The notes beneath the pieces were generated by a model. The model was not told the DNA's origin, made no database searches, and saw only the letters and a list, made by a program, of their open reading frames with translations. Positions 1 to 64,000 of a DNA stretch of 64,000 nucleotides are shown here, one piece after another. The translations under genes were made by a program, and so were the position numbers. Every line of letters begins with the position of its first letter. Positions within the stretch are counted from its first letter, which is position 1. The DNA is from Mariniblastus fucicola (GTDB lineage: Bacteria; Planctomycetota; Planctomycetia; Pirellulales; Pirellulaceae), in the NCBI RefSeq assembly GCF_008087665.1, contig NZ_CP042912.1:558001-622000 (forward strand). The letters run 5' to 3'.

Positions 1-978
1 GGTGAACCGTTCATGCACAAGGAACTGTTCGATGTTTTGGAAGCTCATCCCGACGCGTACTTTCAGGTTTTCACCAACGGCCATTTCATTACCGATGAAG
101 TCGCCAAGCGTTTGCGCAAATGTGGCAACGTGACGGTGTTGGTCAGCGTCGAAGGCAGCGAAATCGTTAGCGACACTCGCCGCGGCAAAGAAGGCGTTTA
201 CTCGGCGACAATGAAGGGGATTGAGAACTGCCTGAAGAACAAAGTCATGACCGGGGTTTGCACGAGCCTTTGTCAGTCAAATTTTGATGAGCTGTTGACC
301 GAAAAGTGGGTCGACAATCTGATCGAGATGGGCGTGCTCTACACATGGTTCCACATTTACCGTCCTGTTGGACCCGACTCGAATCCGGATCTTGCTCTGA
401 CGCCGCAGCAGCAACGCGTCGCTCGCCAGTTCGTCGTCGATATGCGTTGCAAGAAGCCAATCATTTTCATTGACGCCTACTACGATGCCGATGGTCATGC
501 CTTGTGTCCGGCTGCAACGGGCTTCACGCATCACATCAATCCGTGGGGCGACGTTGAGCCTTGCCCAATCATTCAGTTCGCCAAAGAATCGATTCACGAC
601 GAACGGCCATTGGATCAGGTGTTCAACGAGTCCGAATATCTTCGTGACTTCCGTAAGACGGCGGCGGAGCACACTCGCGGTTGCATCGTACTGGAGCGTC
701 CGGACTTGATTGAGTCGCTGGCCGATCGGCACGGTGCGAAGGATTCGACCGCGCGAAAGAAAGCTCTGGCTGAACTCCAGGCCGCCGCGGCGCATTCGTC
801 ACAGTATGCTCCTGGCAGCGAGCCGATTCCGGAAAAGAGTTGGGCTTATCGCTTGGCGAAAAAGTTCGCGTACCACGACTATGGCGTGTACGACGAGCAT
901 TTCAAGGAAGAGAACTGGATCGATCCGAACGACAATCCTCGCGAGCCTGGCGAGTCGGAGTTGGTGCAACTGGGGTAA
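1..978 (+). CDS. Radical SAM protein with SPASM-like C-terminus (5' end cut by window edge)
   Basis: The reading frame is open from base 1 and begins inside the GGEP motif (Gly-Glu-Pro-Phe visible) that contacts S-adenosylmethionine in radical SAM enzymes. The CxxxCxxC cluster motif must lie upstream of the window. What remains (325 residues) has the typical TNG motif (FTNGHF), then a conserved-looking region around residues 160-200 with Cys residues in LCPAATG and EPCPI and another in RGCIVL, resembling a SPASM/twitch auxiliary cluster region. The last 100 residues are charged and contain a YDYGVYDEHF-like tail. The substrate cannot be told. The gene faces mutM tail to tail across a large inverted repeat that starts right after its TAA stop. 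Family assignment is firm; the function is unknown. Confidence 0.85.
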   Translation, partial: GEPFMHKELFDVLEAHPDAYFQVFTNGHFITDEVAKRLRKCGNVTVLVSVEGSEIVSDTRRGKEGVYSATMKGIENCLKNKVMTGVCTSLCQSNFDELLTEKWVDNLIEMGVLYTWFHIYRPVGPDSNPDLALTPQQQRVARQFVVDMRCKKPIIFIDAYYDADGHALCPAATGFTHHINPWGDVEPCPIIQFAKESIHDERPLDQVFNESEYLRDFRKTAAEHTRGCIVLERPDLIESLADRHGAKDSTARKKALAELQAAAAHSSQYAPGSEPIPEKSWAYRLAKKFAYHDYGVYDEHFKEENWIDPNDNPREPGESELVQLG

Positions 979-1164
979 GGTGGCATAGGCTTCCAGCCTG
1001 TGTCAGCATCTCGTTTGCATTTGTCGTAGTGGTGGCTTCCAGCCGCCGCATTTTGTTCTTCCGAATCAAGAACTGCTTTTTGTTTCCAGGGCGACGGCAT
1101 GCAAACAGAGGCGGCTAGAAGCCGCCACTACGACGTGCAATCACAGGCCAGAGGCCTATGCCAC
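979..1164. repeat. Nested inverted repeat between convergent genes
   Basis: The whole gap between two converging stop codons is an imperfect palindrome. The outer arms, 979-1002 and 1142-1165, are reverse complements with about three mismatches. The inner arms, 1024-1046 and 1112-1134, are reverse complements with about two mismatches. Each arm is itself a small hairpin of the type GGCTTCCAGCC or GGCGGCTAGAAGCCGCC. The left outer arm begins one base after the radical SAM TAA, and the right outer arm touches the mutM TAG. It could act as a bidirectional terminator or be a REP/MITE-like element; both are inference. Confidence 0.8.
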
Positions 1165-2004
1165 CTAGCGCTTCTTCTGGCACGCCTTGCAATAAAACGT
1201 GCTTCTTTGAGCCTGCACGATCCGAAGCACGTTCCCTTTTCCGCACGACGGACACGTCTCCCCTGCCCGATCGTAAACGCGATGTTCATTCTGGTAGCTG
1301 CCTTCATCGTTGAGCGCGTTGCGATACGTGCCATCTGACAGCGTCGAACCTTCGTGGCGAATCGCGGTCTCCAGAACTTCCACCGTAAATTCAAATATGC
1401 GGTCCCACTGCTTCTTCGACAGCCGATCACAACGGGCTTGCGGGTGAACGTGCGCCAGATGCAAAATCTCCGACGCATAAATGTTGCCGATGCCCGCGAT
1501 GCGAGACTGTTCCAGCAAGGCGACTTTTACTTCACGGCGCGACGAATTAAATCGGCCCGGGAAATCCTTGCGAGAAATCTCCAGCGCGTCCGGGCCAAGC
1601 GAACCATCGCTGAGCTTGGCTTGATATTGCTTTTCTGATAGCAATGCGATCTGCCCGAGGCCGCGACGATCCCAAAAAAGTAGTTCTTTGTGTTTGCACT
1701 TCTTCAGTCGCAAACGAAAGCGAAGATGTTCATCGGTAGGCGGATCGGTCACCAGCACCAGACCCGTCATCCGCGGCTCCATGATGATTCGGTCACCCGT
1801 TTCCATGCGAATGACGACGCGTTTGCCCAGCCGATCGACCGACGCAATCTTTACTCCGGCGACTCGTTTGTTCAGGTGGTCGATCCTTGGCTTAATCTGG
1901 ATCGGACGTTTCGCGCAGGGAGTTCGTTCGGCCGCAATAATCGTCGCGCCGGCAATTCCCGCGACTCCGCGACGCATGGTTTCGACTTCAGGAAGTTCTG
2001 GCAT
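1165..2004 (-). CDS. mutM: Formamidopyrimidine-DNA glycosylase (Fpg/MutM)
   Basis: Base-excision repair glycosylase/AP lyase that removes 8-oxoguanine and formamidopyrimidines from DNA. The 279-residue length is typical. The N-terminus is MPELPEVET, giving the catalytic Pro and Glu after removal of Met. The conserved LGKR lysine segment lies near residue 60, and the helix-two-turn-helix region near residues 165-185 (IAGIGNIYASEIL) is characteristic. The C-terminus is the zinc finger, with CPSC and CKAC pairs about 20 residues apart and the QRSTFYC signature between them. It stands alone, convergent with the upstream radical SAM gene, and its stop abuts a hairpin repeat. Confidence 0.97.
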   Translation of the reverse strand: MPELPEVETMRRGVAGIAGATIIAAERTPCAKRPIQIKPRIDHLNKRVAGVKIASVDRLGKRVVIRMETGDRIIMEPRMTGLVLVTDPPTDEHLRFRLRLKKCKHKELLFWDRRGLGQIALLSEKQYQAKLSDGSLGPDALEISRKDFPGRFNSSRREVKVALLEQSRIAGIGNIYASEILHLAHVHPQARCDRLSKKQWDRIFEFTVEVLETAIRHEGSTLSDGTYRNALNDEGSYQNEHRVYDRAGETCPSCGKGNVLRIVQAQRSTFYCKACQKKR

Positions 2005-2506
2005 GATGGTTCGTGTTGAAGTGTTGAGTAAAAAGGCTTGAGCGTCGCCTCGCCGGCTTACGGGCTTGGCTACAAGGCAGGGATCAGGTCCTTCAATTGA
2101 TCGATGGGGTCAGTGCATGTATCAACTCCACGAAGTTCCGCCTCAAGTTGTTTTGTCGCATCCTGGGAACGCGCCGTGAGTTTTTCGCCATCCAGGAGGA
2201 TCGGGCAATGGCAGGCAGTCAATGCGGGGAGGAGAAGATTCATGGCTTTGTGAAGATGTGGATCGGTCGTCGGTATTCTGTTTTAGCGGTTGACCGTGTC
2301 GGGAACCGTTTTGACAATGGACTCTTCATCCTAACCGGAACCTCATCGCGATGCTGTTCGGCCTTGCTCGTAAGAAGATTACGCGGATCGACGAAAGTTG
2401 CGAATCGAATTGATGGGCTGTTACCAAAGAGATCGCCGGAGCTCAAAGCCCGATCCGATCACGCTCCACGTCAGGATTTTTACAACACGAACTTATTGCG
2501 ACCACC
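2005..2506. other. Intergenic region between divergent mutM and trpB; possible small ORF or relic
   Basis: About 500 bases without a clear gene. On the minus strand, 2070-2243 can encode a 57-residue peptide starting MNLLLPALTAC, which resembles a very short lipobox-like start, followed by a charged helical-looking stretch and a TAG stop. It has no visible ribosome binding site, and the frame is closed just upstream, so a decayed gene is as likely as a real small protein. A plus-strand frame from 2097 runs into trpB but overlaps it by about 175 bases and has no recognisable sequence. Promoters for mutM and trpB presumably lie here; I could not place them. Confidence 0.3.
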
Positions 2507-3739
2507 ATGCCCACATCTTTTCTTGACGCTCCCAGCCCAGATGCCAGCTTGCCCGATGAGAACGGTCGATTCGGTGAATTCGGAGGCCGCTACGTTCCCG
2601 AGACCCTTGTTCAGGCTCTGGACCAACTCGAAGCCGAATACAACAAGGCGAAAAACGATCCCGAATTTATGGAGCAACTGAAAGTGCTCCTGCGAGACTT
2701 CGTCGGCCGCCCTTCCCCGATGTATTTCGCCAAGCGGTTGACTGAGCAAACCGGCGGAGCCCAGATCTGGTTCAAACGTGAAGACGTCAATCACACCGGC
2801 GCTCACAAGATCAACAGTACACTCGGTCAAGCGTTGCTGACGCAGCGGATGGGCAAGACGCGAGTCATCGCGGAAACCGGTGCGGGACAACACGGCGTGG
2901 CAACGGCAACGGCGTGTGCTCATTTCGGTTTGCCTTGCGTGGTCTATATGGGCGAAGAAGATGTTCGCCGCCAATCGCCAAACGTGCAAAGCATGCGAAT
3001 GATGGGCGCCGAGATCCGTCCGGTGACAACAGGATCGCGGACTTTGCGTGACGCCGTCAACGAAGCCATGCGGGACTGGATGGGTAGCGTCGAGAACACG
3101 CATTACATTCTCGGTAGCGTCGTCGGACCGCATCCCTTTCCCGTCATCGTTCGCGACTTCCAGGCGATCATCGGTGAAGAGACGATTGACCAGTCGATGG
3201 AGCGTTTTGGCCGACTACCGGATGCTGTCGTGGCTTGCGTCGGTGGCGGAAGCAACGCGGCAGGCATGTTCTTTCCTTTCGTGGCTCGCACCGACGTGCC
3301 GCTGATTGGCGTAGAGGCCGGTGGGCACAACGACACGCCAGGCCAACACGCGTCGAGTCTGACTTACGGTCGGCCAGGCGTTTTGCACGGCAGCTTCAGC
3401 TACGTCTTGCAGGACGACGACGGCCAAACGGATGATGTACACTCGGCGTCAGCCGGGCTGGACTATCCTGGCGTAGGTCCCGAGCACAGTCACTGGAAGA
3501 AAACGGGGCGCGTCGAATACCGCAGTTGTCGCGATGACGAGGCGTTGGCGACGTTTGACATGATTGCCAAAACGGAAGGCATTTTGCCGGCTCTCGAGTC
3601 GTCACATGCGATCGCAAAAGGCATCGAAGTTGCAAAAGAACGAAACAAAGACGAGATCGTCGTGGTTTGTCTTTCCGGCCGTGGCGACAAAGACGCGGCA
3701 GAGATCCAGCGACTGCAAAGTGAACGCGACGCTTCCTGA
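2507..3739 (+). CDS. trpB: Tryptophan synthase beta chain
   Basis: Joins indole to serine in a PLP-dependent reaction, the last step of tryptophan synthesis. The protein has 410 residues, close to the usual 390-410. It opens with the [13 protein letters not shown] signature. The PLP lysine is K101 in HTGAHKIN, the GAGQHG substrate loop follows near residue 126, and GGGSNA is the phosphate-binding loop. The end reads SGRGDKD as in the family. It belongs to the TrpB1 type that normally works with TrpA, but no trpA or other trp gene is next to it; the following gene is a secreted DUF1080 protein 35 bases on. An orphan location is odd but not unusual for scattered planctomycete biosynthetic genes. 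Confidence 0.97.
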
Positions 3740-3774
3740 CGAATCAACATTTTTGCCAAACCCTACGAGACGAC

Positions 3775-4770
3775 ATGATGAACCAGATTTCGAAACTGAT
3801 GCTCTCTGCGATGCTGATCGCGCTGTTCGCGAATGCGAGTTTTGCTCAGGAAAAAGCGTCCTTTGCAGGCCAATGGGACTCGGTTGCCGTGCTGCCGGAC
3901 GGGAATGAGTCCGAGTCCGTTGTGACGCTGTCGATGGACGATGGAAAGCTTTCCGGTTACCTCAACGGCGACAACGGAAAGACAGAATTCGAAACAGTTA
4001 CCACGGATGGCGATTCAATCTTCATTGCGTTCAGCATCGAAGTCCAGGGCGCAATGCGCGACATCGAAGTCGAAGCCGAGCTTACGGACGACGGATCACT
4101 CGACGGTGAATGGGCAGTCATCATCGACGATCAGGAAGCTGCGACCGGCGAATGGTCGGCGACTCGCAAAGTCACGACAGAAATTCTCTTTGACGGTAAA
4201 TCGTTGGACAACTTCCGCGGATACAAGAAAGAAGAAATCGGCAAAGGTTGGAAAGTCGAAGACGGCACGGTGTACTTCGACGGTTCAGGTGGCGGCGACA
4301 TCATCACGAAAAAGGAATACGGCAGCTTTGAGTTGACGTTCGATTGGAAAATTTCCGAAGGCGGAAACAGCGGCGTGATGTATCGCGTCAAAAAGGGCGA
4401 CGGTGCTCCTTACATTACCGGCATCGAGTATCAGATTCTCGACAACGACAAACATGCTGATGGGAAAAGACGCATCACCAGTGCGGCCGCGTTGTATGCT
4501 CTGTACCCACCCGGTGACGAGCAACCTAAAAAGGTTGGTCAGTGGAATACCACCAAGATCGTTATCAAAGGCGACCACGTTGAGCACTATCTCAACGGCA
4601 AGAAAGTCGTTGACGTCACCATCGGCAGCGACGAGTGGAAAGAAAAAGTTGCGGCCAGCAAGTTCGCGACCTGGGATAAGTTCGGCAAGAGCAAGACGGG
4701 TCACATCGCGTTCCAGGATCACGGTAATCCGGTCTGGTACCGAGACATCAAGATTAAAGCTCTCGATTAA
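3775..4770 (+). CDS. Secreted DUF1080 (3-keto-disaccharide hydrolase-type) protein
   Basis: The 331-residue protein has a signal peptide of about 24 residues (MMNQISKLMLSAMLIALFANA, then SFAQ). Residues 30-130 form a beta-rich domain of unknown family that could be a lipocalin-like or carbohydrate-binding module. From about residue 137 (ILFDGKSLDNF) to the end it matches the DUF1080 jelly roll, with GNSGVMYR, EYQILDN, a WNTTKIVIKGDHVEHYLNG strand and the closing IAFQDHG..VWYRDIKI motif. This family is expanded in planctomycetes, and some members hydrolyse 3-keto-glycosides. The start could be either of two adjacent ATGs. A hairpin 13 bases after the stop probably ends transcription. Confidence 0.9.
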   Translation: MMNQISKLMLSAMLIALFANASFAQEKASFAGQWDSVAVLPDGNESESVVTLSMDDGKLSGYLNGDNGKTEFETVTTDGDSIFIAFSIEVQGAMRDIEVEAELTDDGSLDGEWAVIIDDQEAATGEWSATRKVTTEILFDGKSLDNFRGYKKEEIGKGWKVEDGTVYFDGSGGGDIITKKEYGSFELTFDWKISEGGNSGVMYRVKKGDGAPYITGIEYQILDNDKHADGKRRITSAAALYALYPPGDEQPKKVGQWNTTKIVIKGDHVEHYLNGKKVVDVTIGSDEWKEKVAASKFATWDKFGKSKTGHIAFQDHGNPVWYRDIKIKALD

Positions 4771-4782
4771 TCTCGCTGTGAT

Positions 4783-4814
4783 AGCGGCACGGTGGTCTTC
4801 ACCGTGCACCGCTT
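4783..4814 (+). terminator. Stem-loop after the DUF1080 gene
   Basis: A perfect eight-base stem GCACGGTG/CACCGTGC with a five-base loop (4787-4807) is extended by AGCGG/CCGCT arms with a small bulge. It lies 13 bases past the DUF1080 stop. There is no long T tract, so it may be a terminator or an RNA-stabilising hairpin. Confidence 0.5.
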
Positions 4815-4861
4815 CCTTCGGAGAAGTCCAGTTGCCACTTCTGAAATTTTGGTTGTGAACG

Positions 4862-5920
4862 ATGCGAGGTGTTCCGGTGTCCAGCAAACTTGCCACAATT
4901 TTAACTTTCATTGCCTGTCTGGTCGCATGCTGGGGAAACGGCTTTGCCGACGCCGGATTCGCTGACGAACTTCGGCCTCGGTTGGTCGTGATGACCGATA
5001 TCGGTGGCGATCCGGACGACCAGCAGTCGCTGGTTCGCTTGATGGTCTACGCGAACAAATTTCGAATTGAAGGCTTGATCGCGACAGCGTCAGGGACGCC
5101 GGGTGAGTTGGACGTTGCGACGACGCGAGCCGATTTGATTCGCGAAATCGTTTCGGTGTACGGCGAAGTTCGGGCAAACCTTTCCCGCCACGAAGACGGT
5201 TGGCCTGAAACGCAATCGCTGCTGGAGTGTATCAAGTCCGGGAATCCCGAACGCGGGAGAGAGAACGTCGGCGAAGGCAACGACACCGAGGGTTCCAATT
5301 GGTTCATCGAGGTCGTGGATACGGCCTCGATAGACGACCCGGTCAATCTCGCCATTTGGGGCGGACAGACAGATCTCGCCCAATCGCTTTGGCGGGTTCG
5401 CAACGACCGTGGTGAGCGTGGTTTGGCCGATTTCGTGAAAAAATTCCGTGTCTACGATATTGCCGATCAAGACGGAATTGCCAATTGGATGCGGACCGAA
5501 TTTCCAGGGATGTTTTACATTCTCAGCAAGGCTCCGGCTGGGGTCGACATGCGAAACGCTGCGTTTCGCGGTATGTATCTTGGTGGTGACGAATCGCTGA
5601 CTTCTGCGAAGTGGATCGAAAGTCAAATTCGCAGCACGGGACCGCTGGGCAAGCTTTATCCAACCAAAACGTGGACGGCGCCCAATCCGCACAGCTGCAT
5701 GAAAGAAGGCGATACGCCGTCATGGTTTTTCTTCTTGCCCGCAAGTGGCAATGATCCCGCCGATCCTGGCAAACCCGGTTGGGGCGGTCAGTTTCGCAAG
5801 ACCGAAGACGGTTGGTTTCGCGAAGACCCGTCCGACGACGATCCGCGAAAGACCGTCAATCGCTGGCGGCCGGATTTCCAAAAGGACTTTGCAAAACGAA
5901 TGTCGTGGTGTCGAGAGTGA
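4862..5920 (+). CDS. Secreted DUF1593 nucleoside-hydrolase-like protein
   Basis: The 352-residue protein begins with a hydrophobic signal segment (about residues 10-30, ending near GFADA). Residues 38-330 resemble the DUF1593 domain seen at the N-terminus of Sde182-like cellulose-binding proteins, a fold related to inosine-uridine nucleoside hydrolases. The TDIGGDPDDQQSL motif is the family's acidic Asp cluster, which binds calcium in true nucleoside hydrolases, and WGGQTDLAQSL is a second conserved segment. The usual C-terminal domain of Sde182-type proteins is absent, so this is a single-domain form. The substrate is unknown; a glycan or nucleoside is plausible. A GTG at 4877 is an alternative start. 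Confidence 0.85.
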   Translation: MRGVPVSSKLATILTFIACLVACWGNGFADAGFADELRPRLVVMTDIGGDPDDQQSLVRLMVYANKFRIEGLIATASGTPGELDVATTRADLIREIVSVYGEVRANLSRHEDGWPETQSLLECIKSGNPERGRENVGEGNDTEGSNWFIEVVDTASIDDPVNLAIWGGQTDLAQSLWRVRNDRGERGLADFVKKFRVYDIADQDGIANWMRTEFPGMFYILSKAPAGVDMRNAAFRGMYLGGDESLTSAKWIESQIRSTGPLGKLYPTKTWTAPNPHSCMKEGDTPSWFFFLPASGNDPADPGKPGWGGQFRKTEDGWFREDPSDDDPRKTVNRWRPDFQKDFAKRMSWCRE

Positions 5921-5959
5921 TCCTCGAGTGCGAGAGGAGCTGAGCCTTCGGTGCAACGT

Positions 5960-6904
5960 TTACGGTTTTGGTGGCATTGGGTGGTTTCGACTGCGTCGCA
6001 TCACGACCAGCCCGGCGATAATCAAAGCTCCGCCCCACAACTGTAGCGTCAACGGAATCTCTCCGATCATCCACCAGGCTCCAATCACCGCGACCAGTGG
6101 GATCACATTTTGATAGATCGAAGCGTGCGGGGCGCCGAGTTTCTGCACTCCGAAATTCCACATCGCGTAGGCGACTCCGGTTGAGAAGAATCCGGAGTAC
6201 AGAATTGCCGCCATCGTCCACGGCTCAAATGCTGCTGACCAGTCGATGTGCGTGCCGAGCACTGCAAGTAGCCAGTGAATCGGCAGCGTCAACACGACCG
6301 AAAAGAACGCCAGGCGGATCGCTGATATGTGTTTCAGTAACGGCTTGCTGACGACGGCCGCGATCGACCACGCGAGGGCTGCGGCCAGCACGATCAGGTT
6401 TCCAGCCAGCGTCGCCGCCGAGGCACTGAACTCGCTTTTTTGAGCGATCACCAGGATCGTCCCCACTAACGTCAAAGTCAGGCCTTGCCAGGCGACTCGC
6501 GAAAGCCGGTCTTTCGTGACCAGCACCGCCAATAGCGCCGTCCACATCGGGCAGGACGACATGATCAACGCCGTGTTGCCAGCCGTCGTGCGGTAGATGC
6601 CTGCCAGAAAAGTGATCTGATAGACGGCTCCCGAGAGCATCGCGAAACCGACAACCCACCAAACCAGGTGGCGGTGATTTTCGCGGGCTGGTTTGTGGCG
6701 ATTCCAACGGTTCTCGAAAAACAGGCACAACCAAAGCGCGAAACCGGACACCGTCAGACGGATTGCGTTGAAGAAATAGGGATCGATCTCCGAAACGCCG
6801 TATTTCATAACCGGCGCGTTGATTCCCCACAGTACGGCAACGGAAAACAGATTGAAGTCCGCCCAGAACCGGGATGAAGTCGAATTGGAATCGGAATCGG
6901 TCAC
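5960..6904 (-). CDS. EamA/DMT-family inner-membrane transporter
   Basis: The 314-residue protein is predicted to have ten membrane helices in two EamA repeats. The first begins at FNLFSVAVLWGINAPVMKYG and the second at AALAWSIAAVVSKPLL, each opening with the family's small-residue and tryptophan pattern. DMT transporters export or import metabolites such as amino acids and nucleosides, and the substrate cannot be read from sequence. The N-terminus is short and polar (Ser/Asp/Asn-rich) and the C-terminus ends in basic residues, as expected for a cytoplasmic tail. It converges with the DUF1593 gene across 39 bases. Confidence 0.9.
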   Translation of the reverse strand: MTDSDSNSTSSRFWADFNLFSVAVLWGINAPVMKYGVSEIDPYFFNAIRLTVSGFALWLCLFFENRWNRHKPARENHRHLVWWVVGFAMLSGAVYQITFLAGIYRTTAGNTALIMSSCPMWTALLAVLVTKDRLSRVAWQGLTLTLVGTILVIAQKSEFSASAATLAGNLIVLAAALAWSIAAVVSKPLLKHISAIRLAFFSVVLTLPIHWLLAVLGTHIDWSAAFEPWTMAAILYSGFFSTGVAYAMWNFGVQKLGAPHASIYQNVIPLVAVIGAWWMIGEIPLTLQLWGGALIIAGLVVMRRSRNHPMPPKP

Positions 6905-7011
6905 AACGGTTCGCCAAAAGGTTTCGGGTCGGCGATGCTAACAGGGAATCGGTAAAACGCCAGAGCCTTGCACTTCACGTTGCTGTCGCTCCCCGCCCCA
7001 GCGGTTGTGCG

Positions 7012-7038
7012 TGGCTGTGGCTTCCAGCCGCAGTATTT
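7012..7038 (+). repeat. GGCTTCCAGCC-type hairpin repeat
   Basis: Contains GTGGCTTCCAGCCGCAGTATT. The same core with the trailing GCAGTATT recurs near 18612-18638, and a variant lies near 22781-22806. It sits between the divergent EamA and thyA genes. See the finding on the repeat family. Confidence 0.6.
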
Positions 7039-7181
7039 GTTTGGAGCGTTGGCCTTAATGGGAGAGCCGGGTTTCGCTGACAAGTTCGCGCCGTTCAGCG
7101 CGTCTGCCTATGCCACCATGGAACGCCTGAGCCACTCTTGATGACTTGCGGATTGGGCTGGGACGAACTACAAAAACTGCC

Positions 7182-7976
7182 ATGAAACAATACCTCAGTT
7201 TTCTCCAGCACATCCTCGACAACGGCGTCGACAAAAGCGACCGGACGGGAACCGGAACGCGAAGCGTATTTGGCCATCAAATGCGATTCGATCTCTCCGA
7301 TGGCTTTCCGCTGGTGACCACCAAGAAGCTACACCTGCGCAGCATCATCCATGAACTGTTGTGGTTCCTGAAGGGTGAAACCAATATTGCCTATCTGCAA
7401 GAAAACAAAGTTCGAATTTGGGACGAGTGGGCGGACGAAAACGGAGACCTCGGTCCGGTCTACGGTTCGCAGTGGCGATCGTGGCAAGGCGCCGGTGGAG
7501 AAACGATCGACCAGATTTCCCAGGTCATCGAGCAAATCAAAACGACTCCTGATTCGCGGCGATTGATCGTCAGTGCCTGGAACGTCGCCGAAGTTCCAAA
7601 GATGAAACTTCCTCCCTGCCATCTGCTGTTTCAATTTTACGTTGCGGAGGGAAAGCTCAGCTGTCAGCTGTATCAACGAAGTGCCGATGCGTTTCTGGGC
7701 GTGCCCTTCAACATCGCGTCTTATGCGTTGCTGTTGCAGATGGTTGCCCAGGTGACGGGGCTTGACGTTGGCGATTTCGTGCACACCTTTGGTGACGCTC
7801 ACATTTACAGCAACCACATGGAGCAAGTCGCATTGCAGTTGAGCCGCGAGCCGAAGGCGTTGCCGACGTTGAGGCTCAATCCCGACGTTGATTCAATTTT
7901 CGACTTCAAGTTTGAAGACATCGAAATCGTGGACTACGGTCCGCATCCGACGATCAAAGGCAAGGTTGCTGTTTGA
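7182..7976 (+). CDS. thyA: Thymidylate synthase
   Basis: Methylates dUMP to dTMP using methylene-tetrahydrofolate. From the ATG at 7182 the protein is 264 residues, the same length as the E. coli enzyme, and starts MKQYL like it. The nucleophile is Cys146 in PPCH. The dUMP-contacting [11 protein letters not shown] segment, the [10 protein letters not shown] loop and the HIYSNH motif are all present, and the final GKVAV matches the usual C-terminal lid that closes on the folate. A TTG 36 bases upstream keeps the frame open, but the added residues do not fit the family, so ATG 7182 is preferred. It is followed by folA, which recycles the dihydrofolate this enzyme makes. Confidence 0.97.
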
Positions 7977-8001
7977 GGTGGCGTAGGCTTCCAGCCTGTG
8001 A
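7977..8001 (+). repeat. GGCTTCCAGCC-type hairpin repeat abutting the thyA stop codon
   Basis: GGTGGCGTAGGCTTCCAGCC begins at the base after the thyA TGA. It is nearly identical to the copy that begins one base after the radical SAM TAA at 979. The core AGGCT/AGCCT pairs as a small stem. Confidence 0.65.
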
Positions 8002-8157
8002 ACGCGCTCGATGCTGTGCGGAAGTAGTGCTGAAGAATCCAGTTAGCGGTCAACGCTGCGGCAGGAAGCCACAATCACGTGAAATGTCAAAGCTGTCCTG
8101 AAACTTTGGCCCGCCATTGGCAACTCTCAGAGAGTGTCTTTAATAGAAAAAATACTG

Positions 8158-8667
8158 ATGAGCAAAAAAACTGTCTCCATGATTGTCGCTGCGGCTGAAA
8201 ACGGAATCATTGGCAAAAATGGAGACATGCCATGGCGGCTATCAGCGGACTTGAAGAACTTCAAACAAATCACCATGGGCAGCACCATCATCATGGGCCG
8301 CAAGACCTGGGATTCGATTCAGCGACTGCTGCCAGGCCGGACCACCGTCATTGTCACGCGTCAGGAAGACTTCCACGTGGAGGGTGCCATCGTCGTCAAC
8401 AGCCTCGACGCAGCCCTGTCTGCCACCGAGGATCCGTCACCTTTTGTCGTCGGCGGGGCGGAGATTTATCGCCTGGCGCTGCCGCAGGTGACTCGAATTT
8501 ATCTGACTCGGGTCCACGCCCAGATCGAGGGCGATACCGTGATGCCAGGAATCGATTTCAGTCGTTGGAAAGTCCTTGAATCAAATCGGCATTCGGCCGA
8601 TGAGAAAAACTCCCACGATTACTCGTTCGAAATCTATGAAAAAGTGGCTGCGGGAGAAGTCCAGTAG
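8158..8667 (+). CDS. folA: Dihydrofolate reductase
   Basis: Reduces dihydrofolate to tetrahydrofolate with NADPH. From the ATG at 8158 the protein is 169 residues. It shows the VAAAENGIIGKNGDMPWRL start, with the catalytic Asp at residue 31 in SADLKNFK, then MGRKTWDSI, the LPGRTTVIVT strand and the FVVGGAEIY glycine motif. A GTG at 8134 would add eight residues, but the family normally begins just before the first strand, so the ATG is chosen. The gene follows thyA by about 180 bases, which hold a hairpin repeat, so it may have its own promoter. With folP at 28.5 kb the window holds three folate-linked genes. Confidence 0.96.
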   Translation: MSKKTVSMIVAAAENGIIGKNGDMPWRLSADLKNFKQITMGSTIIMGRKTWDSIQRLLPGRTTVIVTRQEDFHVEGAIVVNSLDAALSATEDPSPFVVGGAEIYRLALPQVTRIYLTRVHAQIEGDTVMPGIDFSRWKVLESNRHSADEKNSHDYSFEIYEKVAAGEVQ

Positions 8668-8749
8668 GCACAAAAGTTTGGTTAGCCTTCATAATTTCCC
8701 GTTTGACGGCAATTCTGGCTCGGCAAAACCCGCAAACCGGGATTTGCGT

Positions 8750-8778
8750 TTGTCTGCCCTATTTTAAAAGGCTACAAT
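8750..8778 (+). promoter_or_regulatory. Predicted sigma-70-type promoter for hpf-ptsN-HPr
   Basis: TTGTCT (8750-8755) and TACAAT (8773-8778) are separated by 17 bases, a good match to the housekeeping consensus. They lie about 85 bases before the hpf start codon. A weak stem (CGCAAA/TTTGCG, 8731-8748) just upstream may end folA transcription. Confidence 0.55.
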
Positions 8779-8861
8779 TCTTCGGTGGTGCACCCGTACC
8801 GCCGAGGTGGGAATTCGTTCCGGCTTCTAACCAGACACGTGTGCAAAATTTCAGGTGAGTT

Positions 8862-9164
8862 GTGGAAGTAAAAGTAAACGCCAGAGACGGTGAATTGACC
8901 GACGCAGTCAAAGAGACGATCGAATCAAAAGTCTCCAAGCTGCCTCGATTTTTTGAACGCACAACAGCCATCCAGGTGATCGCTGACCTGAAACACGATG
9001 AGCCCAAAGTTGAAATTATTTTGTCGGCAGAAGGAGCAAGCGATTTCTTTGCTTCGGATTGCGGGGCGAATGTTATTTCGGCTTTGGATACAACCATCGC
9101 CAAGATGGAACAACAGCTACGAAAACACAAAGAGAAAATTACAGAACATCGCGAACGGCATTGA
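8862..9164 (+). CDS. hpf: Ribosome hibernation-promoting factor (short HPF/RaiA family)
   Basis: The 100-residue protein is of the short HPF/YfiA type: a beta-alpha-beta-beta-beta-alpha domain without the long-form C-terminal dimerisation domain. It opens VKVNARDGELTDAVKETIESKVSKLPRFF, characteristic of the family, with a basic C-terminal helix (LRKHKEKITEHRERH) that contacts 16S rRNA. It binds the 30S decoding region to silence ribosomes in stationary phase. The start is a GTG with an AGGTGAG-like element very close upstream. It lies directly before ptsN, the same order as in many proteobacterial rpoN regions, although no rpoN is seen here. Confidence 0.9.
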   Translation: MEVKVNARDGELTDAVKETIESKVSKLPRFFERTTAIQVIADLKHDEPKVEIILSAEGASDFFASDCGANVISALDTTIAKMEQQLRKHKEKITEHRERH

Positions 9165-9351
9165 TCGATAGCCAGTCCGGATAGCGTCAGCAATGTGCTG
9201 ACGCTGCCAACCCATATGTTGGTGCCGGCTGCCCTGATGAGACACAACCTTCCCATTGTTGTTGAGTCTATTTTGGTTCGTCTTGGTGCGAACCGACCAG
9301 GGGCAGGCATCGGAAATTTCGTTTCGTGATACAAACCAAGGACAAGACACA

Positions 9352-9828
9352 ATGAAATTTTCCGATTTTATTCATGACAAGGCAATCAACGCGACCATGG
9401 AAGCGACCGACAAGGAAGCTGTCATCCGCGAGCTTGTCGGAGGACTCGTTTCCTCTGGCGGTCTGAAGGCCAGCGACAAAGACGAAATTATTCAGGCCAT
9501 TCTTAAACGTGAAGAACTGGGAACCACCGGCATCGGCCGAGGCATCGCGGTTCCTCACACCAAGCACGCCAGCGTGAGCAGTCCCGTTGGAACGGTCGGA
9601 GTCAGCTCCGAAGGCGTCGATTTCAAGAGTCTCGATGGAGAGCCGGTTCAGCTTTTCTTCATGCTGATCTCTCCTCCAGATCAACAGAGCGAGCATCTTA
9701 AGGCACTTGAGAACATTACCAAAAAGCTTCACGACGAAACGTTCTGCCGGTTCCTCAAGCAGTCCAAAACTGCCGATGACGTCCAGCAGATTCTTACTGA
9801 AGCTGACGACAATCAATTTGTTTCCTAA
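9352..9828 (+). CDS. ptsN: PTS EIIA-Ntr-like phosphocarrier/regulator
   Basis: The 158-residue protein has the PTS EIIA type-2 (fructose/nitrogen) fold. The phosphorylated histidine is His69 in GIAVPHTKH, preceded by the TTGIGRG turn, followed by the GVDFKSLDGEPVQLFFML beta segment and the HLKAL helix. As a stand-alone EIIA beside hpf and an HPr-type gene it most resembles the nitrogen PTS, a regulatory phosphorelay that affects potassium uptake and stress responses rather than sugar import. The start is ATG 9352 with AAGGAC about eight bases upstream; the frame extends upstream to 9256, but the added hydrophobic residues do not fit the family. No EI (ptsP) gene is in the window. Confidence 0.92.
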   Translation: MKFSDFIHDKAINATMEATDKEAVIRELVGGLVSSGGLKASDKDEIIQAILKREELGTTGIGRGIAVPHTKHASVSSPVGTVGVSSEGVDFKSLDGEPVQLFFMLISPPDQQSEHLKALENITKKLHDETFCRFLKQSKTADDVQQILTEADDNQFVS

Positions 9829-9854
9829 CTAACGGTTCACCGATCCAATCTCCA

Positions 9855-10169
9855 ATGTCCAGTAGTACTTCGGCTTCCGCGAAGGTCACCATTCAAAATC
9901 CGCAAGGTCTCCACATGAGGCCTGCGTATCTGTTTGCTGAAACCGCTTCGAAGTTTGACAGCCAAATCGAACTGATCAAAGACGACGTTCGAATCAACGG
10001 CAAAAGCGTGCTGGATATTTTGACACTCGGTGCAGCTCAGGGAACGGAAATTCTTCTCGAGGCCGTGGGCGAAGATGCCCTCGCTGCTGTCGAAATGCTG
10101 GAGCAACTGGTTGTCTCCGGATTTCCTACGCCAGAGAAACCGGGCGAAGCGTCCGAAACTCAGGCCTGA
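9855..10169 (+). CDS. HPr-family phosphocarrier protein (NPr-like)
   Basis: The 104-residue HPr protein takes phosphate from EI and passes it to EIIA. The active histidine is His20 in QGLHMRPA. The INGKSVLDILTLGAAQG segment follows, where the Ser before VLDI occupies the region of the regulatory Ser46 of Gram-positive HPr. It starts 26 bases after ptsN, so the two are probably cotranscribed and partners in one phosphorelay. The C-terminus has an extra 12 or so residues rich in Pro, Glu and Ala. The family call is firm. NPr rather than sugar HPr is inferred from the neighbour. Confidence 0.93.
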   Translation: MSSSTSASAKVTIQNPQGLHMRPAYLFAETASKFDSQIELIKDDVRINGKSVLDILTLGAAQGTEILLEAVGEDALAAVEMLEQLVVSGFPTPEKPGEASETQA

Positions 10170-10385
10170 TGTCGCCAAAGTGCTGAATTGAATTGGCTCG
10201 GTATTCCGACCCACAGGGTCCGCCGATGCTCGTGCTGTTCGAAGATTTCGAAAGCCATTCTGGTTCGCGGTTATCGCTGCGCCTGCCATGTGAGCTGAGC
10301 TTTTCATGCTCGTTCCGGTCGACCTCCACCCAACAATGTTCGGCCCAGGCTTTGATCGCCAAACCGAAAAGAAAGCACCTCTACC

Positions 10386-11996
10386 ATGAAAAAAGAAATG
10401 CTAATCAATGCGCTTCAATCTGAAGAATGCCGCATTGCGATCGTTGAAAACCAAAGACTTGAAGAGCTCTACGTAGAACGAGCCAGTCAGGATAACTACG
10501 TCGGAAACGTCTACAAAGGCAAGATCGTCAACCTCGAACCAAGCATCCAGGCGGTGTTTGTCGACTTTGGCGTGGGACGCAACGGCTTTCTGCACATTAG
10601 CGATGTCGAGCCCAGCTACTTTCGTCAGGGCGGCTACGATCCCGATGAAATGATGCGGAAAGAAAAAGCCGATCGTGCCGCTCAACAGCGAAACGGCCGC
10701 TCTCGTCCACCGACACACGGTGGTTTTCGACCGCGTGTGAAGCCTCCGATTCAGGAACTGTTTCAGCGCGGAGACGAGGTTCTGGTGCAGGTCATCAAGG
10801 AAGGCATCGGCAACAAAGGCCCAACGCTTTCAACCTATATCAGCATTCCTGGCCGTTACCTCGTGCTGATGCCGGCCTTGGGTCGCGTCGGTGTGTCACG
10901 GAAGATTGAAGACGAAGACGAACGTCGTCGGCTCAAGGATTGTCTCTACGATCTGGATCCGCCAAAGGGGCTTGGGTTCATCGTCCGGACTGCCGGAATG
11001 GGGCGAAGCACGAAAGAGCTGTCCCGTGACCTCGCGTATCTGCTGAGGCTGTGGAAATCAATTGTCAATCGAATCCAGAATGTACCGGCTCCGACGGATA
11101 TCTACGAAGAGAGCGATATGATGATTCGCACGATTCGTGATACGCTCAACGGCGACATTGATTCGGTCATTATCGACTGCCCGGATGCGTACCAGCGAGC
11201 CAAGGATTTCCTCAAGCTGGTCATGCCGCGGATGTCCAACAAGCTGGAGCTGTACAAGGGTAAGGACCCAATGTTCTACCACTTCAAAATGGAAAAGGAG
11301 ATCGCCAAGATTCACTCTCGCGAAGTCCCACTTCCTGACGGTGGTTCGATTGTGATCGATCAAACTGAAGCACTGGTGGCGATCGACGTCAACAGCGGAA
11401 GTTTCCGGACCGATGACTCTGCTGAAGAAACGGCCTATCGGCTGAACATGTCAGCGGCGCGTGAAATTGCCCGCCAGCTGCGGCTCCGCGATCTTGGTGG
11501 TGTAATCGTGAACGACTTTATCGACATGCGTCGAGAAAAACATCGTCGTGGAGTTGAACGGGCGTTGCGGGATGCGATGAAGCGTGACCGCGCGAGAACC
11601 AAGATTCTGCGCACGTCTCCGTTTGGTCTGGTCGAAATGACGCGTCAGCGGATCAAGCCAGGTTTCAAACGATCTCTCTATCAGGAGTGCCCGTGTTGCA
11701 ACGGTCGCGGCAACGTGAAGACAGCCGAGAGCGTGGCTTTGGATGTCATTCGCATGATGCTGGTCGCGTCGGAGCAGAAAAACTGTTCCACGGTTGTGAT
11801 CAAAGTTCATGCAGATGTTGCGTCGTATTTGAACAATCAGAAACGCCGCGAATTGTCAGAACTTGAAGGCCGAGGTTCGATGGAAATTCGCATCAACGGT
11901 AGTGAGACCGTGTTTCCGGAATTCTTTGAGATCGACTGCATGGACGAGAATGGTCGAACCGTGCATTTGCCCGATCGACTTGGTGCCGGCAAGTAG
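10386..11996 (+). CDS. rng: Ribonuclease E/G family endoribonuclease
   Basis: The 536-residue protein has the RNase E/G catalytic half without a long C-terminal degradosome scaffold. Residues 38-75 begin the S1 domain (YVGNVYKGKIVNLEPSIQAV). The S1 domain is split by a basic, Arg/Pro/Gly-rich insertion of about 45 residues (roughly 80-122), then resumes with FQRGDEVLVQVIKE. The DNase I-like catalytic segment includes Asp334 in AIDVNSGSF, the magnesium-binding region, and NDFIDMR. The zinc-link motif is CPCCNGRG, where the family has CPxCxG. It processes rRNA and degrades mRNA. The 216-base gap after the HPr gene may hold a regulated leader. Whether to call it rne or rng is a matter of convention. 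Confidence 0.94.
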   Translation: MKKEMLINALQSEECRIAIVENQRLEELYVERASQDNYVGNVYKGKIVNLEPSIQAVFVDFGVGRNGFLHISDVEPSYFRQGGYDPDEMMRKEKADRAAQQRNGRSRPPTHGGFRPRVKPPIQELFQRGDEVLVQVIKEGIGNKGPTLSTYISIPGRYLVLMPALGRVGVSRKIEDEDERRRLKDCLYDLDPPKGLGFIVRTAGMGRSTKELSRDLAYLLRLWKSIVNRIQNVPAPTDIYEESDMMIRTIRDTLNGDIDSVIIDCPDAYQRAKDFLKLVMPRMSNKLELYKGKDPMFYHFKMEKEIAKIHSREVPLPDGGSIVIDQTEALVAIDVNSGSFRTDDSAEETAYRLNMSAAREIARQLRLRDLGGVIVNDFIDMRREKHRRGVERALRDAMKRDRARTKILRTSPFGLVEMTRQRIKPGFKRSLYQECPCCNGRGNVKTAESVALDVIRMMLVASEQKNCSTVVIKVHADVASYLNNQKRRELSELEGRGSMEIRINGSETVFPEFFEIDCMDENGRTVHLPDRLGAGK

Positions 11997-12012
11997 TTGA
12001 GCCTGAAGTAGG

Positions 12013-12175
12013 CGAGTCTGTCTCAGACTCGCTGTCTCAGACTCGGCGATTCAGTTCCGCCTGAAACCTGTTTTGAACAGACAAGACAGGAACAGACATC
12101 ACAGGCGGGGCAACGTTGAACAGAGAGTATCCTGCCAGAGTCTGTCTGAAACAGACTGTGCCTGTCTAAACAGGC
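12013..12175. terminator. Three successive hairpins between convergent rng and sigma genes
   Basis: Hairpin one is CGAGTCTG/CAGACTCG with loop TCT (12013-12031), and part of it is repeated directly at 12032-12045. Hairpin two is AGTCTGT/ACAGACT (12139-12157). Hairpin three is GCCTGT/ACAGGC (12160-12175). All share a GTCTGTCT word. They lie in a 196-base gap between two stop codons and could terminate both strands. No T tract is present. Confidence 0.55.
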
Positions 12176-12192
12176 GGTCTATGACAGTTGCT

Positions 12193-12837
12193 TTACTCTT
12201 CGTAAAGTTCTGGAAAGACTTCCTGGGACAAGCCCTTCCGTTTGATCAGCGTCCGGAGTCGGCTGAGGAAGTCGAACTTGTAGTTCGCGACTTGCTGTTC
12301 GGTGATGCCCAAGATTGAAGCCGCCGATTTGTTCGGCGTGCCCTTAACGATTAACAACTCCATGCATTTGAGCTTCAGCCAGTCGCCGTTCTTTTGCCAC
12401 TTCGCCATCATGTCACCAATGGCTTCAGCGAGTGCGTCCTCTTCGAGCCGTTTGCGTTCGACGCTGCGAGCAATGCTGCTGGCCGGTCGAGCGTTGCCTT
12501 TAAGTTGCCACTGACCGCTGCTGGAATCGGCACCTGTCGACAGCGGAATTGCAGGTCGGCGCCCTTCGCGGCGCAGATGGTCCGTCAGCTTGTAAGCACA
12601 AATTGAAAACAGGTAGCTTTCCAGAGGCCGGGAACCGTCGTAGTTCGGAAGACTGTTCAGGAAACCGATGAAGGCCTCCTGGACGATGTCCTCGCTGGCT
12701 GAACGGTTCGAGAGTCGGCTATCGACGAACGCCAACAATCGCCCTTCATAGCGTGCGATTAGGTCGTTCCAGGCGTCGGAGTCCCCGGATCGAATTCTTC
12801 GGATCAGCGCGCGGTCTATTTCATTATTCTTTTTCAC
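12193..12837 (-). CDS. Sigma-70 family (ECF-type) RNA polymerase sigma factor
   Basis: The 214-residue protein has the two-domain ECF layout. Region 2 runs about residues 8-90, with SEDIVQEAFIGFL (core binding) and ESYLFSICAYKLTDHLR (promoter melting and -10 recognition). A linker of about 45 residues follows, longer and more Ser/Ala-rich than usual. Region 4 is about residues 150-205, where the helix-turn-helix reads NKSAASILGITEQQVANYKF. It starts with GTG 15 bases after the stop of the FHA gene, so they form an operon. A linked FHA protein suggests control through protein phosphorylation rather than a classical anti-sigma factor. No target promoters could be assigned. Confidence 0.92.
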   Translation of the reverse strand: MKKNNEIDRALIRRIRSGDSDAWNDLIARYEGRLLAFVDSRLSNRSASEDIVQEAFIGFLNSLPNYDGSRPLESYLFSICAYKLTDHLRREGRRPAIPLSTGADSSSGQWQLKGNARPASSIARSVERKRLEEDALAEAIGDMMAKWQKNGDWLKLKCMELLIVKGTPNKSAASILGITEQQVANYKFDFLSRLRTLIKRKGLSQEVFPELYEE

Positions 12838-12852
12838 CCCGATGAGTCTGTT

Positions 12853-13563
12853 CTATCGGGGCAACTTTTTCAAGAAGGATCCCAGCTTTGAATCTTCCGG
12901 CTGAGTCGATTTAGCGGGAGCGTCGAGCTCGATTTCTACCCGTTTCACGGGATCCGGGCGGTCTACACCGTCCAAATGCATGTCAAAATCCGAGTTTTTA
13001 TTCCCGGTCGGCAATCCGCCAATCGCACTCATCGAGATCGATTTCTCGGGAGTCGCACCTTCGATCGCCGGGCCGGAAAAGATATCGCTTGAATCGATGT
13101 CGACGCCAAGATCATCCAATGCGTCCAGCTCATCCAGATCTGCGGCGTTGACTTCTGGAAGGCTTTTTCCAGTATCGGATTCGCCTTCGGGTGCTTCGTC
13201 CAGCACGTCTTCTGACGACTGGACTTCCTGAAACTTCGGTGCCATTGGCGGCGGATCGATGCTACCGGAATCATAGATGGCACGAAACGTAACATTGCCA
13301 AGCGTCAGCAGTTCATTCGGCTTCAGCGGCTGGGAATCCGAGATGCGTTCGTTATTGACGTAAGTTCCGTTGAGAGATCCGAGGTCGCGAACGAAAAGCT
13401 GACCCTGATCCTCGAACAGTTCGGTGTGTTTTCGGCTGACAAGCTTATGGGGTAAAGTCAGCGAAACGCCCTCGCGGCCGCGGCCAATCACCGTTGGGAG
13501 GTTGAGTTGGACTTCCTTGCTTTTTGCGTCACCGCCAACAACAACTAGTTTTACGGACAGCAT
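12853..13563 (-). CDS. FHA-domain protein
   Basis: The 236-residue protein has an N-terminal forkhead-associated domain (about residues 5-100), which binds phosphothreonine peptides. Its signature residues are visible: VIGRG, the SRKH motif that contacts the phosphate, and SLNGTYVNN. The remaining 130 residues are acidic and low complexity, with many Asp, Glu and Ser (for example LDELDALDDLGVDIDSSD), and look disordered; the end is basic (FLKKLPR). The start is set by AAAGGAA seven bases before ATG 13563; a longer frame to 13707 lacks such a site. It is cotranscribed with the downstream sigma factor. It probably reads a Ser/Thr kinase signal; the kinase is not in the window. Confidence 0.9.
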   Translation of the reverse strand: MLSVKLVVVGGDAKSKEVQLNLPTVIGRGREGVSLTLPHKLVSRKHTELFEDQGQLFVRDLGSLNGTYVNNERISDSQPLKPNELLTLGNVTFRAIYDSGSIDPPPMAPKFQEVQSSEDVLDEAPEGESDTGKSLPEVNAADLDELDALDDLGVDIDSSDIFSGPAIEGATPEKSISMSAIGGLPTGNKNSDFDMHLDGVDRPDPVKRVEIELDAPAKSTQPEDSKLGSFLKKLPR

Positions 13564-13804
13564 AGATATTCCTTTCTCGAGAGCCAATAAGCGAACCGAC
13601 GCCAAATCGCGACGGACGGTTACGGGGGCGTCATGATACCAGTAAGTGACCTTCCTTGGTAGGAATTTTTCCTGAAGGCCCACGCAAAGCCCCTGCAATG
13701 ACGTCAAAATCCGCGTTACCGGGCCATTCAGCTTTGATACCTCGTCTGTAAGACGGTTCTGATATCGTTCTGGTTCGAGGCAAAATGAAATCTCCTGCCC
13801 AGCC

Positions 13805-13837
13805 GAAAAAAAACGTGAACTAGCCTTCAGTTCACGT
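13805..13837 (-). terminator. Intrinsic terminator facing the FHA-sigma operon
   Basis: On the minus strand the stem ACGTGAACT/AGTTCACGT (nine perfect pairs, seven-base loop, 13813-13837) is followed by an uninterrupted run of T (plus-strand A run at 13806-13813). That is a textbook Rho-independent terminator. It lies about 245 bases upstream of the FHA start codon, with no minus-strand gene immediately before it. Confidence 0.75.
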
Positions 13838-13896
13838 CCGGGACCGCCGAATAAATCGAGGTTAGCCGTCCATCAAAAACTACGAAGCATTTTGCC

Positions 13897-13924
13897 TTGC
13901 AAGGCTTCGTGGTGGCCGTATAAT
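13897..13924 (+). promoter_or_regulatory. Promoter of tRNA-Gly
   Basis: A perfect TATAAT (13919-13924) with TTGCAA as the -35 element (13897-13902) and a 16-base spacer. The tRNA begins 20 bases past the -10 box, a normal distance for a short 5' leader. Confidence 0.7.
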
Positions 13925-13943
13925 CGTGCGACTTGGAAAGCAT

Positions 13944-14016
13944 GCGGGTGTAGCTCAGTGGCTAGAGCGTCACGTTGCCAACGTGAATGTCGTCGGTTCG
14001 AATCCGATCACCCGCT
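13944..14016 (+). tRNA. tRNA-Gly (anticodon GCC)
   Basis: A 73-base cloverleaf. The acceptor arms GCGGGTG and CACCCGC pair fully, the D arm is GCTC/GAGC, the anticodon stem TCACG/CGTGA encloses the loop TTGCCAA with anticodon GCC, and the T arm GTCGG/CCGAT carries the TTCGAAT loop. The discriminator base is T and the CCA end is not encoded. A T run follows at once (14018-14023). Confidence 0.95.
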
Positions 14017-14210
14017 CTTTTTTGCATCAGTCATCCAATGACTGAACCCAGTGGATCGCTCCGGTGGGAAGCTATCAAATACTGCCTTGGGCAACTCAAA
14101 ATCATGCGGATTCTCGCATGATTTTTTCTTTGGCTCATCCTCAAACGAGCCTTGTAAAACTACAATCCGGGACCGTTTCCCGTAACAAGATAACTTTTTG
14201 GAAACCGCTA

Positions 14211-15680
14211 GTGAACACTTCGACAGAAATTCCAGCCACAGACGAAGCCCAAAAGCTGGATCTCAATCTCGACATCAATGAAACCAGCTCATGCGGTCGT
14301 CACGTAACCGTCACCGTTCCACGCACGGACATCGAGCGGTACTACCAAAAGCAATTCGACTCGATCATCCCCAAAGCTGAAGTTCCCGGGTTCCGCGTTG
14401 GCAAAGCTCCTCGCAACCTCGTTGAAAAGAAATTTCGCAAGCAGGTGGCAGACCAGGTCAAAGGCGCCTTGCTGATGGACAGCCTGACCCAGATCAGTGA
14501 GTCCGAAGTCTTCTCTGCGATCAGCGAACCGGATCTCGACTACGAACAGGTTGCGGTTCCTGATGATGGCGACTTGAAGTTCGAATTTAACATCGAAGTC
14601 CGCCCTGATTTCGAATTGCCAAAATGGAAAGGCCTCAAGATTGAGCGTCCCGAGTATGACTTTACTGACGCCGATGTCGATGCTGAACTGGCAAAGCTGA
14701 CGGCTCAGTTCTCAACACTGGAACCTGTTGAAGATAAAGTCGCTGCTGAGGATTACGTCGAAGTCAACATCACGACTCGGCTTGATGGCGAAGACATTTC
14801 TTCTGCTTCGGATATCTCCGTTCAGGTGCTGCCAACGCTTTCGCTTGCTGACGCGATGATCGAAGACTTCGACAAGCTGATGATCGGCGCTGAAGCCGAT
14901 GAAAAGCGAACCGCAAAAGTCACCGTCAACGAGTTCTCTGAGAACGTCGAGCTGGCTGGCAAGGAACTTGAAATCGAGTTCGAAATTCTTGATGTCAAGC
15001 GTCGCGGTGGCGATGGCGTCGATGGGCTGGCAGAGAAAACCGGCATGGACATGGAAGAGCTTCGCAAGCGAATCAAGGAAGGTCTTGAGAGCCGTCTTGA
15101 GTATCGCCAACGCGAAGTTGTTCGCGAGCAGATTAGCAAAACACTTACCGAATCAGCGTCGTGGGAATTGCCGCAGGATTTGCTTCGTCGTCAGTCAGGC
15201 CGCGAGCTTGAAAGAGCCAGCATTGAGATGCGTCGAAGTGGGTTCTCTGATCAGGAAATTCGCGAACGCGAAAACCGAATTCGCAGCAATATCCTCGAAC
15301 GAACTGAAACGATGCTTCGTGAGCACTTCATCCTCGAGCGTATCGCTGAGGACGAAAAGGTTGAGGAAACCGAAGCTGATTACACGATGGAGATTGCTCG
15401 CATCGCGGCTCAGCAAAACGATTCGCCGCGTCGTGTCCGAGCCCGTTTGGAACGTTCGGGTCAAATGGATTCGCTTCGCAACATGATCATCGAAGGCAAA
15501 GTCATCGACATGATCACCGAAGCGGCCTCTTTCGAAGCCACGAAGTATGAGCAGGAACAGCAGAGCACAGTAGAAGCGATCGATTTCTTCGCGGCTGGTA
15601 AATTGGCTAACATTCCTGAAGCCAAATACGAAGGCGGCGAAGATCAGCCGATCCCGGGCGTCAAGCCTGAGCGGGAGTAG
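14211..15680 (+). CDS. tig: Trigger factor (ribosome-associated chaperone/prolyl isomerase)
   Basis: Binds the ribosome exit tunnel and shields nascent chains. From the GTG at 14211 the protein is 489 residues (usual length 430-450). The ribosome-binding loop is GFRVGKAPRNLVEKKF, matching the GFRxGKxP signature near residue 60. The middle PPIase-like domain (about residues 165-265) is divergent, and the C-terminal arms form a long helical, highly charged region from about residue 270. An acidic Pro/Glu tail ends the protein. The frame stays open to 14064, but those 49 residues do not resemble the family, so GTG 14211 is preferred. No clpP or clpX gene follows, unlike in many bacteria. Confidence 0.93.
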   Translation: MNTSTEIPATDEAQKLDLNLDINETSSCGRHVTVTVPRTDIERYYQKQFDSIIPKAEVPGFRVGKAPRNLVEKKFRKQVADQVKGALLMDSLTQISESEVFSAISEPDLDYEQVAVPDDGDLKFEFNIEVRPDFELPKWKGLKIERPEYDFTDADVDAELAKLTAQFSTLEPVEDKVAAEDYVEVNITTRLDGEDISSASDISVQVLPTLSLADAMIEDFDKLMIGAEADEKRTAKVTVNEFSENVELAGKELEIEFEILDVKRRGGDGVDGLAEKTGMDMEELRKRIKEGLESRLEYRQREVVREQISKTLTESASWELPQDLLRRQSGRELERASIEMRRSGFSDQEIRERENRIRSNILERTETMLREHFILERIAEDEKVEETEADYTMEIARIAAQQNDSPRRVRARLERSGQMDSLRNMIIEGKVIDMITEAASFEATKYEQEQQSTVEAIDFFAAGKLANIPEAKYEGGEDQPIPGVKPERE

Positions 15681-15714
15681 GCAGTTCTTTGCCAAGTAGA
15701 ATTTTCCGTACCGG

Positions 15715-15799
15715 ATACCGGCCAAGGTGTCCGGTATGCAAGCTTGGATTTTGACAACTAGCGATGCGGATACATGGAGACGTTGTTATCATCAACGTC
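15715..15799 (+). terminator. Hairpins after tig
   Basis: Two stems follow the tig stop: ATACCGG/CCGGTAT with a nine-base loop (15715-15737), and GACGTTG/CAACGTC with a seven-base loop (15779-15799) followed by a T-rich stretch (TTCATTTTA). The second is the better terminator candidate. Confidence 0.45.
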
Positions 15800-15909
15800 T
15801 TCATTTTATGCGCTTCATTCTTTTTTGGCCGACACTCCAGTGGCTGCGATGACTGGTGTTGTTCAATGCGGACTGAGGTGGCTCCCGGCTACTCAACCAC
15901 GTTCGCCTC

Positions 15910-16491
15910 ATGCCTTGGGAAAAATCATTCAACGAATCGGAAGTTGTCGACCAGGTGATGCAAGTCTTCTGGAATAAAGGCTACACCGCGACGTCGATCA
16001 CCGATCTCACTACCGCAACCGGAATCAAACGCGGTAGTCTCTACAATGCCTTTGATGGCAAGCACGATCTTTTTCTTCAGGCGTTGCTGAGGTACGGGGA
16101 TGGAAACAGAACCAAAAAGTTGAAGATGTTGGAGTCGATCGAAAGCCCGATTGAGTCAATCGAAATGCTGTTCAGTTATTGGCTAGAACGCGCGCTCAGA
16201 GATCCGGACAAGAAGGGCTGTATGTTAATCAACACAGCCGTCGACTTTACGCATCACGAAAGCGACGTGCAAAACGCAGTCGTCGAAGGTTGTGACGAGG
16301 TCGTTGGTTTCTGCGAAAAGCAAATCACTCGCGGAATAGAGCTTGGCGAAATATCGAACTCAGTCGAAGCTCGCCCCACAGCACGCTCCCTGTTTTCTGC
16401 GTTGGTCGGGATTCTAGTGCTTGGACGCGGAGCCTTCGATGCGACCGCTCTGGAGCAGATCGCCAATGAGACTTTGAAGTTGATTCGATAG
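15910..16491 (+). CDS. TetR/AcrR-family transcriptional regulator
   Basis: The 193-residue protein has an N-terminal TetR DNA-binding domain: residues 8-58 include VFWNKGYTATSITDLTTATGIKRGSLYNAFDGKHDLF, the classic helix-turn-helix. The C-terminal ligand domain has KKGCMLINTAVDF, typical of the TetR_C group that includes AcuR/NemR-like repressors of reactive electrophile or acrylate responses. TetR proteins usually repress a neighbouring gene; the next gene, a radical SAM protein 160 bases on in the same direction, is the only obvious candidate, and no operator palindrome was found with confidence. The inducer is unknown. Confidence 0.92.
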   Translation: MPWEKSFNESEVVDQVMQVFWNKGYTATSITDLTTATGIKRGSLYNAFDGKHDLFLQALLRYGDGNRTKKLKMLESIESPIESIEMLFSYWLERALRDPDKKGCMLINTAVDFTHHESDVQNAVVEGCDEVVGFCEKQITRGIELGEISNSVEARPTARSLFSALVGILVLGRGAFDATALEQIANETLKLIR

Positions 16492-16651
16492 CTGAGCGCC
16501 GAATCTATCATTCGGTTCAATGGCCGGATATCGCCCGCAGGCCGTAAAATCCATGCCTCAATTGGTGGATCAGGTATGATGTACAGGAACTTGCCGCGCT
16601 GGCGCCGGTTCAATATTGCTGGATCCAATCCCCTAACTCCGAACCTTCTCA

Positions 16652-17959
16652 ATGGCTGAATCGACCAAAACCGAAGTTGGCAGTTATTTCATCTCCAACT
16701 ACCCGCCGTTTTCACAATGGAACGCCGATAGTCTGACCACGGTTGAATCGGCTTTGCAGTCGCCTCCGTTGGCCGACACGCCGCTGGGGCTGTATTTGCA
16801 CATTCCGTTTTGTCGCAAGCGTTGCAAATTCTGCTACTTCAAAGTCTTTACCGATCAGAACGCCAAAGAGATCGAGGCTTATGTCGCAGCACTATGCCGC
16901 GAGATCGAACTCGTTAGCAAGCAGGAAGTCATGGGCGGACGTCCGTTCCGTTTTGTGTACTTCGGTGGCGGAACGCCTTCATTTCTGAGCTCGCGACAAT
17001 TGACGTCGCTGGTCGATCGGTTGCGCGAAAACATCAATTGGGATCACGCGGAAGAAGTGACTTTCGAGTGTGAGCCTGGCACACTTCAGGAATCGAAGCT
17101 GAAGACACTGAAAGAGCTTGGCGTGACACGTCTGAGCCTCGGTGTAGAAAACTTCACTGACTCGGTCCTCGAAGAAAACGGTCGAGCTCACCTTTCAAAA
17201 GAAGTCTACAAGGCTTGGGACTGGATCAAGAGTCTGGACTTCCCAAATGTGAACATCGATTTGATTTCCGGCATGGTCGGCGAGACTTGGGAGAACTGGA
17301 AGTACAACATTGCGGAAGCCATCAAGTTTTCGCCAGAGAGTGTCACGATTTACCAAATGGAGCTGCCGTACAACACGGTGTACTCCAAAGATATTCTTGG
17401 CAACAAAATCGAGACGCCGGTTGCCGATTGGCAGTTGAAACGCGAGTGGCTGGACTACGCCTACGATGAATTTCTCGCTGCGGGCTATAAAATCAGCAGC
17501 GCTTACACGGTGGTGAAGGATAACGACAAAGTCAACTTCAGCTATCGCGACAACCTGTGGGCTGGATCGGATCTGTTGGCGACGGGCATCGCGAGTTTCG
17601 GACACGTTTCCGGAATTCACTATCAGAACAAGGCCGATATGAAGCAGTATCAGTCGGATCTGATGGAGCACAACAAGTTGCCGCTTGGTCGTGCGTTCAA
17701 GCCAACGGCAAACCAGTTGCTGATCCGGGAAATGATTTTGCAGCTGAAGCGTGGCTATCTGGATGTCGGATATTTTCAGGACAAGTTCGACGTGAACATT
17801 CTTGAGAAATGGGCGGCGGAGTTCGGTGAGCATCGCGACAATGGTATGCTCGATTTCGACGATTCACGGATCGAGCTTTCGCGAAAAGGATTCCTGCACG
17901 CCGATGCGTTGCTGCCGCCGTTCTTTGAAGAAGAACATCAGGGCGTTCGATACACGTAG
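16652..17959 (+). CDS. HemN/HemW-like radical SAM protein
   Basis: The 435-residue protein carries the radical SAM cluster CRKRCKFCYF (CxxxCxxC, near residues 53-60), then FGGGTPS and the SLGVENF segment that is SxGVQ(S/N)F in coproporphyrinogen-oxidase-like enzymes. The order and spacing match the HemN/HemW superfamily. True HemW heme chaperones have an HNxxYW motif and HemN an N-terminal arm; neither is clear here, so the reaction is left open. The next gene encodes a lipoyl-carrier (GcvH-like) protein, which suggests the two act together, perhaps with a lipoyl-bound substrate. That pairing is inference from adjacency only. Confidence 0.85.
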   Translation: MAESTKTEVGSYFISNYPPFSQWNADSLTTVESALQSPPLADTPLGLYLHIPFCRKRCKFCYFKVFTDQNAKEIEAYVAALCREIELVSKQEVMGGRPFRFVYFGGGTPSFLSSRQLTSLVDRLRENINWDHAEEVTFECEPGTLQESKLKTLKELGVTRLSLGVENFTDSVLEENGRAHLSKEVYKAWDWIKSLDFPNVNIDLISGMVGETWENWKYNIAEAIKFSPESVTIYQMELPYNTVYSKDILGNKIETPVADWQLKREWLDYAYDEFLAAGYKISSAYTVVKDNDKVNFSYRDNLWAGSDLLATGIASFGHVSGIHYQNKADMKQYQSDLMEHNKLPLGRAFKPTANQLLIREMILQLKRGYLDVGYFQDKFDVNILEKWAAEFGEHRDNGMLDFDDSRIELSRKGFLHADALLPPFFEEEHQGVRYT

Positions 17960-18091
17960 AGTGCTCAAGCTGGGGGTCTTCACGTAGAATCTCAGAATGG
18001 CGTGTGTGATCTTTGGCCTTGACCAACGCAATTGCTCGGCCGGATGATCACTAAGACGACGTGCTGATTTGGAAGCCGCGATACGAAAAGT

Positions 18092-18562
18092 ATGACTGAC
18101 TCGTCCGACAATCTGATCTTCATGATGGGCGAGTTCGAAGCGAGCTTTCCCACGGATCGCATGTACGCGTCGAATCACATGTGGGCTCTTCCCGGTGACG
18201 GCGATGTCTTCCGCTTCGGTTTCACGGCCTATTCCGTTCGTCTGCTGCAAGACGTTTACTTTCTGGATTGGTCCTTCGACGCACCGCACCCCGTCGAAGT
18301 CGGTACGGAGATCGGTGCGGTGGAAAGCAAGAAAGCTGAAAGCTCTCTGTACAGTCCGCTAACAGGTCATCTCACCGAATTCAATGAAGCGTTGATGGAT
18401 GATCCGTCGGCGATCAACCTGGAAAAATACGACAAAGGCTGGCTGTTTGAGATTCAGTCCAGCGACACCAGTCCATTGCTGACTCCGGAAGCCTATCTCG
18501 AATTGCTGGTCGAAGTCTGGGACAAAACCCAGAAGACAATCAAAGGCCAGCTAAACACCTGA
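18092..18562 (+). CDS. Glycine cleavage H-like lipoyl carrier protein
   Basis: The 156-residue protein resembles GcvH over residues 25-140. The lipoylation site is Lys81 in ESKKAESSLYSPLTG, matching the family's ESxKAxxxxxSPxxG. It also has the NHMWAL start of the H-protein fold (as HEW in GcvH) and the KGWLFEI strand near residue 115. No gcvT or gcvP gene is near, and an extra N-terminal segment of about 20 residues differs from standard GcvH. With the radical SAM gene 130 bases upstream this may be a specialised lipoyl carrier rather than part of the glycine cleavage system. Confidence 0.85.
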   Translation: MTDSSDNLIFMMGEFEASFPTDRMYASNHMWALPGDGDVFRFGFTAYSVRLLQDVYFLDWSFDAPHPVEVGTEIGAVESKKAESSLYSPLTGHLTEFNEALMDDPSAINLEKYDKGWLFEIQSSDTSPLLTPEAYLELLVEVWDKTQKTIKGQLNT

Positions 18563-18937
18563 TCGACCGTTTGGTCGTAGGGTCGGCTTCCAACTGTCGG
18601 CTTGCATCTCCGTGGCTGCGGCTTCCACCCGCAGTATTCCCAATTGCCGCTTACCGCTTACCGCTTCCTGCTGTAGCCGCTGTTTACGCTTGCCCGCGGA
18701 TTCGCGGTGTCAATCCGCTCTCGGGCCACTTCAGTTTTGCATTCATCAATTCCTGTTGGGGCCGTGGATATTCGCGAAGGCTCGATGAATCCTCTTGCCG
18801 GTAGCCCATTGGCCAAAAAAGACAGCAGAGAATTCTGCGATGAAAAACGCTTGACGACACGTGTCGTCATTTGGTAGCTTAAATCTGACGACAGGTGTCG
18901 TCGCTGTCGACCGAGCGTCCGATTTTCCGAGGATTCC
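18563..18937. other. Intergenic region with repeats and BlaI control region
   Basis: 375 bases without a gene. The left part holds two copies of the hairpin repeat family (about 18576-18604, degenerate, and 18612-18638, with GCGGCTTCCACCCGCAGTATT), then three direct CCGCTTA-like units (about 18648-18667). The right part holds the operator-promoter of the blaI-M56 operon. Confidence 0.6.
18851..18902 (+). promoter_or_regulatory. Promoter with two palindromic BlaI-type operators
   Basis: Operator one (18852-18869) is the perfect 18-base palindrome TGACGACACGTGTCGTCA. Operator two (18887-18902) is GACGACA-GG-TGTCGTC. Their centres are 34 bases apart, about three helical turns. A -35-like TTGACG (18851-18856) lies within operator one, and a -10-like TAGCTT (18875-18880) lies between the operators, so a repressor on both sites would block transcription of the BlaI gene that starts at 18938. 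Confidence 0.75.
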
Positions 18938-19354
18938 ATGACATCGCCCCTGGGTTCGATTACAGGACCACAGTTTGAAATTCTGCAAATCCTTTGGCAA
19001 AGTTCAGAGTCAATGACGGTTGCCGAAATCTGGCAACAGGTTTGCGAACACCGGGAAGTGAGTCGCACGACGACTTTGAACCTGGTGGACCGACTTGAGA
19101 AACGCAAATGGCTCAAACGCGCCAGGCTGGATGGCGTTTATCGCTATCAGGCTGCGATCAGCGAGACGGAGACAAGGGAAATGCTTGCGTCCGAATTCGT
19201 GGGCAAGTTCTTCGATGGATCTCCTGCGGATTTTGTGCTGAGTTTCCTCGGATCACAGCGCGTGTCGAAGAAGGACCTGGGTCGTATGCGGCAGGCGTTG
19301 GAAGAAAAAACGACCGGGCGAAGAAAGTCACGTAAGAGCAACAGGAAAGGATAA
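18938..19354 (+). CDS. blaI: BlaI/MecI/CopY-family repressor
   Basis: The 138-residue protein has the winged-helix DNA-binding domain of penicillinase repressors (about residues 9-75: FEILQILWQSSESMTVAEIW, then SRTTTLNLVDRLEKRKWL). In the family this is followed by a dimerisation arm that is cleaved on induction; here the arm holds SPADFVLSFLG. The C-terminus is basic (GRRKSRKSNRKG). It lies five bases before the M56 peptidase gene, so they are one operon, and two GACGACA palindromes upstream are the likely binding sites. The classical role is beta-lactam response, but no beta-lactamase gene is nearby and many planctomycete homologues have unknown signals. Confidence 0.92.
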   Translation: MTSPLGSITGPQFEILQILWQSSESMTVAEIWQQVCEHREVSRTTTLNLVDRLEKRKWLKRARLDGVYRYQAAISETETREMLASEFVGKFFDGSPADFVLSFLGSQRVSKKDLGRMRQALEEKTTGRRKSRKSNRKG

Positions 19355-19359
19355 CGAAA

Positions 19360-22300
19360 ATGAGTCTCTCAATCACAGCATTGCTGCTGGCCACCGGATT
19401 TGCTTCGATCGCTATCGCGTTGTTTGCTCTGTTTGCGGCACAGCTTTTAACCTCGCTCCCACTGCGGCATGAAACCCTGAGAGTTGGGTTGGTGCTGTCG
19501 CTGCTGGTGCCGATTCCATTCGTCGTGGGAAACGTTCTGGACATTGGGCTGTTGCCGAATGCGATCCCTGCATCGACAGAACTGTCTGAAGCAAAACCCG
19601 TCGACGTCCCAGCGCCTGCAGGATATTCAGATTCGACTTTCGAATTCACCGATACAAATTTTGCCATCCCGGGATTTGAGCAATCGCGAATGGAACCCGG
19701 AACAGATGACCTTCGATCGTCAACCGTTTCTGTGCCGCGGGCTGCCGTTGTTAAACCGCTGCACCAACCAGAATATTTCGTGCCAACCTGGCCGCAGTTG
19801 CTGATTGGTGTCTGGCTGTTCGGCACGGTGCTATGTATTGGCCGCTACCTTTGGAAGGCATTCCAGTTGCGAAAGCTGACCAGCAATTTCACGTTGCCGG
19901 TCGAAACGAACCTTCTTGAAGAAGTCGAAACGATCGCAAACAGGTTGGGGCTTCGGCGGGTACCCGGTCTGATCTGTTGTCCTGCCGTCAAATCGCCGGT
20001 GATCGTTGGCCTGCGTTCACCTTCGCTGCTCGTTCCGGAAAACTTTTCAAAAGTGTTTGACGAAGAAAGTCGGCGACAGATCTTGACTCATGAGTTGGCA
20101 CACGTGAAACGACGGGACCATTGGACGTTGTTGGTTCAGTCAATGGCGCATTGCATCTACTGGTGGAATCCGCTGGTCAGAGTGATTTCGCGAAAGTTGG
20201 CGGTAACGCGTGAAATGCTCTGCGATGACATCGCCGTCAAACTTGAAGGGCGCTGGCGCAAGTACGCGGAAACCATGCTTTTGATGGCGGAACAGGCTGT
20301 TGACAACCAGCCAGGTTCACTGTCTCTGGCGATGGCGGCAGGCGATCTGGAAAGTCGATTGAGTCGCGTGTTGGAGTTGGAAGGAAGGGTTCCCGGAACC
20401 AGGATTCGTCCGCTGCTCGCAGCGACGATTGCGATCCCATTCTTGTTGCTTTTCTCAAGTTTTGCTTTTGCTCAGTTCGCCAGTCCGACCCTGCAGGAAA
20501 CAGGGAACGCGGAATCGATCGTGGCAAAAACTGAAACGACTAAAGCCGAGCCAACCAAAAACGAGTCGACCACATACGGATCAGCCGAGAATGCGATGGC
20601 TGAAGTTTCTGGCGTTACTGCGCCCGATCCAGTCGTCGTTGTTGACCCATCCAACGACATTCCCGAGTTCAATCCTCGCAAAGTCCCTTCTCGAAAGTAC
20701 AAAGTTCGCTTTATTGATGCTTCGAGCAACCCACTGCCGAATGCTAAAGCCGAATTTCACGAAGGCAGGTTGGCCGCGGGTAAGTTTACTGCTGACGAAA
20801 AGGGAGAGGCGAAGTTCATTGTTGGCGACACATTTCAGCAGCGATATTCTGCCCTGAAAGTCACGTCACCGGACGGTAAATTGGGCGCGATCTTCGCCAT
20901 GAACGAAGTGGTTCGGGACAAGCCGGAATCGTTCGAAGTCAAGCTGGTGCCTTTGGCCGAACGCACGGTTAAAGTGATCGACAACAGCCGCGGCTCCATT
21001 GCGAACGCTACGATTGCAATCGGGTTTGGTCGGCCAATATTTGGTTTCCAAATTATGGGAAACACCGACAAAGAGGGAATGTACAGTTTCCGAGCTCCAG
21101 TGGAATCGAGCATCTCCAACGTCTTCGCGTACAAAGAAGGCTATGGCGTCGACTACCTTTCCTGTGAAAAACCCGACGATCGAAGAAACCAACCAAATGT
21201 TTTGCCAAAGCCATTTTTGGCGAACGAAACGCGTACACTCATATTGGAGCCGCCTGCGCCATTCGTTACTTTGGTGGTCGATGAGAACGGGGAACCTGTC
21301 GAAGATGCGATCGTGAGACCGTGGCTCCTCGAGAATGGTGAGCAGGCACAGTTCAATCTCTCCCTGGTCAACGATCTGATCCAACGAAAAACCGATGCCT
21401 CCGGGCGAGCGACCATCGACTGGTTTCCTCGCTGGCAGAAAGCTCCGGTTACGATTTCGCCTTCCAAAGCGAATCATGATCGCTCAAACGGAACATGGGA
21501 GCCCGGCCAATCCGAAGTAAGAATTACAATGGAGAAGATAAAGATGACCCGGATTTCGGGTGTACTTCTTGATCAAGCCGGGAATCCCGTCCCTGGTTGC
21601 CAGGTTCGTTGTGACGGACGCGAATATTATGAAGGGGTCAATGGTTGCTTTACCGACGAGGAAGGAAAGTTTTGGTTCAATGCCAAAGCTGGCGGTGAGC
21701 TGGTCATTTTCGTTGGCGAAGACGGTTTCTACTTTTCGGACAAACGGAGAGTTTCCGATTTTGTGCGGGTGACGGTTCCTGAACCTGATCAGCCTGTGGA
21801 CGACCTAGTGGTGCGATTGGTTGATCCGGTTCCTGTTACCGTTCGCATGGTCAACGAGGCGTCGGGGAAACTGGTTGCCAGCCATCGATCGGCAATGTTT
21901 CGCAACGCCATGACTGGAGAGCAGTATCGACAGAACTGTGAACTCGATCCGGACTGGCGATTTGACTCGGTCAGGCATCGCAGGGATGGTCCATGGCGAA
22001 ACGTCCCCACAATATCGTTCATCCCGTCAATTCAGAAACACGAGGGTGAGCTAAAGGGGTGGTTGGCTCCTGGCATCTACACGCTACGTCCTAATGACCG
22101 CGACTACTACGGTACGAGTTTCGTCGTTGATCGTGAGCCGGTCACGATCGAAATCCCGACGAAGACTGGAGCCGTTTCAACCTTGAAAGGTTGGGTTCGT
22201 GTTGACGGAGTTCCAGTGGAGAACGCAGAGATCGTGATGACATCGAAAAAGTTTCATGGCGATCGCTGGACGGCAACTTCCAATGAAGATGGCAGCTATG

Positions 22301-22683
22301 AAGTTCAGATGCGCGAAAACGAGTCGCTACTGGTTTGCTTCAGTTCCGACCGGAAACACGCCGTCGGCCTGGTTGCCGACATGTTCGGAAAACGATTTGA
22401 CCTGAATCTGAAACGTGTTTGTGAAATCAGGGGAAAACTGGTTGGCCAAAACGATCAGGGTTTAGGCAACCGGCGCGTTTACTTTGGGACGGAAATCTAC
22501 GCGGCCAGTTACGTCGGCTTTGTAATGACGGACGACGACGGCACTTTTGTCATCAAGGAAGTATGTCCCGGTCTCAAGCTTGACATTTTTATCTACGAAA
22601 GGAGTGGTCAACGCAAATTCCTTGCGAAACTGCCAACGTTGACTTCCGGTGAAAAGCGGGACGTCGGGATTGTTCGGCAATAA
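19360..22683 (+). CDS. BlaR1-type M56 membrane metallopeptidase with long extracytoplasmic sensor-like region
   Basis: The 1,107-residue protein has an N-terminal M56 unit. Membrane segments lie near residues 5-30, 38-58, 147-168 and 349-370, with the zinc-protease motif HELAH at 244-248 (the following KRRDHW is typical) and TREMLCDDIAV downstream. In BlaR1/MecR1 this domain cuts the partner repressor after ligand binding outside the cell. Here residues 371-1107 replace the penicillin-binding domain with several beta-sandwich units of carboxypeptidase-regulatory/CnaB type; repeated patterns such as DENGEPVEDAIV, DQAGNPVPGCQV and DGVPVENAEI start the units. The signal is therefore unlikely to be a beta-lactam acylating a serine. 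AGGAAAGGA lies about nine bases before the start. Confidence 0.9.
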   Translation: MSLSITALLLATGFASIAIALFALFAAQLLTSLPLRHETLRVGLVLSLLVPIPFVVGNVLDIGLLPNAIPASTELSEAKPVDVPAPAGYSDSTFEFTDTNFAIPGFEQSRMEPGTDDLRSSTVSVPRAAVVKPLHQPEYFVPTWPQLLIGVWLFGTVLCIGRYLWKAFQLRKLTSNFTLPVETNLLEEVETIANRLGLRRVPGLICCPAVKSPVIVGLRSPSLLVPENFSKVFDEESRRQILTHELAHVKRRDHWTLLVQSMAHCIYWWNPLVRVISRKLAVTREMLCDDIAVKLEGRWRKYAETMLLMAEQAVDNQPGSLSLAMAAGDLESRLSRVLELEGRVPGTRIRPLLAATIAIPFLLLFSSFAFAQFASPTLQETGNAESIVAKTETTKAEPTKNESTTYGSAENAMAEVSGVTAPDPVVVVDPSNDIPEFNPRKVPSRKYKVRFIDASSNPLPNAKAEFHEGRLAAGKFTADEKGEAKFIVGDTFQQRYSALKVTSPDGKLGAIFAMNEVVRDKPESFEVKLVPLAERTVKVIDNSRGSIANATIAIGFGRPIFGFQIMGNTDKEGMYSFRAPVESSISNVFAYKEGYGVDYLSCEKPDDRRNQPNVLPKPFLANETRTLILEPPAPFVTLVVDENGEPVEDAIVRPWLLENGEQAQFNLSLVNDLIQRKTDASGRATIDWFPRWQKAPVTISPSKANHDRSNGTWEPGQSEVRITMEKIKMTRISGVLLDQAGNPVPGCQVRCDGREYYEGVNGCFTDEEGKFWFNAKAGGELVIFVGEDGFYFSDKRRVSDFVRVTVPEPDQPVDDLVVRLVDPVPVTVRMVNEASGKLVASHRSAMFRNAMTGEQYRQNCELDPDWRFDSVRHRRDGPWRNVPTISFIPSIQKHEGELKGWLAPGIYTLRPNDRDYYGTSFVVDREPVTIEIPTKTGAVSTLKGWVRVDGVPVENAEIVMTSKKFHGDRWTATSNEDGSYEVQMRENESLLVCFSSDRKHAVGLVADMFGKRFDLNLKRVCEIRGKLVGQNDQGLGNRRVYFGTEIYAASYVGFVMTDDDGTFVIKEVCPGLKLDIFIYERSGQRKFLAKLPTLTSGEKRDVGIVRQ

Positions 22684-22780
22684 TTCCGGTCGCTGGGGGC
22701 GAATCGCGAGTTGTCCTACCGATCGCATGTAGCCGACAAATGATTTATGGGCTTGCCCAGTGAACGACGCTTTGATTCGT

Positions 22781-22806
22781 GTTCGCGGTTTCAACCGCAG
22801 TAGGCT
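22781..22806 (+). repeat. Hairpin repeat variant (CGCGGTTTCAACCGCAG)
   Basis: GCGGTT/AACCGC (22785-22798) with a two-base loop, followed by GTAGG. It resembles the GTGGCTTCCAGCCGCAGTA copies elsewhere and sits at the border of the GH51 relic. Confidence 0.45.
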
Positions 22807-22818
22807 CATCGCGATCCA

Positions 22819-23085
22819 CTACTTTTCCACTTCAATCGTTGTCACGCTCGCAGGTGGAAGCGTGATGCCAATCCGCTCTCCCGCGACTTCGATCTTTGCC
22901 GGCACAGGGCTCACCTTTTCCGGGGCATCAAACCTGTTGTGAGCATCCATTGACGCTCCGGCCAGCGCACGTCCGCTGACCTTTGACGCATCAACTCCAA
23001 CAATCGTCAGCCCGATCGTTTGCATCGTCTTCGGATTCGTGTTGATCAGCGAAAGATGCACGCTACCGTCTTTTGCAACCAAACC
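22819..23085 (-). pseudogene. Relic: C-terminal piece of a GH51 alpha-L-arabinofuranosidase
   Basis: The last 88 codons of this minus-strand frame read as the C-terminal beta domain of GH51 arabinofuranosidases: HLSLINTNPKTMQTIGL, then a VSGRALAG segment, DAHNRFDAPEKV, and the closing ITLPPASVTTIEVE strand. Upstream the frame continues only into the gyrA terminator hairpin and then antisense to gyrA, so the catalytic (beta/alpha)8 barrel is missing. The fragment retains an intact frame and stop. It is probably what remains after deletion of the rest of the gene; chance similarity is unlikely given several matching segments in order. Confidence 0.7.
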
Positions 23086-23114
23086 CAAAAAGGCGACGGC
23101 CGGAAGCCGTCGCC
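23086..23114 (-). terminator. Intrinsic terminator of gyrA
   Basis: On the minus strand a nine-base perfect stem GGCGACGGC/GCCGTCGCC with loop TTCCG (23092-23114) is followed by a run of five T. It lies 12 bases past the gyrA stop. The GGCTTCCGGCC core resembles the dispersed hairpin repeats. Confidence 0.8.
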
Positions 23115-23125
23115 ATACCGCGTGA

Positions 23126-25933
23126 CTATTCTTCGCTGTCAGTCTGACCTTCGCCAGCCTGAGGATCGTCGTTCTGGTTTTCGTCGGTTTGAACATCCGC
23201 TTGCGGAGCGTCAGTTTCCGGCGTGGCCGTTTCAGCACTTGGGCTGGCTGCATCCGCACCGGCAACGACCTGTCCTTCGACAACGCCATCTTCGTTTTCA
23301 AGCTCGTCGCGAGGCACACGCACGATCGTCGCCAGCGTGTCGTCGTCCTTGAGTCGCATGATCCGAACGCCCTGAGTGTTACGGCCGATCGTGCTGATCT
23401 CCGAACATTTGATCCGCTGGATCTTGCCCTTGGCCGTCATCAACAACAACTCATCATCGTCGTTGACCGAAGAAATGCCGATGACTTTTCCGTTGCGCTC
23501 AGTTGTTTTAATGTCACGCAAACCTTTACCGCCACGCTTCTGCGTGCGATAGCGAGCCGAGCTGCTGGCCTCGTCGCCATCGTCCGTAAGGTCGCCAATG
23601 TTCGGACCAAACGGAGTCCGTTTTCCGTAACCCTTGGCACAGGTCGTCAACAACGTCGCCGTTGGATCGGCGACTCGCATGCCGACCACTTCATCGCCGT
23701 CGGACAGCGAAATGCCTTTCACGCCGCTTGTGTTTCGACCCATCGGACGGGCGTCAGATTCCGAGAATCGAATTGCCATGCCGTCAGTCGTGCACAGCAG
23801 GATTTCGTCGTCCTTGCGAGTCACAATCGCGTCGATCAACTTGTCATCGTCACGTAGTTTGATCGCGATGATCCCGCCGGCTCGCGGTCGACCGTACTTC
23901 GAAAGCTCGGTCTTTTTCACCAAGCCCTTCGATGTACACATCATCAAGTAATGATTCTCTGCCGTGAAGTCACGGATCGCCCGGCACGCCGCGACCGTTT
24001 CGTCTTTGTCCAGCGAAATCAGATTCACGATCGCGCGACCGCGGCTCTCGCGAGACAGTTGTGGCAGTTGATGAACCTTCAGCCAATGCACTTGCCCCTT
24101 GCTTGTAAAGAACAGCAAGTAGTCATGCGTGCTGGCCGCGAACACGTGCTCGATTGGATCTTCTTCGTCCGTCGAGGCACCCTTGAGTCCCGTGCCGCCG
24201 CGGCCCTGAATTTTGTAAGTGCTAACAGGAGTCCGTTTGATGTAGCCGCGATGGCTTATCGAAACGACCATGTTCTCTTCTTCGATCAACTCCTCAAGAT
24301 CGATGTTGCCGATCTCTTCCGTCGAAAGCAACGTGCGACGATCGTCCGCGAACTTGTTGCGGATCTCCAGAAGGTCGTCCTTGATGATCGCGCGAATGTT
24401 GGCTTCGTCCGAAAGGATGCGAAGGTATTCTGTGATCTCCTCAAGCAACTTGCCATGCTGACCCTGAAGCTTTTCCTGCTCCAGATTCACCAGTTGGCCC
24501 AGCGTCATTTTCAGAATCGCATCTGCCTGAACTGCCGTCAGGTTATAGATGTCCGATTCGCCGCGCTCATCCTGAAAGACCTTGAAGCCCGGTTCGCCAA
24601 GCGCCCGCTCGAGCATCGATGCCGGACACTCGATCCCCATCAAGCCTTTCTTGGCTTCCGCCTGAGTTTTCGATTGGCGAATGATCTTGATGATCTGATC
24701 GATGTCCGCCAATGCGAGCAGCAAGCCTTCCAAAACGTGCTTCTGTCGCCGCGCACGATTGAGCAAAAATTCTGTCCGGCGACGGATCACGTTGATACGA
24801 TGACGAATGAACTCGCGAAGGAAATCCTTGATCGTCAGCTCTTGCGGTTTCCCGTCGACCAACGCCATGAAGTTCATCGAGAACGAAGTCTGCAGCGGCG
24901 AAAACTGATAGAGCTGATTCAGCACGACTTCCGGATCAGCATCCGACTTGATTTCCACCCACAGCTTGACCGGTTCTTTCAAGTCACTGAGGTCTTTGAT
25001 CTCCGAGATGCCTTTGACGCGACCGGTTTTCACCAAGTTGGCAATCTTTTCAACGACGTTGTCGCGCGTCTGCTGAAACGGTAGCTCAGAAACGGTAATT
25101 CGCTGTCGCGTGCGATTGCCTTTTTTGTATTCCTCAATCTCGCATTTGGCGCGGACAGGAATCGAGCTACGGCCGGTGTGGTAGGCTTTGAGAATTCCAG
25201 CTCGACCGCAGATGATGCCTCCGGTTGGGAAGTCCGGTCCGGGCAGCACCGTCATGATTTCGTGAATCGAACACTCCGGGTTGTCCAAAACCATCGCCAA
25301 CGCGTCGCAGACTTCGCCCAAATTGTGCGGAGGAATCGAAGTCGCCATCGAGACCGCGATCCCGCTCGATCCGTTGACCAGCAAGTTCGGAAACTTGCTC
25401 GGCAAAACGGTAGGCTCCATCCGTCGTTCATCGTACGTCGGCGTGTAGTCGACCGTGTCGAGCTTCAGATCCTCCATCATCATCGACGCGAAGCTCGACA
25501 TGCGAGCTTCGGTATATCGCATCGCGGCAGGAGGAAGTCCGGCGATCGACCCAAAGTTACCCTGCTTGTCGACCAGAATGTGACGCATGTTCCATTCCTG
25601 GGCCATGCGCACGAGCGTCGGATAAACGATACTTTCACCGTGTGGGTGATAATTACCACTGGTGTCACCCGAAATCTTCGCACACTTGACCCGCGCCGCT
25701 CCTGGCGTCAGGTTCAAGTCGTTCATCGCGACCAGGATTCGGCGCTGCGAGGGCTTGAGACCATCGCGAACGTCTGGCAACGCACGCGAAACGATGACGC
25801 TCATCGCATACGTCAGATAGCTACTCTTGAGCTCGTCCTCGATCGGCAATTCCGTCAGGCCTCGCTCGAGACCGTTGTCGCCGTTATCAATTTCGTTGTC
25901 GTTATCGTCGTTTTCGGGCAGGTCAGTAGACAA
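23126..25933 (-). CDS. gyrA: DNA gyrase subunit A
   Basis: The 935-residue type IIA topoisomerase subunit cuts and reseals DNA. The catalytic tyrosine is Tyr140 in AAMRYTEAR. The C-terminal beta-pinwheel starts near residue 545 and contains the gyrase-specific GyrA box QKRGGKG, so it is gyrase rather than topoisomerase IV. In the quinolone region the sequence is [10 protein letters not shown]: Ser101 equals E. coli Ser83, but the position of Asp87 is Pro105. The N-terminus adds about 25 acidic Asp/Asn residues, and the last 55 are Asp/Glu/Gln/Ala-rich. The start is TTG with AAGG seven bases upstream; the frame closes shortly above it. gyrB is not in the window. Confidence 0.97.
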
Positions 25934-26323
25934 AGTACAGCCTTGTGGTTAATCGTATTTTCGACGAAAAAATTTCCTGGATAGTGGCTGAAATCGTGGC
26001 CTTGAAAGACAAGCGATGATCAGCGGATTCCAGTCCCGTTTTCGGTCAGAAATTCGTGGTTTAGAGCACTCGCAGGAAAACGTTTCGTGCGGTAAAAACC
26101 GTGGTTAAACGGTGTTTGTGGATCCTGTTAGCGAATTGACGATTTTACCAGAATTGCTCCTTTTTTTCAATCGGCCAACGCGACTTTTAACGGGCAAGCA
26201 ACGCCCGCAAGGCCCGGCTCAGTTTTCAGATTCGGCGAACCTTTTGGGCGGTCAGGGGGTATGATCGTTGCCAACCCTGAATAACGATCGCGAGCCCATG
26301 GTGGGCATCCTGAACAGTTAAAC
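25934..26323. other. Intergenic region between divergent gyrA and a membrane-protein gene
   Basis: 390 bases that should hold both promoters. I see no tRNA, clear hairpin or repeat. A T run at about 26160-26167 has no stem before it. No promoter could be assigned with confidence. Confidence 0.4.
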
Positions 26324-28387
26324 ATGCCTCCAGAACTCGACAATCCATTCAGTCTCGATGCGGCGATTGCGGCCAAGCTTTCCGAGCTGCCAAGCGATGA
26401 AGGAAACCTTCCTTACGGCGGTGAAATCGATCTTTCTTCGGGCGGCCACCTGCAACCCCAAGCCTGGGAGATTGCTGATTTCCATGAATCAAAGCCAGCG
26501 ACTTCGCTCGAACGACCGCTGAAAGCCGTCAAGCCGCTAACGGACTTTCAGCATTTCTCCGACCTGACGATCACGGGTTCTCACAGCATCCTGACGCGGA
26601 TTGGCCCAATCAAGTTCAACGGCAACGCCCTGCTCTGCCAGTGTCCGGATTGCAAAGCTCCGATGACGATCCGTCTGTGGTTGGGATTGGCCGACTGTTG
26701 GCGTTGCCCGGCAAGCGTCGCGTTGGACGAAAGGATCGTGTCACAGATTGCGTCCAGTTTTCAGGCGAAGCGGCGTGAACTTCCGAAGCCACCTCCTACG
26801 CCGGCTGATTTTTTTGGGCGAGCACCTCTCGATACCGTTGTCCCACGAGTCAACACAGGGGCTCCGAATCGGGTCTCGGACTTCGATCCGGATTTCTCAG
26901 ACGAACTCGATCGGTTGACTCAGGGTTCCGGGCTGGCTCGAGTCTTGCGGCGTATGTTTCGAATCACTCCCGCGTGGTTGATCAGCTTCCTGCTGCACCT
27001 GATCGCAATCCTGATTCTGGCTGTGATTGTCTTTGGCGATCCGGTGTCCAGATTTGACGAAGCGATCACGCTGTCGACCTTTATTGATAGCGCTGATCGC
27101 GAAGGCGGTGATCTTCGCGTCGAAAGCCCAATCGATACGCTGCAGGATGACGTCGCGATCGCCGCGAAAATGGAGCGTGGTGAAGAAGAGATTCGCGATG
27201 CCGTCGTGGACGCGGCAAGAGATGCACTTGAGCTGAGGGTCGATCCGCAAACCGAGATGCGGCTGCCAGACCTCAGCACGGTGAAAAAGAACATCACCAC
27301 GCGAGCCGGCTATGTGATGTCTTTTGCAGCTCGAGACCCCCGCGTTCGCGCTGAAATTGTCGAAAAAGAAGGCGGCACCAACTTGACGGAAGCCTCCGTG
27401 GCTCGCGGGCTGCGGTGGTTGGCGTCGGTTCAGAACGACGACGGTTCCTGGAGCCTGAAAAACTACAGCCGTAGTGATCGAGCCGGCAACAAAGGAGACG
27501 CGATGGGAACAGCACTGGCTCTGCTGCCGTTTCTCGGCGCTGGTCAAACGCACGAATTCGGTGTCTACAACAAAACCGTTGCGGGCGGATTGCGTTGGTT
27601 GTTGGAAAACCAAAAAGAGAACGGGGACCTGAGAGGCAATATTACTTCTCAGGCTGGCATGTACGCTCATGGTCAGGCAACGATTGTGCTGTGCGAGGCA
27701 TTGGCGCTGACGGGCGATCGACAATTCTTCGATCCTGTTCAGCGAGCGATCTCGTTCATTGAAACGGCCCAGCATCGTCAGGGAGGTTGGCGATATCGTC
27801 CAGGCCAGGCGGGGGATACTTCCGTGTTCGGTTGGCAGATGATGGCGTTGCAGAGTGCAAGGGCTGCCGGAATGGATGTCCAGATCGATCCGAAAACGCT
27901 GACTCGTGCTGATCAGTTTCTTGATTCCGTTGCGTCGCAGCCGCGCGGAAATGAAAAACTCCTCAGCGGTGCTGCTTACGCCTATCAGCCGCGACGTGAA
28001 GCTACCGAAGTGATGACGGCGGAGGCAATCCTGTGCCGAATGTATCTGGGGTGGCGCAAAGAAGATCCGCGTTTGAAATCCGCGGTCCAGTGGCTGGTGA
28101 AGAAACACCTGCCGTCACGCAAAGATCGCAACTTGTACTACTGGTACTACGGAACTCAACTGATGCACCACTACGGGGGCGACCCTTGGGAGCAGTGGAA
28201 CCAGCGAATCCGAACACTTGTGATTGAAAGCCAGAACCGGCGTGGACGTTATCCCGGCAGTTGGTCGCCCGACGATTTCGAGTGGGGCGAAAAGGGCGGT
28301 CGGATCTACACAACTTCGATGGCAGTTTGTACGCTGGAAGTCTACTATCGCCACCTGCCATTGTTCAAGCAATTGGAGCTTGAGTGA
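26324..28387 (+). CDS. Membrane-anchored prenyltransferase/squalene-oxidase-repeat protein with zinc ribbon
   Basis: The 687-residue protein has three parts. Residues 100-135 contain CPDC (107-110) and CWRC (125-128), a likely zinc ribbon. Residues 216-237 form one membrane helix (TPAWLISFLLHLIAILILAVIVFG). From about residue 365 to the end there are alpha-alpha toroid repeats like those of squalene-hopene cyclase and prenyltransferases, recognisable by repeated GLRWL..QNDDGSW, GLRWLLENQKENGDL and QGGWRY motifs. The cyclase DxDD catalytic motif is not seen, so it is probably not a terpene cyclase. With a cytoplasmic ribbon and a periplasmic toroid it could bind protein or glycan. This architecture occurs repeatedly in planctomycetes, but its role is unknown. 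Confidence 0.75.
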   Translation: MPPELDNPFSLDAAIAAKLSELPSDEGNLPYGGEIDLSSGGHLQPQAWEIADFHESKPATSLERPLKAVKPLTDFQHFSDLTITGSHSILTRIGPIKFNGNALLCQCPDCKAPMTIRLWLGLADCWRCPASVALDERIVSQIASSFQAKRRELPKPPPTPADFFGRAPLDTVVPRVNTGAPNRVSDFDPDFSDELDRLTQGSGLARVLRRMFRITPAWLISFLLHLIAILILAVIVFGDPVSRFDEAITLSTFIDSADREGGDLRVESPIDTLQDDVAIAAKMERGEEEIRDAVVDAARDALELRVDPQTEMRLPDLSTVKKNITTRAGYVMSFAARDPRVRAEIVEKEGGTNLTEASVARGLRWLASVQNDDGSWSLKNYSRSDRAGNKGDAMGTALALLPFLGAGQTHEFGVYNKTVAGGLRWLLENQKENGDLRGNITSQAGMYAHGQATIVLCEALALTGDRQFFDPVQRAISFIETAQHRQGGWRYRPGQAGDTSVFGWQMMALQSARAAGMDVQIDPKTLTRADQFLDSVASQPRGNEKLLSGAAYAYQPRREATEVMTAEAILCRMYLGWRKEDPRLKSAVQWLVKKHLPSRKDRNLYYWYYGTQLMHHYGGDPWEQWNQRIRTLVIESQNRRGRYPGSWSPDDFEWGEKGGRIYTTSMAVCTLEVYYRHLPLFKQLELE

Positions 28388-28547
28388 ATTGAGCGGAAAG
28401 CCGACGTGGCGTGAGCCAGGCTGTTTGCATTTCGTTGACCTCTTGATTTCAATTGCCCTGATTCGCAATTTAGCTGCGGTGGCCTCCCGATCGTTGTGTG
28501 TTGTGTGAGACACGTTGACAACCGTACCCCATAAACTTCCTGGCTAA

Positions 28548-29405
28548 ATGCTCTGGTCTCTCAAAACCCGAACCCTTTCCTTCGAGTCTCGCCCGCTGCT
28601 GATGGCGATCGTGAATGTGACTCCCGATAGCTTTTCCGACGGCGGCAAGTTTCATTCTGTTGATCGGGCCGTCGAGCACGCGTTGCAGTTGGTGGCCGAT
28701 GGTGCTGACATTCTGGATATCGGTGGCGAGAGCACTCGTCCGTATGCAACGCCTGTGTCAGAAAGCGAAGAGCTGGACCGCGTCATCCCGGTGATTGAAA
28801 GACTGGCTGCAGAGACCGATACGCCATTGTCGATCGATACATCAAAAGCCGTCGTTGCGCGAACCGCGATCAATGCTGGAGCCGAGATCATCAATGATGT
28901 GACAGGGCTGGAGGGCGATGCGAAAATGTTGGCCGTCGCGGTCGATACGGGAGCAGGAGTCTGTGCGATGCACATGCAAGGCACGCCGCAAACCATGCAG
29001 GACGATCCGCAATACGAAGACGTCGTCACCGACATTCTCAACTATCTTGAGCAGCGGAAATCAGCGTTGCTCGCGGCTGGAATTGAGCCCGCGAAAATCT
29101 GCCTCGATCCGGGAATTGGTTTCGGCAAGTCGCACCAGCACAATATCGACCTGCTCAATCGTGCCGAAGAGTTTCACGCTCTCGATTGTCCCATCCTGAT
29201 CGGCCACTCACGAAAGGGCTTCGTTGGCAAGCTGATCGGCGACAAAGAAGCAGAGCGCGATTCCGGAACGCTGGCGATTACTTTGAAGATGGCTGAGAAA
29301 GGCATGCATGTCGTTCGCGTCCACGAGATCGCAGCGACGCGTCGAGCGCTGCATGTCTGGGCAGCTTTCTCTGGTGGCGTAACAGCTGACTCTCGCGATC
29401 AATAG
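28548..29405 (+). CDS. folP: Dihydropteroate synthase
   Basis: Joins p-aminobenzoate to dihydropterin pyrophosphate in folate synthesis and is the sulfonamide target. The 285-residue protein shows both Pfam signatures: MAIVNVTPDSFSDGG at residues 19-33, and LDIGGESTRP near 60. It also has SIDTSKA, INDVTGL, the DPGIGFGKS segment and IGHSRKGF, the p-aminobenzoate/pterin site. It ends with VRVHE, as usual. No folK or folB gene is adjacent. A strong hairpin lies about 65 bases after the stop. Confidence 0.97.
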   Translation: MLWSLKTRTLSFESRPLLMAIVNVTPDSFSDGGKFHSVDRAVEHALQLVADGADILDIGGESTRPYATPVSESEELDRVIPVIERLAAETDTPLSIDTSKAVVARTAINAGAEIINDVTGLEGDAKMLAVAVDTGAGVCAMHMQGTPQTMQDDPQYEDVVTDILNYLEQRKSALLAAGIEPAKICLDPGIGFGKSHQHNIDLLNRAEEFHALDCPILIGHSRKGFVGKLIGDKEAERDSGTLAITLKMAEKGMHVVRVHEIAATRRALHVWAAFSGGVTADSRDQ

Positions 29406-29470
29406 CTCCATTCGATCTCGCAGACGAAGGCTAAACGCTATTGGCAGCCTTGGTGAGCAACGAGCTGCGG

Positions 29471-29510
29471 GTTCGCTCTTATCCGCTGGCTTATCGCGGA
29501 TAGAGCGAAC
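29471..29510. terminator. Long hairpin between convergent folP and PEP-CTERM genes
   Basis: GTTCGCTCT-T-ATCCGC pairs with GCGGATAGAGCGAAC: fifteen pairs with one bulged T and a loop of about nine bases. It can fold on either strand and probably serves as a two-way terminator. No T tract follows. Confidence 0.6.
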
Positions 29511-29557
29511 TGCTTGTGTCGATCGTCATCGTCAGATCAGAATCAAAGAGCCGCGAT

Positions 29558-30295
29558 TTAGCCCAAGCGGCGTCGACGAATCAAGCCGCTGGTCAAACCT
29601 ACGAGTCCCAGCAACGCGATTGAAGTCGGTTCAGGAACGGCCGAAGGATTGATCATGTTGTAGGAGGTCGTGGTCGGGTCGAAGTTGAAATCGGCAGGGT
29701 TCAGTTCGGTTTGCCCGTCAGCGGTGAACAACGCAACGTACTCGGTTACGAGTCCTGCATCGGCAGTGACGTACTGATAAAAATCGCCGCTGCTTCCTTC
29801 GCGGAAAACGCCAAGAGGTTCATCAATGTTGTTGTACAGAATGTTGCTTCCACCAAACGCACCAGCATAAAGCGTGCTGTTGTCGGCAGCGCTGTCCGAG
29901 ACACCTACGGCATCGAAGATCGTGCCAAAGCCTGACGTATCCAGGTTGCCGTCGTTGTCAGTATCGAGGTCGATGCCCAGCGTTACCAAATTTTCGACAA
30001 GGAAGACACTAAAAGAAGGCGCTTCGATTTCTGGCACTTCCACAACGGCCAATCCGTTGGAATCGAACATGCCAGTGACGTTTGACGAGCGATCGACGAA
30101 TCCGTTGAAGCCGTCGTTTTCGATCGAGACAATATTCAAGTCGAACGCCGTATTGGCATCACCGAAAATCTCGAAGAAGGAAGTCGTCGAACCGGTTGCA
30201 GGAGCAGGTTCGAACTCACTGAACATCTGTGCCGTTGAAAGACTGGCCGTCGAAAGAAATGCGACCGTCATGGCGATCAAAGTTTTGCAAAACAT
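29558..30295 (-). CDS. PEP-CTERM sorting-domain protein
   Basis: The 245-residue exported protein has a signal peptide (about residues 1-22, ending STAQM). The C-terminus is the PEP-CTERM signal: VPEP, a hydrophobic helix (TSIALLGLVGLTSGLI), then RRRR. Such proteins are recognised by exosortase, processed and placed at the cell surface or in extracellular matrix. The middle is acidic, rich in Asp, Asn, Ser and Gly, without Cys after the signal, and has a TDNDGNLDT calcium-loop-like segment near residue 115. No exosortase gene is in the window. The specific function is unknown. Confidence 0.88.
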   Translation of the reverse strand: MFCKTLIAMTVAFLSTASLSTAQMFSEFEPAPATGSTTSFFEIFGDANTAFDLNIVSIENDGFNGFVDRSSNVTGMFDSNGLAVVEVPEIEAPSFSVFLVENLVTLGIDLDTDNDGNLDTSGFGTIFDAVGVSDSAADNSTLYAGAFGGSNILYNNIDEPLGVFREGSSGDFYQYVTADAGLVTEYVALFTADGQTELNPADFNFDPTTTSYNMINPSAVPEPTSIALLGLVGLTSGLIRRRRLG

Positions 30296-30844
30296 GTTGT
30301 TCTCGTGTTCATGGTGAAGTCTGTTCAGCGGGTCAGCGCTATCAACAAACTCGTGGTAAACAGTTTCTCATCCGCAGAAGAAATATCTTCGTCAACTTAG
30401 CTTCTCTCTGGCAGCCACGCAATTAATTTAACGCGAAGATGCAGTCATCAAGCAGTACTTGGTTGTTTTGGCCCTGCTCTAACGTCCAAAAGATACCGGT
30501 TTCATTGTGTGAGAATTCGTTGTGATCGCCGGAGCACAAGAGCGCAGCGGGTTAACCGCATTTTGGTTTTCGCTCACCCAGGTCTTCCGGATGGAGAGCG
30601 TTCCAACTTCTCGACCGCAACTGGATCACTGGCGGCTCGATGGTGCGGGATAGTGACCGATGTGGCTGAGTCCAGCGGACGTCAATCAAGAAGACTGGAG
30701 CAAGAAATGTGAGTGCATTCCAGGTCTTGGAAGCTCGGGCTCGATCCACTTCGAATCGGCGTTTGCAATTCCCATCGCGCATAAAAAAGCGAAGGTCTCG
30801 ATCAAGACCTTCGCATCGAAGATATCTGTAGCCGCCGCGCCGAT
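30296..30844. other. Intergenic region upstream of the PEP-CTERM gene and downstream of the pseudopilin operon
   Basis: About 550 bases. It contains the operon terminator at 30783-30814 and presumably the PEP-CTERM promoter near 30330-30430. Short frames on both strands (for example 30509-30712 plus and 30552-30782 minus) overlap each other and resemble nothing known. I see no RNA gene. Confidence 0.4.
30783..30814 (-). terminator. Intrinsic terminator of the pilus/secretion operon
   Basis: On the minus strand the perfect ten-base stem GCGAAGGTCT/AGACCTTCGC with a six-base loop (30789-30814) is followed by six T. It lies 31 bases past the stop of the last pseudopilin gene. Confidence 0.85.
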
Positions 30845-32125
30845 CTATTCCGGCACAAAGCTCTTTTTGACCGTCAGCTGACGAACCTGATTGGTGTTCG
30901 ATTCAATCGCCCGCATTACGATTTTGATACCACGAATTTCAGCATTGTATGGCGGAACAGCGTTCCCTTCGTTTGGCTCGTCGACAACCCCATCGGAGTC
31001 ATCGTCAATTCCATTCGCGCCCGCATCATTCGGGGCGTTGCGATTGTACTGGGACGATCCCGTGTCATAGACCTGTTCGGAATAACGAGCGTTTGCTGTC
31101 CGTCCAAGCAAGCCGGTGCCTTTGCCAAGATCCGTGTACGCTCCAGATTCTGGAGTTACCGTTCCGATCAAAAGGCCAGCTCTCTCACTTGCGGCACAGA
31201 TGTCGGAGTTCTCCGCGATGTCAACAATGTTAGGGGGGGATGCGCCGTCGAGAATGTATCGAAGATCGGCATCCGGAGAGAACACTTGAACGTCAAACGC
31301 GGCCACAGATGAAAACATGATGTGGTTCGCATTTGACTTTAGCGGAAAGTCTCCTGTCAAAAGCGTATTCAGCGATGGGTCGACGGCTCCCGAAGTGTGA
31401 CAATAGCGATTGCCCCGGATCCCCAAATCGGCCAGCGTGTTCGCAACCAGGTTGCCTGCCGAATCGATCCGGGCTGAGATGTCATTCTGTGCGAAAAAAC
31501 TGTTAACGTCCGCAGCCGTCGGCGATGTCAGAAGTACGCCCAGCGACGGTAGTATAAGCAGCTGGCGACGACAAACCATTCGGTTTTCCGAACTGCCCGG
31601 TGGGGAGTCCATGCCAGGTGTATTGATGCAGAACCAGGCGACCTCGGCCAAGTGGGATTCTACGATGTTGTTTCCGTTTCGTCCGCGGAAAGCTTTCCCA
31701 TCCGACTTGATGGTGAAGCCCAAGTAGTCGTCCCGATCACCGTAGACCAATTCGTTGCCACCGTGGCTGAATGTCGTCCCGTAAGTTGTTGCTCCGACCG
31801 TAAACGGTGTGTCGTTACCGGCAATGTAGTCCGTTTGAGGACCATCGACGATCTCGAAAAAACCGTTGGGCAAAGCAGGCTTCTTGTGATGTGGTTTGAC
31901 CTCAACGGTAATGCGATCAAGGTCTCGCCGAAGCTGTTCTTCTGAAGTGATCAAGCGATTGTTTAACTCAATCATGGCGCGACCCTTCTGCATTTCTGCG
32001 CTTCCGTAGGAAAACGCAGCCATCATCGCACCAAGCACGATCAGAGTCATGACCATTGCGATCATGATCTCGATGAGGCTCAGCCCGTGTCGCTGCCGGG
32101 TTGAAGCTAAATTGTTGTTAAGCAT
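30845..32125 (-). CDS. GspJ/PilW-like minor pseudopilin
   Basis: The 426-residue protein is much longer than the usual 190-220 of GspJ. The N-terminus has the class III prepilin site RHG/LSLIEIM, with Glu at +5, and a hydrophobic helix to about residue 38. The SAEMQKGRAMIELNNRLITSEEQLRRDLDRIT helix after it is typical of GspJ/PilW. An Asp-rich GIDDDSDGVVDE loop near residue 375 looks like a calcium site. Last gene of the operon, 33 bases after the giant gene, with TGGAG about eight bases before the start and a strong terminator behind it. Confidence 0.8.
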   Translation of the reverse strand: MLNNNLASTRQRHGLSLIEIMIAMVMTLIVLGAMMAAFSYGSAEMQKGRAMIELNNRLITSEEQLRRDLDRITVEVKPHHKKPALPNGFFEIVDGPQTDYIAGNDTPFTVGATTYGTTFSHGGNELVYGDRDDYLGFTIKSDGKAFRGRNGNNIVESHLAEVAWFCINTPGMDSPPGSSENRMVCRRQLLILPSLGVLLTSPTAADVNSFFAQNDISARIDSAGNLVANTLADLGIRGNRYCHTSGAVDPSLNTLLTGDFPLKSNANHIMFSSVAAFDVQVFSPDADLRYILDGASPPNIVDIAENSDICAASERAGLLIGTVTPESGAYTDLGKGTGLLGRTANARYSEQVYDTGSSQYNRNAPNDAGANGIDDDSDGVVDEPNEGNAVPPYNAEIRGIKIVMRAIESNTNQVRQLTVKKSFVPE

Positions 32126-32158
32126 TGGAAACTCCAGGTGGAGAAGGACACAGGTGGG

Positions 32159-35100
32159 TTATTCGATGATCGTCCGCACAAGCACGGCATTGTCGACGTT
32201 GTGGTTTTTGCCAGGCTCGCAGGCGACAGGGATAGAGCGATCAACCATGTAAAACGCACGGTTGCGCCGAACTTTTCCCTCGTCTGAACCAAGCTCGGCG
32301 CCAACGCGTCCAAACTCATCGACCTCGAAATAGCCGATCGTAATCCAGATCGAAAATACGGAAGAACGCGTCGTTGTGGTCGCGGCAAGACGCTGACGAA
32401 ATTCGTTCTTGAAGTACGACCCATTGTTTGTGTTGTGAGAGAATGAGCTGCTCTCAACGTCAAACATTGGAGTCGTGCCACCACTATCAGGGATTCGATA
32501 CATCGAAGTCGCTCCCTTGGATGCCGTGTTGTTCGAAATCGCGTATTCAGCACCGGCTACCGAACGGAAGATGCCAGCGAAATCGGTCGCCCCATCCCGC
32601 CGATCACGTTCCGCGAGAAACTCAGTCCTGAAATCCAGCCCGGTGAAGTTACCTTCGAGTCCGTTCCAGACGTTCTGTTCGTTGATCGTGTTAATGTTGA
32701 TCTTGCCCGGCGAACGGAACGTTGGCAGGGAATTAAAAGGTGCGTTAAGCCCAAATCTTAAAGCTCCGGTCATTGGAACCGATGTTGGCAGAAACCTCTC
32801 AGATCCAATGAAAGGGTTGGGCACTTCAATGAAGTCCAGCAACCTGTCAAAGCGATTGACATACAGAGCGCCACCGCCGCTCGCATCGGGCGGGTTCGAG
32901 CCGAAACCAATCAGATGGCCGAACTGCGGATCACCCATGTAGTAGGAAAACTGTTCATGCCTGTCGGCGTCGGCCGCAGGTGCAGTCACCGGTCGCTCGA
33001 CGTTGAAACGGCTCAGGAACTTTCCTGGAGAACCAGTCGGAACATGAACGATCTCCATGTGATTCGCGAACGGACGATCGTTCCAGACCAACCAGCCCAG
33101 CGGGCTGTCGTGGTCATAAAGATCGCTGAACGTGCCAAGGTTCTCTGAGAGGTTGTAGCTGAACGTGTGACCATCTGAGCCAGCTGAACCTGTGTCAGCT
33201 GTCAATGGAGTCGCTGCGGTGCCTGTCCGGAAAAAAGTTCGTCTCGCATCTTCGGGACTCGTGATCCCTTCTGCACGCTCTACCGTTGCCAGCTCAGTGC
33301 TTCCATCAGTGACTACACCACCTGAATAGTTTTCAGGAAAAAGCGTCCCAGAGGAAAGTTGACCATTGCTCGGGTTTCGCAGGAATCCGTTGTACGCCAG
33401 CAGGTCAACATTTGCCGTGTCCACAGTCACGTAGGGATTCGTATTTGCATTCCAGGGCAACGTTGGATCTGCAAGGCGTTGGAGATGGACGATGCGGAAC
33501 TGGTACTCACCACCATCTTTGTAAATGCCGTTTGTCCAAATCGCGTCACGGTCATCGTCTGTTCTGTGTAGCCCCAGGTTGGCGTCGAACGGTACATCGT
33601 AGACGAACGCAGGGTTGAGAACTTGTCCATCACCAGCAGGATCGTTCATCCATGCTCCACCGGAAAGCGAAATGTCATAGTCGCCTGTTGGGTCACTAAG
33701 CGATAGCGAACGTGGCAAATCGATAGCGATTGCTTTACAGTTCCCCGTCAGCGAAGTCGCCGGGACTGGCATCGCGGTGACGGATGCTCCAACAACGTCG
33801 CGAACGATAACCGGATAGTCGGTTCCGCTGATGTTTCCATTGAGCTCAATTGATCGAGTATTATCCGGGTCCACTCCCGTGACCAAACGGCCGAACGTCG
33901 TCATGTTGCGACCAGGAATGTTTCCTGATGAACCGATCACCATGTGGTCACCAGGACCGATCACGGTATCCACAACCGTACTCGGATAAAACTCGTCGAT
34001 TCCATCTCCAGAGTTGTCAACCGACAGGCCTGCAGCAGTGGGAGGAGTCGTAAAGTAAATCGTGCGAATAATATCCGGATCGTCAATGTCCGGTACCGGA
34101 GTCACGCCACGTTGTTTGCCTCGCTGAATAGCGAAACGCCAAGTTGGCGTTCCACCAATGTTGGCTGCCAAATTGATGGCGCCAATCCCAGTGGGATCAA
34201 GCGATTCATTCTGGAAACGGCGTGAACCAGCAGCCTGCTTCCATGGATTGTACAACTCAAAATAGGCGCCCGAGATAGGCTTGCGACGACTGTCCCAATC
34301 GTCGTCACCACCGTCGCGGTCGTTTCCTGAAGAATCCGTATCGAGATCTTCGACTTCACGCGAGTGAAATGCCATTGATTCCATGATCAGCAATTCAGGT
34401 CGCTCTACTCCAATCACAACACCGCCATCAGTAGGGCTCAAGATCGGAGTCGCCGGGTCGCCATCGACTTCAGCGGGATCCAACGAAGGATCGGCGAATG
34501 GAGTACGGTCGTACTCGAACAAAGTCATTTTTGAATCGTGATCATAAAAGTCCACGACATTGACTGCCCATTGAGCAACCGCTCGGTGGTAATCGTCAGC
34601 TGTAAATGGTGGAGTTGCACCGGCCAATTGAGGTGGAACAGTATCGCCGCAAACAAGCAATGCCAACGAGTAGAGGTGGCGCGCCATGTCCTGCTTGATG
34701 CCCGGTTCGCTGTCAATCGTTCCATCGTTGTTGAGATCAAACGGAAGGCCGCCGTGCATTCCTGTCTCACCACTAGCTTCGGCCGCGTTATCAACGACTC
34801 CATCGCCATCGTTGTCGACTCCATTCCCGAACGGTCGGTTCAAATTGAACTTGCCGCCCATCATCAGTTCTTTCGACAGGATGCCTCTGCCGGGCGTCAC
34901 AAATTCATCGACCAGTGCACGAGCCAGTGTCGCGTTATTGCTGACTCTTTGTCTCAACAGTTCGAAGATCGAAAGTCGCGATGTTGGCACGCTCACTTCA
35001 AAACTGTCAGTCGTGAACTCGTCGGGGTTGTCGCTGATGTAATCGATTTCGTGAAGGTCTTCGTCTTCGACGCCATTGTTATCCCAATCGTCGTCAGGAC

Positions 35101-36850
35101 GAAAAGTTGCCAAGCTGGAATCCGCGTCGTCAGGCCTAAGCAGTCTTTCGAACTCGAATGCCTGGAACAGGCTGTCTCCGACTCCACCGCCGATACTGAA
35201 ATCCGCGGCATAGGCGCTGCCGGAAGCTGAAGCGCTCGCAGTGCCAGAAGGACCTGTCGTAAACGCCGGCAACGAATTGTTTGTGTAGGGGCCTGGCGTC
35301 TCGGTCACGAATTGCGCGAAAGCATCTCCAGTCGTGGAGAAAAAACCGCCAACGGTATTGTTGACGCCGACATAGCCAAACAGTTTTTGGTTCGTGCCAA
35401 GTGCGTTGGCCAGGTTGCCTGCAAGCGGGTCTCCCAGTCCGGATCGCGAATTTAGCAAGTCCAAATACTCATTGTCCGGCAGGATGCCCTTGAGTGAAAC
35501 TTCTGCCACACCGTAATTGGATCCTCGTCTCGTTCCGACAGGCAACGATTGGTCCATGTAACTGCCGTGAGCGTTGACATTCAAACGGTTGTCCATGTCG
35601 ACAATGCGATAGGCAACCAGCGGACGGAAACGGCGTCCCTGGCTATCCGTTTGGATCGGCAAACCAATATCGATCCAAACCGAATCGTTGTCGCCATCGT
35701 TGTCGTTGTCGACATCCAGGTTGTCGTCGTCATTGCGATTCGTCGTCAGCATCGTGCCGTCTGGATTGAACTTCCGATTCGTCGCGATCGTTTCGTCAAC
35801 TTTGTAGACCGAGTTGGCGAACTCTGTATTGGCTGTCGACCCAACGGAGACATTCGGTGGACTCGCATTGTCAGCCACGTAAACCGGTCGGAAAGAAAAC
35901 TCCCGGATATCATCAGCTGTCGGCGACGTGCCTTGCTGGTTGAGGTACAGGCTGTCACGATGAAAACTCGGGATGACCTTGAACTCGGCAGTGGCGCCGG
36001 AAGTGTCATAAAACAGGCCGCTCAGGAACATGTTCTGAACGTCAGGCGCGTCGTAGTCTTCGTTCGGCGAGTTTGGGTTCTGCAGATAGTCGGCATAAAT
36101 GTCACGACCAATGTGGTTCGGAGTGAGCGGATGTGTCAAGCTGGTGGTTGATGCCGCGCTATCCCGGTCGAAAAATCCAGCCCCCGCGACGGTGCCCGCA
36201 CCCGTGCCAGAAAAGTCGCGTCCATTAATAACGATCGAAGCATTGCCCGCAGCCACATCCGCTGCCACTGAATAGGTAGCCGAAGTCCAGTCAATTCCCA
36301 GGTTGTCTCTCGGGATGACAGCCTGAATCGTAGTGCTACCGGAAAATGAAATGTCAGACGCAGCATGGCTGACGATCCGGGCCGAATACCCATCCGCCGC
36401 GCCGCCGATGATTGTCAGAACCTGTCCATTGAACAGCCCATCGACATAGTTAGCCGTTGTAAAGTTTGAGCCGTCGTGAATGCTGGTCAGCGCCGTGATG
36501 TCAAAAGACAATGTTCTAAGAGCCGATGTTGGCCCAGCAGAAACTCCAGTGATCGCGGCTCTGTAACCATAGCCGTACTGATCCTCAAGCACTCCTTCGC
36601 CACGCAACGGAGAGTTGGTGTCATCAAGCGAAGTTCCTCGAAACGCCTCGTAGAACGCGCGATCGAGCAACGCTGTCGCGTCCACTTTGTACGTATTAAG
36701 TCTGCTTCGACGCGTCGCGGTTTTATAGTAGTCGTTAGCGACAACCACAAAGGTCGTTCCCATCAAGAGGAACAATACAATCATGCTGATCGTAAACAGA
36801 AGCGTGACGCCCCGGCGTGAAGATTGATTGGTTCGCAGTTTGTTGCTCAT
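32159..36850 (-). CDS. Giant GspK/PilX-like minor pseudopilin
   Basis: From the ATG at 36850 the protein has about 1,563 residues, four to five times a normal GspK. The N-terminus (SSRRGVTLLFTISMIVLFLLMGTTFVVVAND) looks like a PilX/GspK prepilin segment: the residue after Gly is Val and the usual Glu at +5 is absent, as in GspK. The C-terminal third has FRSPGKININTINEQNVW, the GspK motif (GKININTA). Between are long Asp/Asn-rich segments: DNDNDGDNDS, WDNNGVEDEDLHE, GVDNDGDGVVDN and DLNNDGTIDSEPG, each resembling calcium loops. A start at 36883 is possible but lacks a binding site; AGG lies eight bases before 36850. Its position between GspI-like and GspJ-like genes supports the tip-complex role. 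Confidence 0.8.
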   Translation of the reverse strand: MSNKLRTNQSSRRGVTLLFTISMIVLFLLMGTTFVVVANDYYKTATRRSRLNTYKVDATALLDRAFYEAFRGTSLDDTNSPLRGEGVLEDQYGYGYRAAITGVSAGPTSALRTLSFDITALTSIHDGSNFTTANYVDGLFNGQVLTIIGGAADGYSARIVSHAASDISFSGSTTIQAVIPRDNLGIDWTSATYSVAADVAAGNASIVINGRDFSGTGAGTVAGAGFFDRDSAASTTSLTHPLTPNHIGRDIYADYLQNPNSPNEDYDAPDVQNMFLSGLFYDTSGATAEFKVIPSFHRDSLYLNQQGTSPTADDIREFSFRPVYVADNASPPNVSVGSTANTEFANSVYKVDETIATNRKFNPDGTMLTTNRNDDDNLDVDNDNDGDNDSVWIDIGLPIQTDSQGRRFRPLVAYRIVDMDNRLNVNAHGSYMDQSLPVGTRRGSNYGVAEVSLKGILPDNEYLDLLNSRSGLGDPLAGNLANALGTNQKLFGYVGVNNTVGGFFSTTGDAFAQFVTETPGPYTNNSLPAFTTGPSGTASASASGSAYAADFSIGGGVGDSLFQAFEFERLLRPDDADSSLATFRPDDDWDNNGVEDEDLHEIDYISDNPDEFTTDSFEVSVPTSRLSIFELLRQRVSNNATLARALVDEFVTPGRGILSKELMMGGKFNLNRPFGNGVDNDGDGVVDNAAEASGETGMHGGLPFDLNNDGTIDSEPGIKQDMARHLYSLALLVCGDTVPPQLAGATPPFTADDYHRAVAQWAVNVVDFYDHDSKMTLFEYDRTPFADPSLDPAEVDGDPATPILSPTDGGVVIGVERPELLIMESMAFHSREVEDLDTDSSGNDRDGGDDDWDSRRKPISGAYFELYNPWKQAAGSRRFQNESLDPTGIGAINLAANIGGTPTWRFAIQRGKQRGVTPVPDIDDPDIIRTIYFTTPPTAAGLSVDNSGDGIDEFYPSTVVDTVIGPGDHMVIGSSGNIPGRNMTTFGRLVTGVDPDNTRSIELNGNISGTDYPVIVRDVVGASVTAMPVPATSLTGNCKAIAIDLPRSLSLSDPTGDYDISLSGGAWMNDPAGDGQVLNPAFVYDVPFDANLGLHRTDDDRDAIWTNGIYKDGGEYQFRIVHLQRLADPTLPWNANTNPYVTVDTANVDLLAYNGFLRNPSNGQLSSGTLFPENYSGGVVTDGSTELATVERAEGITSPEDARRTFFRTGTAATPLTADTGSAGSDGHTFSYNLSENLGTFSDLYDHDSPLGWLVWNDRPFANHMEIVHVPTGSPGKFLSRFNVERPVTAPAADADRHEQFSYYMGDPQFGHLIGFGSNPPDASGGGALYVNRFDRLLDFIEVPNPFIGSERFLPTSVPMTGALRFGLNAPFNSLPTFRSPGKININTINEQNVWNGLEGNFTGLDFRTEFLAERDRRDGATDFAGIFRSVAGAEYAISNNTASKGATSMYRIPDSGGTTPMFDVESSSFSHNTNNGSYFKNEFRQRLAATTTTRSSVFSIWITIGYFEVDEFGRVGAELGSDEGKVRRNRAFYMVDRSIPVACEPGKNHNVDNAVLVRTIIE

Positions 36851-36915
36851 GGCGATACCTGTCTTGGTAACAGTTGGTTGCATGGAAGGCGGAAGTGGCG
36901 GGAGGGAAGTTATGC

Positions 36916-38196
36916 TTATTTTTCGACGGAAACGGACCGCTCATACACGTTGACGACATCCTTGAGGTGCACCATGTAAGTTAGCGAGGATGCCGGATTC
37001 ATGCTTCCTGTCGGTCCGGCTACTCCTGCGGAAACAAAGTCGAAAGGCCCACCATCAACGGCGACGCTTCCACCAAATCCGCCGCTGCCTGGCGTGACTC
37101 GTGTTACCTTGGCGAACATCACTTGAGTTCGGTAACCCTGTTCCGCAACACGGACTTCAACTCCTGCAGGAAGAGTTCTGACCGGAACGCCTGGCTCTGC
37201 TTCCGGGATCCGGTTGACTAGCATCACCCAGTCGCCTCGGGAAATGTCGCCCTCAATAATAGGCTTTACTGTATCGATCGTGATTTGGCTGACGGCTGAA
37301 ATGTGTCCCGACCCAGCCATGGTTGTCCGGTAAAACTCGTAGCTGCTGCGCATGGGGTTGGCCGGGTTAACAAACCGATCGCGATAAACCAACACATGTG
37401 ACTTGAACCGATTCGCCGGTGCACTCGTCATGCTCGGGCTGAGTTCGGGAACCATGAAAGCCGACCAGGAGATTCGGCCAATCGACTGTTGTTTGATCAA
37501 ATTGCCATTGGGGTCGATGTCGAAAATCGGCTGCGGCGGTGCCAGCTCCAGTCCTTCGACTTCTTCAGCGTAGACCACATCGTCGTCGCTGCGACACAGC
37601 AGGCTGGCTTCAGGAGAAGTCAACGGATCGCTGCTCAAGAGTGTGGTGTTAATATCAACACCTCTCGTTGCTGTCGCAGAAAAAATCTCAATATTGCCGT
37701 TAGGGTCGTCCGGTACGATATAGGCAACGGGCGGATTAATGGCTCCCGCTGCTGCCGCATCTGGAATCGTAAAGTTTTTTAAGCCCTTGAGCGGAAGAGT
37801 GTCGCCATCTGGATCCGGAGCCGCGAAACCGATCGGATCGAAATGGAACAGACCGGGGGCTCTGTCGTTGTCGAAGTCTGTATTGTTCATCGGGCGAATC
37901 GTCCGAGCTCCCGTAGTTGCACCGTCAGCTCTGGCTTTGACTCGCAAACGCGCAAAGTTTCCGTTGTTCAGGACTCGCATAAAACCGAGAACCTGTAGCT
38001 CTTCCACGACATTGCGACCGACTGCATTGGCGGCATCGTTATCCAGACCGGTTTGCGATTGCTTGACCGCGAACGGGATCATCACCATGATTCCGAAAAC
38101 GCCGATGGTTGCCACGGCCATCGAAGTCAAAACTTCGATGATCGAGATACCATCGCGGCGTTGCCGGTCAATAAATTTTCGGTTGATAGTCAACAT
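36916..38196 (-). CDS. GspI/PilV-like minor pseudopilin
   Basis: The 426-residue protein has a prepilin N-terminus: RRDG/ISIIEVLTSMAVATIGVFGIMVMIPFAV with Glu at +5, the pattern of PilV/GspI (IEVLvAm). GspI is usually about 120 residues, so the C-terminal 380 residues are an added globular region of unknown fold containing PDGDTLPLKG and an Asp-Pro-Asn-Gly segment. GGAACC lies five bases before the ATG. It is followed by the giant GspK-like gene and preceded by the GspH-like gene, the normal H-I-K/J order. Confidence 0.8.
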   Translation of the reverse strand: MLTINRKFIDRQRRDGISIIEVLTSMAVATIGVFGIMVMIPFAVKQSQTGLDNDAANAVGRNVVEELQVLGFMRVLNNGNFARLRVKARADGATTGARTIRPMNNTDFDNDRAPGLFHFDPIGFAAPDPDGDTLPLKGLKNFTIPDAAAAGAINPPVAYIVPDDPNGNIEIFSATATRGVDINTTLLSSDPLTSPEASLLCRSDDDVVYAEEVEGLELAPPQPIFDIDPNGNLIKQQSIGRISWSAFMVPELSPSMTSAPANRFKSHVLVYRDRFVNPANPMRSSYEFYRTTMAGSGHISAVSQITIDTVKPIIEGDISRGDWVMLVNRIPEAEPGVPVRTLPAGVEVRVAEQGYRTQVMFAKVTRVTPGSGGFGGSVAVDGGPFDFVSAGVAGPTGSMNPASSLTYMVHLKDVVNVYERSVSVEK

Positions 38197-38244
38197 CTTG
38201 GTTCCAATGGGTGCTGGAAAGTGCGTTTTCTGGGAGGGAGAGAA

Positions 38245-39381
38245 CTACTGGTTCGCAGACGTGGCGACTGAATTGTCACGGCAGTCGGAAATGATCTCGT
38301 TAAAGTGATCCCGATCCATCTCCGGAATCGTGTCAGCGTCATATGTGCCGTTGTAATAGTCTGTTAGCGTTTGGTACGTGAAGTTCGCCGCTGCAAGGCT
38401 GTTGTTGTATCCAATGTTCGTCGTACCAGTCGAATTGCTTACCGTGACCCACAAACCAGTCTCCGATGCGGCTGCCACCTCGTCTGTCATCGCGACGCTA
38501 TTGGGTGCTTCGGTGATGAAGAAGAAAATCGGTCCCAGTGGCAATCGCGCGGCCACCGAGTTGCCCGTTGCCGAGTCGCGATAGATCACCCGATCAACCG
38601 AGCCCTCGCCATCGAAGATGAAGTCAATGGTGTAGTTAATGGTTCCGGACAGGATCAAAACGGGTTCAAAGACCCGCGTTAACTGCTGCCGGGTACGTGG
38701 CAAAGTCGGGCTGTCTCCATCGTCCAGAACTTCAAATCCTGAGAATCGCAAATCGATGATGTGGTTATCAGGAAGCGACTCGACGGACGAACGAAGCAAG
38801 CGTGGCAAACGATGCACGACATAGCTCGGATTGCTCGACGCAGACGCATCGTACTCGGGGATCGGCAGGTAGTCGCCTTCGCCGCGGTCGAGCTCCAATT
38901 CGAGAGTTCCGGTTCCGATTCCGTCGATGTCCGTGATCAGATACTTAATCGAAGAATGGTTGAACGAGATTGAGTCACCACGTTGGATGATCCCAAGCGC
39001 TGATTGCTCAAGCGGTTCGTCGATATCAACGGTGCCCGCTGTTTCGTCCGAATCGGTGATCTCTGAATCCTGTTGGTCACCCGTAAAACTTGGGACAGCG
39101 CGAAGCGTTGAAACTTCCGTCGCCGCATACTGGAACGTGCCCTGGAAAAAGTTCGCGTTCCGAGTGATTCGAACTCCGGCAATGCCATCGATCGAAGCAC
39201 GCTGACTGGCGTTCGCAAACTTGGATCCGACAACACGAGCAGCCTCTCGGACCGTACGCTCCTTGTTGATCGTTCGAATACGCGGGATGGCCAGCGACAG
39301 GACGACAGTCGCAATCACGAGGACGACCAGAATTTCAACCAGCGTGAAACCTGTTGTCTTTGTTTTGTTGAATCGATTCAT
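38245..39381 (-). CDS. GspH/FimT-like pseudopilin
   Basis: The 378-residue protein has the prepilin N-terminus TGFTLVEILVVLVIATVVLSLAIP and the following helix (TINKERTVREAARVVGSKFANASQRASIDGIAGVRI) typical of GspH/FimT. The C-terminal part, about 300 residues, is mostly beta and longer than usual. A strong ribosome binding site AAGGAG lies eight bases before ATG. No disulfide pair is evident. It would sit in the pseudopilus as a minor subunit. Confidence 0.82.
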   Translation of the reverse strand: MNRFNKTKTTGFTLVEILVVLVIATVVLSLAIPRIRTINKERTVREAARVVGSKFANASQRASIDGIAGVRITRNANFFQGTFQYAATEVSTLRAVPSFTGDQQDSEITDSDETAGTVDIDEPLEQSALGIIQRGDSISFNHSSIKYLITDIDGIGTGTLELELDRGEGDYLPIPEYDASASSNPSYVVHRLPRLLRSSVESLPDNHIIDLRFSGFEVLDDGDSPTLPRTRQQLTRVFEPVLILSGTINYTIDFIFDGEGSVDRVIYRDSATGNSVAARLPLGPIFFFITEAPNSVAMTDEVAAASETGLWVTVSNSTGTTNIGYNNSLAAANFTYQTLTDYYNGTYDADTIPEMDRDHFNEIISDCRDNSVATSANQ

Positions 39382-39414
39382 TGTTGTGCTCCTTGGCTCG
39401 TGCAGAGACGCAGA

Positions 39415-40416
39415 CTAGTTGAGGGCTCGTTGGACCGAATCAGAGGGGTAACCATCGATGTTGAGCATGCGTTCTGATGTCAGGAAGGGACGAATTTGGG
39501 TAGGAAGAACCGGAGTCACATAATCGGTGACCGAGACTGAGGGATTGCCGTTGAAATGTTCGCACGAAAGACCACACATAGACTGGCCTGTCGAACTTGG
39601 GGTCTCACTCCAAATGCCCTCTTCCGGGTCACCCGACATGATCACCTGTTGCCACTGCAAGTAGAGAGGCTCTCCCCAACCGTCAACGATCTCGTTGTGG
39701 CCATTGCCATTGGTATCCGCGATTGCTTGCGGTCCGAGCGTTTCGGTTGCGGGCACGCCGTCGATATCAATCCGCGAAAGGATTTCAAACAGCATCTCTG
39801 ATCGCAAGGCAGCGTCTTCGACGATGCCGTCTTGTGCGTTGCCGTCTCTTACAGGAGGCCAATTTGCTGGAGTCGGCGGAGCGCCGCCCAGATAGTCTGA
39901 GTTACTGGCCCATGTTTCCCATTCCACAACCGACTGCGGTCGATTCGACTGTTGCGTTTCGGAGTAGCTGTTGACTTCAATGTTGAGCTGGTTTCTGAAG
40001 TACTCTGCCAATGCTACCGTTGGGAAATCGCCAATATTTCGTCCGCCAGTAACTGATCCATCCGGCATTTCGGCGCGGATCAGATCTGCCATGAACATGC
40101 GCTTCAGATTCTTCACATGCAACAACAGCCGATCCGGTTCGAGACCAGGACTACTATTAATCATCGAGACCATTGTCGCGAAAGAAACGGGAGATCGCTT
40201 GACCTCATAGTTCTCAAGTTCGATTTCCAGAATTTGCTGAACCAACGTCATTCGCGAACGCGACGCAGAAATCGCCGCATCGTTTTGGGCTTGAGCCATT
40301 ACGCCGACGCCCAGCGATGCCAGGATCGCGATGATCGCGATGACCAACAGCAACTCCACAAGTGTGAAGGCTGAACGTCTCGTTCGTGGCTGTCTGATTG
40401 ATGAGTACTTGTTCAT
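39415..40416 (-). CDS. Pseudopilin-like protein (prepilin N-terminus)
   Basis: The 333-residue protein has a prepilin cleavage segment RRSAFTLVELLLVIAIIAILASLGVGVMAQAQ, where Ala replaces the usual Gly before Phe at the cut site. Ala is accepted by some prepilin peptidases. The rest is not related to the usual GspG C-terminus: it has LVQQILEIELENYE, a GWGEPLYLQW segment near residue 250, and two Cys in MCGLSCEH near 285 that could pair. It is placed between GspG and GspH-like genes. The weak CAGGT before the start gives moderate support for ATG 40416. Confidence 0.8.
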   Translation of the reverse strand: MNKYSSIRQPRTRRSAFTLVELLLVIAIIAILASLGVGVMAQAQNDAAISASRSRMTLVQQILEIELENYEVKRSPVSFATMVSMINSSPGLEPDRLLLHVKNLKRMFMADLIRAEMPDGSVTGGRNIGDFPTVALAEYFRNQLNIEVNSYSETQQSNRPQSVVEWETWASNSDYLGGAPPTPANWPPVRDGNAQDGIVEDAALRSEMLFEILSRIDIDGVPATETLGPQAIADTNGNGHNEIVDGWGEPLYLQWQQVIMSGDPEEGIWSETPSSTGQSMCGLSCEHFNGNPSVSVTDYVTPVLPTQIRPFLTSERMLNIDGYPSDSVQRALN

Positions 40417-40449
40417 GTGTAAACCTGTGAAAAAAGGCAGGCAGGTAAA

Positions 40450-41535
40450 TTACTGTTGGTCGTCAAGGAATTTGTCCATGCGGCCATTGGTGAAGTTGCA
40501 AATGTTGTCGGCAATCGCAACTTTGTCTTGAGCTGCCAAAAATCCTGAAAGCGGGGTGGTCGCAGCCGCACCGTAGTCGCTGTCGAGGCCAGGAGAGATC
40601 AGCTGGAAGGTGTTCGGATTGGCAAAATTACTCGGAACTCCAGTAGTGACTTGCGTCGAGTGATAGGCAAACGGCTCTGAAGTGTACGACGCGGCATCCT
40701 GATACGCATAGAAAGCGGATAGCCCATTGGACGCGTTGGTTTTGTGGTAGGGGAGATTGTAGGCCGTGACATTGGAGGCCGGCGAGTTCGTCGGATCAGT
40801 GTTCCGCGGATGTGAACCCGGGTTAGCCAGATCCAGTTCTTCGAACGTTTCGAATCGATCGGTGTCGAAATCGAACAGTATGTCACGGGCAACGTCCACG
40901 GTGAAATAGGTGTCGATCGTGGCATTGTTAAATTTGTCAGTCGTATCAAGATCACACAGCGTGGCTGAGTTGTAGGCGACAGGGATGTACGGATCGTTTG
41001 TAGGGTCGTACGAGGCATTGAAGGTGCCTGGCAAACCAAGTCCTCCAGTAAGCGGATACTGTTTGTTTTGAATCAGTCCACTGAGCCAGAACTGCAGACA
41101 AGTTTGCTGGTTCAGGTTCACGCCAACCTGCTGCCACCAGTCATCGATTCGACGGTAGCCTGCTGACGCTCGCGAAGGAATCGGTGAAAGGCCTCGCTCC
41201 TGATGATTCGGTGCGATCTTGTTCAGATAGACCAAAACCTGATTGGCTTCATTCTGAATCAAAACCTGATTCGTTGAATCATGGTCCTGAAGCTGCGACA
41301 AAGTCTGAAAAGTCGGCGGATAGAAACCGTACTTGTTCTTGAAGTTCTCAATCGCCTGGCTCATTTGCGTGATCTCGTTCGTCACTGCAAATTCACGTGC
41401 TCGGTTGATTGCGCCGCCGCCAACGACAGCTAACATCCCCACCAGCAAACCAATGATCGTGATGCCGATTAGAAGTTCGGTTAACGTAAAACCGCCTCGA
41501 CGAAGGCGACGGTTGTAATGGCTTGAAGAACTCAT
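40450..41535 (-). CDS. gspG: GspG-like major pseudopilin
   Basis: From ATG 41535 (GGGAG eight bases before) the protein has 361 residues. The prepilin segment is RRGGFTLTELLIGITIIGLLVGMLAVVGGG with Glu at +5. The next helix leads into QAIENFKNKYGFYPPT, the YxxxxGxYP-type motif of GspG. The added C-terminal region is about 250 residues longer than standard GspG and contains IDDWWQQVG and a DFDTDRFETFEEL acidic stretch. A longer frame to 41691 has no support. It is the first pilin gene after gspF, as in many clusters. Confidence 0.85.
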   Translation of the reverse strand: MSSSSHYNRRLRRGGFTLTELLIGITIIGLLVGMLAVVGGGAINRAREFAVTNEITQMSQAIENFKNKYGFYPPTFQTLSQLQDHDSTNQVLIQNEANQVLVYLNKIAPNHQERGLSPIPSRASAGYRRIDDWWQQVGVNLNQQTCLQFWLSGLIQNKQYPLTGGLGLPGTFNASYDPTNDPYIPVAYNSATLCDLDTTDKFNNATIDTYFTVDVARDILFDFDTDRFETFEELDLANPGSHPRNTDPTNSPASNVTAYNLPYHKTNASNGLSAFYAYQDAASYTSEPFAYHSTQVTTGVPSNFANPNTFQLISPGLDSDYGAAATTPLSGFLAAQDKVAIADNICNFTNGRMDKFLDDQQ

Positions 41536-41729
41536 GGTTTCTCCCGTTAGTTGCTTTTTCAGGTAGGGTGTTTCGGAGAACGCGGAACGAAATGCTCCGT
41601 GTTCATTGTTTATGTATGAACAAGTGTTCGTTGTCTCGCACGACGACCGAAGCCGTCGTGCGATGAGCCGGGCATTCGATTCGAACGACAATGCAGTCGA
41701 TTCAAATGCTTCGTTTTGGACTCGCGTTT

Positions 41730-43139
41730 CTATTTGTTTCCGCCAGTCAGACCGGAGATGATCGCGATCAGAGGCATGAACAGCGAGACAACGATGAACA
41801 GTACGACCAAACCGAGGAAGATAATCATCAACGGTTCGATCAGTTTCATCATTCCGTCCGTGATCGATTCGACTTCTTCTTCGTAGTAGTCAGCGACCTT
41901 GTAGAGCATCGTGTCAAGCTCACCGGTCTCTTCGCCCACGTCGATCATGTTCACGACGAGGTCTTCCACGACAGGTTTCTTGTAGTTCAGGAAGTACCAG
42001 GCAAATCCAACCAGGCAGAGACCGAAGGAACCGTAAGCCACGTAAAACCAGAAGTCAGGTTTGATGAACAAAACGGCCAATGGCGGAAGCGACATCGTTG
42101 CCAGGAAGAAGAACAGCGTTACCGGATGGAAACCCGGACGCGAGTTGGCTTTCATTGGATTGGCAATCGTGTCACCAGCGCGAATCGAATCGGTCACGCG
42201 GGAGAAAATCTTTTCGAACATCGCGTTGCCGGATGTCTCGCGAGTAATTGTCAGGCCTTCAATGATGGGAACACCACTGGCAACCAGAGCACCCAGCGTA
42301 CGTGTCGTACGGGCGAGGTTGGCTTTCTCAACCAGCTTGCCCATGATCGGAACTTTGAGCAAAAACAGGTGCCAGCCCATTCGCCCCGCGCGGAATTTGC
42401 AAACCAGCGAAACGAACAGCATCATCGAAATCGGAATCAGCGGGAACAGGAACCACAGTCGGCAAACGCGATCCGAGATCGCCATCAACAGCTGAGTCAT
42501 CGCAGGCAGTTCAATTCCGAATTCCTCGAACATCTTCTGGAATTCAGGAATGATGAACAACATGATGAACGTCAAAATACCGATCGTGAAAACGACGACC
42601 ATGATCGGATAAATCATCGCTCCGATGACTTTACCTTTAAGCTTCTGCGTACGCTCCTTGAACTCGGCAAGACGCCGCAAAATGATCTCGAGTGAACCAC
42701 CGGCTTCACCAGCCTTGATCATGTTCACGTACAGTCGATCAAAGACCTTCGGTGATTTGGAAAGAGCTTCCGACAGCGACGAGCCACTTTCGATCTCATC
42801 GCAAACATCGATCAGCGAGTTCTTGAGAGCGCCCGGGTTCGCCTGATCTTCCAGAATCTTCAAGCTTCGAAGAATCGGCAGACCTGCGTCCTGGAGAATC
42901 GAAAGCTGACGCGTAAACGTCACCATTTTTTTACCGCCTGCCCCGCCAAGAGCAAACGTCTTCCGAGCCTGAGAGCTGCTCTGTCCAGCTTTGACGTTGG
43001 ACTTCTGCTGAGCAATCTTCGTCACGAAATAGCCCATCGAACGGATCGTGGCCTGAGCCTCGTCCTGCGTTGGAGCTTCGATAACGTCGCGAATCTCCTG
43101 ACCCTGAGGGTCCATCGCTTCGAATTGATAGGTAGGCAT
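41730..43139 (-). CDS. gspF: GspF/PilC-type inner-membrane platform protein with inserted membrane hairpin
   Basis: The 469-residue protein (GspF is usually about 400) has two T2SF domains. The first spans about 73-195 (VTFTRQLSILQDAGLPILRSL, AGEAGGSLEIIL), followed by membrane segments. The second starts near 278 (TRTLGALVASGVPIIEGL) and ends with VGEETGELDTMLYKVADYYE and the last membrane helix (VVLFIVVSLFMPLIAIISGL). About 60 residues at 331-392, containing two hydrophobic stretches (TLFFFLATMSLPPLAVLF and YVAYGSFGLCLVGFAWYF), interrupt the second domain before its conserved VGEE part. It anchors the ATPases at the inner membrane. The insertion may add two membrane crossings. Confidence 0.93.
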   Translation of the reverse strand: MPTYQFEAMDPQGQEIRDVIEAPTQDEAQATIRSMGYFVTKIAQQKSNVKAGQSSSQARKTFALGGAGGKKMVTFTRQLSILQDAGLPILRSLKILEDQANPGALKNSLIDVCDEIESGSSLSEALSKSPKVFDRLYVNMIKAGEAGGSLEIILRRLAEFKERTQKLKGKVIGAMIYPIMVVVFTIGILTFIMLFIIPEFQKMFEEFGIELPAMTQLLMAISDRVCRLWFLFPLIPISMMLFVSLVCKFRAGRMGWHLFLLKVPIMGKLVEKANLARTTRTLGALVASGVPIIEGLTITRETSGNAMFEKIFSRVTDSIRAGDTIANPMKANSRPGFHPVTLFFFLATMSLPPLAVLFIKPDFWFYVAYGSFGLCLVGFAWYFLNYKKPVVEDLVVNMIDVGEETGELDTMLYKVADYYEEEVESITDGMMKLIEPLMIIFLGLVVLFIVVSLFMPLIAIISGLTGGNK

Positions 43140-43194
43140 TTTAAAACTCGATTTTCGGTTTCAGTTTACGTGTGTCGTTTTTTCGGTGGCAGGA

Positions 43195-44916
43195 TCAAGC
43201 GTCCAGAACTGTTTCGCGGATGACTTCTTCTGCACTGGTCGTGCCATCAAAGACGTATCCGATTCCCATGTCTCGGAGCAAAACCATTCCCTTGGCCTTG
43301 GCCTTGTTCCTGATGTCATCCGTTGTCTTGTTTTCCATGATCATGTCGCGAAGTTCGTCGTCGAGAATCATCAGCTCGAACAATCCGATGCGACCCTTGT
43401 AGCCCGTGTTCGAACAGGTCGAGCATCCGGCGCCACGATAGAACTTCTTGCCTTCTGCCAAAGCCGGATCAATTTCCAGCTCCAGCAAAACGTCTTCGGA
43501 GATATCCACTTCCTCGCGGCACTCAGGGCAAATACGACGCACCAGTCGCTGAGCCAAAATGGCCTCGACAGTCGCCGTGATCAGGAAGGCCGGCACGCCC
43601 ATGTCTTTCAAACGAGTCACCGTGCTGGGCGCGTCGTTGGTGTGCAAAGTGCTGAACACGATGTGGCCCGTCAATGAAGCCTGAATCGCGATCTCCGCAG
43701 TTTCATAGTCACGAATCTCGCCGACGAGAATCTTGTCCGGATCCTGACGCAAAATCGCGCGAAGGGCCGTGGCGAACGTAACTCCGATGTCATGGTTGAT
43801 CGGAATCTGAATGATGCCGTCGATGTCGTACTCAACCGGATCCTCGGTCGTGATCAGTTTGTCTTCAATGTTGTTCAGCTCGCTGAGCGCTGAATAAAGC
43901 GTCGTCGTTTTTCCGGATCCCGTTGGTCCCGTCACCAACACGATGCCATTGGGCTTGCCAATGACCTCACGGAACTGTTCCATGATGTCCGCGTTCATGC
44001 CGACGTTATTCAAGTCCAACGAAACAACACTGCGGTCAAGGACTCGACAAACAACGCTTTCGCCGAACATCGTTGGCATCACGCTCACGCGAAGGTCAAC
44101 CGGGTGACCGCCAACGGTTAGCTCGATACGGCCGTCCTGTGGCAAGCGTCGTTCAGAAATGTTCAGGTTCGCCATAACCTTGATCCGCGTCGTAATCGCG
44201 AACGCCAGGTGACGTGGCGGCGGAACCATCTCGAACAGAACCCCGTCCGCCTTGATACGGATGCGGAACTCGTCTTCGAAAGGCTCGAAGTGAATGTCGC
44301 TGGCGTGGTCCTTGATCGCCAACAGCAAAACCATGTTCAGCAGCTTGCGAACCGGAGCACTATTGGCCAGCTCCGTCATGTCGCCGAGGTTGATCGGGCC
44401 ATCGCCAAGCAAAGCCAAAGATGCCGCCTTCAGTTCGTCGTCGGCCTGTAGCTCCTGAATGATCTTTTCAATACTTTCAGACTCTTCGTTGAAGTACTTG
44501 TCGATCAACTTCAGGATCAAAGACTCCGACGCAACCAGCAGGCGAATGTCGAAACCCAAAAAGCGACGAAGCTCATCCTGCATCGCAAGGTTCTGCGGAT
44601 CGCAAGTCGCCAGCGTCAAAACGTTGTCGTTGATTTGAAGCGGAATAACGCGATAAAGCTGAGCCATCGAATCCGAGATCGCTTCACGCGCTTCCGGCGG
44701 AGGCGTTACGCCATCCAGGTCGATCGTCTGAAGATTGAACTGCTCGCCCAGCGACGCCACCAGTTCGTCGTCGGTGACCAAACCCATCTCCATCGCAATG
44801 CGACCGATCAGCTTGCCGCCCTGCGACTGCGATTGTTCCTCGATCAACATCTCCAACTGGTCGTCGTTGATGTATCCAAGGTCAACAAAAATTTGTCCTA
44901 GCCTTCTGGCGGCCAT
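43195..44916 (-). CDS. gspE: PilB/GspE-type assembly ATPase
   Basis: The 573-residue hexameric ATPase powers assembly of the pilus or pseudopilus. An N-terminal GspE_N/MshEN-type domain (about 1-160, LGQIFVDLGYINDDQL) is followed by the ATPase. Walker A GPTGSGKTTT lies near 328-337; the Asp box reads TTEDPVEY, Walker B is ILVGEIRD, and the His box is TGHIVFSTLHTND. Paired cysteines CPEC and CSTC near residues 462 and 487 form the zinc-binding tetracysteine motif of GspE. AAGGAA precedes the start. It is one of two such ATPases here and lies directly before gspF. Confidence 0.95.
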   Translation of the reverse strand: MAARRLGQIFVDLGYINDDQLEMLIEEQSQSQGGKLIGRIAMEMGLVTDDELVASLGEQFNLQTIDLDGVTPPPEAREAISDSMAQLYRVIPLQINDNVLTLATCDPQNLAMQDELRRFLGFDIRLLVASESLILKLIDKYFNEESESIEKIIQELQADDELKAASLALLGDGPINLGDMTELANSAPVRKLLNMVLLLAIKDHASDIHFEPFEDEFRIRIKADGVLFEMVPPPRHLAFAITTRIKVMANLNISERRLPQDGRIELTVGGHPVDLRVSVMPTMFGESVVCRVLDRSVVSLDLNNVGMNADIMEQFREVIGKPNGIVLVTGPTGSGKTTTLYSALSELNNIEDKLITTEDPVEYDIDGIIQIPINHDIGVTFATALRAILRQDPDKILVGEIRDYETAEIAIQASLTGHIVFSTLHTNDAPSTVTRLKDMGVPAFLITATVEAILAQRLVRRICPECREEVDISEDVLLELEIDPALAEGKKFYRGAGCSTCSNTGYKGRIGLFELMILDDELRDMIMENKTTDDIRNKAKAKGMVLLRDMGIGYVFDGTTSAEEVIRETVLDA

Positions 44917-44992
44917 GGCAGTTCCTTGAACGCAAAGCGTTCCGTTTTGGTTATCGATTAACGGTATCTGGTTTCAGGAGAGCCTGTCTCCC

Positions 44993-45027
44993 CGACGGAA
45001 AACCGTCGACTCTCCCGAAAGAGAGTG
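44993..45027 (-). other. Hairpins between pilT and gspE
   Basis: CGACGG/CCGTCG with an AAAA loop (44993-45008) and ACTCTC/GAGAGT (45010-45027) lie in the 182-base gap. They may attenuate or process the polycistronic RNA; no T tract follows on the minus strand. Confidence 0.4.
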
Positions 45028-45098
45028 ATGCCTGGCGATCGTCCTGAACGCTGAGCTTGGTTGGTGAGCGCTGCTTGTGAGCGCCGCTGTAAAAGTTC

Positions 45099-46235
45099 CT
45101 AAACGTCGTCGTCCTCTTCGAAGTCATCGTAGTCTTCGTCGTCGAACATATCGTCAGTGCCGATCTTGCGGCGGGCTTGAGCGATACGCTTGGCCAATGA
45201 ATCCGGGTTTTGAGCTTTGCCCAAAACGTCTTCCATCTCGACTTTCTCTTCTTCCCAAAGGTCGTAAAGACAGTCATCCATCAGCTGCATTCCGAACTTC
45301 GCACCCGTTTGGATCGCGGAGTTAATCCGGAACGTTTTGTTTTCACGAATCAGGTTACTGATCGCAGACGTCACCACCAGTGACTCGTAAGCCGCACAAC
45401 GTCCACCGCCGATTCGCGGCAACAGCGTCTGGGCAAGGACGCCGATCAACGACGTCGAAAGCTGAGTTCGAATTTGGTCCTGCAAGTTTCCAGGGAAAGC
45501 ATCGATGATCCGGTTGACGGTACCTTGAGCACTATTGGTGTGCAGCGTTCCGAAAACGATGTGACCCGTTTCTGCCGCCGAGATCGCAGCTTCGATCGTT
45601 TCAAGGTCACGAAGCTCACCCACCAGAATCACGTCTGGGTCCTGACGCAAAGCACGACGAATCGCTTCGGCAAAGCTTGGGACATCCACCCCGACTTCAC
45701 GCTGATTAATCGTCGACATCTTGTGGTAATGATAAAACTCGATCGGGTCTTCGATCGTAATGATGTGGTGGTCGACCCGTTCGTTGATGAAATTCACCAG
45801 GCTTGCGAGCGTCGTCGACTTACCCGAACCCGTGGGGCCCGTCACCAGAATCAGACCACGCGGACGCATGACCAACTTCGTAAAGACCTCCGGGATGCCC
45901 AAGAAGTCCGGCGCCATCATCTCGTTTGGGATCTGGCGAAGCACCATCGCGATCTGGCCGCGTTGCTTGAAAATCGAAACGCGGAAACGGGCTTTGTCCG
46001 CATACGCGAAACCAAAGTCAGCACTTCCGACTTCCTGAAGCTCACGCTGACAGCGTTCCGGCGCGATACTCTTCATCAGCGCAACGGTGTCTTCAGGCTC
46101 AAGGACCTTCGTCTCCAGTTTTCGCAAACGTCCGTGCAGGCGGAAAACAGGAGGCTGTCCCGTAGTAATGTGAATATCGCTAGCTCCCTGCTTCACACAG
46201 GCTTCCAGCAGTTTATCGATTAGAACAGTGGCCAT
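45099..46235 (-). CDS. pilT: PilT-type retraction ATPase
   Basis: The 378-residue ATPase drives depolymerisation of type IV pili. It starts with the short PilT N-domain (CVKQGASDIHITTGQPPVFRLHGRL). Walker A GPTGSGKSTT is near residue 132, with TIEDPIEF following, Walker B ILVGELRD, and the His box TGHIVFGTLHTNSA. The C-terminal AIRAGE-like motif of classical PilT is changed to SAIQTGAKFGMQ, and it ends in a long acidic tail (FEEDDDV). The presence of a retraction ATPase favours a dynamic pilus over a pure secretion machine. No clear ribosome binding site precedes the ATG, which follows a TATATAAG stretch. Confidence 0.93.
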   Translation of the reverse strand: MATVLIDKLLEACVKQGASDIHITTGQPPVFRLHGRLRKLETKVLEPEDTVALMKSIAPERCQRELQEVGSADFGFAYADKARFRVSIFKQRGQIAMVLRQIPNEMMAPDFLGIPEVFTKLVMRPRGLILVTGPTGSGKSTTLASLVNFINERVDHHIITIEDPIEFYHYHKMSTINQREVGVDVPSFAEAIRRALRQDPDVILVGELRDLETIEAAISAAETGHIVFGTLHTNSAQGTVNRIIDAFPGNLQDQIRTQLSTSLIGVLAQTLLPRIGGGRCAAYESLVVTSAISNLIRENKTFRINSAIQTGAKFGMQLMDDCLYDLWEEEKVEMEDVLGKAQNPDSLAKRIAQARRKIGTDDMFDDEDYDDFEEDDDV

Positions 46236-46407
46236 ACTTATATAGTGTTAGGGTTTCGAAGGTAGGCTTTCGCCCGGATTGATTCAAAACGTGGCAACAG
46301 GCATTAAGACGTGAGCAATCAGCGAGTCCATGTGAAGTGAACGGGACGGTGGGAGCTGATTTTTGGAAGCGGCCTGCCTTGTTTGACCGTTCCTATTGTT
46401 CGCAGCA

Positions 46408-46453
46408 GGACCGAAAGGTCCAAAGAATTCCCCCAAAAATCACTTTTCGGGGG
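46408..46453 (-). terminator. Paired hairpins between the first PilB-like gene and pilT
   Basis: GGACC-GAAA-GGTCC (46408-46421) has a GNRA tetraloop. CCCCCAAAA/TTTTcGGGGG (46430-46453) has a five-base loop and one bulged C. They follow the PilB-like stop at 46486 on the minus strand. They may reduce read-through into pilT or stabilise the upstream RNA. Confidence 0.5.
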
Positions 46454-46485
46454 CAAAATGTGCAACCAGGATCGCAAAAATGACA

Positions 46486-48207
46486 CTACCTGTCGTCTTG
46501 CTCGGTCTTCTTCGCCACGCGGAAGACTTCCTCTAGGGTGGTAACGCCGCCCATAACCTTTGCCAGACCATCCATGTACAGCGTCGACATTCCTTTGCTG
46601 ATCGCGTACTCACGGACGATGTTGGTGGGCGTGTCATCAAAGATCATCTGGCGGATTTTGGCATCAATGATCAGCATCTCGTAGATACCCACACGGCCTC
46701 GATAGCCGGTTTTTTGGCACGAGTTGCAGCCTTTGCCCTTTCGGAACGTCGCGCCAGCGACCTCTTCCGGCGTCAGTCCGGCTTCGTGAATCTGATGCTC
46801 CGGAGGCGTATAAGGAGCCCCGCATTTCTTGCAAATCGTCCGCACAAGTCGCTGAGCCAAAATGGCCACTACGGAGCTGGCGACCAAATATCCGGGAACG
46901 CCGATGTCGATCATTCGAGTGATCGCAGTGGGCGCATCGTTCGTGTGTAGTGTACTGAAAACCAAGTGTCCAGTCAGTGATGCTTGGATTCCCATCGAGG
47001 CGGTCTCCGCATCACGCATTTCACCCACGAGGATAACGTTGGGTGCCTGACGCAACATCGAGCGAATAATGCGTGCGAAATCGAGTCCAATCTTGTGTTT
47101 CACCTCCACCTGGTTGATCCCGGGAAGGTAGTACTCGACTGGATCCTCAGCCGTGATGATCTTGCGGTCCGGACGATTGAGACTGTTGAGTGCGGCGTAG
47201 AGGGTGGTCGTTTTGCCAGATCCGGTGGGACCGGTTACAAGGATAATGCCGTTGGGCCGCTTCGTCAGATCCATGAACTGTTTGTAGGTCCGCTCAGAAA
47301 AGCCTAACTGTCTAACACCGATCTTGATGTTGTCTTTATCGAGCAGACGCAGAACGGCGGATTGTCCGTTATTAGTCGGAATGATGCTGACACGGAGGTC
47401 GAGCTCTTTTTCACCTACAGAGACCTTGATCCGGCCGTCTTGCTCGCGGCGTCGTTCGGCAATGTCGATCTTCGCCAAAATCTTGATTCTGGAGATGATG
47501 GCACCGAGTTGGCGTTTCGGAAGCGTATCACGCTCGTGAAGCACGCCGTCAATGCGGTACCGGATTCGGACGCGATCCTCGAATGGCTCGACATGGATGT
47601 CGCTGGCTCGAACCTGAACGGCTTCGGTGACCATCAGCTGAACAAGCCGCACGATCGCACTGCTGCTTTCGTCGACTTCGTCCTTGTTCATGTCGTTGCC
47701 GTCTTCAACCGTCTCGGTGAAGTCGATCGCAGTATCGGTGAATTCCTGCAGAATCGAGTCAGCCGATTCACCCTCCATCTGGCCATAGCTGGTGTTAATC
47801 GCTCCGATAATCATCGATTTTGGCGCCAAAGCCACGGAAACGTCGCGGTTGAGGATGAATCGAAGGTTTTCGATCGTGTCCACGTCGTTGGGGTCGCTCA
47901 TCAGGACCTTCAACCCGCCGGTGCCTGTTTCCGAGATGGGAATTACGGCGTTTTCACGGGCAACCGTTTCTGGCATCAGCTCGATGACTGATTCCGGGAT
48001 CTCGACTTCGCTCAGGTCGACGAATTCCATCCTGTGGTACTTGGCGAGAGCTTGAGTCGCCTCTGATTCGCCCATATAGCCGCGAGAGAAGATCGCCTCG
48101 GTAAGGCTAATTTTGTTTTGTCGCGAGAGTTCATCCGCATCAAGAACCTGGTCCTGGGTCACCAGCTTGTTTTTGACCAGAAATTTTCCAAACCCGTCGA
48201 GTGCCAT
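46486..48207 (-). CDS. pilB: PilB-type assembly ATPase (second copy)
   Basis: The 573-residue protein has the same family layout as the ATPase at 43195 but is clearly diverged. An N-terminal MshEN-like domain (GFGKFLVKNKLVTQDQVL) is followed by the ATPase: Walker A GPTGSGKTTT near residue 324, TAEDPVEYY, Walker B ILVGEMRD, and TGHLVFSTLHTND. Zinc-binding cysteines are CKKCG and CNSC near residues 450 and 487. GAGGGAAG sits before the ATG. It is the first gene of the run, and its promoter should be within 48208-48492. Two assembly ATPases plus one PilT may let one platform make two kinds of fibre. Confidence 0.94.
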   Translation of the reverse strand: MALDGFGKFLVKNKLVTQDQVLDADELSRQNKISLTEAIFSRGYMGESEATQALAKYHRMEFVDLSEVEIPESVIELMPETVARENAVIPISETGTGGLKVLMSDPNDVDTIENLRFILNRDVSVALAPKSMIIGAINTSYGQMEGESADSILQEFTDTAIDFTETVEDGNDMNKDEVDESSSAIVRLVQLMVTEAVQVRASDIHVEPFEDRVRIRYRIDGVLHERDTLPKRQLGAIISRIKILAKIDIAERRREQDGRIKVSVGEKELDLRVSIIPTNNGQSAVLRLLDKDNIKIGVRQLGFSERTYKQFMDLTKRPNGIILVTGPTGSGKTTTLYAALNSLNRPDRKIITAEDPVEYYLPGINQVEVKHKIGLDFARIIRSMLRQAPNVILVGEMRDAETASMGIQASLTGHLVFSTLHTNDAPTAITRMIDIGVPGYLVASSVVAILAQRLVRTICKKCGAPYTPPEHQIHEAGLTPEEVAGATFRKGKGCNSCQKTGYRGRVGIYEMLIIDAKIRQMIFDDTPTNIVREYAISKGMSTLYMDGLAKVMGGVTTLEEVFRVAKKTEQDDR

Positions 48208-48492
48208 GTTCTTCCCTCTAAAAAACCCAGGATGCCGTGCTGTTGAACCGGCACTGGACGTGCCCAGAGACCGGAATAATCAGTAGGCCCGGCTCAGGTT
48301 GAGCCTAAATGAAACCCTGTGCTACCGCAATTGCCAAGGTTTTTGAATCGGAAAATCTGACCAGTTGCTTCGACCTTAAGGCGGTTTTCAGGGTCCTACG
48401 GGAACAGGCAGAGACACAGCAATAATAACTCGCAGAATCAGCATCGGAAAGCAATTGTTCGGCAGACTTGCTGACAAGGAGTCCATCGCGAG
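48208..48492 (-). other. Upstream region of the pilus operon
   Basis: 285 bases between the pilB start and the stop of the next upstream gene. It contains the hairpin GGCTCA/TGAGCC (48291-48305). A 70-residue minus-strand frame at 48305-48517 overlaps the neighbouring gene and has no support. The operon promoter was not located. Confidence 0.35.
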
Positions 48493-49116
48493 TCACCGGT
48501 TGCGAGCGGCTCGCCAAAGTTCACCGGCGGTTTGGCGGATTTTGTCAGCCTGATTGTACTCTCTGGCTTCCTCGAGCACGGCGGCGGCTTCCTCGAGCAT
48601 TCGTGCGGCGTGGCGGATCGATTCGCGGTTGCGGCTGGAATGAGCGGACGTAGCCTGAGCTTGCTCATTCGATGGTGCCATTTGAAGGTTTTCCTTCCAG
48701 CGAGCGTGTGCAGCGGCCGAGTTGCGTACGGTGCTGAGTTGGGGAGCATCGCGAAATTGCTCGGCAGGACGTTGCGCGGCTTGTTTGGCAAGTTGTTCTT
48801 TGAATCGAATCGGTGACGCAGGGCTGGTTGCGGCGCCGATGGGGTTTTGCTGCGGTTTGCCGTTGGGCATTTCGAGCGAGAGGTCTTTGAGCTGTTCGCT
48901 GATTCCCCCGCCCAGCTGTTGTCGAATTGCCATGATTTCAGCCACCTCGGCCTTGATTCTCGCTGCTTCTGCAGAATCTGTCGGTTTGGCTTGGGAACTT
49001 TTTGCAGCGGTCTGCGTCGGAGAATCGAGTAAGTTTTCGACGCCTTCCTGAGGCATGACGAGCATCAACAGGAATGCGGCAGACGTGATCGGGAATTGGA
49101 ACATCGAACTTTCCAT
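48493..49116 (-). CDS. Uncharacterised exported protein with C-terminal coiled coil
   Basis: The 207-residue protein has a hydrophobic N-terminus (MFQFPITSAAFLLMLVMPQEG), probably a signal peptide. The start could be ATG 49116 or the fifth codon at 49104. The body is rich in Ala, Gln, Ser and Lys and looks disordered or helical. The last 45 residues (RHAARMLEEAAAVLEEAREYNQADKIRQ, then ELWRAAR) form an amphipathic helix with TPR-like or coiled-coil spacing. I do not recognise a family. It is transcribed toward the pilus operon and divergent from the 49380 gene. Confidence 0.65.
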   Translation of the reverse strand: MESSMFQFPITSAAFLLMLVMPQEGVENLLDSPTQTAAKSSQAKPTDSAEAARIKAEVAEIMAIRQQLGGGISEQLKDLSLEMPNGKPQQNPIGAATSPASPIRFKEQLAKQAAQRPAEQFRDAPQLSTVRNSAAAHARWKENLQMAPSNEQAQATSAHSSRNRESIRHAARMLEEAAAVLEEAREYNQADKIRQTAGELWRAARNR

Positions 49117-49379
49117 GGGATGGGTCGGTGATTTAGATTCTGAATATATGGAATCTGCCGGATTTGGTGAAAGCTCAATTGTTCTCAGGCAGCTGATCGG
49201 GGCTTACAGATTCCCTGAGGGTCGATGCTGTTAGGGGAACTCGCAAACTCTCGTCTAACGTGGCGATTCCATTGGCGTGGGCCCTAATCGACAAGTATCC
49301 TGTGATAACAAGGCATTTTTCGCAAAAATGCTGCTGAGCCACTGCCAGGTTTTGTGGCTGAATTTGAATTGAGGTTTCC

Positions 49380-51098
49380 ATGAGTTTCAGCTGCTATCCA
49401 AAATCGTTCGCTCGTCTGTTTCCTGTTTGTCTGATGTGGCTTGCCGCTGCATCTGTCGCTCCTGTTGCCGACGCGGCTCAGGCCAAGGATTACAAAGAGC
49501 TTCCGTTGGCCAAAAAATACCAAATGGTTGAGGTCGATGAGGATGCGGAAAACCGTCGTGAACTGACGACGATCAATCGCAACGCTCGCGCCGCGCGGCG
49601 TGACGATCAGAAAGCCGTTCAGGCGATTCTGCTCTCGGGCGGCAATGTGAACGTTCCGGAAACCCAGGCGTTTTTCGACGGCTACGTTTTTCCATCGATG
49701 ACGATGGAGGAGAATCTGCGGGACGCTGGCCGGCTTCGCTATGACTTTGACCGGGCGTATCTGGGGACCAAGTATGTGACTGGTTCGCGGACCACCTTGA
49801 TTGAAAGCATCCTGCTTCCCGGCCTGCAAAAGCTGGTGGACAACGAAGAGCTTACTCCGGCTGCTCGCGTCAACGCAGTCGTTCTGATCAGCCGCCTGGA
49901 TGATTCGCCGCTGGTTCGTTCTTCCAAGACACCGCCGCGTCCTTCGTTGAAAGGTTTGGACTCACTGATCACGATGTGGCAGGGTGACTATCCGGAATAC
50001 CTCAAAGCCGCTGCGTTCGCGGGGATCATTCGACACATGGAAGTCGATGATGCGATCGCAACGCCTCGAATTCCGAACGACCGAAAAACTCAACTGATGA
50101 GCGCAGTGACGACAGCGATGGATGCGATTCTGGCCGCGGACCCGGAACTGAAAATCGATTTGAATCGATGGAAGGTCAGTAAGTCCGTTGAGCTGATGAG
50201 CAAATCACGAATGCCGGCCGAAGCTGCAGCCTACTTCGATCGCATGTCAGCGATGCTGGCCAAAGACAGCAAGATTCCCAAGTGGGTCAAGTTGGAAGCG
50301 ATTCGAGGTATGAGGCGTTTGCCGCTGACGGGAATTGCTCCAGAAAAAATCAATTCGGTGATCGAGTCGAGTCTGATGTATGCCTCGAGCTCGCTCAGCG
50401 AAGAAGCGGCGGGTCTCAAGAAACGCGTCGACGAACTGATCTATGACAATATCCTCTGGGACAACGTTGATCTGAAAGTAACCGGCACCAACTACGTCGA
50501 TGCTCCCAAAGCACCAACCGGCGGACCCGGCATGGGTGGTCCAGGAATGGGCGGACCCGGTATGGGCGGCATGGGCGGACCCGGCATGGGCATGGGCGGA
50601 CCCGGCATGGGAATGGGCGGCATGGGCGGACCCGGCATGGGCATGGGGGACGAAGGTGGTCGTGGTGGACCGGGCGGTTTTCCTGGTGTCGGCGAAGCGG
50701 TTGTCGAGCCGATCGTTGAGCTTCCGAATTACGAATTAAATCTCAGCCGGCGTCGTGCGAAGTTGGTTGCTTTCAATGTGCAAAAATTGTTGAGCACGAA
50801 AGCAGTCGTGGATGCCGCAACGGATCGCCACAAGGCGGCCCTGGAGGGTCTTGATCAGCGTTTCGACGAGTTCATGGAAGAGGATTCCAATATTGGATTT
50901 GTTGACTTGGCAAAAGTAGATGAGGACGAAGAACCGAAAACAGAAAGCTATGCGATGCAACTAAAAACAGCTTTCGAAGGCATGTCCAGTGAGTTGGCCA
51001 AGTCGGTTGCAACAATGCGTGGTGAAAAGGCGCCACAAGCTGGAGAAGCCGCGGATTCACCTGCGGGAGCACCAGCTGACACGCCCTTCGGCGGGTAA
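49380..51098 (+). CDS. Uncharacterised secreted protein with Gly-Pro-Met repeat
   Basis: The 572-residue protein has a signal peptide of about 33 residues (SFARLFPVCLMWLAAASVAPVADA). Residues 34-365 are mostly helical, with no recognised domain. Residues about 380-425 consist of GGPGMGG and GGPGMGMGG units (roughly eight), a flexible low-complexity linker encoded by a GC-rich tandem repeat. The remaining 150 residues are helical and acidic, ending in Ala/Gly/Pro. The start has GAGG near the ATG. No function can be given; repeats of this type occur in planctomycete surface proteins. Confidence 0.7.
   Translation: MSFSCYPKSFARLFPVCLMWLAAASVAPVADAAQAKDYKELPLAKKYQMVEVDEDAENRRELTTINRNARAARRDDQKAVQAILLSGGNVNVPETQAFFDGYVFPSMTMEENLRDAGRLRYDFDRAYLGTKYVTGSRTTLIESILLPGLQKLVDNEELTPAARVNAVVLISRLDDSPLVRSSKTPPRPSLKGLDSLITMWQGDYPEYLKAAAFAGIIRHMEVDDAIATPRIPNDRKTQLMSAVTTAMDAILAADPELKIDLNRWKVSKSVELMSKSRMPAEAAAYFDRMSAMLAKDSKIPKWVKLEAIRGMRRLPLTGIAPEKINSVIESSLMYASSSLSEEAAGLKKRVDELIYDNILWDNVDLKVTGTNYVDAPKAPTGGPGMGGPGMGGPGMGGMGGPGMGMGGPGMGMGGMGGPGMGMGDEGGRGGPGGFPGVGEAVVEPIVELPNYELNLSRRRAKLVAFNVQKLLSTKAVVDAATDRHKAALEGLDQRFDEFMEEDSNIGFVDLAKVDEDEEPKTESYAMQLKTAFEGMSSELAKSVATMRGEKAPQAGEAADSPAGAPADTPFGG
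50518..50650 (+). repeat. In-frame tandem repeat GGCGGACCCGGCATGGGC
   Basis: Units of 9-18 bases around GGACCCGGCATGGG are repeated about eight times inside the 49380 gene and encode GPGMGG/GPGMGMGG. Length is a multiple of three throughout, so slippage would change protein length but not frame. Confidence 0.85.
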
Positions 51099-51113
51099 TG
51101 CAACTCGTTGTTG

Positions 51114-51198
51114 GCCCGCCGGGCATGTCTCCGGTGGGCTCGTTCTGGTGTAGGGCGTGCCAAAGAATCAGCATCCTCAAACCGCATTTGGTTTGAGG
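51114..51198. terminator. Two hairpins between convergent genes
   Basis: GCCCGCCGG/CCGGTGGGC (51114-51139, one wobble pair, eight-base loop) and the perfect CCTCAAACC/GGTTTGAGG (51175-51198, six-base loop). They lie between the stop of the 49380 gene and the stop of the EboD-like gene and could terminate both strands. Confidence 0.6.
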
Positions 51199-51266
51199 GG
51201 AGTGCGACTTCAATAAATCCGACCTTGGGCGAATGCGAACTCGCGAGAACGCCAACTTTCAGATCG

Positions 51267-52448
51267 CTATCGCTGCGAGCCGGATCCAACCGCCAGGCCT
51301 CGAAGCTCTTCGATCGAAGCACGCATTTGGTCGGCATCGATTTCGTGAACGTCTATCGGATCGCCGACTTCTTCCAGCATCGTAATCGTCAACCGACCTC
51401 CAAGATGTTGGCGGAACTCTTCTAGCCCGCCAAGCAACGCATCAAAATCATTCAAAGTTGAATCCCAAAGCGGCAGTCGGAAATCTTCCAGGCACTTGAT
51501 GACGCGTCGCATATCTTCTTCCGGGAAACCGAAAACGCGGCTGGAGTAAATGCAGTCGATTGCCACGCCGATTCCAACGGCTTCTCCGTGACGCAGTCGA
51601 TAGCCACTCATTTGCTCCATCTTGTGAGCCGACCAATGGCCAAAATCCAGGGGTCTGGCTTCGAGTGCTTCAAAAGGGTCGCCGCCGCGGGTGATATGCT
51701 TAAGATGCCAAAGGCAGGACTTCTTGATGGCGGCAAACGCCACATCCATCTCACGATTGGCAATCTGTTTTGCGTTGCGGCAAAGCTCGTCAAAATCGTT
51801 CTCCGACTTCAGCAGGGAAACCTTGATGGCTTCGCTGAATCCGCAGCGAAAATCCCGGCTCGGCAGCGTCGTCAGCAAAGCCGCATCGTTGATGACGGCC
51901 CACGGCACTGCGAACGTCCCGATCCAGTTCTTCTTGCGGAAAAAGTTGATCGCGTTTTTGACGCCGACGCCCGAATCTCCCTGAGCCAGCGTCGTTGTCG
52001 GGATCCGAATCACGCGGATGCCACGATGAGCAATCGCCGACGCATAACACGCGGCGTCCAGCACGGCGCCGCCGCCGATGACCACGATGTAGCTCCGGCG
52101 GTCAAGATTCCGCTCGTTGATCAGCGAAAGCAGTTGCTCGACGTACTGTGTCGAGTTCTTGGCAGTTTCTCCGCCTGGCAAAACGAAAGCCGGACCAGGG
52201 CGTTCGGTCGAACCGCCATCGAGCAGCAGGATGTCCTGATTGTTCTCGAGTTTCTCAATCAGTTCCGCAACTCTGCCAGAATTTTCCAGCAACTGGTCGT
52301 CGACCACGATCAGCACTCGAGGCTTGATTTCCGAGGGCGATTCCAGCAAATCCAACAACACCCCGGTGTCGTTCTCGGCAAGGTTCTCAGTGAATCGGAC
52401 TCGATGTCGAAACGGAACTTCAAAGTCAATGTCGAATGAGTTTTCCAT
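51267..52448 (-). CDS. eboD: EboD-like sugar phosphate cyclase (3-dehydroquinate synthase superfamily)
   Basis: The 393-residue protein belongs to the NAD- and metal-dependent cyclase family of AroB and 2-epi-5-epi-valiolone synthases. Its segments match EboD: VPFRHRVRFTENLAE at the start, VIGGGAVLD (nucleotide binding), HRGIRVIRIPTTTLAQGDSG, GVKNAINFFRKKNWIGTF, EAIKVSLLK (metal-site Glu), RPLDFGHWSAHKME and LRHGEAV (metal-site His). EboD works in the ebo cluster, which is linked to prenylated metabolite export in cyanobacteria and other phyla. Here eboA, B, C, E and F are absent, and only an SDR epimerase gene lies upstream. The substrate could be sedoheptulose 7-phosphate or another sugar phosphate. 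Confidence 0.85.
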   Translation of the reverse strand: MENSFDIDFEVPFRHRVRFTENLAENDTGVLLDLLESPSEIKPRVLIVVDDQLLENSGRVAELIEKLENNQDILLLDGGSTERPGPAFVLPGGETAKNSTQYVEQLLSLINERNLDRRSYIVVIGGGAVLDAACYASAIAHRGIRVIRIPTTTLAQGDSGVGVKNAINFFRKKNWIGTFAVPWAVINDAALLTTLPSRDFRCGFSEAIKVSLLKSENDFDELCRNAKQIANREMDVAFAAIKKSCLWHLKHITRGGDPFEALEARPLDFGHWSAHKMEQMSGYRLRHGEAVGIGVAIDCIYSSRVFGFPEEDMRRVIKCLEDFRLPLWDSTLNDFDALLGGLEEFRQHLGGRLTITMLEEVGDPIDVHEIDADQMRASIEELRGLAVGSGSQR

Positions 52449-52496
52449 TTCTTCAGTTTAGCTCAAAACTTTGCAAAGCGAGGCCCTCATTCGAAT

Positions 52497-53501
52497 TCAC
52501 AGCCAGCCCTTGCGGCGATAACCTTCCGCCGTCTGAGCCAGCCTCGATTCAAGGGACTCAAATTTAACCTCCGTTTGCTGCAAAAGTTTCGAAGCACTGC
52601 AGGTCCATGACCCGGCCGTAACCTCGCGAGCTTTGTCCCAGTTCACAAATGGCTTCCACGGCGTAACCGCGGAAATCGCTTCGTTGAGTGCCGCCACAAC
52701 TTTCACTCCAAAGTTCGGAACAGGAATCGTCAACGGGCGACGCGAAACTGTTTCGCCGATTGATTCGGCAAGTTCTTCAGCGCTCAGTTCTTTCGGGAAT
52801 GCCGAGTAGTAGATGCCGCGGGCAAGGTTGTCTTTGGCAAGCCGTCGGCCGTTGGATTCAATCGCCAATGCGGACTGTACCAGATCATCCGCGTGGATCA
52901 GTGAGTACTGTTTTTCGGAGTATCCGGGCCGCACGTAGAGTCCAAATTTCTTGATCGCGGAAAACAGATCCAGGGTCACTGTGTCTTCTTCGCCAAAGAC
53001 GATCGGTGGACGGATGACAGAAATCGCCAGATCGTCTGACAGGTCTCGCAAGGAAGATTCCGCGGCCAGTTTGCTATGTCCGTACTCGGAAACAGGCTCG
53101 CACGGATCGCTTTCGACTCGCGGTTGATTCAGTTGGCTGGGCCCTGCTGCTGCGAGTGATGAAAGGAAGATCATCGTGGGCGGGTTTGGTTGTCTCAGGC
53201 AGGCGATGGCGAGGTTCCGCGTTCCTTCGCAATTGGTTTGCAGGAGTCCACCGCGAGTCACGTTTCTGGCTTTACCGGCGACGTGGAATACCGTTTTGCA
53301 GTTGGCAATGGCCCACGTCAGTGAATCGATATTGTTCAGGTCAGCATTGACAATTTCGCACTTGAATTTGCTGATCCCATCGATCCGTGACGTCTTGCGA
53401 ACCATGCACCTCACGTCGCGACCAAGGCCTGTAAGTTGTTTCAGAAAGTGCTTTCCAATGAATCCGGTGCCACCGGTCAAAAACACATCAGCGCTGGGCA
53501 T
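52497..53501 (-). CDS. NAD-dependent epimerase/dehydratase (extended SDR)
   Basis: The 334-residue extended short-chain dehydrogenase has the nucleotide-binding TGGTGFIG at residues 9-16, DLNN-type strand end, the catalytic YGHSK (Tyr-xxx-Lys) near 140, and IRPPIVFGEED, all typical of sugar epimerases and related reductases. The C-terminal substrate domain is not diagnostic. It sits 48 bases upstream of the EboD-like gene in the same direction, so they are probably one operon and may act on the same cyclitol or sugar. Confidence 0.88.
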   Translation of the reverse strand: MPSADVFLTGGTGFIGKHFLKQLTGLGRDVRCMVRKTSRIDGISKFKCEIVNADLNNIDSLTWAIANCKTVFHVAGKARNVTRGGLLQTNCEGTRNLAIACLRQPNPPTMIFLSSLAAAGPSQLNQPRVESDPCEPVSEYGHSKLAAESSLRDLSDDLAISVIRPPIVFGEEDTVTLDLFSAIKKFGLYVRPGYSEKQYSLIHADDLVQSALAIESNGRRLAKDNLARGIYYSAFPKELSAEELAESIGETVSRRPLTIPVPNFGVKVVAALNEAISAVTPWKPFVNWDKAREVTAGSWTCSASKLLQQTEVKFESLESRLAQTAEGYRRKGWL

Positions 53502-53641
53502 GTTGCCTTTTCCTAATCTGGAATTACCGCGTCCATGCCGTCGTCGTTCTGTTCCATCTTTACCAATTTTAATTTTGGTTCGAAGCGATGCAAGCTGAGT
53601 TAAATTGCCGCAAGGCAGCCCGGATTCTTGGTCTTGCGCAC

Positions 53642-53671
53642 AAAAAAACGCAAAGGAATGCCCTCTGCGTT
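53642..53671 (-). terminator. Intrinsic terminator of the DUF1559 gene
   Basis: On the minus strand AACGCAGAGG/CCTTTGCGTT (ten pairs, one G-T, loop GCATT; 53647-53671) is followed by a T run (plus-strand A run at 53642-53648). It starts 30 bases past the stop. Confidence 0.8.
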
Positions 53672-53700
53672 CTCGCGAGATTTGACTGTCTGACGGCGAC

Positions 53701-54732
53701 CTAAAATTCTGTCACATCAACAACAGATCCATCCGAACGGTGTCCGAGCTGGTAGAGCTCGTAGGCGCCAATGTCGAGCGTCAACGAATGCGTTGAGCCA
53801 TCGCACAGGGCGAAGTTGACGTTTCCAGGATGAGATGATCCGAAGCCTTTTTGGTGGGCTTCAGAGTAACCGGCACTGTCGATGTAAGAAAAGTCATTGT
53901 CGGCAACCATCGTTCCGGCAGGACCCAGCGTACGCATCGTCGACCAGTAGCTTGACGCCAGGTAACCTTGAGCTTCCCAAGGGACGGTGTCGTAGGTGCC
54001 TTCCGGCTGGTATTGAGTCGAGAGGACTGCTTTCTCGCCGTACAAAAGTGTGTTCGAAGATCCGTCAGTCAGTGATCCGAACCCGATGCGAGAGTTCTTG
54101 AGCAGTGAACCATCCGTTTGAACGTGTCCAGCTTTTGTGATCGCGCCAAGCCATACTCGTGATGATTCAGACTGAACTTCAGGGTCCAGTTCTGGCTGAA
54201 AGTCAATCGTGCCGTCCCACGGGATCGTGATCTCAGTCACGAACGTTGGGAAGTCGAGCCCGACAAAGAATCCGGCGTAATCGCCAAGTGCGGTGACTTC
54301 TCCCGTCGATGGATCTGTAAGGAATCGCTCGCTATCGCGAGACGGGCAGTTGTAGGCAGGAACAGTTCCAGCAGAAATCAGTGAGCCTTGTCCGATACCG
54401 TCCGCGCGGAGCTTGCGAAGATTCTCTTGTTCGATCTGAGCGAGGATTTGGTAACCCCAGCCAAGGTTTTCGCGACCGAGAATCGGTTGGACTAGGCCAC
54501 CTGCTTCAAAACCGGCAGCTTGAAAACCCGAGCTCGGGAAACGCATGCTGGCCGATTCATAGTTGAGACTTGCAAGTGCGATCTGACGCAACTGATTCAT
54601 GCACTGGGTTCTGCGGGCAGCTTCGCGGACCGCTTGAACTGCAGGCAAAAGCATGCCGATAAGAATACCAATGATCGCGATGACCACCAAAAGTTCCACG
54701 AGAGTAAAGCCAGTTCTACTGGACGATTTCAT
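53701..54732 (-). CDS. DUF1559 pseudopilin-like protein
   Basis: The 343-residue protein is of the DUF1559 (SBP_bac_10) family, expanded in planctomycetes. The N-terminus is a prepilin signal, [35 protein letters not shown], followed by [19 protein letters not shown], the family signature. The C-terminal [18 protein letters not shown] region is the H-x9-DG motif of the family. AGAGGT lies seven bases before ATG, and a terminator follows, so it is a single-gene unit. It is probably exported and processed by a type IV prepilin peptidase, possibly through the machine encoded at 31-48 kb. Its individual function is unknown. Confidence 0.93.
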
Positions 54733-55387
54733 GTTTGACCTCTGAGTTGATTTAAAAAAGTTGACTAAACGTAGGAGTGGGTGGTTTCGAGAGAAACAGT
54801 GCGTGTAGTCAATGCCGTCGGGAAGTCGACGACTGTGGAGAGGTGGTAACGTGGCTCAGGCAAGGGTAACTGAAAATTTCATTTCTGGTACTTCTGTCTT
54901 GGGACGTTTGCGCCAACGCGACGTGACGATTTCAGTTAACGGCGTTGCCAGTTGCAGAATGTGGATGGAAGGGTGACATGCAGGCCGAACGCTGGTCAAG
55001 CATTACCGAAAATTAACAAGGTGAATTTCTTCTCGGTCAAAAACTTGTCTGTCGATCCGTTCGTTCATTGCAAATGGCTTGGACTTAAGAGGCTTCGTCA
55101 TTGAACCAGTTGCCATTACGAATGTTTCGAACCTGAAAGTTTTGAAACCGATGTCTTCGTTGGTGCCGCGATGTCTTGCATGTTCCACGGATGCGCGAGC
55201 GGTTGCCTTGTGGCGAATGACAATGCGGTGGTTGACTTTGTACGGCAAGTCCCAGTATTGACGTGGTTTCACGGAACTGGATCAGCGAACGGACTGCAGA
55301 AAATCCAGTCGTTAATCGTTGCGTCAGCCCATGGCGGGTTACAATTTTGATTTTGGTTTTGCACGACAACCTCATGGATGATCGCAG
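54733..55387. other. Intergenic region; possible small gene at 55003-55272 (minus)
   Basis: 655 bases between divergent DUF1559 and kdsB. A minus-strand frame 55003-55272 with GTG start could encode an 89-residue basic protein (begins KPRQYWDLPYKVNHRIV). Its codon use looks coherent, but it has no recognisable domain and no clear ribosome binding site. The rest holds presumed promoters for both flanking genes. I see no RNA gene or repeat. Confidence 0.3.
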
Positions 55388-56149
55388 ATGGCAAAAGAAT
55401 TGAACTCGGTGATTGTGGTGCCCGCCCGGCGGCACTCGACGCGACTGCCTGAAAAAATGTTGTTGGCCGAAACGGGAAAGCCACTGATCGTACATACGGT
55501 GCAATCCGCGGCTCTCAACTCAAAAACAAAATCAATTATTGTGGCGACCGACGATCAGGAAATCTTTGATGCGGTGCAACGTTTCGGTGCAATTGCGGAG
55601 ATGACTTCTGCGGATCACGCCAGCGGAACCGATCGCGTTGCAGAAGTCGCACAGCGACATCCGGAGTTCGAAGTTGTCGTCAATTTGCAGGGCGACGAAC
55701 CGGAGATCTCCGCGGACGCAATCGACCTTGCGATATCCATTTTGGAGGCGAACCCGAATGCCGTCGTGGCGACTTTGGCGACTCCGATTCGTTCCGAAAG
55801 GCTCCTTGAAGATCCCGCTTGCGTGAAAGTGGTGGTCGATGGAAGCGGTCAGGCGATGTACTTCAGCCGAAGTCCGATTCCACACGCTCGAACCTGGAGC
55901 GATGAATTGCTCGACGGACCGCAGGCGAATTTCCTGCAACACGTCGGCCTGTACGCGTATCGTCGCGACTTCCTGCTGAATTTTCCGGAATTGCCGCCGT
56001 GTCCAACCGAGAAGCTGGAGTCTCTGGAGCAGCTGCGAGTGCTCTCTGCAGGATATCCGATCCATGTCGGATTGATTGATGAACCGGTCGTTGGAATCGA
56101 CACTCGCGAGGACTACGAACTGTTTGTCAGAAAATGGGTTAACGGATAG
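55388..56149 (+). CDS. kdsB: 3-deoxy-manno-octulosonate cytidylyltransferase
   Basis: Activates KDO with CTP to give CMP-KDO for lipopolysaccharide inner core. The 253-residue protein has the usual length and motifs: VVPARRHSTRLPEKML at the start (CTP binding), VATDDQEI, NLQGDEPEI (metal-binding Asp), HVGLYAYRRDFL and LESLEQLRVL, the family signature, ending IDTREDYE. The following pyrG gene makes the CTP it consumes, a pairing also found in proteobacteria. Its presence implies LPS-type glycolipids in this organism. Confidence 0.97.
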   Translation: MAKELNSVIVVPARRHSTRLPEKMLLAETGKPLIVHTVQSAALNSKTKSIIVATDDQEIFDAVQRFGAIAEMTSADHASGTDRVAEVAQRHPEFEVVVNLQGDEPEISADAIDLAISILEANPNAVVATLATPIRSERLLEDPACVKVVVDGSGQAMYFSRSPIPHARTWSDELLDGPQANFLQHVGLYAYRRDFLLNFPELPPCPTEKLESLEQLRVLSAGYPIHVGLIDEPVVGIDTREDYELFVRKWVNG

Positions 56150-57892
<1,743 letters not shown>

Positions 57893-57896
57893 TCCT

Positions 57897-58337
57897 ATGT
57901 CAGATTCTGAAGAACCAAAAATCATTGTCGACGAAGACTGGAAGTCTCAGGTCGAAAAAGAAAAAGAAGTGCTCCGCGAACAGGAGAGCGAATCCGCGGA
58001 GCCCGATTCTCCGCAGCAAGGACAGCAGGAAATTCCAGAAGCATCCTTCCAGGTTTTGCTGGCGACGCTGGGAACCCAGGCGATGGCCATGCTGGGTTTG
58101 CTTCCCAATTTCGATGGCAATGGCAACACTCCGGTGAATTTGCCGATGGCTCGGCATTTGATCGATATGGTTGGCGTTCTGGATGAGAAAACCAAAGGCA
58201 ACCTGTCTGATGAAGAAGCCGCCATGCTGACCGAAAACCTGCATCAACTTCGCATGGCCTACATGGCGGTGTCTCAGCAAGGTGCGTCAGCAAATCCTGA
58301 TTCTGCATCGTCCGGCGGTTCTATTGAACTACCATAG
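57897..58337 (+). CDS. DUF1844 protein
   Basis: The 146-residue protein has an acidic, Glu/Gln/Ser-rich N-terminal 45 residues and a DUF1844 domain at about 48-125 (FQVLLATLGTQAMAMLGLLPN, PMARHLIDMVGVLDEKTKGNLSDEEAAMLTENL). DUF1844 proteins are small, mainly helical and of unknown function. The start at 57897 is four bases past the pyrG stop, suggesting translational coupling. The C-terminus is Ser/Gly/Ala-rich. Confidence 0.85.
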   Translation: MSDSEEPKIIVDEDWKSQVEKEKEVLREQESESAEPDSPQQGQQEIPEASFQVLLATLGTQAMAMLGLLPNFDGNGNTPVNLPMARHLIDMVGVLDEKTKGNLSDEEAAMLTENLHQLRMAYMAVSQQGASANPDSASSGGSIELP

Positions 58338-58432
58338 GGTTCGTCCTTGCGTCTAAACAAACTCAGGTTTTGTTCGATGGATGGGGATCTTCGGCGCATC
58401 AATCTCCACTAACACTGTACGCAATCGCGACC

Positions 58433-59992
58433 ATGAGCTCCGATTCCAAATCCAGATCCTCCCGGTCTTCGAAATCCCGGTCATCCAAAAAATCAGACGA
58501 CACGCGGCCTGACGATCTGCGACCGGTTGAGGTACCAGAGGACGGTCGAACCAATCTGCTCGCGATGATGTTGGGGATGATTACGACGATGGTGTTGGTC
58601 TTTGGCGTCTTCGGACTGGGCAGCGAACCGGTGGTCAACGAGCAATACAACGCAGAGCAGGCCAAACGCAAAGCCGAGCAAATTAAGGCTGATCGCGCTG
58701 ATACGCTGGACGAGTTGGTCATTGAGTTGGCAGAACTTGGCAGCGCCCGGTCAACGAATCTTGCTGACTCGCTCAGTATTTGCAGGTCGAGAATTGATGT
58801 CTCTGATGAGATCATCAGGCGCGGACCTGCTGGCGAGAACATGCGTGAAAAAGCCGTCACTGAAGGGCTGTTGGCGAGAGTAAAGCTGTATGGACTGGAT
58901 TTTACAAACCAGTTGGGCCTCAATGAATCAGGCCCCGAATTGCGGGCTGCTTACGAGCCCTACCTGGACGATTCCAATCCAAAGATTTACAGCAATGCTC
59001 GCGTCGCGATGTTAACTCATCAGTCATTCGAGAAAATCAAATCTGGCGGCAACGACGTCGCTGGTCTGGTCGAGCTGTTTGCCGATACGATGAAACGGTT
59101 CCCGGAAAACGAATTTGTCGCTTCGATGATTGAAGCTCACCTTTCCGCATTGATCGAAAAAGAGCCAAGCTATTCCGAAATGCTGTTCACCAAACTGCGT
59201 GATCGTCATCCGAAAGGAACCTTGAAACCGGTGATGGAAAGGAAACTGCGGAACATCTCGGATCGCCTTTTGCTCAGGGCTGAAAACTTTAGCCAGAAGT
59301 ACACCGATCGTTGGGCCAACGGCCGAGTGGGACGAAGTGAACTTTCCGCGACAGCATCCCGCTTACTCAAAAAACCAGACATCGGTCTTCTGTTGCTGCA
59401 ACGTGTGTTGGGGTTGGGCCAGTGGTTCGAACGCAATGAGTTTATCGACGAAGCCATAGCGATTTATGTCGAGGTCATCGAGGCGACGGATCGAGGAAAA
59501 GTCATACCTGAGCTTCGCGAACAGACAAAAACGGTTGCAAAAGCCGGGCTGTTTCGTATCAGCATGCAAGGCAAAACGATTGAGTATCGCGGCGTGGATT
59601 CAGCAGGAAAGCAGCTGATCGATGCCGAGATGAAAAAGAAGATCGGCATCGTCGTGTTCTGGTCTGGAAACTCCGAGGGATCAGTTCGATACCTTGCACA
59701 GCTCAACGCTCGTACAAAAACACTCAGGAACAAACCGATCACCATTTACGCGGTTTGCGTCGACCCCGAATTGCCGACAGAAATTACTCTGATGATGCGA
59801 AAGGCGTCGATGATTCGCATCATGGATCGAAAGTTTGGATCGGGAGTGAACAGTTTCCTTGAAGTTTGCCCGCCCGGGATGCTGCCGCACGTGATGCTTG
59901 TCGGGTTCGACGGGAAAATCGAGGACATCAACGCTGATCCGACGCAGGTTGAGAACAAGGCTTTGACACTGTTGATGAATCGTCTGCGGTGA
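58433..59992 (+). CDS. Membrane protein with C-terminal thioredoxin-like domain lacking CxxC
   Basis: From ATG 58433 the protein is 519 residues. The first 40 residues are Ser/Arg/Lys-rich, followed by one membrane helix (about 45-65, MMLGMITTMVLVFGVFGLG). Residues 70-380 are helical, with TPR-like spacing. Residues 395-515 resemble a TlpA/thioredoxin fold (IGIVVFWSGNSEGSVRYLAQLN, then ITIYAVCVDPE and PHVMLVGFDGKIEDIN). The redox CxxC would fall after VVFW but reads SGNS, so redox activity is unlikely; it may only bind. It follows the DUF1844 gene by 95 bases. The role is unknown; the family call is moderate. Confidence 0.7.
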   Translation: MSSDSKSRSSRSSKSRSSKKSDDTRPDDLRPVEVPEDGRTNLLAMMLGMITTMVLVFGVFGLGSEPVVNEQYNAEQAKRKAEQIKADRADTLDELVIELAELGSARSTNLADSLSICRSRIDVSDEIIRRGPAGENMREKAVTEGLLARVKLYGLDFTNQLGLNESGPELRAAYEPYLDDSNPKIYSNARVAMLTHQSFEKIKSGGNDVAGLVELFADTMKRFPENEFVASMIEAHLSALIEKEPSYSEMLFTKLRDRHPKGTLKPVMERKLRNISDRLLLRAENFSQKYTDRWANGRVGRSELSATASRLLKKPDIGLLLLQRVLGLGQWFERNEFIDEAIAIYVEVIEATDRGKVIPELREQTKTVAKAGLFRISMQGKTIEYRGVDSAGKQLIDAEMKKKIGIVVFWSGNSEGSVRYLAQLNARTKTLRNKPITIYAVCVDPELPTEITLMMRKASMIRIMDRKFGSGVNSFLEVCPPGMLPHVMLVGFDGKIEDINADPTQVENKALTLLMNRLR

Positions 59993-60076
59993 GCTCGAAT
60001 TCTCGTCAGTTATTTGTCAGCAGTCATCCGATCGAATCATTTATGGGTCTGTCGTTGCTGAAATCGCTGGTCCTGC

Positions 60077-62164
60077 CTATTCGTGGAAGGACAGTCCTTT
60101 CAGCTCCATCCGCTGTAACAGCGGCGAAGTTTCATCGCCCAGCAAACGGTTGAGCGTGTCGATTCCAATTTGGTCTGCCCAAAACAGAATTCCGCCCCGG
60201 TGAGCCGGAAAGGAAAGTCCGTGGACGATGCACAAGTCGATATCACGTGCGTCTCTGACGATTTCTTCTTCCAGAATGAACGACGCTTCGCGAGCAACCT
60301 GAGCCAAGATTCTTGCGGCAATGGATTCGGTATTGAGCTCACTGTCCGGTTTCGGGCTGCGGTAGTCATTGAGCAAGTCGTCGATCGAAGCATCAAAGAT
60401 GCCCTCAGCTTCCAGGGACTCGTAGCGATAGAAACCAGTTCCTGATTTTCGACCCAGCAGATTTTTCTTCACCATCCGCGGCAGGATCGGAGAAAGCGAA
60501 ACACACTTCAGCCCATTTTCCCACATGCTACGCCCCGCATACATGCAGGTGTCGGCTCCGATGATATCAATGATTTCAAACGGACCACCCCGGAATCCAA
60601 AATCTCGCATCGCGAGATCAATCGACTCAATCGAGTAACCTTCACTGTACAGTTTCAGTGACTCATTAAGCATCGCAGCCAACAACCGGTTGACGACAAA
60701 CCCGGGGCAGTCGTTAATCGCGACGGGCATCATCCGCAATTGGCGAACGAAAGCGACTGCGTCCGCGACCGTTTGCTCGTCCGTGTCGGGACCGCAAATG
60801 ACTTCGACCAGCGACATCAGTTTCGGGTGGCAAAAGTGAATGCCGCAAAACGACTCTGGATGCTGCAGGTCGCCCGACATGGACTCGATCTGGATTGCGG
60901 AGGTGTTGCTCGCGATCCAGTCCGGAGTGTTTTCAGCGGACTGGATTTTCTGCAGTACTGATTTCTTGACGTTAAGCGTTTCAACGACCGATTCGATGAC
61001 CAGGTCCACGCCCTCGAGTTCATCATACGAGTCGATTGCCTTTGCCAGATTGCTGGACGTGGAATCGTTGATACGATCCGCAGCAGATTGAGCCGCGCCC
61101 GGGTTTGCGTCGAGCAAACGGATTTCGAGGTTGGCCGCAGCGCATCGCGTGGCAATGGATTCGCCCATCAGTCCGGCGCCAACGATACCAAGCTTGCTGA
61201 CTTTTTGGGTCGCGAGCGATGTGTCTACCAGGCCCGGATTCTTGTGGTTGTGTCTGACCAAGAAGTAATGATGCAGCAGGCCGCGATTGGCGGGACTGCC
61301 GTAAACCTGAGCCATCGCAATTGATTCGGAGGCCTCCGAATCGGCCGCATCAAGTGTCGCGGTTCTGGCCAGATGCTCCAACACCACCGTGGGGGCAAAC
61401 AGAAACACGTCGCGATTGGCTACGATTGCCTTGGCCGCGTCGGCAACGATTGACTCGGCGTCACCGTAGTTTTGGACCGGGCCTTCAAGCAATTTTCGTT
61501 TTGCTAACCAGTCTGTTTTTTTCACCGCCTGCAGCAGACGAATGGCGTCGGCCTCAAGCAACGACTCCGATTCGGTAGCGTCGTTACAGGGAACGACCGC
61601 GTCGATCATTCCAATCTCTTTGGCAGCGGACGATGAAATCAGTTCACCAGAAGTCGTCAGTTGGACTGCGGCTTCAAAGCCCGAGAGTCTTGGCAGTCGA
61701 CTGGTTCCGGCCCATCCGGGAACCAGCCCCAGTTTCACTTCTGGCAGTCCAAGTTTGGTGGCTCGATGATCGGTCGCAATTCGGTAGTCGCACCAGAGAG
61801 CAATCTCAAGTCCGCCTCCCACGGCGGCACCGTGAATTGCCGCAACCGTTGGAAAGTGGCCGGAGCTGAACTTCCGCATCACCGCTCTGCCCTGTTCGCA
61901 GAACTCAATAACCTGTTCGTCACTGAAGTCGGCCGTTTTCTGAATTCGCCGCAGGTCAGCACCGGCAACGAAGATTTTTGGCTTGCTGGAAACAAGAATG
62001 GCGCCGCGCAGATCTTCACGCTCGAGCAGGCTCTCGATCGCGGAATCAAGTTCAGCGAACAGTTGTTCATCCAGGACATTTCCCGGTCGCTCTGGCGTGT
62101 CCATCCGAATAACGGCGATGTCGGGCTGGGGAAAGCCAAGTTGGACGATTTTGGAGGAAGGCAT
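60077..62164 (-). CDS. fadJ: FadJ/FadB-like bifunctional enoyl-CoA hydratase/3-hydroxyacyl-CoA dehydrogenase
   Basis: The 695-residue protein fuses two beta-oxidation enzymes. The N-terminal crotonase domain (about 1-190) has FVAGADLRRI, AAVGGGLEIAL (catalytic Glu) and LPEVKLGLVPGWAGTSRLPRL with the second Glu. The C-terminal part has the Rossmann GIVGAGLMGESIA, then IASNTSAIQIE, CGIHFCHPKLMSLVEVI with the catalytic His-Glu pair, and PGFVVNRLLAAMLNE. Start 62164 fits the family; 62221 and 62245 are also possible. No thiolase (fadA/fadI) gene is adjacent, unlike most fad operons. Confidence 0.92.
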   Translation of the reverse strand: MPSSKIVQLGFPQPDIAVIRMDTPERPGNVLDEQLFAELDSAIESLLEREDLRGAILVSSKPKIFVAGADLRRIQKTADFSDEQVIEFCEQGRAVMRKFSSGHFPTVAAIHGAAVGGGLEIALWCDYRIATDHRATKLGLPEVKLGLVPGWAGTSRLPRLSGFEAAVQLTTSGELISSSAAKEIGMIDAVVPCNDATESESLLEADAIRLLQAVKKTDWLAKRKLLEGPVQNYGDAESIVADAAKAIVANRDVFLFAPTVVLEHLARTATLDAADSEASESIAMAQVYGSPANRGLLHHYFLVRHNHKNPGLVDTSLATQKVSKLGIVGAGLMGESIATRCAAANLEIRLLDANPGAAQSAADRINDSTSSNLAKAIDSYDELEGVDLVIESVVETLNVKKSVLQKIQSAENTPDWIASNTSAIQIESMSGDLQHPESFCGIHFCHPKLMSLVEVICGPDTDEQTVADAVAFVRQLRMMPVAINDCPGFVVNRLLAAMLNESLKLYSEGYSIESIDLAMRDFGFRGGPFEIIDIIGADTCMYAGRSMWENGLKCVSLSPILPRMVKKNLLGRKSGTGFYRYESLEAEGIFDASIDDLLNDYRSPKPDSELNTESIAARILAQVAREASFILEEEIVRDARDIDLCIVHGLSFPAHRGGILFWADQIGIDTLNRLLGDETSPLLQRMELKGLSFHE

Positions 62165-62377
62165 ATGCAGAAACGTTGAACCAGTGATCAAGTTTTGCCC
62201 GAGCATTTCCTGGCGGTTCATCAACTCTGAGCCGACCGACGTCACCGGTTTCGTTTAGCTCGTGATTGAAGCCACTGCATTACAAGAACGACGCCTGAAG
62301 TCCGTGCGATTCGGAATCGTTCATTGAGCGATGGGATACCACCAAGGCAAGAGCAATTCAATCATAACCCGAAGCGA

Positions 62378-62397
62378 GAGCGACGTGCAGGTCGCTC
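62378..62397 (-). other. Hairpin between convergently spaced fadJ start and the 62489 gene end
   Basis: GAGCGAC/GTCGCTC with a six-base loop lies about 90 bases past the stop of the 62489 gene. It is a weak terminator candidate without a T tract. Confidence 0.35.
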
Positions 62398-62488
62398 GTG
62401 CGATAGTCGTTGTCGCTGAAGATTTCACCACCAATTGGAGGAATGGCTGCCGGCATCGCGAAACGCATCATTTCTTTCAGCGTCCGGT

Positions 62489-64000
62489 TTAGCCAGAGCC
62501 CTGCAGAGGCTTCGCTTTTTCGGCTGGTGCGGAATCAGCGTTCGGTTCGGGTCGCGGCGGAACTTTTCCAGCCTCGATCCACTTTCGAATTTCAGCTTCG
62601 GCGTTCTTGATGAAATCCGAACTGGCAATCTTCTTTAGTGGCGAGAACATCTTTTGAATCGACTGCTTTTCACGTTGCACGTCTGTCTGAGCCTTAAGAC
62701 GAATTTCTTCGTCCGCCATTCTCGCACGCAGGTCCATCGGATTCTCCAGATCGGTATATGTTTGCAAGATCTTGCGAGCGTCTTCTTCCTTGCCGTCCTC
62801 GATCGCCTTTTCAATTTCCTTCTGATAGATCTGCCGCAACACTGCCAGCGAAAGGATCTCGTTCTCCAGACCCGTGACCACACCCTTGGCCAACAAACGA
62901 ATTTCGTCGTTGGTGATCGTCGTTTCCAGTTCGTCGCGGAAGCCAGGGATCACCGGGATTTTCTTGAGACGTCGACCACCGCGGCGAACCAACAACATCC
63001 GCATGTCGTCGCTCTGTGGAATCTCGATCTCGCCTCGCCAGTCAGTCTTGCCGTGGTACTCAAGTTCCGTCGTAATGTCATCAGGTTCGACCGTCACGAT
63101 GTCGTAACCTTCGAGCGGTTCAGGTTCTTCTTCGCCACGCGAAACCAGTCGAAGAACGGTTGAGCCGTTGCTCGGGCGAATCACAAGTGCCAGTTTTTCG
63201 GCTCGTTTACTTTTCCGTCCGGCCAAAGGTGCACGAACAGAAGAGAAAACCATCCCGTTGATCACGGTTCCCTCAATTGCTTCGATGGCGATAAACGTAA
63301 ACGGAACCGCATCCAGTCTGACAACGTTTCCGTTTCTGTCAGTACGAACGACGACAGGCAACAGCCGGTCCGATTCGCGTACATAGCACGGCGAACTTTC
63401 AATCGGAACGACTACAGGTTGTAGGTTTTCATTGATTTCGGTGCGAACACAGGCTTCGATACCGCGGGCACGAAGTTCTGCCTTGTTGGTCTTTCCGACT
63501 TCATCGATACGGGCCAGCGGCATGAATGCACGGCTCAAAACTTTCGCCGCAAGCGGTCCAACGGAAGACATCAGTCCTGTTCGGGAAGTACCCGTGGGGC
63601 CGATTTGACGCGTGCGAGCATCGATCTCTCGCACGTCGATTCTGTACTCGCCCGCGACGGTTCGAACACGCACGATCATCAGTTTGTCATAGAACTCAAG
63701 CTCGGGTTCGGCAAGAATGCTTTCGACGATAGAGTCCTCAACATCGGAGTGCAGCAACTTCCAACGCCACTGGCTGGGAGGCGTGCCAGCGACCACGTTC
63801 CAACCGCTGGGATCGAGAAGTTGGCAGTCAGTTTCAATTCGTCGGCAAATTTCTTCCTCGCTGTCGATCAACGCAGGCGAACCATCAAGGCAAACCCAAA
63901 CGGCAACCTGATAGGGTCGCGTCTCCCAGGCCCGCTGACTGGCGGCAGGCTCTTGAGCAATTTTGACCGACCGGAACTCGCCACGCCAGGCTGGTGCCGT
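62489..64000 (-). CDS. Unrecognised large protein, 5' end beyond the window
   Basis: The frame is open from the stop at 62489 through the window edge at 64000, so at least 503 residues are present and the start lies outside. The TTG at 63871 need not be the start: upstream residues (RSVKIAQEPAAS, ETRPYQVAVWVCLDG) look like exported or surface-type sequence. The middle has beta-rich segments (LPVVVRTDRNGNVVRL, VVSRGEEEPEPLEGYDIVTVEPDD). The last 150 residues are helical and charged, with QIYQKEIEKAIEDGKEEDARKILQTYTD, then Pro/Ala/Glu tail. I do not recognise a family. It may be a secreted or periplasmic protein. Confidence 0.75.
   Translation of the reverse strand, partial: TAPAWRGEFRSVKIAQEPAASQRAWETRPYQVAVWVCLDGSPALIDSEEEICRRIETDCQLLDPSGWNVVAGTPPSQWRWKLLHSDVEDSIVESILAEPELEFYDKLMIVRVRTVAGEYRIDVREIDARTRQIGPTGTSRTGLMSSVGPLAAKVLSRAFMPLARIDEVGKTNKAELRARGIEACVRTEINENLQPVVVPIESSPCYVRESDRLLPVVVRTDRNGNVVRLDAVPFTFIAIEAIEGTVINGMVFSSVRAPLAGRKSKRAEKLALVIRPSNGSTVLRLVSRGEEEPEPLEGYDIVTVEPDDITTELEYHGKTDWRGEIEIPQSDDMRMLLVRRGGRRLKKIPVIPGFRDELETTITNDEIRLLAKGVVTGLENEILSLAVLRQIYQKEIEKAIEDGKEEDARKILQTYTDLENPMDLRARMADEEIRLKAQTDVQREKQSIQKMFSPLKKIASSDFIKNAEAEIRKWIEAGKVPPRPEPNADSAPAEKAKPLQGSG

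Follow-up and report, generated by a model that had tools for sequence, protein, structure and literature searches.

The hairpin that stands directly behind the thyA stop codon of Mariniblastus fucicola, together with similar hairpins elsewhere in the same genome, very probably belongs to the GTAG/GTGG class of REP elements, here comprising four or more stem families with a common TTCCA loop, which are likely to be non-autonomous units mobilised by REP-associated tyrosine transposases (RAYTs). The hairpin was noticed in a stretch of 64,000 nucleotides (the window; bases 558001-622000 of a single-contig genome of 6,570,840 bases, 6.57 Mb), where a first-pass annotation had read such repeats as a REP-like element, an RNA-stabilising 3' hairpin or a reused terminator. 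The first of these readings is borne out by the GTRG foot and hairpin sequence, the folding potential, the copy number, the intergenic and 3'-end sites, the feet-outward orientation of pairs, RAYT genes flanked by type C copies or by a loop variant, and the absence of the thyA hairpin from the thyA-folA gap of relatives.

Each element consists of a GTGG or GTAG foot, a 7-bp stem and a five-base TTCCA loop. The copies at thyA and at the radical SAM gene share GTGG-C(A/G)TAGGC-TTCCA-GCCTGTG, in which the stem includes a T-G wobble. A folding program returned the foot and hairpin fold, with one further pair closed within the loop, while the complementary strand of the type A hairpin folds more poorly, with 5 pairs. 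The core initially proposed, GGC-TTCC-GCC (GGCTTCCGCC), was one base short of the true core, GGC-TTCCA-GCC (GGCTTCCAGCC), and was rejected: it has 10 matches in the window at up to one mismatch, where chance gives 4.8 on average and at least as many in 3 of 100 shuffles. Counted over the whole genome with patterns that cover types A and C, not B and D, the repeats lie above chance: AGGCTTCCAGCCT has 106 matches (49 + 57 on the two strands) and its reversed control pattern 0, and GGCTTCCAGCCGC has 32 (19 + 13), its backwards pattern again giving 0. The commonest 23-mer, of type A, occurs exactly in 78 copies, the pattern GTRGCRTAGGC-N5-GCCTGTG in 88, and the thyA copy is one base off the exact 23-mer.

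A catalogue was compiled from the window and fetched stretches (664,693 bases in 59 pieces, ~10% of the genome), a sample centred on copies and on transposase hits, to which three 19-kb stretches were added arbitrarily; stretches around AGGCTTCCAGCCT came from among 100 of its 106 genome-wide places. The catalogue pattern comprised foot, stem and TTCCA loop, tolerated one mismatch each in foot, loop and outer stem, and leaves out loops more than one base away from TTCCA, such as that at 1142-1164. It returned 144 hairpins, 135 of them with an exact GTGG or GTAG foot, while none of 10 first-order Markov shuffles yielded any. By stem, 83 belong to family A (GTGGCATAGGC), 20 to A2 (GTGGGATAGGC), 13 to B, 18 to C (GTGGCTGCGGC...GCCGCAG, in many cases with TATT next), 6 to D and 4 to others. 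The stems vary through paired changes while foot and loop remain alike, and the two sub-types distinguished from the window at the outset correspond to families A and C. A2 hairpins also lie within ~173-bp tandem repeats (locus L077, 2912-3400; genome about 1941911-1942399), with similar series near 2018616-2019067 and 2409052-2409517, so that some A2 copies multiply within a larger tandem unit. Separately, about 11 copies of a B-like form (GTAGCGGTGGC) were counted by eye, altered feet and loops included, in ~16 kb at genome 5940600-5956842 (L103).

Within the window (Table 1), GGTGGCATAGGC begins at 979, immediately after the TAA (976-978) of the radical SAM gene, and GGTGGCGTAGGC at 7977, immediately after the thyA TGA (7974-7976), as first described. 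The reverse copy at 1142-1165 does overlap the mutM TAG, by one base, and its loop is CTCTG, not TTCCA. Among the other copies listed by the first-pass annotation, those at 1026-1048, at 1109-1131 on the reverse strand and at 7011-7033 hold up, those at 18577 and 18612 are degenerate, and the one at 22781 is a loose resemblance only. The gyrA hairpin, which it had linked to the repeats through a common core, has a T-run and is terminator-like as stated, whereas its kinship with the REPs is uncertain. Between 979 and 1165 two feet-outward pairs are nested, and as RNA this region forms one long hairpin (z -11).

Table 1. Hairpins in the window (positions are those of the window).
Element	Positions	Strand	Remarks
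REP type A	980..1002	+	One base past radical SAM TAA; extra G at 979 belongs to the conserved sequence
REP type B, GTAG foot	1026..1048	+	
REP type B, loop TTCTA	1109..1131	-	Inverted partner: 1026-1048
Type A stem, loop CTCTG	1142..1164	-	Adjoins mutM stop; inverted partner: 980-1002
REP type C	7011..7033	+	
REP type A variant (CGTA)	7978..8000	+	One base past thyA TGA; element under study
Degenerate REP type C, foot GTGA, loop TTCCT	8056..8078	-	Inverted relative to 7978-8000
Degenerate GTAG hairpin	18577..18599	+	14 nt past stop of a GCV_H-family gene (stop end 18562)
Type C hairpin, single stem mismatch	18612..18634	+	
Type D-like hairpin, foot ATGG, then T-run	23094..23116	-	Behind gyrA; terminator-like, REP kinship uncertain

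The placement of the catalogued copies relative to genes was analysed with gene calls from a home-made codon-pair caller, which assigned 83% of the 664,693-base sample as coding and missed RAYT-1 (see below). No overlap with a called gene was found for 125 of the 144 copies; 14 lie wholly inside a gene and 5 overlap one end. Density per kb of intergenic DNA is 3.48 copies between convergent genes, 1.41 between tandem genes and 0.23 between divergent genes. The foot points towards a gene 3' end in 94 of the 130 copies not wholly inside genes. For these 94, the foot lies within 5 nt of the stop in 23 cases (null mean 6.1, maximum 15, over 5000 random placements in the same gaps) and within 12 nt in 41 (null mean 10.8, maximum 22), type A supplying 31 of the 41. 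Lone copies show the same polarity: between tandem genes the foot faces the stop in 20 of 27 (p=0.02), and between convergent genes it is the nearer end in 13 of 14. When all 78 copies between tandem genes are taken, 48 have the foot to the stop and 30 are opposite. The tail end never came as close as 12 nt to a called stop (0 of 76), a figure partly forced by the feet-outward pairs and by conserved bases beyond the hairpin. RAYT-1 provides an exception to the foot rule, in that the tail of its left type C copy abuts its own stop. Thus, the outcome is the opposite of a chance placement, since both the stop-codon bias and the intergenic bias are present; the bias claimed by the first-pass annotation is real, but its "fixed position at gene ends" is too strong, given a median foot-to-stop distance of 22.5 nt. 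Element strand was also compared with GC skew, which is too irregular for placing replichores.

Neighbouring hairpins are oriented in a characteristic manner. Among neighbours less than 400 bp apart, 34 are feet-outward, 23 point in the same direction and none is feet-inward, so the two inverted, feet-outward REPs of a REPIN occur here repeatedly. Convergent genes do not account for this bias, because tandem genes border 18 of the 29 feet-outward pairs that are less than 300 bp apart. The spacers of the 34 pairs range from 11 to 199 bp, and 20 pairs are of a single family while 14 mix families. For 45 of the 130 copies not wholly inside genes, there is no neighbour within 300 bp.

A linked RAYT gene, suggested at the outset as something to look for, was found both between type C copies and between copies of a loop variant. 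Searches with PF01797 and NF047646 between them mark eight Y1 transposase places in the genome; inverted GTRG-class hairpins flank two of them (RAYT-1 and RAYT-2), the remaining six being without such flanks. RAYT-1 (234 aa) sits between two type C copies of the GCAGTATT type, the right-hand one starting 4 nt past the stop of the next gene. A two-ORF element (an HTH part and a DDE_3 endonuclease part in overlapping frames; L068, 5921-7104) lies between RAYT-1 and this right-hand REP. RAYT-2 lies between two GTGGCTGCGGC-GTCTC-GCCGCAG copies beside a metH-like gene, so named from its translation. The HUH histidines H148 and H150 and the tyrosine Y208 are invariant in 20 of 20 aligned RAYTs, which carry a long extra stretch ahead of the HUH motif; the tyrosine motif reads YIRANP in RAYT-1 and YIRSNP in RAYT-2. 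RAYT-1 scores above the cut-off of Pfam Y1_Tnp. Both proteins fall below the cut-off of the NCBI REP-transposase model (67 bits for RAYT-1 and 63 for RAYT-2, cut-off 80), yet for RAYT-1 this model outscores the NCBI IS200 model. A profile of the 20 RAYTs searched against solved structures ranked E. coli TnpA_REP (4er8) first with E=1.2e-6, other transposases being at 0.017 or above, which places these proteins nearer TnpA_REP than IS200 transposases. The corresponding single-sequence search of solved structures gave chance matches only, and a PHROGs search gave no match.

The association recurs in relatives. A RAYT of genome G016, 59% identical, is likewise flanked by type C, so that type C adjoins a RAYT in two genomes. 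Within the genus, similar GTRG hairpins in inverted orientation enclose the RAYT at 11 distinct places (65 locus records, some places being represented twice). Among the best 80 of 389 RAYT relatives, from named genomes, 18 have such hairpins on both sides and 62 do not; the 5 shuffled sets and the 31 control stretches gave no such case. A RAYT shared by G010 and G001 has on either side GTGGCGTAAGC-TTCCA-GCTTGCG, which is related to type A through paired changes; G000 is without a close relative of the G010/G001 RAYT, its best matches being RAYT-1 and RAYT-2 at 34-35% identity. On a contig of a MAG labelled Akkermansia muciniphila (L344, about 2867-3650), we also observed a RAYT flanked by the GTGGCTGCGGC-GTCTC-GCCGCAG hairpin of RAYT-2, the two proteins being just 40% identical.

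The exact type A 23-mer occurs in 20 of 396 genomes drawn from the order, all 20 in the family of the window's organism and spread over 11 genera, at 1 to 572 copies per positive genome. In the genome with 572 copies (G393), those viewed, a part of the total, form head-to-tail arrays with 27-29 bp steps. In two such arrays on its contig 11 (L366, 19891-19969; L370, 4488-4618), the spacer is constant within each array and different between the two, as if copies had multiplied locally once inserted. Searching 110 kb of G393, together with six stretches from five further genomes, gave no RAYT flanked by type A; a partial transposase match alone was seen, at the start of L365 and more than 6 kb from type A. 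Type A flanks none of the RAYTs at the loci examined, which cover part of the family's genomes. This counts against the REP model, as do the Y1 transposases and RAYT relatives that lack flanking hairpins and the scores of RAYT-1 and RAYT-2 below the REP-transposase cut-off.

Comparison of the thyA-folA gap among relatives is consistent with mobility. In M. fucicola the gap is 181 bp and holds the hairpin. No such hairpin is present in the gap of 24 other same-genus genomes that have folA next after thyA (17 to 255 bp), where a single AT-rich chance pairing was seen (L155); G015, whose ThyA is 85% identical, has a gap of 17 bp. A search for folA after thyA in a 25th genome, G013, gave no match; there, about 138-200 nt past the thyA stop, stands a feet-outward pair of related but not identical hairpins (GTGG-AGATGGGC-TTCCA-GCC...; L153), apparently an independent insertion. 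Its presence is a further point against the REP model. As judged from sequence, the differences in this region would fit independent insertions. None of the relatives compared offers an exact empty site, as they are too distant.

How, then, might these hairpins have reached gene ends? A HUH-tyrosine transposase would recognise them as single strands and cut at the foot, by analogy with E. coli, whose RAYT is reported to recognise single-stranded REP DNA and to cut the GTAG motif (PMC3733652). They would often move as feet-outward pairs (REPINs), and RAYT-1, by the same analogy, may act on type C. For type A the enzyme may be a RAYT that our searches missed, one since lost, or one that acts in trans; REPs in genomes without a RAYT are on record (PMC3733652). 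Placement behind stops would reflect insertion and then survival, with directly adjoining copies probably surviving best, perhaps also because a stop-adjacent hairpin could alter mRNA decay or translation termination. The foot being the end beside stop codons fits its being the sharp end of the element. It is possible, if rather unlikely, that type A is an orphan REP, moved in trans by the RAYT of another REP or travelling between species, which lands foot-first behind stops and builds locus-specific gene ends.

The foot-first sites near stops can also be read as 3'-end RNA elements under selection, in which the hairpin would tune the gene before it, either by shielding the end of the mRNA or by making ribosomes stall. 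An effect on mRNA is conceivable, since reduced translation has been reported for E. coli when a REP lies less than 16 nt behind a stop (a 2025 paper citing earlier work, PMC12306157), and this explanation would be compatible with a REP origin. We regard it as a tentative possibility, for the distance to the gene end exceeds 12 nt in 53 of the 94 copies that face one, the thyA copy is missing from that gap in 24 same-genus genomes, and a copy number of 0 to 572 over the 396 genomes resembles mobile DNA more than a needed regulator. Reuse of intrinsic transcription terminators at gene ends would agree with GC-rich hairpins past stops and with the T-run at the gyrA hairpin, yet it is hardly credible for the families overall: TTTT occurs within 10 nt in just 7 of 140 copies (five main families), and the copies between tandem genes lie in both orientations, 30 of 78 being reversed. 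The gyrA hairpin stands as an exception.

The feet-outward pairs might, alternatively, be MITEs or long-TIR elements with REP-like inverted ends, an idea that the inversion itself and a similar inner sequence in two pairs (388707 and 4450220; judged by eye) would favour. We consider this very improbable in view of the variable spacers, the limited number of single-family pairs, the 45 copies without a close neighbour and the RAYT genes found between single hairpins. The REP model, in which these pairs would be REPINs, gives regulatory-looking hairpins of a Pirellulaceae-type genome an identity as mobile repeats and cautions against reading them as terminators. Because the genus has many RAYTs with different flanking hairpins, the part of the enzyme that reads each stem becomes testable, and, thanks to the foot-to-stop placement, REP effects on expression can be tested cleanly outside Proteobacteria.

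The kind of element and its 3'-end placement are already known, while these particular stem families seem to be undescribed: our searches of open-access literature gave no description of them and no mention of type A being shared between genera, types A-D having been compared with the families of Di Nocera et al. 2013 (PMC3733652) by description, not by the consensus sequences of its Figure 1. In the sections compared, that study reports GTAG-class REPs in Planctomycetes, where Rhodopirellula baltica has several families as well as many repeat-flanked tyrosine transposases, head-head dimers preferred in most families, and sites near gene 3' ends, <20 bp in two plotted genomes. The hairpins described here resemble its GTAG-tagged REPs in their GTAG/GTGG foot, 6-9 bp stem and multiple families per genome, and also in being mostly intergenic, near 3' ends, arranged as head-head dimers and accompanied by nearby RAYT genes; exact sharing of one type across 11 genera was not met in those sections. 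They are like the REPIN-RAYT system (Bertels and Rainey 2011) and the E. coli REP/BIME elements with TnpA_REP in forming dispersed inverted, feet-outward pairs linked to a HUH-tyrosine transposase, but differ in that spacing varies much, 14 of 34 pairs mix families, the RAYTs have a long stretch before the HUH motif and type A has no adjoining RAYT. The TnpA_Y1 class 3 of Planctomycetes, as described in parts of PMC6006769, likewise combines Y1 transposases with flanking hairpins, but has a CnGA foot and a YV..EQ-type motif, whereas the elements described here have a GTRG foot and the motifs YIRANP and YIRSNP.
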